DNA of 33,556 bases from IMG/VR virus record IMGVR_UViG_3300025853_000338, positions 1-33,556 of that record. One strand, 5' to 3'. Within the stretch, counting starts at the first letter, position 1. The number at the start of each line of letters is the position of its first letter. Both the position numbers and the translations under genes were made by a program. This DNA is from a virus. Below, in pieces: positions 1 through 33,556 of the stretch. The notes under the pieces are model-generated. The model saw only the letters and a program-made list of their open reading frames with translations. It searched no databases and was not told the origin of the DNA.

Positions 1-878
1 TCTCCTGACTTGCTTTCTACTAGGGCTTGCCACTCACGCATGAACGTTTCCATGTCAGGCTTCTCAGTGTAGCTTACAGAGTTATTCGCTAACGCACGAT
101 GCGCTGCAGTCTCCCACCACTGACCTGACTTAGCGTGACGCATACGATCATCACTTAGGTTAGACAAACTAATCATAGCACTACGGCGTACACCACCTAC
201 TACAACGATCTGACCAATGAAGCACATCAAGTCGTGACACTCAATGCTAGATAGCCTACGTCCTTGTGCGTTCTTGAATGTTGCAATAGCAAAGTTAAAC
301 AGTTCAACTAAAGGCGCTGGGCCACTAGCTCTACCGCCAAACGTTTTAAGTCTAGACCCTGCAGGACGTACCAAACCTATGTCCCACTGAGGGATTTCAC
401 CAGCCCAGAGGAGTGCCAACAATTGTCTGAAAGCTTTAGCCCAACCTTCCTTACTGTCTTTGACAACGATTGTAGTTTCACTGTCGAACAACTCAGGGAC
501 TTCAGGGAGTTTACTAACAAACTGACGCTCAACACTGAAGCCAACACCAGTACCGCACAAGAGGATAAACATAGCCTCGTCGAAGGACTTAGGGTCATCT
601 ACGGGTAGGTAACTACAGTTATACCCTGCAGTATTATCACGAGCTAGAGCAGGGCCAGCAGTCATCATAGCTCGCATAGATGGCATAACATCTAAGCTTA
701 GAATAGCGTCACGCATCTGATCTACGTAGCTATCATGCCCTGCCTTAGGGCGTACAACGTTATTCATGTAGCGCTCTACTGTTTCACTCCAAGACTCACG
801 CCCTTTGTTATCAAAGTATTTAGCGTACCTAGACTTGTGAATGAATGACTGATAGTCAGTCGGTAAGTAATTATCCAT
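1..878 (-). CDS. nrdJ: Class II (B12-dependent) ribonucleotide reductase, N-terminal part
   Basis: Reduces ribonucleotides to deoxyribonucleotides for phage DNA synthesis, using adenosylcobalamin. The gene starts with ATG at 878-876 and is open to the left edge, so only about 292 N-terminal residues are seen. Recognisable are PSMRAMMTAGPA (residues 66-77), the NCSY segment with a probable redox cysteine (C88), LLCGTGVGFSVERQ (107-119) and RRSAMISLSNLSDDRM (231-246). These fit the monomeric ribonucleoside-triphosphate reductase type. The catalytic thiyl-radical cysteine and the C-terminal cysteine pair lie outside the window. The start overlaps the mazG stop by one base (TAATG), suggesting coupled translation. 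The B12 requirement means the host must make or import cobalamin. Family call is confident; monomeric versus dimeric subclass is less certain. Confidence 0.9.
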   Translation of the reverse strand, partial: MDNYLPTDYQSFIHKSRYAKYFDNKGRESWSETVERYMNNVVRPKAGHDSYVDQMRDAILSLDVMPSMRAMMTAGPALARDNTAGYNCSYLPVDDPKSFDEAMFILLCGTGVGFSVERQFVSKLPEVPELFDSETTIVVKDSKEGWAKAFRQLLALLWAGEIPQWDIGLVRPAGSRLKTFGGRASGPAPLVELFNFAIATFKNAQGRRLSSIECHDLMCFIGQIVVVGGVRRSAMISLSNLSDDRMRHAKSGQWWETAAHRALANNSVSYTEKPDMETFMREWQALVESKSG

Positions 879-1240
879 TATCGTTTATCCCCATTACCTT
901 TTATAGTTCCTCTTTCTTGTCGATCTTTTAACTTCTTTAAATTATTCCTAGCTATGTCTGAAAGGTCTACATTTAAGTCACGGCACAGTGCTGCTATGTA
1001 CCACAGGCAGTCACCTATCTCGTCCGAAATACCTTCACGATCAAAGCTACCATCCCGTAAGATCTTCTTTACTTTGTTAGCTACCTCACCTGCCTCTGCT
1101 GCTAAGCCCAGCGCAGGGTAGATAACTTGATGTTCTACTTTGTAGATAGCAGTGGATGCTGCCATTTCTTGATACTCGTTTAGCAAGTAATCAACATCGT
1201 TAAACCTTTTGAAAGCATCAATATCTTCTTGACTGATCAT
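878..1240 (-). CDS. mazG: MazG-like nucleotide pyrophosphohydrolase
   Basis: A 120-aa protein with the all-alpha NTP-PPase fold signature. ExxE (E49, E52 in GLAAEAGEV) and ExxD (E74, D77 in DEIGD) are the metal-binding acidic residues expected of MazG-type enzymes that hydrolyse (d)NTPs to monophosphates. Phage MazG proteins are thought to adjust nucleotide pools or the (p)ppGpp response; the substrate cannot be read from the sequence. It lies directly upstream of the ribonucleotide reductase with a TAATG overlap, so both belong to one nucleotide-metabolism operon. The start is preceded by GGAGAG. The length is that of a single-domain MazG. Confidence 0.88.
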   Translation of the reverse strand: MISQEDIDAFKRFNDVDYLLNEYQEMAASTAIYKVEHQVIYPALGLAAEAGEVANKVKKILRDGSFDREGISDEIGDCLWYIAALCRDLNVDLSDIARNNLKKLKDRQERGTIKGNGDKR

Positions 1241-1241
1241 A

Positions 1242-1412
1242 CTACCATCTCTCCTTTACATTTAATTTATCTATCTCTACATCATCTATGTCGTGGAACG
1301 TATTGTGTATTAGATCATATAAGTCTTCTGTATGTGCATCCTCTACAAGCGATAAGATATTACCATCTTCTTCTACTTCAAGAGTGAAGGTAACACTAAA
1401 CTTCTTTCTCAT
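1242..1412 (-). CDS. Small acidic protein, 56 aa, function unknown
   Basis: A short gene between the DUF3310 gene and mazG. Its ATG (1412-1410) overlaps the TGA of the upstream gene in an ATGA junction, and a GGAGAGA Shine-Dalgarno lies just before it. The product begins MRKKFSVTFTLEVEEDG and is acidic afterwards (many D and E), with a predicted beta-strand opening. It ends a few bases before the mazG ATG. Tight packing, a good ribosome-binding site and a coding-like sequence make it a likely real gene; I do not recognise the family. Confidence 0.65.
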   Translation of the reverse strand: MRKKFSVTFTLEVEEDGNILSLVEDAHTEDLYDLIHNTFHDIDDVEIDKLNVKERW

Positions 1413-1636
1413 TTATGTCTCTCCTTGTAGTTATCAATGAGCCAACCTAGATACACCTTCGCTTTCTCTAAGTCTTCTAAACCATTCTTATACTCGTGAC
1501 GCCACATATACTTCAATACATTACCTGCCATGTATGCACTTGTGCCATGCATTGAGCTTGTCATAGCACGTATAGCTTCAATACATTCTATCCCTGCCTG
1601 ATTGTAGTGGATAGGTTTCGTTACTGGATCTGTCAT
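1409..1636 (-). CDS. DUF3310 family protein
   Basis: About 75 aa. It shows the pattern of the small phage DUF3310 family: an N-terminal DPVTKPIHYN segment, then ECIEAIRA, a glycine/asparagine stretch NVLKYMWRHEYKNG, and LEDLEKAKVYLGWLI. Members are common in phage replication regions and are sometimes labelled nucleotide-kinase-like, but no activity is firmly established. The ATG at 1636 is preferred because TAGGG lies about 10 bases upstream and it directly follows the preceding stop; an alternative ATG at 1645 would add three residues and overlap that stop. The TGA overlaps the next start (ATGA). Confidence 0.75.
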   Translation of the reverse strand: MTDPVTKPIHYNQAGIECIEAIRAMTSSMHGTSAYMAGNVLKYMWRHEYKNGLEDLEKAKVYLGWLIDNYKERHK

Positions 1637-1637
1637 G

Positions 1638-1982
1638 TTAAGCATTCCCTAAAGTCTTAGTAAACCTAGTAAGTTTCACAACCTTACCGTCTGTCCCTTC
1701 TACCTCTTCATACATCTCTTTTACGTCATTGTCAAGACCCATTACTTCATTTCTGTAATCTTCTACCTCACGATATAAGTCTTCATCATCCTGTGCCATC
1801 TGTAAGAAAGCACCCATGAGTGTAGCTAAGTGAATGAGGTAGGCTAGATCCTCTACGCACATCTTATTGTTTTCACCTACGATTAAACCTGTAGCTAACT
1901 CTCCTGTCCAATCCCCTTTTTTGTCAAACTCTACAGGTGATAGTATCAGTGCAACTTCATCTTCTTCTATTGTGCGTGTCAT
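1638..1982 (-). CDS. Conserved-looking acidic phage protein, unknown function
   Basis: A 114-aa acidic protein. The N-terminal third looks beta-rich (VALILSPVEF, then a DWTGELATGLIVG strand pair), followed by helical segments (LAYLIHLATLMGAFLQM) and a strongly acidic coiled stretch (residues about 65-95) before a basic end. The pattern reminds me of unnamed proteins in other marine phages, but I cannot name a family. Its ATG overlaps the end of the endonuclease I gene by 4 bases, placing it in the same operon. No catalytic motif is visible. Confidence 0.6.
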   Translation of the reverse strand: MTRTIEEDEVALILSPVEFDKKGDWTGELATGLIVGENNKMCVEDLAYLIHLATLMGAFLQMAQDDEDLYREVEDYRNEVMGLDNDVKEMYEEVEGTDGKVVKLTRFTKTLGNA

Positions 1983-2434
1983 TTCTTTATCTTCTCCTTT
2001 AGGGTTATCGTCTTAGCTTTAATAACTCTACCCTTTTCTTTGAGCCATTCTTCGGGTATCACACGGTGCGCCCATATGAAACCATTCTTGTCACACCAAT
2101 TGCAGTACCTAGTCTTTGATCCCTTGTAAAGCTTAGCCATAGAGTTACTAAACACAAACCTTATGTCTAGCTCAGGGTGTTGCTTACGTACCTCTAAGTG
2201 CTTACGTCTGTCCTCACTATCAAAGATACCCTTAGTCTCAATGATGATACCATTGTCTAGCATAAAGTCAGGCGTATAAGTTCTATATCTCAAGTCTTCC
2301 CATTCAATCTTTAGAACCTCGTACCTGACTTTACTTTGCTTATCCTTTAGATACTCAGCTACTTCTCTTTCAAGACCGCTGCGGTATCGTCTAGAATTAT
2401 GTCTTCTCTGTTTCTTCACTGGCAATTGATACAT
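1979..2434 (-). CDS. Endonuclease I-like Holliday-junction resolvase (T7 gp3 family)
   Basis: A 151-aa nuclease with the PD-(D/E)XK arrangement of T7 endonuclease I: E22 in RSGLEREVAEYL, D56 in TYTPDF, and E66-x-K68 in IIETKG. The spacing is almost identical to the E20/D55/E65/K67 set of T7 gp3. Such enzymes cut branched DNA, resolving recombination intermediates before packaging and helping degrade host DNA. The N terminus is very basic (KKQRRHNSRRYR). The only early ATG lies 38 bases inside the upstream exonuclease gene, a long but in-operon overlap. It sits next to an exonuclease, as expected for a recombination and DNA-degradation pair. A CNWC pair occurs near residue 112. Confidence 0.88.
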   Translation of the reverse strand: MYQLPVKKQRRHNSRRYRSGLEREVAEYLKDKQSKVRYEVLKIEWEDLRYRTYTPDFMLDNGIIIETKGIFDSEDRRKHLEVRKQHPELDIRFVFSNSMAKLYKGSKTRYCNWCDKNGFIWAHRVIPEEWLKEKGRVIKAKTITLKEKIKK

Positions 2435-3272
2435 ACTCTACTGTTGGGGGTGTCTTACCACCTTTGTAAACTTTAGAAGGCAGAGCCTGTAAGTCAGGCC
2501 AGCATTTGTTCTTGTAGTCACACCATCCACACGTCTTGCATAGCTTCATGTTACCACTAGCCTTGCCTCTGTATGTCTCAGGCACAGCCTCAAAGCAGCG
2601 CTCAAAGGGTTTGTCTTTGTCTATGTAGTCATAGGTTTCCTCTATCTTTTCTAGTACGTGATCTGTATCAGCCTCACTAGCGGAGACATACTTAAAGTCA
2701 CCGTTAACTTTGTTAATTACCCACCAGCCACCGACTCCTTTGTCTGCTGCCTTAGCGTAACCTACAAGCTGTGACACATAACCAAACGTGTCATCACTGT
2801 TGAGGGTATGGAAGTCATTAAACTTATTCTCGTATGACCAAGGAGAGGCAGACTTAATATCATCTACCTTACCGTCAAGCACCATGTCGTACTCTCCGCT
2901 AATCTCCTTACCGTTACCTAAGTCTAGTGTAACCCTGTCGTTACCTTGGAAGTGTACCTTAGCACCACGAAGGATACCCTTGAACACAGCCTCTACTATA
3001 TCGCCTATCAACATGTTAATCTTGAAAGACACAGGCTTAGCTTCCGCTACATCAGGGTGGTTCTTCTGCATCCACAACTGACAGGTAGGACGCCCAATGT
3101 TGGACATCCTTAGTTTAAACTCACGTTTCTTTGCGTCATCCTGGAACTGTTTAGTAAGAGCTTCCTGCACATCAGCAGCTACCTCTGCGATAACTGGTGC
3201 TGGCATAGAAGCCTTACCGTCTAGGACATCACGAAGAAAAGAGTGTACTGCTATCTCCGCTACATGCTGCAT
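2397..3272 (-). CDS. RecB/Cas4-like PD-(D/E)XK exonuclease with probable Fe-S cluster
   Basis: 291 aa. The nuclease core shows GEYDMVLDG (D129), VDDIKSAS (D138-x-K140) and a downstream YVSQLVGYA segment with the glutamine typical of RecB/Cas4/AddB nucleases. One N-terminal cysteine (C64) and a C-terminal cluster (C245, C248, C251, C257) match the four-cysteine iron-sulfur staple of Cas4/AddB-type enzymes. The probable role is 5'-3' or 3'-5' digestion of DNA during replication, recombination or host-genome breakdown; HMO-2011-type phages carry an exonuclease here. It lies between the resolvase and the candidate ssDNA-binding gene, touching the latter by one base. Confidence 0.82.
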   Translation of the reverse strand: MQHVAEIAVHSFLRDVLDGKASMPAPVIAEVAADVQEALTKQFQDDAKKREFKLRMSNIGRPTCQLWMQKNHPDVAEAKPVSFKINMLIGDIVEAVFKGILRGAKVHFQGNDRVTLDLGNGKEISGEYDMVLDGKVDDIKSASPWSYENKFNDFHTLNSDDTFGYVSQLVGYAKAADKGVGGWWVINKVNGDFKYVSASEADTDHVLEKIEETYDYIDKDKPFERCFEAVPETYRGKASGNMKLCKTCGWCDYKNKCWPDLQALPSKVYKGGKTPPTVEYVSIASEETEKT

Positions 3273-4111
3273 TACTCAAAGTCCTGCACGTCTACGATGT
3301 TAGCTACGATTGCACTATCCTCATCAGAGATACGCTCTACGTTCTGCTCTTCCCACTTCTTGAGGATATACTCATTGCTACGCTGTACGTAGTCCATGAA
3401 GTTCTGCAGTACATCGTTATCCCCATCAGAGAAACCTACAGTAGCACCCAAGGAAGCTGACACTACAGCAAACTTAGTACCGTTAGGCATAGTGCGTTCT
3501 TCTGGTGTTAGAGTGATAAGGTTTTCTACTGGTGAGATACGCTTGCTCATAAGCTTGGTAATGGTAGCATCAATAGACTGTAAGCTCTCACGGTTCTTAA
3601 CATCATACACAAAAGGTACTTCTCCGTTGTGCTCTAGCACAGGATCACCACCCTCAACGAAGGCATCCTTGAACACAGCCATACCCATGAGCACCTTGTA
3701 ACGATTAACACTACGAATAAAGTCTTGCTGATCTTTAGGTAGTGCAGCAAAGTCTTTGATGTAACCTGACGGACGCCCTAAGTTAAACGTACCTTGAGTA
3801 TCTTTCAAGTCCATGTTCAGGTTGTTAGCCATCACAGATCGTTGGAACATATTGATAGAGCTATCCCATTTCTGCCAACGCTGACGCTCAACAAAGAAGC
3901 GAACATCCAAGCTACGTGCAAGGAACTGTTCGTCGCCTTTCTTAATCTTAAACACAGGAGAGTTAGCAACCTTACCTTCAACTACTTCTTGAATAACTCC
4001 AGTAGTTACACGATAAAGATCTACTGAATTAGATGTGTTAGTACTAGCTGAGAACCCCATTGCATCTGCGAGGTTCATGTTTTCTACACTGAGTGGAACT
4101 ATATTGTTCAT
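3272..4111 (-). CDS. Replication-module protein, candidate ssDNA-binding protein
   Basis: 279 aa, not recognised by any sharp motif. It is placed between DNA polymerase and the exonuclease and has a good ribosome-binding site (AAAAGGA). The C-terminal 20 or so residues are acidic and end in DVQDFE, which resembles the acidic, aromatic-ending tails of phage ssDNA-binding proteins such as T7 gp2.5; the body is mixed alpha/beta with basic and aromatic patches (VRFFVERQRWQKW near residues 70-82). Position plus tail suggest an SSB analogue, but this is inference. It could equally be an unknown recombination or DNA-annealing factor. Confidence 0.5.
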   Translation of the reverse strand: MNNIVPLSVENMNLADAMGFSASTNTSNSVDLYRVTTGVIQEVVEGKVANSPVFKIKKGDEQFLARSLDVRFFVERQRWQKWDSSINMFQRSVMANNLNMDLKDTQGTFNLGRPSGYIKDFAALPKDQQDFIRSVNRYKVLMGMAVFKDAFVEGGDPVLEHNGEVPFVYDVKNRESLQSIDATITKLMSKRISPVENLITLTPEERTMPNGTKFAVVSASLGATVGFSDGDNDVLQNFMDYVQRSNEYILKKWEEQNVERISDEDSAIVANIVDVQDFE

Positions 4112-4153
4112 GTATTATCCTTTTCAATTTTAGTTAGAAGCCATGTTATACCA

Positions 4154-6199
4154 CTAAACGTCCTTTGTGTCAAGCCAATTCGGACCTATCTTAGCTTCTA
4201 ATAGTAGTGGCACATTCATCTTTACGTTGTAGGCTTGCTCAATTAGTGAATCCAAACATTCATTTATGTCTGTAATTATTTGTAATACTTGATCTTTCTC
4301 ATTAGGATGTACGTCTATAACCATTGAGTCATGTACACTATTCACTATGCATGACTGAAAACTATTTAGTCTAGCGTCCATCTCGTTGAGTACGACAGGT
4401 ACTACATCACCCGTAGCAAAGCCCTGCACAGGGTAGTTCTTGATCATCGTGAAGTGTGACGGTGTACCGTTAGGCCTACGTGTAACCTCAGGGAAAGCAT
4501 ACTGTCTGCCACTGACGTTGGTGATCTTGTTGAACCTGATGGCCTCATCACCTAGCTTCTTGTGCCACTCTGCTATACCTTTGTACTTCTTATTGAAGTG
4601 CTCGTAGTATGCAGCCTCTGCCTTACTTCTACCATATCCAGTAGCACCGAAGAGTGGAGCAAAGGTGTGAGCCTTAGCGTCCTGCCTACCTGTTGGTTGA
4701 CCTGCATCACTGATAACCTTAGCAGTGTATGCGTGTACGTCAAACCCTGTGTTGATCTCTTCAATAGCCACCTTGTCCTGTGACAGGAACGCTGCGACAC
4801 GGAACTCAAGCTGTGCAAAGTCAGCCTCAATTATGGAGCCTTCGGGAAACCTAGACACGAACACTCGTTTAATAGGGAAGGTGCCGCCTCTTGGCATGTT
4901 TTGCATGTTGGGATTCCGTCCAGAAAATCTACCTGTATTGGTGATATGCTGGGTAAGGGTAACATGGAGTAGTCCGTCTTGTTTAGTGTGGGTGGAAATA
5001 CCATCGACAAAGCTAGACAGATAACTACTAATAGCAGAAAGCCTTTTAACATCTTCAAGGAAGTCCTTTGCTGATTCCATGTTGTGATTGTTAGCTGTTG
5101 CAATAAGCGCATCTAGTTTATCCTTTCCTGTAGCGAAGCCGTTGTAGCTAATCCATTTACGTGCGGGTGGTGGGTTGAACCCTAAGCCAGCCATCTCTTT
5201 AGTCTCTTTAAGTCTGTAGCCTTTACCGCCACAGTCAGGACAGGCATTACCTTTCTTAAAAGGTGTACCGTCTTTCTTAGTCTTAAATGTTTTACCTGTA
5301 CCATTACATGTACCACAGTGTAGCGCAACTGTCTTACGCATCAAGTCACTGTTAGCTTCTATGATACTCTTGTAGTCTGCTGCATTGTCAGCGTACTCAA
5401 ACAAGTCAGACCATTCTTTTTTGTTGTGTATCCTGCGACTGAAGATAACCTGAGATAGTTGCTCTGGACTGTTCAAGTTTATAGGGGTAGCCCCCATTAA
5501 CGCTCGCACTTTTGTAGACAGTCTCTGCTCAATATCGGATTTCTCTGCTTGGAACTCAGTCCTGACGTGTTGGAGGGCGGCTCTATCCACCCTGATTCCT
5601 GACATGTACATTCGTGCCAAAGTGCGGCAGGTGTTGAAGGTAATACCTTTGATACGGTTGAGGGAATCTGAGGTAGGCTCTGCGTAGTCTCTTTCGGCTG
5701 CTTCGTACAGTTCACCAGTAGTACGCAAGTCACACTCAAGGTAGTGACTAAGTTTATCCAACGGGATTTCATTTGTATTGTATCCTTTCTTGTAGTACTC
5801 TTTGAGTGTGTCATCCTTCTGATGATCTAGGTTCCTACGGATAGCGCACTGCTCTAGGCTTAGCGGTTGCTTCTGCCCACGCTGTAAGATATACTCAGCG
5901 AGCATGGTGTCATAGATGTCACCGTCATACTTGAAACCTGTAGCCCACAGCCATGACAAGTCATACTGTAAGTTGTGACCTATAAGTAGGGTTGTAGAGT
6001 CTAACCATCTCTGTAGTTTGCATTTGTTTTTCGTAGTGTCGTTACGCTCTGAGTGATCAAAGCAAAGCAGATCCTTATCGCCTGTTTCTAAGCACAACAC
6101 GCCTACCTCTGTAAGAGTATTGGCAGGTTCAAACGGATCGTTAAAGATCTTACCGTTACGTAATGTTATACTATTCTCTACGTCTAATACTCGTTTCAT
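4154..6199 (-). CDS. polA: Family-A DNA polymerase with DnaJ-like zinc module
   Basis: 681-aa replicative polymerase. The 3'-5' exonuclease domain has DxE (D6, E8), HNLQYD (N76, D80) and YxxxD (Y153, D157). A zinc module with paired CxxCxGxG motifs (C295/C298 and C320/C323) lies at about 290-330, before the palm. Polymerase motif A is EADFAQLEFR (D460, E465), motif B RQDAKAHTFAPLFG (R505, K509, F513), motif C VHDS (H623, D624). A DnaJ-central-domain insertion in this enzyme is the described hallmark of HMO-2011-type phages. No 5'-3' exonuclease domain is present. Its ATG overlaps the helicase stop (TAATG), so both are translated together. Confidence 0.95.
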   Translation of the reverse strand: MKRVLDVENSITLRNGKIFNDPFEPANTLTEVGVLCLETGDKDLLCFDHSERNDTTKNKCKLQRWLDSTTLLIGHNLQYDLSWLWATGFKYDGDIYDTMLAEYILQRGQKQPLSLEQCAIRRNLDHQKDDTLKEYYKKGYNTNEIPLDKLSHYLECDLRTTGELYEAAERDYAEPTSDSLNRIKGITFNTCRTLARMYMSGIRVDRAALQHVRTEFQAEKSDIEQRLSTKVRALMGATPINLNSPEQLSQVIFSRRIHNKKEWSDLFEYADNAADYKSIIEANSDLMRKTVALHCGTCNGTGKTFKTKKDGTPFKKGNACPDCGGKGYRLKETKEMAGLGFNPPPARKWISYNGFATGKDKLDALIATANNHNMESAKDFLEDVKRLSAISSYLSSFVDGISTHTKQDGLLHVTLTQHITNTGRFSGRNPNMQNMPRGGTFPIKRVFVSRFPEGSIIEADFAQLEFRVAAFLSQDKVAIEEINTGFDVHAYTAKVISDAGQPTGRQDAKAHTFAPLFGATGYGRSKAEAAYYEHFNKKYKGIAEWHKKLGDEAIRFNKITNVSGRQYAFPEVTRRPNGTPSHFTMIKNYPVQGFATGDVVPVVLNEMDARLNSFQSCIVNSVHDSMVIDVHPNEKDQVLQIITDINECLDSLIEQAYNVKMNVPLLLEAKIGPNWLDTKDV

Positions 6200-7458
6200 T
6201 AAGCCATGTACCTCGCTCTTGCTCCATCCAACTCACAGTGTACAACACCATGCCATCCACCACGTAGCTTGTTCTTAGCTATGTTCAAGTGGCGCTGGGT
6301 TTGATTGTTTGTACTTACATCATTAGGATCTATAGTAGCTGTGTGTATCTTACCTTCGTTTAACTCAGGGTTCTTAGAGATCAACACCATCAGGTCTGCC
6401 TCTGCAGCCTTACCTGTTTTACTACCTTCTAACATTGATTGATCCACGTACACCTTACCTTCCGCTACTGCTGATAGCTGTGACATCCATATGATTGCAC
6501 AGTCATACTGCTTAGAAATGTTCCTAGCATGTATCGCTGCCTCTTTCAAGTACACATCTGACTTATCTGTATTACGTGTTGCAAATTTATCACCCATGTC
6601 TAGCACCAAGATGTCAGGCTTGTATGCCTTGACGATAGCTTCAACCCAAGACATGTCCTTACCTGTGCTGTCATAGATCTTGATGTTGTCATGCACTGGT
6701 TTGTATCGTGTGTTAGCTAGGGCGTAGTTACCCTTGACTTCTTCCATTGACATGTCCGTAGCTGCACTGAGATACCTAGCACCTACACGAGAGTAGTGCT
6801 CCTCGTTACACAGGATGATACACTTGGCACCCTGCCTGGCGAACCCACCCTCAGAGGCGATAAGAGAGGCGTGGAAGCTGGTCTTACCTGTGTTAGGCCT
6901 TGCACCTACAATCACTAAGTGACCACCGCTGATACCCTCTACACGGTTGCGTAGGGATGGGATGTTGAATTGCCACTTAGACTGAATGTCATTGGCCTCT
7001 AGTAAACTATCAATAGAGATGTCACCCCAATCAACCTTGAGGTTAGGCATAAAGTCATCTTGATAGTCGGACAGTAGCTTACGCATAGGCTCTAAGGTAT
7101 TCTCTGATCCATTGACATACTGGAAGCCTAGCTTAGCTATCTCTTCTCCTACTAGCTGCTGGAATAACTTAGCTAATACTTCTTGTGCAATGTCCTTTGA
7201 TAGAGACTGCTCATGTCCTATCTTCTTGAATAGATCCTTGTACATATCTTTGTTGGATGTAGTAAGAACGTTACGTGTAAAGAACAGCGCTTCAAGTTCA
7301 GCAGGTGTAATGGTCTTATCGTACTGCTGCATAGCGTAGTCTAAGGTGTTCTTGATCTTACGAACCTCTTTAGTAAAGAGCTTGTCAGGAGTGCGGATAC
7401 CTTTATGGTTCTCATAAAAGTCCTTGTCCATCAAAGTTCTAATCAGTGCTAATTCCAT
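6199..7458 (-). CDS. DnaB/gp4-like replicative helicase
   Basis: 419-aa RecA-fold ring helicase. Walker A is GARPNTGKTS (residues 185-194), a catalytic glutamate lies in CNEEH (219/220), Walker B is ILVLDMGD (283-290), and a sensor glutamine is in WMSQLSA (Q327). The C terminus has KNKLRGG, typical of DnaB-type arginine-finger regions. The N-terminal 150 residues are helical and do not contain a primase; priming is encoded separately at 9282-10109, unlike the fused T7 gp4. The gene precedes polA with a one-base overlap and follows a small coiled-coil gene. The start ATG at 7458 lies 20 bases inside that upstream gene. Confidence 0.92.
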   Translation of the reverse strand: MELALIRTLMDKDFYENHKGIRTPDKLFTKEVRKIKNTLDYAMQQYDKTITPAELEALFFTRNVLTTSNKDMYKDLFKKIGHEQSLSKDIAQEVLAKLFQQLVGEEIAKLGFQYVNGSENTLEPMRKLLSDYQDDFMPNLKVDWGDISIDSLLEANDIQSKWQFNIPSLRNRVEGISGGHLVIVGARPNTGKTSFHASLIASEGGFARQGAKCIILCNEEHYSRVGARYLSAATDMSMEEVKGNYALANTRYKPVHDNIKIYDSTGKDMSWVEAIVKAYKPDILVLDMGDKFATRNTDKSDVYLKEAAIHARNISKQYDCAIIWMSQLSAVAEGKVYVDQSMLEGSKTGKAAEADLMVLISKNPELNEGKIHTATIDPNDVSTNNQTQRHLNIAKNKLRGGWHGVVHCELDGARARYMA

Positions 7459-7636
7459 TAGCTTTGTTCCTCTCTATAGCTCTCTTCCGTTCATCATCAT
7501 CAAACTCTCGTATGTTATTCTTGAGGTCTGATAACTCTTGGTCTTTCTTTCTTAACTGCTTTGATAGTAAATCATTTTCTTTCTTTAATTGTTTGATCTC
7601 CCATCTCATATCTTCTATTGTTCCAGCCATGCTCAT
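7439..7636 (-). CDS. Small coiled-coil protein, 65 aa
   Basis: Almost entirely one charged helix. Residues 8-45 show heptad-like leucine spacing (IKQLKKENDLLSKQLRKKDQ), followed by an acidic-basic tail. A strong GAGGAG ribosome-binding site precedes the ATG. It is encoded immediately before the helicase and overlaps it by 20 bases, so a helicase-associated or oligomerising role is conceivable, but that is inference. No family recognised. Confidence 0.6.
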   Translation of the reverse strand: MSMAGTIEDMRWEIKQLKKENDLLSKQLRKKDQELSDLKNNIREFDDDERKRAIERNKANGISTD

Positions 7637-7640
7637 AGTA

Positions 7641-7874
7641 CTACTCCTCTTCTAAACAAAAGCCACACATGTCATTCTGCGCTGGGCCACCACAGCTTAC
7701 ACATTTCTGCCATTTCTTTTTTACTCTGTTTGACTCTGATTCTAAACCAGCTTCTACTAATGTTATAAATCCTACGTTAAATACCGCTGCGAATGTCTCA
7801 GGGTCACACTCTACTTGTAGTGTAGCACTGCCATCCTCATGCTCTTCTACTTCTGTTACTTTTATTTCACTCAT
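7641..7874 (-). CDS. Small zinc-ribbon-like phage protein, 77 aa
   Basis: The N-terminal part looks like a short alpha/beta domain (IKVTEVEEHEDGSATLQV), and the C terminus carries two CxxC pairs (CVSC and CGFC) 12 residues apart, a likely zinc ribbon. It begins with ATG after GGAGTAAAG and overlaps the upstream membrane-protein gene by 8 bases. The combination is typical of small conserved phage proteins without assigned function. It probably binds zinc; a DNA- or protein-binding role is inference. Confidence 0.62.
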   Translation of the reverse strand: MSEIKVTEVEEHEDGSATLQVECDPETFAAVFNVGFITLVEAGLESESNRVKKKWQKCVSCGGPAQNDMCGFCLEEE

Positions 7875-8025
7875 CCTTTACTCCTATACATGGTAGCAAG
7901 ATAGTCTGCTTACAGTAACGTGGGAACTCGTCATATGTCATAGCAATTAATACAGGTAGACCTGCTATTATAAATGCGACTATGGCAGACGCCTTGATTG
8001 CACCACTAATATTACCTCTCATCAT
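7867..8025 (-). CDS. Small single-pass membrane protein, 52 aa
   Basis: The start is taken at 8025 because the ATG forms an ATGA overlap with the thyX stop and has GGGAGA 6-7 bases upstream; a longer reading from 8049 would overlap thyX by 28 bases. The product begins MMRGNISGAIKAS and has one hydrophobic helix (roughly residues 10-29, SAIVAFIIAGLPVLIAM), then a short tail with two cysteines. Probably inserted in the host inner membrane. Function unknown. Confidence 0.55.
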   Translation of the reverse strand: MMRGNISGAIKASAIVAFIIAGLPVLIAMTYDEFPRYCKQTILLPCIGVKDE

Positions 8026-8681
8026 ACGCTCTCCCTTAATGCTTTCCACGATACGGGGAACAGCTTAGACATCTCGTAGTTAATATCCCAAGCTACATAC
8101 TGAGTCTCTGCTTGTGTGTCACCCTTACAACGTAAGTTACACATGTCAGCAAAGGCATCTAAGCTACCTGACCAGTACCACTCAGTCATCATACTCTGTG
8201 GCAGTACCATACGTGCTTGCTCAGGACATACATTTTCTAACAACAACCTTTGGTAATCTTTTAAAGCCCTATGATGCAAGTCGCTAATAATACGATCAGC
8301 ATCCTCATCATACCACTCGCCACTACTACCTTGCTTCTTATCTTCGCTGCGCCCACGCCAAGATCTAGGCACATAGAACTCAGGCTCCTTGTCTACGTAT
8401 CGTCTTGATACTTCATTCCAACGTAGAAACTTATGCTTGACTAACTGTCTAGCTACAAAGACTGGTGCCTTGATGTGGAAACTAGCAAAGCAATGCCCAA
8501 AGGGGCTGATGTGTTTGTGCTCTGCAAGATAACGAATAAGCTTAGCGTCCTTGTCTTTCAACTTAGGTGGCCCCCATACATCACTCGTATCCATCTCACT
8601 CTGCTTACCAAAGCTTACACGAGCAGCATTAGCTACTGTCAAGTCAGTACCCATGTGATCTATGTATGTTACTTTAATCAA
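8022..8681 (-). CDS. thyX: FAD-dependent thymidylate synthase ThyX
   Basis: Makes dTMP from dUMP with methylene-tetrahydrofolate, FAD and NADPH. The 219-aa product has the ThyX signature at residues 82-95, KHKFLRWNEVSRRY, keeping the RHR-x7-S spacing but with lysines at both arginine positions. The downstream SGSLDAFADMCNLR region matches the substrate-binding part. A TTG start at 8681 is chosen: GGGAG lies seven bases upstream, and starting at the first ATG (residue 10) would lose the first conserved strand. It overlaps the GIY-YIG gene by 8 bases. With nrdJ and mazG it forms the nucleotide-supply set of this phage. Confidence 0.92.
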   Translation of the reverse strand: MIKVTYIDHMGTDLTVANAARVSFGKQSEMDTSDVWGPPKLKDKDAKLIRYLAEHKHISPFGHCFASFHIKAPVFVARQLVKHKFLRWNEVSRRYVDKEPEFYVPRSWRGRSEDKKQGSSGEWYDEDADRIISDLHHRALKDYQRLLLENVCPEQARMVLPQSMMTEWYWSGSLDAFADMCNLRCKGDTQAETQYVAWDINYEMSKLFPVSWKALRESV

Positions 8682-9189
8682 GTGTCAACTCCCGTAATAC
8701 TTCTAGTGCCTGATCTTCTGTTATCTTAAACCATTCACCTTTACGTTCACCTTTACGCTCAGCTACCTTGTGTGCGTCACGCTCAGCCTTGTTACGATCA
8801 TCAAAGTAAACTGAATGGATCAACTCATAGTCACGCATAGGTGAGCTTGTTTGATAGCCATTGAGTCTATCCTCTGCGTCTACTGCCTTGCCAATCTTAA
8901 CCCAGTCAGGCCAAGCCTTGTTACGGATAGCGTACACGTAACCCTCAAGGATTTGTTTGTCTTTCTGTAAGGCACTGAACGCTGCGTCACCAAAAGATTT
9001 GTAGTGACCTGGTTTATACAACGGGTGTTTCTTCGGAATGTATTTACCGTTTACAAACATACGCTGTGGATTGTTTCTTGGGTTGCTCTTGTTGTTACGA
9101 TCCTTTTGTATGTCAGAAGTGTTACCTTCTTGATAATACTTTGGCTTACCTGTTCTAGGATTTACACTAAGTTCTTTCAGTAAAGTCAT
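8674..9189 (-). CDS. GIY-YIG nuclease-like protein (T5orf172 type)
   Basis: 171 aa. The C-terminal half carries a GIY-YIG-like core: GYVYAIRN (83-90) for the GIY strand, WVKIGKA (97-102) for the YIG strand, the catalytic-type arginine in DRLNGYQTSSP (R108) and a glutamate in KAERDAH (E136). This layout fits the T5orf172/MUG113 branch of the GIY-YIG superfamily. The N-terminal 80 residues are basic and asparagine-rich, perhaps for DNA binding. Its role may be DNA cleavage or repair. It may be a domesticated rather than homing nuclease because it sits in tight operon register. Strong ribosome-binding site AAAGGAG. Confidence 0.78.
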   Translation of the reverse strand: MTLLKELSVNPRTGKPKYYQEGNTSDIQKDRNNKSNPRNNPQRMFVNGKYIPKKHPLYKPGHYKSFGDAAFSALQKDKQILEGYVYAIRNKAWPDWVKIGKAVDAEDRLNGYQTSSPMRDYELIHSVYFDDRNKAERDAHKVAERKGERKGEWFKITEDQALEVLRELTLD

Positions 9190-9289
9190 CTCTAACTCCT
9201 TTATGTTTCTCTTTACGTAATGGTTTAGGTTTCTTCTTGTCAGGTATAACCTGAGGTTTATACTTAGGCTGTCTTAAATCTTTAGCCAT
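9167..9289 (-). CDS. Possible 40-aa Lys/Pro-rich microprotein
   Basis: An ATG at 9289 overlaps the primase stop by 8 bases and opens a 40-codon frame ending inside the GIY-YIG gene. The product (begins MAKDLRQPKYKPQVIPDKKK) is strongly basic and proline-rich. It fills the only gap between primase and the nuclease, which argues for a real gene, but no clear ribosome-binding site precedes it. Treat as tentative. Confidence 0.4.
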   Translation of the reverse strand: MAKDLRQPKYKPQVIPDKKKPKPLRKEKHKGVRDDFTERT

Positions 9290-10109
9290 AGGGTTTGTCT
9301 TGTTCTTCATAGGCCAGCTTCCTCAGTTCATCTAAGTCCTCAGGCCTCTCGTACTTCAAGTCATCCTGTAAGTACAACGCATAGCTAGGTAGACCTGTCC
9401 ACATCTCTATCTCTTTCTTGTAGCTCAACGTCTTCTGTAAGGCATCAGGGTCAAGCGCAACGATAACCTTTGTTGCGTTGTCTTGTATATACTCTAAGTG
9501 TTTATCTGTCAAGCTAGTCCCAAGTATAGCAAACCCAACCGAATTGGGTAGCTTCTTAGCCACAGTGATAGCACTGATGACATCCTCTACCACAACGTAG
9601 ACACTGTTACGGTCAGACATAGAGCGTACATAATAGTCTGCACTACCACCATACCTGTACCACTTTGGTATAGCACCATCAAGAGCACGTCCAATAGCAT
9701 CAACAACAGTACCATTGTGTACGATAGGAAACACCGCACGTTTATCTTTCACGTCATACATTAATGACTCACCAGCTAAGACAGGCCATCGCTGCTTGAA
9801 CCTACGCATGGTAGCATTGCCCTCTGTAGTGATATGTTCTGGATAAACAAAGGGCTGTAACTCTTTGTTATCACTGGATGATTCTAGTAATGGTTTCACG
9901 AAGTAACTCTCCAACTCTGCTCGTGTCATGTCTGTGTCGAACCTACCGCCAACATCACAGGCTAACTTGAAGCAGTTGTACTTCAAGACACCCATCTCCA
10001 TCGATGCAGTAAAAGTATTCTTGCTGTTGCAAAACGGACAGTCACCACGATGCGGCCCGTTAATTGCCATCTCTTCTGCGTACTGCCTGTGTTGCTGCCA
10101 GATAGTCAT
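9282..10109 (-). CDS. DNA primase (zinc-binding + TOPRIM)
   Basis: 275 aa, short for a primase. The N-terminal zinc-binding domain has C24, C27, C46 and C51. The TOPRIM domain shows the glutamate in YVVVEDVISA (E175) and DxD in VIVALDPDA (D220, D222). It synthesises RNA primers for the lagging strand and should act with the separate helicase at 6199-7458; the two are fused in T7 gp4 but split here. The ATG overlaps the integrase stop (ATGA) and has AGGAG five to six bases upstream. The C-terminal part after residue 240 is acidic and may be the helicase contact, which is inference. Confidence 0.88.
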   Translation of the reverse strand: MTIWQQHRQYAEEMAINGPHRGDCPFCNSKNTFTASMEMGVLKYNCFKLACDVGGRFDTDMTRAELESYFVKPLLESSSDNKELQPFVYPEHITTEGNATMRRFKQRWPVLAGESLMYDVKDKRAVFPIVHNGTVVDAIGRALDGAIPKWYRYGGSADYYVRSMSDRNSVYVVVEDVISAITVAKKLPNSVGFAILGTSLTDKHLEYIQDNATKVIVALDPDALQKTLSYKKEIEMWTGLPSYALYLQDDLKYERPEDLDELRKLAYEEQDKPYG

Positions 10110-11035
10110 TCTTTCTCCTTGAATGCACTGCGCTGGGCTAGTGCTTCTGATGCACCAGTAAAGGTGTGCTTGATGTAAGGCGTAAGGCTTTGGATGTTGA
10201 CGTGTCCACTGACTTGTTTGATCTGCGTGATGTCAACACCTGCCTCTACCATCTCAGTGATAGCAGTACGGCGCATGTCCATAGCGGTTAACTCTTTAGG
10301 TAGACCTGCCTGTTCTTTGATCTGATTAACATACATGTGTAGCTTAGCCTTAGCGTAAGGGCTATGCACGTTGTTGATCTTCTTTGTTCGGGGTGCTACG
10401 TATTCCTGAAAGCCAAACCGTTCTTTCTGCTCTACAAGAATACTCCTAAGCCCATCACTGATAGGTAAGTGTACGTCTGCACCTCGCTTGCTCTGCGTTA
10501 AGTCCATGCGGCTGTTCTCTAGATCTAATGCACCCCATGTAAGTAAACGCATGTCACCTACACGCTGGCCCCACTCATATGCCATGTGTACAATCAACCC
10601 AATAGAGTATCCTGTCCACTCACTGTAAGCGGTAAGCAGGAAAGCCTTTACTTGCTCAGGCTCCCACGTAACCTTGCGAGGTGGGTTAGGTACACGATCC
10701 ATGTGCGGTACTGGATTGACTATACGTATGCCTAGACCTATGGCTTTGTTAAGTACGATGGACAGTATAGCCGCAAGCTTGTTAGCTCTAGGTATACCAT
10801 TCTTGATCCACTCATCATACGCAGCTTCTACCTGTGTAGTGGACATGTTCCTAAGTAGAACACCACCTAGATCCCTACGCACAACTTTTAAGTTAAGGTA
10901 GTACTCCTTCTGTGACGTAGGTGAGAGGTTACGGTAAGACTTACTATCAAGGTAGTAGTCAATCAAAGTGCTAAGCCTTGAGTCTTCTGTAGGTTTCTTC
11001 ACCATTTCTTTCTTGTCTTCCAGTATACCCAGCAT
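10106..11035 (-). CDS. int: Tyrosine-recombinase integrase
   Basis: 309 aa. An N-terminal SAM-like core-binding domain (about 20-110) precedes the catalytic domain: R158 (WGQRVGDMRLL), K183 (QSKRGA), box II R255 (MDMRRT), H278 (SGHVN) and the nucleophile Y287 (TPYIKHT). The first histidine of the usual HxxR box is methionine (M252), an odd substitution. Such enzymes integrate phage DNA at an attachment site, often a tRNA gene; no attP could be identified. The gene is embedded in the replication operon upstream of primase rather than in a lysogeny module; no repressor is recognised. A second possible start is at 11005. Confidence 0.88.
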   Translation of the reverse strand: MLGILEDKKEMVKKPTEDSRLSTLIDYYLDSKSYRNLSPTSQKEYYLNLKVVRRDLGGVLLRNMSTTQVEAAYDEWIKNGIPRANKLAAILSIVLNKAIGLGIRIVNPVPHMDRVPNPPRKVTWEPEQVKAFLLTAYSEWTGYSIGLIVHMAYEWGQRVGDMRLLTWGALDLENSRMDLTQSKRGADVHLPISDGLRSILVEQKERFGFQEYVAPRTKKINNVHSPYAKAKLHMYVNQIKEQAGLPKELTAMDMRRTAITEMVEAGVDITQIKQVSGHVNIQSLTPYIKHTFTGASEALAQRSAFKEKE

Positions 11036-11214
11036 TCTGAACAGTGTCCTTTCCCTATTACAGTATCAATAAACCACACTACGTTAAGCCTATTGTCTCT
11101 CTTCCATTGCCAATTCCTGGCGCTGAACGTTTGATTGTTGCTACCGCCTACAAGTACATTGATTAGTACACTGAAGGCAGTGAGCACTCGTTTGATATAC
11201 TTACGTATCATCAT
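10999..11214 (-). CDS. Conserved small phage protein with NQTFSARNW motif
   Basis: 71 aa. The N terminus has a basic start (MMIRKYIKR) and a hydrophobic helix (about 10-22), then a conserved-looking body with GGSNNQTFSARNW, NVVWFIDTVIG and a C-terminal KGHCSECWVYWKTRK. I recall similar proteins in many tailed phages, without known function. Probably membrane-associated. The start lies 14 bases inside the upstream mini membrane gene, and the stop overlaps the integrase N terminus, which favours the shorter integrase start. Confidence 0.65.
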   Translation of the reverse strand: MMIRKYIKRVLTAFSVLINVLVGGSNNQTFSARNWQWKRDNRLNVVWFIDTVIGKGHCSECWVYWKTRKKW

Positions 11215-11299
11215 CGTCTATACCCTTCCACATGAAGTAGATGAACCCACCTACATAGGCTATGAGGAAGGGTATTACTATTTGTGAACCTGCTACCAT
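11201..11299 (-). CDS. 32-aa membrane microprotein
   Basis: ATG at 11299 begins two bases after the previous stop. The product (MVAGSQIVIPFLIAYVGGFI...) is a single hydrophobic helix followed by an acidic DDDD end. It fits exactly between two genes, with a 14-base overlap with the next. No strong ribosome-binding site; re-initiation after the close upstream stop is plausible. Function unknown. Confidence 0.5.
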   Translation of the reverse strand: MVAGSQIVIPFLIAYVGGFIYFMWKGIDDDDT

Positions 11300-11300
11300 A

Positions 11301-11612
11301 CTAGCTGTTGATGTATGGATCGTGGTTGATGTAGTAAGATACACCCATCTCGTAGTCTCCTGCATGGGAGTACAGTTGGCTCAATGCATCTGCTGCATTG
11401 CGTACCTTCTCTAGTTTAGCATCATCAGATAAGTCTTCGTCATAAATAAAGTCTACTGGAATAGCTGTGACTACTTGCTTGTAGCTACGCCACACATCAA
11501 TGCCCGACTCATGTACTTCACCTGTCTTCTCGTGTACACTTTCATATACAAAGATCACCGCATCGTTATGATCCCATACTTTTACTTCTACTGTTTGGTC
11601 TTCAATAATCAT
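11301..11612 (-). CDS. Hypothetical protein, about 103 aa
   Basis: The start at 11612 is preferred: GGAG lies upstream and it comes just after the previous stop, whereas a longer frame (from 11660) would overlap the upstream gene by 35 bases. The product begins MIIEDQTVEVKVWD and looks beta-rich in its first half (VIFVYESVHEKTGE) and helical and acidic in the second (LSDDAKLEKVRNAADALSQL). No motif recognised. It belongs to the leftward series of small early genes. Confidence 0.5.
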   Translation of the reverse strand: MIIEDQTVEVKVWDHNDAVIFVYESVHEKTGEVHESGIDVWRSYKQVVTAIPVDFIYDEDLSDDAKLEKVRNAADALSQLYSHAGDYEMGVSYYINHDPYINS

Positions 11613-11625
11613 TGTCTCTTCTCCA

Positions 11626-11790
11626 TTAGAACATTGGGTAGTAAAGTTCACCGTTGTCAATCATACGCCTGACATCATCTAGCTCACGCTGCACGTTGTC
11701 TGCACGATCAAACTCGCCAAGCCATTCTGCATCGTCTATCTCTTTCTGTAGGTCAATGCTGTAGTCATTGATAGGTAATACGTAGTCCAT
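11626..11790 (-). CDS. Small acidic helical protein, 54 aa
   Basis: The start at 11790 is supported by AAAGGAG eight bases upstream; longer frames would run into the upstream gene. The central helix (IDLQKEIDDAEWLGEFDRAD...) has a spacing that resembles the UvrB/UvrC interaction motif, with paired helices rich in E/D and L. That resemblance is weak and only a suggestion. Function unknown. Confidence 0.5.
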   Translation of the reverse strand: MDYVLPINDYSIDLQKEIDDAEWLGEFDRADNVQRELDDVRRMIDNGELYYPMF

Positions 11791-11803
11791 GTTAGTGTCT
11801 CCT

Positions 11804-12091
11804 TTAGTGTCCATAGTTACAGCCGATGCGCCATACATCACCTGCTCTTGATTTAACCCACCACTCAGCTACACCACAGCAACCTTTAGCTGCGGCCTTC
11901 TTGTATGGCGGTGAGTGTAGCCCATCCTTGAAGCGATAGGCTCTGAAGTTATCGGCATACTCTAGGTCTGCCTTGTTAATCTCGTAGAGTAAATCTTCCC
12001 ACACATCAGCAGGTACTTTCTCAAACCCTTTACGGTTCCACTTTGAGCAGTCGATTCCACGTTCTGCCAGTGCTGTAGTCCATTTACTCAT
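11804..12091 (-). CDS. Hypothetical protein, 95 aa
   Basis: The product starts MSKWTTALAERGIDCSKWN, has a tryptophan-rich helical N-terminal half and a C-terminal KGCCGVAEWWVKSRAGDVWRIG segment. The cysteine pair and tryptophans are striking but do not match a family I know. AAAGG precedes the ATG, and the start overlaps the previous stop by 8 bases, so it is part of the operon. Confidence 0.55.
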   Translation of the reverse strand: MSKWTTALAERGIDCSKWNRKGFEKVPADVWEDLLYEINKADLEYADNFRAYRFKDGLHSPPYKKAAAKGCCGVAEWWVKSRAGDVWRIGCNYGH

Positions 12092-12272
12092 CTGTATATA
12101 CCTTTCTCTTTAGCCATCGTAGTACGATAAGTATTGTTAATATCTGTATGTATATCACGAAAAGATTAGCCGTGTCAAGATCTCTTACGTCTATACCTAT
12201 ACTCGCAAGGATAACTACGGTGAGTAGCATCAGGAAGTATGCAAGCATAGGTGTCATAAGTAAGATCAGCAT
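12084..12272 (-). CDS. Small two-helix membrane protein, 62 aa
   Basis: Very hydrophobic: a first helix at about residues 2-25 (MTPMLAYFLMLLTVVILASI), a short polar turn (DVRDLDTAN), a second helix at about 36-53, and a basic tail (RWLKRKVYTDE). This topology could fit a holin-like or other inner-membrane protein, but location in the early, leftward block argues against a lysis role. Function unknown. Confidence 0.5.
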   Translation of the reverse strand: MLILLMTPMLAYFLMLLTVVILASIGIDVRDLDTANLFVIYIQILTILIVLRWLKRKVYTDE

Positions 12273-12276
12273 AGAG

Positions 12277-12618
12277 TTAGTCCATCCGTGTTACGAAGTA
12301 CTCACCATTAGGTAACGGCAGCGCAAGCATAGCGTACTGATAGAAGTATGCAGGGCCATCAGGCGTGAGTAACTTTCCGATGTAAGGTAAGTCAGGATCT
12401 TCTGCATTCTTGTATGTACCATCTTCTAAAACCTCACCTTTGAATTGATAAAGCCTACCGAAACCATAGCGTTCAGTCATAAAGTCAATGATGTCTATGC
12501 CTTTCATGTAGCCATAGATGATGTACTCACCTACCCAATAGGGTAATACTCCAAGCATTTCTTGTAACATTCCAGGATCTACGTCAGGGAAAGCCTTTGT
12601 GTTGATTGTTAAGTTCAT
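12277..12618 (-). CDS. Hypothetical protein, 113 aa
   Basis: Acidic and aromatic-rich (several Y, F, P, G). Segments include an N-terminal strand (MNLTINTKAFPDVDPGM), helix-like GEYIIYGYMKGIDIIDFM and a C-terminal PLPNGEYFVTRMD. The ATG overlaps the upstream coiled-coil gene in an ATGA junction. No known family recognised. Confidence 0.5.
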   Translation of the reverse strand: MNLTINTKAFPDVDPGMLQEMLGVLPYWVGEYIIYGYMKGIDIIDFMTERYGFGRLYQFKGEVLEDGTYKNAEDPDLPYIGKLLTPDGPAYFYQYAMLALPLPNGEYFVTRMD

Positions 12619-12758
12619 TGTGTCATCTCCTCAAGTTTTTCTTTCAGTCTAACGACTTGCTGTTCAAGCTTTTGTATCTTTCGTTCTTCCCAAGTGCTTT
12701 GATGTTCTTGAGTAAAACGTTTCATATTATCCAAAAAAATATCTATATTTTGCATCAT
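12615..12758 (-). CDS. Small coiled-coil protein, 47 aa
   Basis: ATG at 12758 overlaps the methyltransferase TGA (ATGA), with AAAGGA upstream; the stop overlaps the next ATG the same way. The product (begins MMQNIDIFLDNMKRF) ends in a charged heptad helix (QKLEQQVVRLKEKLEEM). The double ATGA coupling strongly supports a real gene. Possibly a small oligomerising or adaptor protein; function unknown. Confidence 0.6.
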   Translation of the reverse strand: MMQNIDIFLDNMKRFTQEHQSTWEERKIQKLEQQVVRLKEKLEEMTQ

Positions 12759-13849
12759 TGTGTTAGTCCTTTCATTATGTGTGATACTACGTCAACGGTC
12801 CATCCATTGCCAAGCATTTTGTACCGCTGCGTATTTGATACGTGGTCAGTGTAACCCTCTGGCACAGTTTGTAAACGCTCGCACTCTAGCGGTGTTAGCT
12901 TGCGCCATGTCATACCTTCATCGTAGGTAAGATGATTGTTGTGTTGCCACGATGATGTGCTTATTGTAGGTGTCTTACCGTCCTGTGCTTTGAGTCCTCC
13001 TTTGTTAAATCCTCTACCCTTCTGTAATATCTTAGGTTGTAAGTGTCCACCATCAGAAGACACTAGCGATGGGCCTTTACCGTCAGGGTGATACACTCTG
13101 TTTACGTAGCTGTACTTATCACTTATACCTGCATCACCTACTAAGATAAGACCGTCAGGTGATGGCGCTGGCACGTAGCCAAACGAATAGCCGTGAGTAC
13201 CTGCACAGAGTGTAGCAAACTTACCATCAGTAGGATAGATAGTATTGCATTGGCTCTTGTACTTAGGGTTAAGCTGGTTGCCACCCATGTAGCTCTCACG
13301 TAGCTTCTTACCTGCGTAATACTTTTCTTCTACCTCAGGCTCAAGTATATCTCTGAGTACAATACCCTTGTCTTCTGTTGGTACATCAAAGGGAATGTTT
13401 GTCCAGTATAAACGGTAGCGGTTCTGAGCAGACACTAGGTTGCTGTTGATAGCTACAGGATCTACGCCCAGCGCCTCAGTGATAACGTCCATACTTTCTT
13501 TCTTCATACGCACGTTCTCTAGCAAGAAATACTTAGGCTTGAGTGCCTTGAGTAGCCGCACATATTCCCAGAATAATTTACTGCGAGGATCATCAAAGTT
13601 AAGTTGCTTACCAGCAAAGCTAAAGCCCTGACAAGGTGAGCCACCGATTAGTATATCAATATCTGGCAGACTGTCAGGATCTATGGCAGTCACATCACCT
13701 AGCTGAACTGTCTCTGGAAAGTTAGCTTGTGTTACCTTGATTGCGTACTTGTCAATCTCCGCTGCAAAATAATTATCGATTGGAATGCCTGCCCTTTCAA
13801 GGGCAAGCTGTCCACATGACATCCCGTCAAATAGTGATAGTACATTCAT
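12755..13849 (-). CDS. dcm: DNA (cytosine-5) methyltransferase
   Basis: 364 aa with the ordered C5-methyltransferase motifs: motif I SLFDGMSCG (5-13), motif IV GGSPCQGFS with catalytic C73, motif VI LENV (110-113), motif VIII QNRYRLYW (142-149), motif IX near LTPLECERLQTVPEG, and motif X RYKMLGNGWTVDVV. It transfers a methyl group from S-adenosylmethionine to cytosine C5. The SLFDGMSCG motif is common in phage enzymes. No restriction partner is adjacent, so it is an orphan enzyme, likely protecting phage DNA from host restriction. The target-recognition region (about 200-310) does not let me predict the site. Confidence 0.93.
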   Translation of the reverse strand: MNVLSLFDGMSCGQLALERAGIPIDNYFAAEIDKYAIKVTQANFPETVQLGDVTAIDPDSLPDIDILIGGSPCQGFSFAGKQLNFDDPRSKLFWEYVRLLKALKPKYFLLENVRMKKESMDVITEALGVDPVAINSNLVSAQNRYRLYWTNIPFDVPTEDKGIVLRDILEPEVEEKYYAGKKLRESYMGGNQLNPKYKSQCNTIYPTDGKFATLCAGTHGYSFGYVPAPSPDGLILVGDAGISDKYSYVNRVYHPDGKGPSLVSSDGGHLQPKILQKGRGFNKGGLKAQDGKTPTISTSSWQHNNHLTYDEGMTWRKLTPLECERLQTVPEGYTDHVSNTQRYKMLGNGWTVDVVSHIMKGLTQ

Positions 13850-13851
13850 GG

Positions 13852-14229
13852 CTATGATACCTTTTCTTCTGCTCCAAACAAACGCTTGGCTGTGTCATCG
13901 TCAATAATATACTTCTGTGCAGTTGTCAAGTCCTGCACTACCCACGGACGCTTACGTGCTCTAGAGTTGTAGCTTACAAGTGACACTTTCATGCCTTGCA
14001 GTGATGCAATCTTGCTTGTGTCAAATCCCATGAGTGAAGCCATCTGCTCAAGAGCTTGCTCATCCTTAGACTTAGCTCCATCAATCAATACCTTTACTTT
14101 GTAGGTAGCTTCACCGTCAGTGAATGAGCAGTTTCCTACGTTAATAGATACACCATGTATACCTGCGTTCTCTAACGCTTCCTGCATGGCTTCACGGATC
14201 TTACGGGCTGTGGGTTTATCAAACTTCAT
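13852..14229 (-). CDS. Conserved-looking phage protein, 125 aa
   Basis: Begins MKFDKPTARKIREAMQEAL (helix), then a beta-rich segment (VSINVGNCSFTDGEATYKVK) and a basic stretch SYNSRARKRPWVVQD followed by a helix ending in AKRLFG. It resembles unnamed small proteins found in other marine phages, but I cannot assign a function. The start has an ATGA-type overlap and a GGAGATAG ribosome-binding site. Confidence 0.6.
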   Translation of the reverse strand: MKFDKPTARKIREAMQEALENAGIHGVSINVGNCSFTDGEATYKVKVLIDGAKSKDEQALEQMASLMGFDTSKIASLQGMKVSLVSYNSRARKRPWVVQDLTTAQKYIIDDDTAKRLFGAEEKVS

Positions 14230-14453
14230 TGTTCTATCTCCTTCTTGATTGCTTGCAGTGCATTGATTAGACCGTCAACTGTATCATCAAACCTGATAGG
14301 GTCATAGTCTTCACAGTGATGTAGATCATCAATGTCTGCTATCTCTTGTGCGTTTATAAAGTCACCCTCAGCGGTACGTGTCCAGTGCTGAGCGATGGAT
14401 ATGGTGCGCCCGTTATGACGCACCACAATATTGTTGAAGTCTAGCTTAGTCAT
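14226..14453 (-). CDS. Hypothetical protein, 75 aa
   Basis: Begins MTKLDFNNIVVRHNGRTISI, likely a beta-hairpin, then an acidic middle rich in histidine and aspartate (EIADIDDLHHCEDYDP) and a C-terminal helix. The acidic histidine/cysteine stretch could bind metal, which is inference. It overlaps the next gene by 4 bases. Confidence 0.5.
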   Translation of the reverse strand: MTKLDFNNIVVRHNGRTISIAQHWTRTAEGDFINAQEIADIDDLHHCEDYDPIRFDDTVDGLINALQAIKKEIEQ

Positions 14454-14459
14454 CTGACA

Positions 14460-14687
14460 TCACCCTGCAAAGTGGCGTAGCTTACGCTCAGTGTTACGGT
14501 TAGGCTTGTGCTCTACGTAGACAGTACGCTTGCCAATGTGTAGCGCAGTCATGCAGTCATTGCGTGTGACTTTGAAGCCACGGCTTGCGTGTTTACGCTT
14601 GCGAGTTAAGCCCTTGAGTCCAGCGAAGTTGAAGCGGAACCCTTGAGTGCCATCATTGAGAGGCTTAGTAGCGAATAATACAAACAT
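14460..14687 (-). CDS. Small basic protein, 75 aa
   Basis: Strongly basic (KGLTRKRKHASRGFKVTR and a C-terminal RNTERKLRHFAG), with a hydrophobic N terminus (MFVLFATKPL). An AAAGGA ribosome-binding site precedes the ATG. Nucleic-acid binding is plausible from charge alone. Directly upstream lie the CTTAACT repeats and a candidate promoter, so this may start a sub-operon. Confidence 0.5.
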   Translation of the reverse strand: MFVLFATKPLNDGTQGFRFNFAGLKGLTRKRKHASRGFKVTRNDCMTALHIGKRTVYVEHKPNRNTERKLRHFAG

Positions 14688-14706
14688 GATATGTCCTTTC
14701 TAAGAC

Positions 14707-14733
14707 AGTTAAGATAAGTTAAGGTTAGTTAAG
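14707..14733. repeat. Three exact 7-bp iterons at 10-bp period
   Basis: AGTTAAG occurs at 14707, 14717 and 14727 (CTTAACT on the minus strand), separated by 3-base spacers, so all copies fall on the same DNA face. They sit in the gap between the gene ending at 14753 and the gene starting at 14687, inside and just after a candidate leftward promoter. This looks like an operator for a DNA-binding protein. A related AGTTAAA motif recurs at 16595-16658. Confidence 0.6.
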
Positions 14734-14755
14734 TTAGTCTAGGCTGTCAAGCCTA
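14722..14755 (-). promoter_or_regulatory. Candidate leftward promoter with overlapping hairpin
   Basis: On the minus strand a perfect -35 TTGACA (14750-14745) is followed after 17 bases by TAACCT, a weak -10 (14727-14722). The -35 lies in the loop and arm of a 6-bp hairpin (TAGGCT/AGCCTA at 14740-14745 and 14750-14755), which also contains the stop codon of the upstream gene. The iterons overlap the spacer and -10. Confidence 0.35.
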
Positions 14756-15340
14756 AACATTGTGAATACGTTTCCATGCAACCCATGTCGCAGCTTGCAT
14801 CTCGTAGGCTGTCATGCCGTGCTTTTTGCCAGCCCTACGGTAGGCTTCTTGCAATTCAGCACGAAGCTTTTTGCCTATGTTAGGTACTTTCTGCATGGTG
14901 CGTCTGTCCTTGTTAGCGATGCACCATGCATGACCGTCTATTACGCATACATCATTGCCATTAATACAGTTAGCAAAATCGGTTATCTTAGGGCCATTGA
15001 GTATGAAAGAAACGTCTTCCATATTGTGCGGCATAGATTGTAGAATAAACCAAGCCTTGTCTCGCATCTTAGGGTAAGTGCTAGGCTTAGTATCCTCAAC
15101 ATAACCGCCCTCAGTAAATATGCGGCACATCTTGTCAGCGTTACGCACGTTCATTGCCCAATCATTGGTAGGGCTTAGTGCAGCAATCACACCAATAACA
15201 ATGTGCAATGGCAGTTCATACTTGTCTGCTATCTCTTGCGCCAATTCCTTAGCGTCTGCGTACCAAGTCAGACCGTGATCGATCTCATCTTGTGTAGCTT
15301 GTTTGAAGCAAGCAAGTATGTTGCGTGTGTATTGTGTCAT
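14753..15340 (-). CDS. DUF7178-like phage protein, 195 aa
   Basis: Recognisable blocks are GLTWYADAKELAQEIADKY, VIGVIAALSPTNDWAMNVRN, LNGPKITDFANCI, VCVIDGHAWCIA and, near the end, MQAATWVAWKRIH. This order matches, from memory, a phage family listed as DUF7178, whose ALSP/W..N, GxKI.F and vDgHa layout recalls the helix-hairpin-helix DNA-glycosylase architecture. A DNA-binding or base-excision role is therefore possible but unproven; I see no confirmed catalytic lysine/aspartate pair. GAGGTG lies before the ATG. It is the second gene of the leftward block and so probably expressed early. Confidence 0.62.
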   Translation of the reverse strand: MTQYTRNILACFKQATQDEIDHGLTWYADAKELAQEIADKYELPLHIVIGVIAALSPTNDWAMNVRNADKMCRIFTEGGYVEDTKPSTYPKMRDKAWFILQSMPHNMEDVSFILNGPKITDFANCINGNDVCVIDGHAWCIANKDRRTMQKVPNIGKKLRAELQEAYRRAGKKHGMTAYEMQAATWVAWKRIHNV

Positions 15341-15507
15341 AGTGTCACCTCTTGATCTATCATGTCATTGTGTACCTTAGCCATGAGATTATACATCATC
15401 ATTGCACCTGTCAATACCATAGGATCACGAGCTTTGTTTATCCATGCTTCTAGTTCACGCATATCTTTAGGCGTGTGAAACATTCCAAGCGTATCTATCT
15501 TAGTCAT
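15337..15507 (-). CDS. First gene of the leftward block, 56-aa protein
   Basis: The start at 15507 is chosen because GAGGTG lies seven bases upstream; a longer frame from 15558 would run through the promoter region. The product begins MTKIDTLGMFHTPKDMREL and is helical and methionine-rich (TGAMMMYNLMAKVHNDM). Function unknown. Same GAGGTGACACT ribosome-binding context as the next gene, with which it overlaps by 4 bases. Confidence 0.55.
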   Translation of the reverse strand: MTKIDTLGMFHTPKDMRELEAWINKARDPMVLTGAMMMYNLMAKVHNDMIDQEVTL

Positions 15508-15533
15508 AAGTGTCACCTCACTGTTGAATGTAT

Positions 15534-15565
15534 TTAGTAGTGACACAGCCAAAACCATATGTCAA
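15534..15565 (-). promoter_or_regulatory. Candidate leftward promoter of the replication block
   Basis: Minus-strand TTGACA (15565-15560) lies upstream of the first leftward gene. The best -10 nearby, TACTAA (15539-15534), is 20 bases away, longer than ideal, so either the promoter is weak or it needs an activator. It is framed by the inverted repeat at 15542-15604. Confidence 0.4.
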
Positions 15566-15604
15566 GCATAAGCTGCGGTTGGCCGCAGTTATCCTGGCTG
15601 TGTC
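15542..15604. repeat. Nested inverted repeats over the leftward promoter
   Basis: An outer perfect 10-bp pair, GACACAGCCA (15542-15551) and TGGCTGTGTC (15595-15604), encloses a perfect 6-bp hairpin CTGCGG-TTGG-CCGCAG (15573-15588). The -35 element lies between the hairpin and the left outer arm. This is a strong candidate operator, or a folded leader if transcription begins further right. Confidence 0.65.
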
Positions 15605-15610
15605 CAAACA

Positions 15611-15630
15611 AAAGACATCCAAAGACATCC
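15611..15630. repeat. 10-bp tandem duplication
   Basis: AAAGACATCC is repeated exactly twice in tandem. It lies just outside the nested inverted repeat; a possible half of a protein-binding array. Confidence 0.5.
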
Positions 15631-15634
15631 AGTA

Positions 15635-15879
15635 GACGGACTGATGTATTTTACCGTTCTTGAGTTGAGCTTGACGTTATCGCATCAACAATTATTTGCT
15701 ATCCACCCTTGCTCAAAGACGCAATGCGCCTATCGGGTTTCTTCAATAGTCCGTTCTTTAAGCGGATCATTTAGTCGCACGTCAGAGTCCACTGACTTAT
15801 AGTAATGGGTTGCAAAGCCCAACGCTGTAGCAATCTTTCGTTCTATCTTTGGTGTGGGCTATTATCACCATCTGGCCCA
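15635..15879 (+). ncRNA. Possible structured RNA element
   Basis: Complementary segments are frequent here: GACGGACT/AGTCCGTT (15635-15642 with 15748-15755, one G-U), TTGAGC/GCTCAA (15665-15670 with 15711-15716) nested inside it, GTCAG-6-CTGAC (15781-15796), TGGGTT-GCAA-AGCCCA (15806-15821, a GNRA tetraloop hairpin), and TGGGC/GCCCA (15855-15859 with 15875-15879). The stretch is GC-richer than the rest of the region and has no gene. Strand and transcription are unproven; the plus strand is assumed from the tetraloop. Confidence 0.35.
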
Positions 15880-15894
15880 TTGTTCTGTGTATTC

Positions 15895-15941
15895 AGTCTG
15901 TTTTATTTTAGTCTGTTAGTCAAGTTCTAATTTTAGTCTGT
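15895..15941. repeat. Three AGTCTGT repeats
   Basis: AGTCTGT occurs at 15895, 15910 and 15935 in a T-rich context; the second and third are both preceded by TTTT. Spacings are 15 and 25 bases. Operator-like, function unknown. Confidence 0.45.
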
Positions 15942-16006
15942 CTTATTTGATAGGGCTTTTCACCGTATCTGTCAGAAGGACGCTGAAACACTTTGAAGAA
16001 CCTACG

Positions 16007-16076
16007 TTGCTTGCGATTTGTTTCTTGTCGCTTTCGATAACTCATACTTGCAAATGATGAAGACGGACGCAAGCAA
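16007..16076. repeat. 9-bp perfect inverted repeat with 52-base loop
   Basis: TTGCTTGCG (16007-16015) and CGCAAGCAA (16068-16076) are perfectly complementary. A run of As follows on the plus strand, so on the minus strand T-residues precede the stem, which is not a terminator layout. Could be a binding-site pair or an origin element. Confidence 0.45.
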
Positions 16077-16237
16077 AAAATTGCAATGTGTGTAACTTTT
16101 TTGGGGGGTAGGGGTATTTTTGGGTATATACACTATAAATATACAAAGGTTTTTACATCTTTAGGTTGTGCATCACTTATGCTTTTTTCGCATTGCTATG
16201 TTATATTATAACACTTTATTGCTCTTTTCACGCCGTC

Positions 16238-16254
16238 ACTGATAGCTTATCAGT
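16238..16254. promoter_or_regulatory. Palindromic operator-like site
   Basis: ACTGATA-GCT-TATCAGT is a perfect 7-bp dyad with a 3-base centre, the size of a typical dimeric-repressor operator. CTCTTTT follows, so a weak rightward terminator is the alternative. Confidence 0.45.
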
Positions 16255-16371
16255 CTCTTTTGCTAATGTTTTCAATGGTTTACTAGCTTAGCACAGCATA
16301 AAATACACTTTAAAGGCGAGCTGCTTAGCTTAATGCAACTAAAAAGTGTCCAGTTCAACCTAAAGTTGCGA

Positions 16372-16397
16372 GGGGAGGGGCGAGGGCCACCAGGGGG
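16372..16397 (+). other. Four-run G-quadruplex motif
   Basis: G-runs at 16372-16375, 16377-16380, 16384-16386 and 16393-16397, with loops of 1, 3 and 6 bases, satisfy the canonical G3+ N1-7 rule on the plus strand. It is conspicuous in an AT-rich region and directly abuts the hairpin at 16400-16440. Confidence 0.55.
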
Positions 16398-16399
16398 TT

Positions 16400-16440
16400 A
16401 CCCCGTTATATATACATACTCTGCAACACACGGGGTTTTT
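16400..16440 (+). terminator. Attenuator-like terminator hairpin
   Basis: ACCCCGT (16400-16406) pairs perfectly with ACGGGGT (16430-16436), followed by Ts to 16440. The 23-base loop is long. The CCCC of the left arm can instead pair with GGGG just upstream (16394-16397, loop TTA), so terminator and alternative fold exclude each other. Confidence 0.4.
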
Positions 16441-16491
16441 CAAAAGAGTCGTACACAAAGACGTACACACAAGCTAATCTTAATCACGTTA

Positions 16492-16514
16492 TGTTACAAT
16501 TGTTACAATATAAT
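16492..16514 (+). promoter_or_regulatory. Tandem TGTTACAAT with consensus -10
   Basis: TGTTACAAT is repeated exactly in tandem (16492-16500, 16501-16509) and runs into a perfect TATAAT (16509-16514). No good -35 is found 16-18 bases upstream; the repeats may be activator or repressor sites. Confidence 0.35.
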
Positions 16515-16545
16515 CACTTTTTATTGCAGTTTGTACGATTAGGGA

Positions 16546-16573
16546 TTGACATGGGGGTAAAAATGTGTAAAAC
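16546..16573 (+). promoter_or_regulatory. Candidate rightward promoter
   Basis: Perfect -35 TTGACA (16546-16551), 16-base spacer, TAAAAC (16568-16573). Weaker than the promoter at 16691. Confidence 0.35.
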
Positions 16574-16590
16574 TGCGTAGCAGTAGCAGC

Positions 16591-16658
16591 CCTAAGTTAA
16601 ACATTAGAGTTAAAACAAAAGAAATATGAACCTAAGATAGTTAAACTTAGAGTTAAAC
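16591..16658. repeat. Duplicated unit with four AGTTAAA sites
   Basis: CCTAAG followed by paired AGTTAAA sites occurs twice with a 40-base period: AGTTAAA at 16595, 16608, 16639 and 16651. The core AGTTAA is shared with the 14707-14733 iterons. It lies just upstream of the 16691 promoter, so it could be a regulator array or origin iterons. Confidence 0.55.
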
Positions 16659-16690
16659 TACACAAAAGTAAACATTCTTTAATTTAACCC

Positions 16691-16719
16691 TTGACATGTA
16701 ACTACTTATATGTTACTAT
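16691..16719 (+). promoter_or_regulatory. Rightward sigma-70-like promoter
   Basis: Perfect -35 TTGACA (16691-16696), 17-base spacer, -10 TACTAT (16714-16719). The spacer end TATATGT is shared with the capsid promoter at 27359. This is the best candidate to start the rightward virion transcript, giving a leader of roughly 170 bases before the gene at 16896. Confidence 0.6.
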
Positions 16720-16758
16720 CCTCTAAGTAACTACATAACGTATAACTATAAAGTTACT
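16698..16758. promoter_or_regulatory. GTAAC/GTTAC operator-like array
   Basis: GTAAC or its complement GTTAC occurs at 16698, 16712, 16727 and 16753; AGTAACT (16726-16732) and AGTTACT (16752-16758) form a perfect 7-bp inverted repeat. The first two copies lie within the promoter spacer and -10. It looks like a binding array controlling the rightward transcript. Confidence 0.45.
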
Positions 16759-16765
16759 ACTATAG

Positions 16766-16869
16766 CGTATTACGGAGAATATTTGTACATATATAGCTAG
16801 TGTTGTCTCTTCCATCATGTGTCTCCCCTCCTACACTCCCTACATTTGTACATTTATCTCTGTAATACG
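16766..16869 (+). repeat. Long-range inverted repeat in the rightward leader
   Basis: CGTATTAC-G-GAGA (16766-16778) pairs with TCTC-T-GTAATACG (16857-16869): 13 positions with one G-U. The loop holds two copies of ATTTGTACAT (16781-16790, 16844-16853). In RNA this would fold most of the leader upstream of the first rightward gene. Confidence 0.5.
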
Positions 16870-16895
16870 TCTTTTACATGAAATAACTCTTGACA

Positions 16896-17156
16896 ATGCG
16901 TAAAAAACCAGTACAACTATATGCAAGTGAAACCGTAATAGAAGACTTTTACGAAGCTATAGCTGATAACAACCCTCGTGCTTTACATAAAGTTCATATA
17001 CCTAAGTCGGATGTGTTCTATGTACGTGAAGCCATATATCAGCGTACTGGTGAGCACTACACGTTAGACCACGTTGAACGTGCGATGTACTTAGAGGGAC
17101 ACTTACAGGCACATGAAGTGCTTGACCCTGAGAGAAAACGAGAGTATGGTGAATAA
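16896..17156 (+). CDS. First gene of the rightward block, 86-aa protein
   Basis: The start is ATG at 16896, since an upstream TTG in frame (16890) would add only two residues. The product begins MRKKPVQLYASETVIEDF and is a charged, mainly helical protein with histidines and tyrosines; no family recognised. No clear Shine-Dalgarno precedes it, which is unusual in this window and could reflect a folded leader or regulated translation. Its TAA overlaps the next ATG (TAATG). Confidence 0.6.
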   Translation: MRKKPVQLYASETVIEDFYEAIADNNPRALHKVHIPKSDVFYVREAIYQRTGEHYTLDHVERAMYLEGHLQAHEVLDPERKREYGE

Positions 17157-17440
17157 TGGCTACAACTAAAGATGTAGAGCGGTTGCCTAGCGGGAAGTTA
17201 AAGTACCGTGGTGAAACTTATCCAGGTTACAACAAACCGAAGCGACTATCGGGTGAAGCTAAGAAGTCAGCCGTGTTAGCTAAGAAGGGTGATCAGGTAA
17301 AAGTTGTACGCTTTGGTGATCCTGACATGCCTATCCGTAAAGATAACCCAGGTGCACGTAAAAACTTCAGAGCCAGACATAGTTGTGACACAGCGAAGGA
17401 CAAGTTCACTGCACGTTACTGGTCATGTAAGGCTTGGTAG
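17156..17440 (+). CDS. Small basic phage protein, probably DUF6321
   Basis: 94 aa, lysine/arginine-rich. The C-terminal half shows DPDMPIRKDNPGARKNFRAR, then HSCDTAKDKFTARYWSCKAW. I recall this arrangement (KxNPxxRKxFRARHxCD...RYWSCKxW) from a small family conserved in marine phages, which I believe is DUF6321; the label is from memory. Two cysteines and one histidine could bind metal. Its position at the head of the virion block suggests a structural or DNA-associated role. Confidence 0.62.
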   Translation: MATTKDVERLPSGKLKYRGETYPGYNKPKRLSGEAKKSAVLAKKGDQVKVVRFGDPDMPIRKDNPGARKNFRARHSCDTAKDKFTARYWSCKAW

Positions 17441-17445
17441 TAGCT

Positions 17446-17721
17446 ATGAGTGATCTTAAACTCCCTGTAGCACTTGTAGCAGCGATGGCTATACAACTTG
17501 TAGCTGCTGTGTGGTGGGTATCCAAACAGGCCCACACTATTGAGGTACTACAGCAAGACGTTGTAGATATGAAGACTTATATGAACTCTATGGACATAGA
17601 CTTAGAGGCTTTGATAGAGTTCGCTACGTTTACAGAGAACAGGTGGGCTGAAGAGTACAGCAATGATTTGACTTACGAGAGATCCTTTGGTACTAAGGAA
17701 CCTGTGATTGAAATCGACTAG
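17446..17721 (+). CDS. Membrane-anchored small protein, 91 aa
   Basis: ATG at 17446 is preferred over an upstream TTG. Product begins MSDLKLPVALVAAMAIQLVA, one transmembrane helix (about 5-24) with a WWVSKQ boundary, then a long acidic helix (HTIEVLQQDVVDMKTYMNSM) and a C-terminal acidic tail. The N-in, single-helix plus coiled-coil layout resembles small spanin-like or tail-associated membrane proteins seen near phage virion genes; a lysis role is possible but unproven. Confidence 0.6.
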   Translation: MSDLKLPVALVAAMAIQLVAAVWWVSKQAHTIEVLQQDVVDMKTYMNSMDIDLEALIEFATFTENRWAEEYSNDLTYERSFGTKEPVIEID

Positions 17722-17812
17722 CACTAAGAAGCTACCTAAACGTAAACGTCCAATACAGAAACTGAAGAAGAAACGCTATCTTCAGAAAAAACAAGAGAAG
17801 AGCAAGCATTGA
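17708..17812 (+). CDS. Possible 34-aa very basic microprotein
   Basis: A frame with a TTG start overlaps the end of the preceding gene and ends in TGA at 17810-17812, overlapping the TTG start of the next gene. The product is roughly half lysine or arginine (KKLPKRKRPIQKLKKKRYLQ). It fills an otherwise empty 87-base gap with perfect coupling, but the TTG start lacks a clear ribosome-binding site. Tentative. Confidence 0.35.
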   Translation: MKSTSTKKLPKRKRPIQKLKKKRYLQKKQEKSKH

Positions 17813-18060
17813 CTTTAATATCTCACTTTCCTTTACCTAGCTTTCCTTTTCAGACTCACGAGAACATAGTCTTTGAGAAGGCTGACAAAGATAGGTCTAG
17901 TAGGAACAATGAAGAGTATAAGCCAGAGCAGCCTAACTTAGTCACACCTGATACACCAGTAGAAGACTTGAAGTTAGTCAATCAGATGTACGCCTATAAC
18001 CCTGACCCTAATAAGCTGCGTAAGCCTGACGGTCAGATAGTTAACTTTATTATAGCTTAA
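17809..18060 (+). CDS. Hypothetical protein, 83 aa, TTG start
   Basis: No ATG exists near the beginning; the only methionine codon is far inside, so TTG at 17809 is used, preceded by a GAGAAG-type site. The product is proline-rich and polar (FPLPSFPFQTHENIVFEKAD, then KPEQPNLVTPDTPVEDLKL) and looks largely disordered. Function unknown; part of the small-gene series before terminase. Confidence 0.5.
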   Translation: MTLISHFPLPSFPFQTHENIVFEKADKDRSSRNNEEYKPEQPNLVTPDTPVEDLKLVNQMYAYNPDPNKLRKPDGQIVNFIIA

Positions 18061-18065
18061 CTTAT

Positions 18066-18746
18066 ATGCCGTACTTAACGAGTAGCATACCGTATTTCAA
18101 AGCGTGGGTACGCCGTGAATACACGAAGAACTTAGAGGATTATCATGGAGAGTATCTTCACTGCATGGTCATTGGTGTTACTACCATGCCAAACAGAACG
18201 CTCAGCTTTCAAGTCATTTTTACAGGCTGCGAGTCAGACTTCACAGAAGACGAAGAAAACGTCCACGGTGGGGCTATGTGGGCTAGGATGCCGCTCACTG
18301 CGTTGGTTGCGGATACACCTCTGGCTGAGTGGCCTAACGAGTTACCCCCGTACTTAGCTCAGCCGTGGGACTGTATGTCTCACACACATAGTGTATATAA
18401 GTTAGAACGTGCAAGCCCAGCGCCGTGGATAGCTAAGGTAGACGGAGAGTTCTACCCGGCTAAGTACTACTTCACAGTAGACTACACGGATAACGAGGTA
18501 GCTGACGATCCAGCACAGCATAAACAGAGTCACGTATTAGAATTACTTGATGCGGGTCCATATACAGGTAACATCGTTGCGTTACCCAATAACAGAGTGA
18601 GAGTAACTCACCCAGCGTGGTTTGAGACAGGCGAGGGAGCACCAGACTTCAAGCCTAACCAGCACACATATCACTCTAAGCAAGACGTAGATTACATATG
18701 GGATACGCAACGAGTGTTTAACAATCTGTATAACGAGGAAGACTGA
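18066..18746 (+). CDS. Conserved-looking phage protein, 226 aa
   Basis: Acidic and aromatic-rich with beta-strand patterns (LSFQVIFTG, GGAMWARMPLTALV, KYYFTVDY, HVLELLDAGPYTGNIVALPN). The N terminus SSIPYFKAWVRREY looks amphipathic. I do not recognise the family, although similar unannotated proteins occur in the pre-terminase region of marine podophages. A virion or assembly role is inferred only from position. Confidence 0.55.
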   Translation: MPYLTSSIPYFKAWVRREYTKNLEDYHGEYLHCMVIGVTTMPNRTLSFQVIFTGCESDFTEDEENVHGGAMWARMPLTALVADTPLAEWPNELPPYLAQPWDCMSHTHSVYKLERASPAPWIAKVDGEFYPAKYYFTVDYTDNEVADDPAQHKQSHVLELLDAGPYTGNIVALPNNRVRVTHPAWFETGEGAPDFKPNQHTYHSKQDVDYIWDTQRVFNNLYNEED

Positions 18747-18747
18747 C

Positions 18748-19113
18748 ATGATGATGGGAAAGAAAAAGAAGGGCTACGCTGCAGGTGGGGCATTGAAGAA
18801 ACCTAGTGCTTCAGAGAAGGGTGTAAAGAAGTTACCCAAGACTGTACGTAACAAAATGGGCTACATGAAAGATGGTGGCAAGGTTAAGAAAAAAGGTTAC
18901 GCTATGGGTGGTATGACAGGTTCGTACAACCCTACTCAGGCTGACATGCAGCGTCAACAGAATATGATGCAAGCTCAGCAACCTAAGCCAGCTATGAAAA
19001 ATGGCGGCATGATGAAAAAGAAAAAAGGTTACGCTAAGGGCGGTAAGGTAATGACGTACAACTTAGGTGGTATGGTCAAAGCACAAACTGACAACCGTAA
19101 GAACAAGAAGTAA
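18748..19113 (+). CDS. Lys/Gly repeat protein with KKGYAxGG motifs
   Basis: 121 aa, very basic and glycine/methionine-rich. A motif KKKGYAxGG occurs three times (residues about 5-14, 47-55 and 92-100), separated by low-complexity stretches including NMMQAQQPKPAMKNGGMMKK. A related YGGAVKGYAEGD segment occurs in the 589-aa protein at 24661. Such motifs recur in marine phage virion proteins; the repeat could bind DNA or another capsid protein. Three ATG codons in a row make the exact start uncertain. Confidence 0.6.
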   Translation: MMMGKKKKGYAAGGALKKPSASEKGVKKLPKTVRNKMGYMKDGGKVKKKGYAMGGMTGSYNPTQADMQRQQNMMQAQQPKPAMKNGGMMKKKKGYAKGGKVMTYNLGGMVKAQTDNRKNKK

Positions 19114-19119
19114 CACTAG

Positions 19120-19479
19120 ATGCCTGTACTTAATAATGGATCTAAGTTTGTAACACACGCTACTGCTCTGACAGGTACATCTGACACGGATTGTTACGTT
19201 GTACCTGATCACTTTTCATCACACCTAGAGCACTTGATGATTACAAACAGTGATTCTAGTAATAGAAACTACACTATTAAGTACTACGAGAAGGCAGCGA
19301 ATACTACGTTTACTTTGTTTACAGCACATGCAGTTGCAGGTAAAGGTGCTGAATCTGTGTTTACTGTAGACAAACCTTTGTTCTTACACGCTGAAGACAA
19401 GATAATTGTAGCAGCGGGTACAGCAGATACGCTTACCGTTATTGTAGCTGCAGAGGAGTTCTTTGATCCTAATCGCTAA
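19120..19479 (+). CDS. Probable virion protein, 119 aa
   Basis: Begins MPVLNNGSKFVTHATALTGT and has an alternating polar/hydrophobic beta pattern throughout (HLEHLMITNSD, YTIKYYEKAAN, DKIIVAAGTADTLTVIVA), like a small jelly-roll or fibre-type domain. Small beta-rich proteins in this position are often head-decoration or neck components. No family can be named. Confidence 0.55.
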   Translation: MPVLNNGSKFVTHATALTGTSDTDCYVVPDHFSSHLEHLMITNSDSSNRNYTIKYYEKAANTTFTLFTAHAVAGKGAESVFTVDKPLFLHAEDKIIVAAGTADTLTVIVAAEEFFDPNR

Positions 19480-19534
19480 TTGCATAACGGGATTGCAAAC
19501 TTGTATGTAGTACGCTAACATAAAATATGATATA

Positions 19535-19569
19535 ACTATCTCCACAGCACATAAGCAAAAGGAGATAGT
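19535..19569 (+). promoter_or_regulatory. Hairpin sequestering the DUF1127 ribosome-binding site
   Basis: ACTATCTCC (19535-19543) is perfectly complementary to GGAGATAGT (19561-19569), with a 17-base loop; the right arm contains the Shine-Dalgarno of the ATG at 19573. A weak promoter-like pair lies upstream (TTGCAA 19493-19498, 17 bases, TAACAT 19516-19521). Translation of the next gene may therefore be switched by melting or by a ligand. Confidence 0.6.
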
Positions 19570-19572
19570 GCA

Positions 19573-19713
19573 ATGTTTAAACGTATATTAAAGCGGTTCC
19601 AAGAGAACCAACAACGCAGAGCAGACTATTGGATACTCATGAATTTGAGTGACAAAGAACTGCACGATATGGGGATCAGTCGTGGCGAAGTCAGGCAAAA
19701 AGTCTACGGTTAA
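19573..19713 (+). CDS. DUF1127 small protein
   Basis: 46 aa. The C-terminal half LSDKELHDMGISRGEV (residues 25-40), preceded by YW, is the diagnostic DUF1127 pattern. The N terminus is basic and helical (FKRILKRFQENQQRRAD). DUF1127 proteins are abundant in alphaproteobacteria; CcaF1 of Rhodobacter sphaeroides is an RNA-binding protein affecting small-RNA maturation and mRNA turnover. A phage copy might act on host RNA. It has a consensus AAAGGAGA site inside a hairpin and overlaps the next gene by 32 bases. The gap before it breaks the otherwise packed operon, so it looks like a host-derived insertion (moron). Confidence 0.82.
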   Translation: MFKRILKRFQENQQRRADYWILMNLSDKELHDMGISRGEVRQKVYG

Positions 19714-19867
19714 TGCAGCGGGTAATTATACTAAGCCTACTATGCGTAAGCGCTTGGTTGCTTCCGTCAAAGCTGGCGGGAAAGGTGGAAAGCCCGGACA
19801 ATGGAGCGCCAGGAAAGCCCAAATGGTTGCTAAGCAGTACAAAGCTAAGGGCGGGGGTTATAAGTAA
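19682..19867 (+). CDS. Small basic protein, 61 aa, GTG start
   Basis: GTG at 19682 (with GGGGA seven bases upstream) begins VAKSGKKSTVNAAGNYTKPT; an earlier TTG would lie deeper in the DUF1127 gene. The body continues with RKRLVASVKAGGKGGKPGQW and SARKAQMVAKQYKAKGGGYK. I recall nearly the same protein in many marine phages, always small and without known function. Basic, glycine-rich composition suggests nucleic-acid binding or packaging association. Confidence 0.62.
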   Translation: MAKSGKKSTVNAAGNYTKPTMRKRLVASVKAGGKGGKPGQWSARKAQMVAKQYKAKGGGYK

Positions 19868-20115
19868 TGGCCCTCGCTAAATCACAGAAAAGTCTAAAGT
19901 CATGGACGAAACAGAAGTGGCGCACTAAGAGTGGCAAGCCTAGTGCTAAAACTGGTGAGCGGTATCTACCTGATAAGGCTATTAAGTCTCTTAGCGATAG
20001 TGAGTATGCCGCTACAACCAGAGCTAAACGAAAAGGCACTAAGGCAGGTAAGCAGCATGTGGCTCAGCCTAAGAAGATTGCAGCCAAAACCAAAGCCCAC
20101 AGGAAGATAAAATGA
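19867..20115 (+). CDS. Small basic conserved phage protein, 82 aa
   Basis: Starts with ATG overlapping the previous TAA (TAATG). Contains SLKSWTKQKWRTKSGKPSAK and GERYLPDKAIKSLSDSEYAA, ending in a lysine/arginine-rich tail. The SWTKQKWRTKSGK segment is one I associate with a small family shared by marine phages and some large eukaryotic viruses (possibly DUF5872; from memory, unsure). No enzyme motif. It overlaps the small terminase by 4 bases. Confidence 0.6.
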   Translation: MALAKSQKSLKSWTKQKWRTKSGKPSAKTGERYLPDKAIKSLSDSEYAATTRAKRKGTKAGKQHVAQPKKIAAKTKAHRKIK

Positions 20116-20489
20116 AACGAAACCTTACGGAAAAACAAAGTAAGTTCTTAGAGGTTCTCTTTGAAGAGGCAGCAGGGGATGTTGTACTCGCCAAGAAGCT
20201 TGCAGGTTATAACCCTGAGTCATCTACTACATCTATTGTGGAGTCATTGAAAGATGAAATATTTGACGCAACTAAATCATATATGTCAAGAGTTGGCCCT
20301 AAGGCTGCAGTTGCATACGCCAGTGCTTTGGACGATCCTACCCAGCTAGGCGTTAAGGAACGCATGGTAGCTGCAGGTCAGATCTTAGATCGTGCAGGTA
20401 TTGTTAAAACTGAGAAGGTAGCAGTAGAGTCAAGCGGTGGTTTGTTTATATTACCGCCCAAGAATGCAGATGCTTCTGAGGCTACGTAA
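20112..20489 (+). CDS. Terminase small subunit (probable)
   Basis: 125 aa. The N terminus LTEKQSKFLEVLFEEAAGDV followed by AKKLAGY is a helix-turn-helix-like start typical of TerS proteins that recognise the packaging site; a central helical oligomerisation region (KEAVAYASALDD-like pattern at about 65-100) and a short C-terminal strand (GGLFILPP) follow. The C-terminal piece normally contacts the portal or large subunit. Located two genes before terL. The call rests on pattern and position, not on a unique motif. Confidence 0.7.
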   Translation: MKRNLTEKQSKFLEVLFEEAAGDVVLAKKLAGYNPESSTTSIVESLKDEIFDATKSYMSRVGPKAAVAYASALDDPTQLGVKERMVAAGQILDRAGIVKTEKVAVESSGGLFILPPKNADASEAT

Positions 20490-20934
20490 AGAGCGCCCAC
20501 TCCAAAGTGAGTACTGGATGCTACCCAAAGTACCTTTTAAGGTAAAGCTTTGGCAACGCATACCACGTACTAGCAACTACGTACCCTTCGGCTATGAGGT
20601 GGACCCTGAAGATGAGGAATGGCTGAACCCTATACCTAGAGAGTTAGAACTGTTAGAGTTAGCTAAGAAGCACTTGAAGCAGTACTCTTTAAGACAAGTA
20701 TCAGCGTGGCTGACTACTCAGTCAGGTAAAAGCATAACTCACGATGGCCTGAAGAAGAGAATAGATGTCGAAAGAAAAAGAAAGCGTCTTGCTGCAATTA
20801 AGCGCTACTATGCCAAGCGGCTCCAAAAAGCGTTACAACAAGTCGAAGCGCTTGAAAAAAACTACACAGGCTACTTCATCTACGAAGACGAAGAAGGAAC
20901 CGACAGTAGTGACACCCAGCCCAGCGCAGGTTAA
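20470..20934 (+). CDS. HTH protein overlapping terL
   Basis: ATG at 20470 (another ATG at 20464) gives about 154 aa, starting MLLRLRKERPLQSEYWML. The middle has WQRIPRTSNYVPFGYEVDPE, then a resolvase-like helix-turn-helix YSLRQVSAWLTTQSGKSITH and a charged coiled-coil C terminus. Similar proteins are found beside terminase genes of marine phages; it may assist DNA recognition during packaging. It overlaps the small terminase by 20 bases and terL by 170 bases in another frame, a large overlap for two apparently real genes. Confidence 0.62.
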   Translation: MLLRLRKERPLQSEYWMLPKVPFKVKLWQRIPRTSNYVPFGYEVDPEDEEWLNPIPRELELLELAKKHLKQYSLRQVSAWLTTQSGKSITHDGLKKRIDVERKRKRLAAIKRYYAKRLQKALQQVEALEKNYTGYFIYEDEEGTDSSDTQPSAG

Positions 20935-22354
20935 GCCACCTGAGTATGAGGTAGAGGAAGCACAGAACATTGTCTTCAGGCCAAACCCTGGACCTCAGAC
21001 GCAGTATCTAGCTTCTAGTGAACGTGAAGTTTTATATGGTGGAGCAGCGGGTGGCGGTAAGAGTTACGCTACATTAGCTGACCCTCTGCGTAACATGAAC
21101 AGTCCAGACTTTAGTGGTCTACTTGTACGTCACACGACAGAGGAACTTAGGGAACTCATACAGAAAAGCCAAGAGTTGTACCCTAAGGCTATACCAGGAA
21201 TTAAGTGGTCTGAGCGTAAGAGCCAATGGACTACACCAAGAGGCGGTACACTTTGGATGTCGTACTTGGATAGAGATACAGACGTTATGCGCTACCAAGG
21301 ACAGGCGTTCAACTATGTAGCGTTTGACGAGTTGACGCAGTGGCAGTCACCCTTTGCTTGGGACTACATGCGTTCACGTTTACGTAGTGCAAACAAAGAC
21401 TTAGGTTTGTACATGCGAGCTACGACTAACCCAGGTGGGATCGGACATGCTTGGGTAAAGAAGATGTTCATTGATCCAGCGGCACCTAATACGCCTTTCT
21501 GGGCAACGAACATAGAGACTGGTGAGGTATTACGCTTCCCGTCAGGGCATAGTAAAGCTGGTGAACCCCTGTTTAAAAGAAGGTTTATACCTGCCAGCCT
21601 CTTTGACAACCCGTATCTAGCTGAGAGTGGTGACTATGAAGCAATGCTTTTGTCATTACCTGAGCATCAACGTAAGCAACTACTAGAGGGTAATTGGGAT
21701 GTTAACGAAGGCGCAGCCTTTCCTGAGTGGAACAGAGCCGTACATGTCGTGGAGCCTTTTAAAATTCCCGCAAGTTGGACTAAGTTTAGAGCTTGCGACT
21801 ACGGCTACGGAAGTTTCACAGGCGTTGTCTGGTTTGCTGTATCACCCAATGAACAGCTTGTTGTTTACAGAGAGCTTTATTGTTCTAAAGTTACAGCTAC
21901 TGATTTAGCGGATATGATACTTGAAGCCGAGAGTGGTGATGGAAGTATAAGGTACGGCGTGTTGGATAGTTCCCTGTGGCACAAAAGAGGCGACACTGGC
22001 CCTTCCTTGGCTGAGCAGATGAACCAAAAGGGATGTAGGTGGAGGCCTTCGGACCGTTCACGAGGCTCAAGGGTTGCAGGTAAAAACGAGCTACACCGCC
22101 GTTTACAGGTTGATGAGTATACTCAGGAGCCAAGGCTGGTGTTCTTTTCAACCTGTACTCATTCTATAGCTCAGCTACCGTCTATTCCTTTGGACAAGAG
22201 AAACCCAGAAGATGTAGACACAAATGCAGAAGACCACTTGTACGATGCAATACGGTATGGTATAATGACAAGACCAAGAAGTTCTTTGTGGGACTATAAT
22301 CCTGCTTCACATAGATCTGGCTTTCAAGCTTCAGATTCAACCTTTGGATACTAA
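20765..22354 (+). CDS. terL: Terminase large subunit
   Basis: 529 aa packaging motor. ATPase: Walker A GGAAGGGKS (92-100), Walker B NYVAFDE (183-189) and coupling motif TTNPGG (220-225). Nuclease: D345 in RACDYGYG and D401 in GVLDSS fit the RNase H-like metal site, with a later EDHLYDAIRY aspartate. It translocates DNA through the portal and cuts concatemers. The first 60 residues are low-complexity and lysine/serine/threonine-rich and are encoded in the overlap with the upstream gene; M16 (20810) is an alternative start, still overlapping. Confidence 0.95.
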   Translation: MSKEKESVLLQLSATMPSGSKKRYNKSKRLKKTTQATSSTKTKKEPTVVTPSPAQVKPPEYEVEEAQNIVFRPNPGPQTQYLASSEREVLYGGAAGGGKSYATLADPLRNMNSPDFSGLLVRHTTEELRELIQKSQELYPKAIPGIKWSERKSQWTTPRGGTLWMSYLDRDTDVMRYQGQAFNYVAFDELTQWQSPFAWDYMRSRLRSANKDLGLYMRATTNPGGIGHAWVKKMFIDPAAPNTPFWATNIETGEVLRFPSGHSKAGEPLFKRRFIPASLFDNPYLAESGDYEAMLLSLPEHQRKQLLEGNWDVNEGAAFPEWNRAVHVVEPFKIPASWTKFRACDYGYGSFTGVVWFAVSPNEQLVVYRELYCSKVTATDLADMILEAESGDGSIRYGVLDSSLWHKRGDTGPSLAEQMNQKGCRWRPSDRSRGSRVAGKNELHRRLQVDEYTQEPRLVFFSTCTHSIAQLPSIPLDKRNPEDVDTNAEDHLYDAIRYGIMTRPRSSLWDYNPASHRSGFQASDSTFGY

Positions 22355-22359
22355 AACAT

Positions 22360-24480
22360 ATGGAACAAGACGATTTATTTGAAACAGATGACGTAGCCGT
22401 TATACAGGACGGTGAGGAGTTAGATGCCTCTAGCGTAGTGTCTTATGTAGAGTCTCGCTTCAAACGTGCAGAGGATGCACGGTACGTAGATGAAAGTCGG
22501 TGGTTACGTGCATATCGTAACTACAGAGGTTTGTACGGTAGTGATGTACAATTCACAGAAACTGAAAAGTCTCGTGTGTTTGTTAAGGTTACTAAGACTA
22601 AAACACTAGCAGCGTATGGTCAGATTGTAGATGTACTTTTTGGTAGCTCACGGTTTCCACTCACAGTAAACCCTACAACGTTACCTGAGGGCGTAGCTGA
22701 AGCTATGCATATAAGTATAAACCCTCAGGCTGAACAAGCCATAGATCCTTTGCGTTCTGCCTTTGAGGAAGAGCCTAAGGTTAGCTTCTTGTTTGACCCT
22801 GATGAAAAGCTCAAGCCTGGCGAGACTATGTATGACCGCATGAAACGCATGGGTCCACTAAAGAATAAACTTGAGGCTGTAGGTGAGAAGATCGTAGAAG
22901 GTCCAGGCACAACTCAAGATACAGTAACATTCCATCCTGCTATGGTAGCAGCTAAGAAGATGGAAAAGAAAATACATGACCAGTTAGAAGAGAGCGGAGC
23001 TAATAAACAGCTTCGCCATACTGCTTTTGAGATGGCACTATTTGGAACGGGTATTATGAAAGGCCCGTTTGCTATAGATAAAGAGTACCCTAATTGGGAT
23101 GGAGAGACAGGTGAGTATGACCCTGTTATCAAAACTGTACCGTCTACAAGTCACGTATCTATATGGAACTTCTATCCTGACCCAGATGCGTATAACATGG
23201 ATGAGGCTGAGTACGTAGTAGAGCGTCACCGTATGACACGCTCACAGATGCGTAGCTTGAAGTCTCGCCCTTTCTTCCGTAACGAATCAATTGACAATGC
23301 TATTGCTGCAGGTGAGTCCTACGATAAGAAGTATTGGGAACAGGACATGGAAGATGACAGTGTGTCAAACACTGCACCTGAACGTTATGAAGTACTAGAG
23401 TTCTGGGGTTATGTAGACACAGACATCCTAGAAGAGAATGGTGTACGCATTCCTCGTGAGTTGAAAGATTCAGAGCAGCTAAGTGTAAACGTATGGATTT
23501 GTAACGGAGAAGTACTACGCTTGGTACTCAACCCATTCAAACCTGCACGTATTCCTTACTATGCTGTACCTTATGAGTTAAACCCATACAGCTTCTTTGG
23601 TGTAGGTATTGCTGAAAACATGGACGATACGCAGACACTGATGAATGGTTTCATGCGTATGGCGATAGATAATGCTGCACTCAGTGGTAACTTAATCATT
23701 GAAGTTGATGAAACAAATCTGGTCCCAGGGCAGGACTTATCTGTGTACCCTGGCAAGGTGTTTCGCAGACAGGGGGGAGCACCAGGACAAGGCATTTTTG
23801 GGACAAAGTTCCCCAACGTTGCTGGCGAGAACATGCAACTCTTTGATAAGGCAAGGGTATTAGCTGATGAGAGTACAGGCTTCCCAAGTTTTGCACACGG
23901 TCAGACAGGTGTATCAGGAGTGGGGCGAACTGCTTCTGGCATTTCTATGCTTATGTCTGCAGCTAATGGTAGTATACGAAATGTTGTCAAGAATGTCGAT
24001 GACTATTTGATTGCCCCACTAGGACGTGCATTCTTTGGTTTCAACATGCAGTTTGACTTTGATAAAGAAATCAAGGGTGACTTAGAAGTTAAGGCATCAG
24101 GTACAGAAAGCTTGATGGCTAACGAGGTACGCTCACAGCGCTTGATGCAGTTCATGGGTGTAGCATCTAATCCAGCACTCATGCCATTCGTTAAGAGTGA
24201 CTACATTATTCGTGAGATTGCTAAGTCTATGGATCTTGATCCTGATAAAGTTACTAACTCTTTGGGTGACGCAGCTATACAAGCTGAGATCCTCAAGAAG
24301 TTTACAACACCACCACCCCAACCTGAAGAGGCAGGACCACAAGGTCCACCCGCACCACCCAATCCAGGTGCAGCCCCAGAGCAAGCAGGAGTAGGCGTGA
24401 GTGACACAACAGGCGCTGGTGGGGGTAACATAGGCACAGGTACAGTACCCACTCCTGGTGAGCAAGGATTTACTGGCTAA
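22360..24480 (+). CDS. Portal (head-tail connector) protein
   Basis: 706 aa, following terL directly. The portal-like core has SHVSIWNFYPDPDAYNMDEA, a helical stem region, and YSFFGVGIAENMDDTQTLMN; SGVGRTASGISMLMSAANGS is typical of podovirus/marine-phage portals (the crown-side helices). The C-terminal 60 residues are proline/glycine-rich (PPPQPEEAGPQGPPAPPNPG) and probably disordered, facing the capsid interior. It forms the dodecameric DNA gate with TerL. Its TAA overlaps the next ATG (TAATG). Confidence 0.88.
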   Translation: MEQDDLFETDDVAVIQDGEELDASSVVSYVESRFKRAEDARYVDESRWLRAYRNYRGLYGSDVQFTETEKSRVFVKVTKTKTLAAYGQIVDVLFGSSRFPLTVNPTTLPEGVAEAMHISINPQAEQAIDPLRSAFEEEPKVSFLFDPDEKLKPGETMYDRMKRMGPLKNKLEAVGEKIVEGPGTTQDTVTFHPAMVAAKKMEKKIHDQLEESGANKQLRHTAFEMALFGTGIMKGPFAIDKEYPNWDGETGEYDPVIKTVPSTSHVSIWNFYPDPDAYNMDEAEYVVERHRMTRSQMRSLKSRPFFRNESIDNAIAAGESYDKKYWEQDMEDDSVSNTAPERYEVLEFWGYVDTDILEENGVRIPRELKDSEQLSVNVWICNGEVLRLVLNPFKPARIPYYAVPYELNPYSFFGVGIAENMDDTQTLMNGFMRMAIDNAALSGNLIIEVDETNLVPGQDLSVYPGKVFRRQGGAPGQGIFGTKFPNVAGENMQLFDKARVLADESTGFPSFAHGQTGVSGVGRTASGISMLMSAANGSIRNVVKNVDDYLIAPLGRAFFGFNMQFDFDKEIKGDLEVKASGTESLMANEVRSQRLMQFMGVASNPALMPFVKSDYIIREIAKSMDLDPDKVTNSLGDAAIQAEILKKFTTPPPQPEEAGPQGPPAPPNPGAAPEQAGVGVSDTTGAGGGNIGTGTVPTPGEQGFTG

Positions 24481-24668
24481 TGTCTATTAAGAAGTTAGTA
24501 AACGACAAACCTTTGTGGGATGACTTTGTTGAGACTATCAACAAGAAGATAGACATAGCCCAGCGCAGGTTAGAGCAGGAGAGTACTATGGAAGGTATGT
24601 ATCGTGCTCAGGGTGAAATAGCTGCATTACGTAGGCTCATATATTTAAGGGAAGAAGTAAATGCTTGA
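24480..24668 (+). CDS. Small helical protein after portal, 62 aa
   Basis: One or two amphipathic helices: KKLVNDKPLWDDFVETINKK then ALRRLIYLREEVNA. A small charged protein directly after portal is common in marine phages, and is assumed to be a virion assembly factor. It overlaps the next gene by 8 bases. Confidence 0.6.
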   Translation: MSIKKLVNDKPLWDDFVETINKKIDIAQRRLEQESTMEGMYRAQGEIAALRRLIYLREEVNA

Positions 24669-26430
24669 TGACAACAAAGCTCAGATGGAGACGGACCTTA
24701 TAATGAATGAGCAGAAAGATCCTGTTAGTGGGAACACTGCTCCTATAGGTGCTAAACCTAGTGAGGTACGTGATGATATTGACATTCGTGTCAGTGAAGG
24801 TGAGTTTGTAGTAAATGCACAAACGGTTAGATACTTCGGAGAGGAATTTTTTAATGAGTTACAAGAAGCTGCCGCACAAGGTTTTGAACGGATTAAAGAA
24901 GGTGATGAGTTACCTTTCAGAGATGATGAACTGGATGTTGACGAAACTGAAGATCAAGAAGTAAAACCAGAAGGCTTTGCCTATGGTGGTGCTGTAAAGG
25001 GTTACGCTGAAGGTGATATTGTAGTACCTCAACCTGTAGGCGGTGGTTATGGCGGCTACGGTGGTACAGGTGCTTTGTTTGGAGGCTTTGAATCTAAGAC
25101 ATATATTAACCCTAAAACAAATCAGAAGATGATTGTGTTCTTCTTTAATGGTAGACCCATGAAGAGAATACCCCCTGGTTTTGTTTTGATGGGTGCAACC
25201 CCTGCAGAGGAACAAGCACGAGCTACACAAGCACCTAGAGATGATGACGATGATGATAAGCCGAAGCAGGAGTCTGACCCTACATGGAGAAACACTCCTG
25301 TAGAGGAGTGGACTACAGACATGTACGAAAACTACTCTAATTATAATCAGCTAAAAACAAATGCAGGTGATCTGTCTTTACTTGAAAAGTCTTTAATAGG
25401 TCTTGTTGGTGGTGCAATTGGCGGTCCTGCAGGTGCTATTGCTTTGACTGAATTGGCACGAAGAGAAAATAAAAAGATAGCTGAAAAAGTTGTAACTAAT
25501 GTTATGGGTATGGTTGACAGTGATAAAAACCCTGATGGTTCTTCTTTAGATACAGGTACTTTAAGTATATTAAATACAGCTAGAGTAAATGCTAATTACA
25601 ATATTATGAATATTGATAGTAAAGACATGTTAGGATTTACTAAAGAAGATGCTGGACCTATTGCTTCTGGAACAAAAGCATCACAGGATATACTAGACCA
25701 ACAACGTAAAATAGTTGAAAAAGTTAAAGTACTTGACCCAGAGAAAAAGTCTGACTTCTATAAAGATACATATGATGGTGGCTTGGGTGCTTTCTATGGT
25801 GGTTCAGAAGAAGCTGAGACTGCTCTTATCACAGGTGCTACAACTGTTTCTGGTAGAGATGACGATGATGACGATAGACTAGTAGCAGGTACTACAGGTT
25901 CAGGTGTTGGTTATACTACGTCTACTACAGAGTCTGGTGGGACTAAATACACATTTGATTCTGAAGATGATGATGACTTTGATTGGGATGCATTTGAAGC
26001 TGATACAACTGTAGGAACTAATGTAAGTAACGTAGGCAACTCAGGTACAGATAGTGATGACAATGATAAGTCAAGCGATAAAATACTGTGTGACTTAATA
26101 TATCGCTACGGTTACCTAGACGAAGACATCTGGCGTTTAGACGAAGCGTTTGGTGATCGTGTTGCACTAGAAGATCCAGAGTTACTAGAAGGCTATCACA
26201 CATGGGCTAAACCTATGGTAGCTTGGATAGAAAAAGAAACCTTCTTATCTAACCTATATCTTAAATACTGGTGTGTACCATTTACACGGCGCTGGGCAAA
26301 TCACATTGCTCATGTAATGGAACCAGAAAACTATAAACCTGACTATGTAGGCAAACTTATGCTTGCTGTAGGTGTACCTATCTCTAGAGCTATTTACAAG
26401 CTAAAGGGTAGAAAACTAAAAACTGTTTAA
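24661..26430 (+). CDS. Modular acidic virion-block protein, 589 aa
   Basis: N-terminal domain (about 35-80) DDIDIRVSEGEFVVNAQTVR followed by YFGEEFFNEL, a pattern I know from marine phage proteins. Then FAYGGAVKGYAEGD (related to the Lys/Gly repeat protein), a glycine-rich stretch, a central helical hydrophobic region with GLVGGAIGGPAGAIAL (possible membrane-active segment), and three Asp-rich runs (DDDDDDK, DDDDDDR, EDDDDFDWDAFEAD). The C terminus (about 475-589) is a separate cysteine/tryptophan-containing domain (LIYRYGYLDEDIWRLDEAFG, GVPISRAIYKLKG). An internal virion or ejected protein is plausible; function unknown. Confidence 0.6.
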   Translation: MLDDNKAQMETDLIMNEQKDPVSGNTAPIGAKPSEVRDDIDIRVSEGEFVVNAQTVRYFGEEFFNELQEAAAQGFERIKEGDELPFRDDELDVDETEDQEVKPEGFAYGGAVKGYAEGDIVVPQPVGGGYGGYGGTGALFGGFESKTYINPKTNQKMIVFFFNGRPMKRIPPGFVLMGATPAEEQARATQAPRDDDDDDKPKQESDPTWRNTPVEEWTTDMYENYSNYNQLKTNAGDLSLLEKSLIGLVGGAIGGPAGAIALTELARRENKKIAEKVVTNVMGMVDSDKNPDGSSLDTGTLSILNTARVNANYNIMNIDSKDMLGFTKEDAGPIASGTKASQDILDQQRKIVEKVKVLDPEKKSDFYKDTYDGGLGAFYGGSEEAETALITGATTVSGRDDDDDDRLVAGTTGSGVGYTTSTTESGGTKYTFDSEDDDDFDWDAFEADTTVGTNVSNVGNSGTDSDDNDKSSDKILCDLIYRYGYLDEDIWRLDEAFGDRVALEDPELLEGYHTWAKPMVAWIEKETFLSNLYLKYWCVPFTRRWANHIAHVMEPENYKPDYVGKLMLAVGVPISRAIYKLKGRKLKTV

Positions 26431-26445
26431 TAACTATAAGGCTAC

Positions 26446-26459
26446 CCAGCTTAGGCTGG
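26446..26459 (+). other. Small hairpin before the scaffold gene
   Basis: CCAGC-TTAG-GCTGG forms a perfect 5-bp stem between the stop at 26430 and the ATG at 26482. No T-run follows, so it is more likely an mRNA-processing or stability element than a terminator. Confidence 0.4.
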
Positions 26460-26481
26460 CCCCAACATAAAGGAAACAATT

Positions 26482-27351
26482 ATGCCTGAACTAGCAGAAG
26501 TAGAAACTAAAAAGACAGCAGGTCTTGTAAATCCAAATAGACCTACCCCTCTAGAAGATAAGATTAAAAAAGAGGAAGAAGAACTAGAAGCTTTAATGAA
26601 AGCTCGTACTGAAGAAGTAGAGCAAAAAGTAGAAGAACCAGAAGCTAAACCTGAGAAAGAAGAACTATCAGGTGAAGAGCGTACATATAAGAAACGCTAC
26701 AGTGATTTACGTAGTCATCTTAACAAGCAAGCAGAAGAGTTAAAAGAACTTAAAGCCCAGCTTGAAAACGCTCAGAAGACAGGTAAGGTACGTGCTCCTA
26801 CTTCAGATGAAAGTATTGATGCTTGGGCTAAGAAGTACCCTGAGATTGCTGGCATTGTAGAAACAATTGCTGAAAAGAAAGCCCAAGAAAAGTTTAAGTA
26901 TGCTGATGAACGTCTGCAGCAGATTGACAAGATCAACGCAGATGCCCAGCGCACTAAAGCAGAGAATGAAATCCGTGCTATGCATGGAGACTTTGATGAT
27001 CTACGTGGGAGTGATGACTTCCATGATTGGGCAGCAGAACAACCCAAGTGGGTGCAGGATGCACTCTATGAGAATCAAGATGATCCACAATCAGTGATCC
27101 GTGTTATTGATCTATTCAAAGTAGATAAAGGTATGGACACTAAAGGAAGACGGCAAAACTCTAAGGATGCTGCTTCTCAAGTAAGAACTAAACGTACTAC
27201 CAAACCAGACAATGACAACCCTGCAGGACATCTGCGTGAGTCTGAAGTTCAACGTATGAGTACACAAGAGTACGAAACCAAGTCAGACGAAATCATGGAA
27301 GCTATCCGCAGCGGTAAGTTTATTTATGATGTTTCTGGTGGAGCACGTTAA
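26482..27351 (+). CDS. Capsid scaffolding protein
   Basis: 289 aa, highly charged and helical. The N-terminal half is glutamate/lysine-rich coiled coil (KIKKEEEELEALMKARTEEV), the middle has KKAQEKFKYADERLQQI, and the C-terminal third is basic (KTKRTTKPDNDNPAGHL) before a helix ending in GKFIYDVSGGAR. This acidic-coil plus basic C-terminal hook, placed just before the major capsid gene, is the classic scaffold layout. It should guide procapsid assembly and then leave. AAAGGA precedes the ATG. Confidence 0.8.
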   Translation: MPELAEVETKKTAGLVNPNRPTPLEDKIKKEEEELEALMKARTEEVEQKVEEPEAKPEKEELSGEERTYKKRYSDLRSHLNKQAEELKELKAQLENAQKTGKVRAPTSDESIDAWAKKYPEIAGIVETIAEKKAQEKFKYADERLQQIDKINADAQRTKAENEIRAMHGDFDDLRGSDDFHDWAAEQPKWVQDALYENQDDPQSVIRVIDLFKVDKGMDTKGRRQNSKDAASQVRTKRTTKPDNDNPAGHLRESEVQRMSTQEYETKSDEIMEAIRSGKFIYDVSGGAR

Positions 27352-27358
27352 TTAAGTA

Positions 27359-27387
27359 TTGACAATACACAAACTATATGTTATAAC
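27359..27387 (+). promoter_or_regulatory. Capsid-gene sigma-70 promoter
   Basis: Perfect -35 TTGACA (27359-27364), exactly 17 bases, -10 TATAAC (27382-27387), with TG at 27379-27380 giving an extended -10. It is the strongest promoter in the window and gives the major capsid gene an extra transcript. The TATATGTTA sequence around the -10 is shared with the promoter at 16691. Confidence 0.72.
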
Positions 27388-27400
27388 TGTGTATGTTAAC

Positions 27401-27452
27401 AAAAGCATAAGTATGCCCTGATAGACGTTTCAGCTACCCTGCTTATGCTTTT
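27401..27452 (+). other. 11-bp stem in the capsid-mRNA leader
   Basis: AAAAGCATAAG (27401-27411) pairs perfectly with CTTATGCTTTT (27442-27452) around a 30-base loop. It begins about where the promoter transcript should start, so it would cap the 5' end and may stabilise the mRNA. The T-ended right arm also allows a terminator for upstream transcripts. The leader continues to 27620 without a gene and includes GCTTAT/ATAAGC before the ribosome-binding site. Confidence 0.55.
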
Positions 27453-27620
27453 ACCCCTAAGCGAAGACAAATAAGTTAAGACCTACCTGATCAAGTATAG
27501 GCCCGTCTTACATATTACAAGGCCATGTGTATGTGAGTCGCACCCTAAAAAGATTAGCCTCTTACCTGATGTTAATGCTTATAACTTTAATAAGCCTAAC
27601 TATCTATGGAGGATTATATC

Positions 27621-28682
27621 ATGGCTTTCGCAACAGCGTCAGGTTATGGTAATCTACCCAACGGTAACTTTAGCCCCGTAATCTACAGCAAACAGGTACA
27701 ACTTGCTTTCCGCAAGGCCTCAATTGTAGAAGCAATCACTAACTCTGATTATTTTGGAGAGATTGCTAACATGGGTGATTCCGTTAAGATTATCAAAGAA
27801 CCTGAAATCACAGTGAAGTCGTATGCCCGTGGCACGACTATCACACCACAAGACCTTGACGATGAGGAATTTTCACTAAACGTTGACAAAGCGAACTATT
27901 TTGCTTTTAAGGTTGACGATATTGAGGAAAGTCATAGTCACGTCAATTTTCAAAGCCTTGCAAGTGATCGTGCAGCTTATCGTTTGGCTGACCAGTTTGA
28001 CCAAGATGTTCTTGGTTATATGGCTGGCTTCAAGCAATCAGCTATTCACGGCAAACCCAATGCTGCGAACACAACTGTAAACGGCACTAAAGCTGTTTCA
28101 ACTGCTGGTTCTGACGAACTACTTGCAAATATGAAGCTTGACGCTTCTGACTTTAACAGTGGTTCAGCAGGTAACTCAATCGTAGTTAAGCCCCGTACAG
28201 GTGCTGACGCATTGAACACTACTACAGCTAACGCTACACCTATGCAAGTTATCGCACGGATGTCACGTAAGCTGGATCAACAAAACGTTGACACTAACGG
28301 AAGATGGCTGGTCCTAGATCCGGTATTCGCAGAACTGCTTAAAGACGAAGATTCACGTCTTCTGAATGCAGACTTCGGTGGATCAGGGTTGCAGAACGGT
28401 TTGATCTTCAACAACATTCACGGCTTCAAAGTCTACATGTCTAACAACCTTCCTGAAGTAGGTAACGGTCCAACCTCTACCACATCTACAGGTTCTGCTC
28501 ACTACGGTGTGCTGGTTGCTGGTCATTCTTCTGCAGCAGCAACTGCTGAGCAGATTAATAAGACTGAGACTTATCGTGATCCAGATTCATTTGCTGACAT
28601 TGTACGTGGTATGCACCTTTACGGGCGCAAAATTCTACGTCCAGAAGCGTTGGTTAATGCAATCTACACATCTGGTCTATAA
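27621..28682 (+). CDS. Major capsid protein
   Basis: 353 aa. The start at 27621 follows GGAGG by eight bases; an earlier in-frame ATG at 27606 precedes that site. HK97-fold-like pattern: N-terminal arm (MAFATASGYGNLPNGNFSPV), E-loop region with VKIIKEPEITVKSYARGTTI, spine helix RAAYRLADQFDQDVLGYMAG, and P-domain segments WLVLDPVFAELLKDE and GFKVYMSNNLPEV, ending ALVNAIYTSGL. It follows the scaffold and has its own strong promoter, as expected for the most abundant virion protein. No protease domain is visible nearby. Confidence 0.9.
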   Translation: MAFATASGYGNLPNGNFSPVIYSKQVQLAFRKASIVEAITNSDYFGEIANMGDSVKIIKEPEITVKSYARGTTITPQDLDDEEFSLNVDKANYFAFKVDDIEESHSHVNFQSLASDRAAYRLADQFDQDVLGYMAGFKQSAIHGKPNAANTTVNGTKAVSTAGSDELLANMKLDASDFNSGSAGNSIVVKPRTGADALNTTTANATPMQVIARMSRKLDQQNVDTNGRWLVLDPVFAELLKDEDSRLLNADFGGSGLQNGLIFNNIHGFKVYMSNNLPEVGNGPTSTTSTGSAHYGVLVAGHSSAAATAEQINKTETYRDPDSFADIVRGMHLYGRKILRPEALVNAIYTSGL

Positions 28683-28695
28683 GGGGGAATGAGAT

Positions 28696-29178
28696 ATGGC
28701 ACTTGGTGATAATACTCTTCGTTCAGCCGCTGGCAACTCCCAACGTGGACGTAACCCTTACATGGTTCAAACTACCTTAAATTGGGCAACAGCGTTGTCT
28801 GACAAAGGTTCTGCTCTTGCAGCGTCTGATGTCATTCCTGTAATTGCTGTACCTAAAGGTACTATGGTCTTGAACGCAGGTATTGAAGTTGATACTGCTA
28901 CTGATGGTTCTACTTTTACAGTAGACTTAGGTATGGTTGACGCTGATGTATTTGTTGATGGATTTGATGCTACATCTGCAGCAGCAGTAGTAGCGCAGAA
29001 CCCTGCAGCATATCAGCCTGTAATGGCTGTTGCTGATGACAACATTGACGTAACTATTGCTTCACTTTCAGGTGGGGCAGTTAGTTCAGGTAAGTTCCGT
29101 GTATGGGCAGTTCTGATCGACTGCACTGACATGGGTGACACGTCTGCTAACGAAGTAGCTCGTGACGCACTTGCGTAA
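28696..29178 (+). CDS. Capsid-associated structural protein, 160 aa
   Basis: Beta-rich and alanine-rich (VIPVIAVPKGTMVLNAGIEV, DGSTFTVDLGMVDADVFVDG, GKFRVWAVLIDCTDMG). The small, all-beta composition and position directly after the major capsid gene suggest a decoration or head-fibre-type protein; similar proteins follow the capsid gene in other marine podophages. GGGGGAATGAG precedes the ATG. The function is inferred from position and composition only. Confidence 0.65.
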   Translation: MALGDNTLRSAAGNSQRGRNPYMVQTTLNWATALSDKGSALAASDVIPVIAVPKGTMVLNAGIEVDTATDGSTFTVDLGMVDADVFVDGFDATSAAAVVAQNPAAYQPVMAVADDNIDVTIASLSGGAVSSGKFRVWAVLIDCTDMGDTSANEVARDALA

Positions 29179-29187
29179 CTAAACTTT

Positions 29188-29213
29188 AGGGGCTGCTTTC
29201 GGGTGGCCCCTTT
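29188..29213 (+). terminator. Rho-independent-type terminator
   Basis: AGGGGC (29188-29193) pairs with GCCCCT (29206-29211) around a 12-base loop and is followed by TTT. It lies just after the capsid-associated gene, separating the capsid transcript from the tail genes. The short T-run suggests partial termination. Confidence 0.6.
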
Positions 29214-29233
29214 CGCACACCTTAGGAAAACAG

Positions 29234-29935
29234 ATGTCAACATACGTACAGCTTACAAACGAATTACTTAGACGTTTGAATGAAGTCCCTCTGGATACAG
29301 CAGGTGATGGCTTTACTACAGTGCGTAACGTTCAGGCTGCAGCTAAAGATGCTGTAAATAGTAGCTTACGTGAGATATACCAGAATGGTCAAGAGTGGCC
29401 TTTCCTAAAGAATACGTACACGCAGACATTAACTGCAGGTACACGTCAATATAGTTTCCCTGCTGACTACTCTACGGTAGACTGGGAAACATTTTATTTA
29501 AAGAAGCATTCAACACAAGAGAATCAACCTCGTGTTTTAAAGCCTTTGACTTATGAAGATTATACTACAAACCACCGCCCTAAAGATGATGAGGGTGATC
29601 AGACAAATGGTATGACAGCACCTGAGCATGTATATCAAACATTTGGTGATGCCTTTGGTGTAACACCTATCCCAGATTCCGACTACGAAGTAGAGTACAC
29701 CTATTGGAGTATTCCTTCTACGTTAACAGAGTACAACGATACTTGTGTAATACCTGAGCGTTTCAACCACGTTATCTTAGATGGTGCTATGGCTTACATG
29801 ATGCAGTTCAGAAGTAATGCACAGTCTGCTGGTATGCACCAACAAAAGTTTGACTTTGGTATACGCAGTATGAAACGCATTCTATTTGATGATGAGATAT
29901 ATTTAAGGTCTACTGTAATTGAAAGACCCCGTTAA
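29234..29935 (+). CDS. Tail tubular protein A-like (T7 gp11 type) adaptor
   Basis: 233 aa. The N-terminal helix MSTYVQLTNELLRRLNEVPL, then NVQAAAKDAVNSSLREIYQ and WPFLKNTYTQTLTAGTRQYS, is the recognisable start of gp11-type adaptors that join portal and tail nozzle. The central part has YSFPADYSTVDWETFYLKK and a later DYEVEYTYWSIPS strand pair. Located between capsid and large tail gene as in T7-like phages. Its TAA overlaps the next ATG (TAATG). Confidence 0.8.
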   Translation: MSTYVQLTNELLRRLNEVPLDTAGDGFTTVRNVQAAAKDAVNSSLREIYQNGQEWPFLKNTYTQTLTAGTRQYSFPADYSTVDWETFYLKKHSTQENQPRVLKPLTYEDYTTNHRPKDDEGDQTNGMTAPEHVYQTFGDAFGVTPIPDSDYEVEYTYWSIPSTLTEYNDTCVIPERFNHVILDGAMAYMMQFRSNAQSAGMHQQKFDFGIRSMKRILFDDEIYLRSTVIERPR

Positions 29936-31473
29936 TGGATGACCTAAGAACTAATATTACAGTTTGCAGTGGTGGTCTTATAACTAACGTTGATCCGCTA
30001 ACACATGCAAACGCCTTGAGTGGTAGTGCTTTACGCATGATTAACTACGAGCCTTCCTTATCGGGGGGCTATCGTCGTATTAGCGGGTATCAAAACGATT
30101 ACGGTACTGTACCTGGAACAGGCGCTGTATTAGGTGTAGAAGTAAACGGCAACCTACACGATGGTATTTTTGCTTGCAGAAGACCTACTTCAGGTAATAA
30201 CTATTTACATAAGTGGAATAATAGTACTTCATCGTGGGACGCTGTAACTGCTTCTGGTTCTCCTACTATGGTAGGAGTAGATCGTGTACGCTTTTCAAGC
30301 TATAACTGGTCAACACAAGTTTTACTTTTGACAGACGGTATTAACCCTGCAGCTACATATGATGGTACTACTTATACTCAGATCACACACGCTAATGCTC
30401 CTACAGATCCTAAGTTTTCAGAAGAGTTTGCATCACATATATTTCTAGCAGGTGATCCATCAGAACCGTTTAACTTATTTTTTAGCGCTCCCCTTAATGC
30501 TACTGACTTTGACCCTGCTAACGGTGCAGGTGTTATTAATGTAGGTTTTAAGATTACAGCAATTAAAAAGTTTAGAGATAGTTTATTTATATTTGGTGCT
30601 AATAATATTAAAAAACTAATTGGTACAAACTCTGCAGACTTTTTATTGCAGAACGTTACTGCTAATCTAGGTTGTGTAGCACCTGACTCTGTTGTTGAAT
30701 TTGGTGGTGACTTACTCTTCTTAGGACCAGACGGTATTAGACCTATCTCAGGTACAGATCGTATTGGTGACGTTGAGCTTGCACCAGTATCTAAAGAGAT
30801 TCAAGACATTTTTGACAACTACTACTTATCAGAAACTATTGTAGATATTAGTATTGTTGTTATACGTAAGAAGTCTCAATTCAGGTTCTTCTTTAAGAAT
30901 GATAGCTCTCTCTCTTTGATAGGCGCTATTCGTAAATCACAAAATAAACAAAGTATATTTGAATACAGTCAGCTTATTGGTATTGAAGCTAACTGTGTTG
31001 CTTCAGGTTACGTTGGTCAGTTTGAGCACGTAATACATGGAGATGGTTCAGGTAAAGTACACAGACAGGAACGTGGTACTAGCTTTGAAGGCAGTAACAT
31101 ATTTAGTTTATACCAAACACCTTACTTTTATATGGAAGACCCAGAAGTACGTAAGATCGTTTATAAGATAGATACGTATCTAAAATCAGAGGGTAACACA
31201 GAAGTCTTTGTAGGTTTATACTATGACTATGACGATGTGTATTCTTTAAACCCTACTACTTATAGTTTCTCTACCGAAGGTGCAGCAGCTATTTATGGTA
31301 CAGCTATCTACGGCTCAGGTGATATATATGATGGTAACCCGTCACCTAAAGCTTTAACTAATGTATCTGGTTCTGGTAAGTCTGTTTCTATTAGTTACGT
31401 TACAGACAATCAAAATGCAAGCCATACAATACAAGCTATTTCTATGACATATGGCTTGGGAGACAGGAGATAA
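29935..31473 (+). CDS. Large tail protein (nozzle / tail-tubular-B-like)
   Basis: 512 aa, all-beta. N terminus GGLITNVDPLTHANALSGSA then a repeated blade-like pattern (GYRRISGYQ, HIFLAGDPSEPFNLFFSAPL, DSLFIFGANNIKKLIG, GDLLFLGPDGIRPISG). The recurring loops suggest a beta-propeller, as in podovirus nozzle (gp12) proteins, although the length is shorter than T7 gp12. Its place after the gp11-like adaptor and before the fibre supports a tail tube or nozzle role. Confidence 0.68.
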   Translation: MDDLRTNITVCSGGLITNVDPLTHANALSGSALRMINYEPSLSGGYRRISGYQNDYGTVPGTGAVLGVEVNGNLHDGIFACRRPTSGNNYLHKWNNSTSSWDAVTASGSPTMVGVDRVRFSSYNWSTQVLLLTDGINPAATYDGTTYTQITHANAPTDPKFSEEFASHIFLAGDPSEPFNLFFSAPLNATDFDPANGAGVINVGFKITAIKKFRDSLFIFGANNIKKLIGTNSADFLLQNVTANLGCVAPDSVVEFGGDLLFLGPDGIRPISGTDRIGDVELAPVSKEIQDIFDNYYLSETIVDISIVVIRKKSQFRFFFKNDSSLSLIGAIRKSQNKQSIFEYSQLIGIEANCVASGYVGQFEHVIHGDGSGKVHRQERGTSFEGSNIFSLYQTPYFYMEDPEVRKIVYKIDTYLKSEGNTEVFVGLYYDYDDVYSLNPTTYSFSTEGAAAIYGTAIYGSGDIYDGNPSPKALTNVSGSGKSVSISYVTDNQNASHTIQAISMTYGLGDRR

Positions 31474-31476
31474 ACC

Positions 31477-33556
31477 GTGGCAGGTTATGTAAGACAATCT
31501 ACAGCAGACATCATCCCCACCGCTACAGTTCGTGCGGCCCCAATTAACGCAGAGTATAACGCACTCCGTGATGCTTTTGCTGCATCTGGTGGTCATAAAC
31601 ACGATGGTACTTCAGGTGAAGGTGAGTATGTTCCTCTTATTGCAGACTTGGATGCTCTCAATAAAGTAGTAATTGATACAACAAACAATCGTGTAGGTGT
31701 ATTCGTAGAGGTAAGCGCTGCTGCTGTTGAGCAGATACGCATACAAGATGGTGTTATTGTTCCTGTCACAGATAACGACATCGACTTAGGTACATCTTCA
31801 TTAGAGTTTAAAGATCTGTACTTAGATGGTACTGCTTACATTGATACACTAGCAGTCCACGAATCTGCTACCATCACATCAAACTTTTCAGTAAACGGTA
31901 ATACTACTCTTGGTAATGCTGCATCTGACACCGTTACATTTACTGCAGACATTGCTTCTGCTATGCTTCCTTCTGCTGACAATACGCATGACTTAGGTGC
32001 TGTAGGCTCTGAGTGGCGCAACTTGTATATTGATGGTACAGCTAACATTGACGCACTTATAGCTGACACTGCAACAATAAGCGCAGGTACAATTGATAAT
32101 ACAGTTATTGGGGGTAGTACAGCAGTCGCAGGTAGCTTTAGTACTATTAATTCCTCAGGTGCTACAACTTTAGCTTCCCTAACTGTCTCAGGTGCAACTG
32201 CACTTAACGGTGGTTTAACGTTAGATACAAATAAATTTACTGTTGCAGATACTTCTGGTAATACTGCAATCGCTGGCACTCTAGATGTAACAGGTGCTAC
32301 AACTGTTGCTGACTTTACAGCAACTGGTACTACTGTGTTACCTGCTACTTCTTTCGGTGACAACAACATTACTAACGTTGGTAACATTGCACTAGACAGT
32401 ATTACTGCAGATGGTTCTTCAATAACTATCACAGGTAATACTACATTTGCTGATGGTGCTTATGACTTTGATGTAGCATCCCATGACGGTTCTAATGGCC
32501 TTAAACTTGCTGGTACTCTTGTAACATCTAGCGCAGCAGAGTTAAACAAATTAGATGGCGCTACTGTAACTACTACTGAGATAAACATTTTAGACGGTGA
32601 TAATTCTGCAACATCTACAACTGTAGCGGATGCAGATCGTGTTGTTATGAACGACAATGGCACAATGGTGCAAGTAGCCGTTACTGATCTTGCTGCGTAC
32701 TTTGATGATGAGATTACAGCTATGCCTAATCTTGTCACAACTGCAGCAACAACTGTAGGTGCACTTAATTCAGGTTCTATTACGTCTGGCTTTGGTTCAA
32801 TTGATACAGGCTCTAGCACTATAACAACCACAGGTAACATCACGGGCGGTAATGTAATTATCAGTGATGGTGGTAATATTGGTTCAGCTAGTGATACAGA
32901 TGCTATTGCTATTGCTTCTAACGGTAACGTAACGTTATCTCAAAACCTAACTGTATCTGGTGACTTGCAGGTAGACGGTACAACTACGACAGTTAACTCA
33001 AATAACTTGTCTGTAGATGATCAGCTTATTGAGTTAGGCAACGGACGTACAGGTTCAGCTACAGGTGACTCAGGTATTGTAATTGAACGTGGTAGTGACG
33101 CTAACGCATTCATTGGTTTTGATGAAAGTGCAGATAAGTTTACTGTAGGTACAGGTACATTTACGGGTACGTCAACAGGTGATTTGTCAATCACTACAGG
33201 TACGCTTGTAGCTAACATTGAAGGTAATGTAACTGGTGATCTTACAGGTAATGCAGACACAGCTACTGCTTTAGAAACTGCCCGTACTATTGCTGGTCAG
33301 TCTTTTGACGGTACAGCTAACATTAATATTGCAACTACAGATCTTACAAGTGTAACTGCTACTGCTGCTGAAGTAAACGTTATGGATGGTGACACATCCG
33401 CTACATCTACTACACTTGCAGATGCAGACAGAGTAGTAGTCAATGACGCTGGCACTATGAAGCAAGTCGCACTGACTGACTTTGAGACATACTTTGAGAG
33501 TGCGTTAGATACGCTTAGCAATGTTACTACAGTAGGTACTCTTAATAGTGGTAGCA
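31477..33556 (+). CDS. Tail fibre protein, GTG start, partial
   Basis: Starts GTG at 31477 with AGGAGA seven bases upstream and stays open to the right edge (about 693 codons). N-terminal segment AGYVRQSTADIIPTATVRAA likely attaches to the tail. HKHDGTSGEGEYVP follows. The rest is a glycine/threonine/serine/aspartate-rich beta repeat with DNTHDLGAVGSEWRNLYIDG-type units. Two related blocks, AAELNKLDG...NSATSTTVADADRVV (32533-32712) and AAEVNVMDGDTSATSTTLAD (33364-33501), show internal duplication. It should bind the host surface. The C-terminal receptor-binding end is missing. Confidence 0.85.
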   Translation, partial: MAGYVRQSTADIIPTATVRAAPINAEYNALRDAFAASGGHKHDGTSGEGEYVPLIADLDALNKVVIDTTNNRVGVFVEVSAAAVEQIRIQDGVIVPVTDNDIDLGTSSLEFKDLYLDGTAYIDTLAVHESATITSNFSVNGNTTLGNAASDTVTFTADIASAMLPSADNTHDLGAVGSEWRNLYIDGTANIDALIADTATISAGTIDNTVIGGSTAVAGSFSTINSSGATTLASLTVSGATALNGGLTLDTNKFTVADTSGNTAIAGTLDVTGATTVADFTATGTTVLPATSFGDNNITNVGNIALDSITADGSSITITGNTTFADGAYDFDVASHDGSNGLKLAGTLVTSSAAELNKLDGATVTTTEINILDGDNSATSTTVADADRVVMNDNGTMVQVAVTDLAAYFDDEITAMPNLVTTAATTVGALNSGSITSGFGSIDTGSSTITTTGNITGGNVIISDGGNIGSASDTDAIAIASNGNVTLSQNLTVSGDLQVDGTTTTVNSNNLSVDDQLIELGNGRTGSATGDSGIVIERGSDANAFIGFDESADKFTVGTGTFTGTSTGDLSITTGTLVANIEGNVTGDLTGNADTATALETARTIAGQSFDGTANINIATTDLTSVTATAAEVNVMDGDTSATSTTLADADRVVVNDAGTMKQVALTDFETYFESALDTLSNVTTVGTLNSGS

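Follow-up and report, generated by a model that had tools for sequence, protein, structure and literature searches.

A hairpin over the ribosome-binding site of a DUF1127 gene in HMO-2011-type Roseobacter phages as a probable lock against read-through RNA

How can a phage gene be translated when a hairpin covers its ribosome-binding site, and why would relatives of that phage keep such a hairpin? These questions are raised by a small gene in IMG/VR record IMGVR_UViG_3300025853_000338, which was analysed as one stretch of 33,556 nt (hereafter the window). The packaging region of the window (terminase and portal genes) gave DNA matches to 26 phage records, with CRP-603 as the best match (73.6% identity over 62% of the query) and CRP-2, CRP-13, CRP-207 and HMO-2011 also among the leaders; on this similarity the record is classed as a 33.6-kb contig of an HMO-2011-type Roseobacter phage. 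The gene of interest (19573-19713, + strand) encodes a protein of 46 aa. Our preferred answer, which we hold to be probable and which rests on folding and comparative modelling, is that the hairpin is a lock against RNA reading through from upstream genes and is bypassed by the gene's own promoter.

The initial annotation of this locus had described a DUF1127 gene with a perfect 9-bp stem at its Shine-Dalgarno (SD) sequence, set in a gap of an otherwise packed operon, and all three elements were recovered. The protein matches PF06568 at 28.5 bits, over the Pfam curated cut-off of 23.3, and the gap measures 93 nt (19480-19572). The stem stands exactly where it had been placed, with the 5' arm ACTATCTCC at 19535-19543 and the 3' arm GGAGATAGT at 19561-19569 (both + strand), joined by a 17-nt loop. 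The SD, read from the sequence as AAGGAG (19559-19564, + strand), has its core inside the 3' arm, and most of it is paired by the stem. Judged within the window, the stem is only moderately unusual. A total of 26 short inverted repeats are reported there, this one included; its fold has a z-score of -3.64, and 2 of 200 shuffles folded equally well. The cost of opening the DUF1127 start region, 13.8 kcal/mol, ranks second among 34 start regions in the window, a ranking in which two of the 34 tested positions are non-start codons; the start region at 17446 has the higher cost of 15.1 kcal/mol. What lifts the hairpin above chance is its conservation, with matched changes between relatives.

Relatives were gathered by several routes. 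A DUF1127 profile seeded from ten ORFs found, among the matches listed, 78 copies in 119 sequences, which comprise the window with its own locus (L001), eight stretches of phage records, and loci collected by similarity to the terminase or neighbouring genes. Two ORFs (L087, L055) were dropped as their start codon was not found, and L001, which is the window itself, and its near copy L091 were left out, leaving 74. Three of these had their upstream part cut off and two had no TAWAACT box; the remaining 69, together with four named isolates, gave 73. The sets of 69 and 73 both required a TAWAACT or TATAAT anchor. Energies and pairing were computed on 69 distinct sequences out of these 73, found without use of the promoter pattern described below, after identical stretches and those with fewer than 40 nt upstream had been dropped. 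A larger set of 118 distinct sequences has the promoter spacing built in.

Covariation was assessed by swapping arms, since MAFFT alignment misplaced the SD in some rows. The 5' arms of the 118 sequences fall into 27 different cores. When each core was represented once (n=27), native arm pairs averaged -12.46 kcal/mol against -7.87 kcal/mol for permuted pairs, and none of 20,000 permutations was as low as the native value (permuted minimum -9.84). Across 97 arm pairs, a median of 13.5% of foreign 3' arms paired equally well, because many of them share GGAG, and in one locus (L130) the native pair was worse than swapped ones. Individual cases illustrate the matched change. Between the window and locus L093, which are identical up to TATAACTA, a T to C change in one arm is answered by an A to G change in the other, and in CRP-3 and CRP-212 a C to T change of the -10 element is accompanied by a matching change in the 3' arm. 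In CRP-603, CRP-2, L035 and L054, bases of the start codon are paired instead of, or besides, the SD. Thus the arms differ between phages and are mostly matched within each phage, and matched change has preserved the hairpin across the relatives. The initial annotation had named conservation of the stem along with the gene as a check on its reading, and both proved to be conserved, with compensating changes in the stem.

The gap that holds the hairpin also carries a promoter-like module. It consists of a box of consensus GCATAACGGGnWTGCA (with TATTCC on its right side in some relatives) followed after 43-46 nt by TATAACTA, an arrangement present in all 73 scored sequences. The distance, counted from the A of ACGGG, was 43 nt in 29 sequences, 44 in 42, 45 in one and 46 in one (n=73); the box was scanned by trying 17-nt starts from 30 to 75 nt upstream of an anchor, for which the TATAACT or TAAAACT nearest the gene was taken, or TATAAT in four isolates. 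In the window the box is GCATAACGGGATTGCA (19482-19497, + strand), about -62 to -47 from the predicted transcription start; going by its constant position and the column profile, it is a probable activator site or upstream promoter element. The -10-like element is TGaTATAACTA (19528-19538, + strand), of which TATAACTA, or TATAACT(A), is nearly invariant across the columns profiled for the spacing-44 class (36 distinct sequences). Against the promoter reading stands the C that ends this -10, an unusual base there for sigma-70. Four isolates (CRP-3, CRP-212, CRP-235 and CRP-738) have TATAAT in its place, which suggests a sigma-70 -10 element; 50 of the 118 relatives have an extended TG before the -10, and a -35 to go with TATAACTA could not be recognised in the gap.

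The two parts of the module are individually common and jointly rare. In the window, TATAACTA alone has 3 matches against 2.7 expected and the upstream box alone 3 against 2.0, while the spaced pair has a single match against 0.04 expected. When the viral collection was searched for a pattern made up of box, spacing and TATAACTA alone, at least 120 stretches matched, the locus counts of such scans being lower bounds. In 115 newly fetched loci, among the matches listed, every one of 102 distinct module copies had a DUF1127 gene within 400 nt, and with all loci pooled the count was 118 of 118 distinct copies, again among the matches listed; the 115 pattern loci and those found by similarity overlap, some lying on the same contigs. 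Matches of the pattern in bacterial genomes look like chance, none of the 12 having DUF1127 within 400 nt. One contig of 80 kb (IMGVR_UViG_3300046167_000032; loci L215 and L221) bears two module copies some 55 kb apart, alike at 397 of 400 bases. It is the sole exception to one copy per record, and probably holds more than one genome length.

We also considered whether the module might be a general promoter of these phages, and rejected this reading: of 20 larger records, 12 contained the exact spaced pair, at 13 sites in all, and 11 of the 13 lay just upstream of DUF1127. The other two, one inside the coat gene of CRP-1 and one in CRP-13, resemble each other in sequence and were judged to be chance matches. 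Eight of the 20 records had no exact pair; three of these (L014, L020 and L058) have DUF1127 with a variant box, and were missed by the exact pattern for that reason. A search for the activator that might read the box started from the ORFs of CRP-235 and kept those with counterparts in CRP-603, CRP-3, CRP-345 and the window but none in HMO-2011 or HTVC033P. This left just DUF1127, thymidylate synthase and an ORF of 105 aa. No activator was recognised among them, and no regulator signature was noticed in the 105-aa ORF. Nor was a sigma factor named in the annotation rows of CRP-603, of CRP-345, or of most of CRP-3 and CRP-235, where most rows read 'hypothetical protein'.

Where RNA from this promoter would begin can be estimated from purine conservation. 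A purine stands 13 nt after the first T of TATAACTA in 99 of 118 distinct sequences and one place later in 17 of the remaining 19, so that positions 13 and 14 together account for 116 of 118; a pyrimidine-purine step occurs at position 13 in 97 of 118, and the pyrimidines before +1 may be due in part to the anti-SD arm. On this basis we infer that transcription in the window starts at A19544 (+ strand), which is the first base past the 5' arm of the hairpin. That arm, lying between the -10 and the predicted start, would accordingly be absent from promoter-started RNA.

The edge of pairing falls at the same place in the relatives. In folding of the 69 distinct sequences, pairing with the start region is 0.67 at position 12 and 0.14 one base later, at position 13. 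Of 15.9 start-region bases on average, 10.7 have their partner upstream of +1 and 0.85 in the part from +1 to the SD (n=69). At least four start-region bases are predicted to be paired upstream of +1 in 67 of the 69, and sequence upstream of +1 is the main pairing partner of the start region in 65; for L032 and L058 most of the start-region pairing is with bases downstream of +1. Two isolates place the arm further upstream still. CRP-235 forms a perfect 14-bp stem from a 5' arm that precedes the -10, lying between it and the box, and CRP-738 has, by eye, a 9-of-10 stem with its 5' arm likewise between box and -10. Folded from the -10 onwards, CRP-738 forms no stem over the SD, and with its upstream sequence 8.7 start-region bases pair upstream of +1.

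Folding energies agree with this geometry. Opening the start region was computed to cost a mean of 12.4 kcal/mol (sd 4.3) in read-through RNA against 4.1 kcal/mol in promoter-started RNA, a mean difference of 8.3 kcal/mol (n=69), which fell to 1.9 kcal/mol when the upstream part was shuffled in 12-base blocks. The gain exceeded 3 kcal/mol in 65 of the 69 native sequences, against 25% of draws with shuffled upstream parts, and was below 3 kcal/mol in the other four (L036, L002, which is CRP-603, L058 and L052). The native sequence beat all 30 of its shuffles in 43 of 69 cases and at least 90% of them in 61; CRP-3 and CRP-738 were not outstanding, with 23% and 17% of shuffles giving as large a gain. 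As the 5' end of the RNA was moved from -30 to +13, the probability of the SD being unpaired rose from 0.22 to 0.71 (n=117, one of the 118 having no SD by the rule used), and that of the start codon only from 0.26 to 0.45. In the promoter-started RNA of the window, folding also produced a short alternative helix, GCAC/GTGC (19547-19550 with 19568-19571), which leaves the SD in a loop, has two bases in common with the lock stem and, by eye, recurs in several relatives.

These results can be joined in the following model. The 93-nt gap would serve as a promoter for DUF1127, and probably also for the packaging and capsid genes behind it, made up of the upstream box, probably bound by an activator, and the -10 element TATAACTA, with an extended TG in many relatives. 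RNA started at about 19544 would come without the 5' arm, leaving the SD free and DUF1127 translated. RNA arriving from upstream genes would carry the arm, which would pair with the SD and the neighbouring start region and leave DUF1127 untranslated. Such read-through RNA is to be expected, because a simple consensus scan of the + strand from the preceding gene to the hairpin found no terminator-like site. Its source might be a sigma-70-like site, TTGACA-17-TACTAT with a TG (16691-16719, + strand), which matches 10 of 12 consensus bases; the match means little alone, since such sites are no commoner in the window than in shuffles (26 against 36). The lock would confine the protein to the time at which the promoter is active, most likely late in infection, a timing suggested by the terminase and capsid genes that follow. 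The interpretation put forward at the outset thus survives in part. A ribosome site of a DUF1127 gene closed by a hairpin was borne out; that the gene is off until the hairpin opens was not, as the evidence favours bypass by a promoter predicted to start its RNA past the 5' arm. The proposal of a host-takeover gene found no support either, the position just ahead of terminase and capsid genes suggesting a late gene.

The most serious competitor, which we consider unlikely, would have the gene's own RNA begin with the hairpin, through transcription from an upstream promoter of the form TTGCA-17-TATAAC, the SD then being opened by a protein (possibly DUF1127), by temperature or by some other factor. 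A second TATAAC does stand 14-15 nt upstream of the main one in 65 of 118 relatives, 17 nt from TTGCA in those inspected by eye, and could possibly be a second promoter, whose RNA would carry the arm and be closed; moreover, passages of PMC10253847 report that CcaF1 of Rhodobacter sphaeroides, a DUF1127 relative, binds RNA. However, the upstream copy is weakly conserved and is degenerate in the window (TAACAT, in the region 19516-19538), whereas the downstream copy is nearly invariant. The loop varies widely in sequence and length, and no constant site for a protein was seen in it. In CRP-235 and CRP-738, furthermore, the arm lies upstream of the only -10 visible by eye, and hence outside promoter-started RNA, a placement that fits a lock on read-through RNA and is left unexplained by a switch within the messenger of the gene.

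Position and edge of the arms bear on the other alternatives as well. An extra small hairpin between the arms, seen by eye in L009, L122 and L128 and kept in promoter-started RNA, would suit a 5' stem-loop that guards the messenger from decay and has no part in translation control, but the outer stem, which reaches over the start region, stops at the predicted start and so would lie outside the promoter's own RNA, which makes this reading quite improbable. It is very improbable, in our view, that the repeat serves a regulator as an operator in the DNA and overlaps the SD by accident: it does lie over the promoter, a frequent location for operators, yet a DNA site would be expected to keep both its sequence and its spacing, and here there are 27 arm cores, a variable distance between arms, and the pairing of at least four start-region bases upstream of +1 noted above for nearly all sequences. 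Least probable of all is an RNA thermometer. It would account for an SD-sequestering stem of moderate strength, but the spread of opening costs around their mean (12.4, sd 4.3 kcal/mol) would be unexpected in a tuned element, as would an arm edge that tracks the promoter start.

A lock against read-through RNA that the gene's own promoter bypasses is of a known kind. Passages of PMC3014915 and PMC2988022 describe hairpins over the ribosome-binding sites of the T4 genes e, soc, 49 and I-TevI in longer early RNA, late-promoter RNA without the 5' strand for e and I-TevI, and, for e, a 100-fold effect. The present locus resembles these in having an SD hairpin, here predicted, in a longer upstream RNA, a promoter at the 5' strand whose RNA, from the predicted start, would lack that strand, and a gene lying behind co-directional genes. 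It differs in belonging to the unrelated HMO-2011-type podoviruses, in its target gene, DUF1127, in an arm that two isolates carry ahead of the -10, and in its promoter, which joins an upstream box to TATAACTA in place of the T4 late box TATAAATA. The T4 late promoter is a TATAAATA box read by a gp55-type sigma; the group of the window has TATAACTA or TATAAT instead. Descent from T4 is not suggested, and what is new is the phage group, the promoter module and the target gene. The transposase genes of IS10 and IS50 provide another precedent, in which external read-through RNA folds back over the ribosome site and own-promoter RNA is free. The likeness lies in closed read-through and open own-promoter RNA, and the difference in that IS10 and IS50 are mobile elements whose arms are the end repeats of the element, where here the carrier is a phage.

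Among cellular DUF1127 genes, one of Sinorhizobium meliloti is subject to uORF attenuation, as set out in passages of PMC12218461. Control there too passes through the 5' RNA, with a hairpin that pairs an RBS, but there it is the RBS of the upstream ORF that is paired, and expression is controlled through transcription termination. CcaF1 shares with the phage protein the Pfam domain and small size, and differs, according to PMC10253847, in being a 71-aa cellular gene product expressed from an RpoHI/RpoHII promoter and co-transcribed with the CcsR sRNAs. No Rfam family was matched by the window, a result that may not bear on CcsR. A slight survey of the literature yielded no report of regulation in HMO-2011-type phages or of this lock element, and the main text of one HMO-2011-type genome paper mentions neither DUF1127 nor a promoter.

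The DUF1127 gene itself looks to be under purifying selection, the average pN/pS among relatives' 46-aa genes being 0.35 over the 61 pairs kept (pS 0.1-0.7 and pN < 0.4, a choice that biases the mean low). AlphaFold predicts three helices with a pLDDT of 86.7. In a tblastn search of 50,697 phage records with an E limit of 1, DUF1127 was found in 11, all of them Roseobacter CRP phages (the weakest two matches at E 0.4), and was absent from HMO-2011 and the pelagiphages; by this distribution it is a mark of the Roseobacter members of the HMO-2011-type phages. As to function, passages of PMC11707872 state that pulldowns of the Salmonella DUF1127 protein YjiS gave no evidence of RNA association. 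We offer as a tentative and rather doubtful extension that in a widespread group of marine phages the lock, evolved apart from T4, confines DUF1127 to late infection through a new activator-dependent late promoter, with a protein that would alter host RNA processing (RNase E or sRNA maturation) as the phage turns to virion production and be harmful early.

The results suggest that read-through locks arose outside T4 too, and that this one has persisted across wide divergence through matched changes, an argument that DUF1127 made at the wrong time comes at a cost to the phage. Module and hairpin together give HMO-2011-type phages a testable promoter and control element, and phages that apparently time DUF1127 tightly offer a way to address the question of what DUF1127 does.

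Some further observations concern the neighbourhood of the gene and the rest of the window. A Lys-rich ORF with a possible GTG start (19682-19867) overlaps the end of DUF1127 in another frame, and its translation might be coupled to that of DUF1127. Relatives of the gene directly before DUF1127 (19120-19479) were found in 29 viral loci (L090-L118), six of which have a DUF1127 match in the fetched stretch, so this gene appears to be present in other phage contexts too. An integrase-family match (phrog_1) lies at 10106-11035, and integrases are annotated as well in the CRP phage and HMO-2011 records viewed. The DNA polymerase gene (4154-6199) also matches a Q-like antitermination family (phrog_127) at residues 289-336 of its product; in HMO-2011 the annotation gives the polymerase a DnaJ zinc domain. 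An ORF at 8674-9189, which adjoins the thymidylate synthase gene, weakly matches a homing endonuclease (phrog_18411), and a 28-nt imperfect inverted repeat (79%) lies between divergent operons at 15524-15622. Finally, in CRP-235 (L255) a putative toxin-activating lysine acyltransferase is annotated at 26783-27205, among tail and lysis genes.
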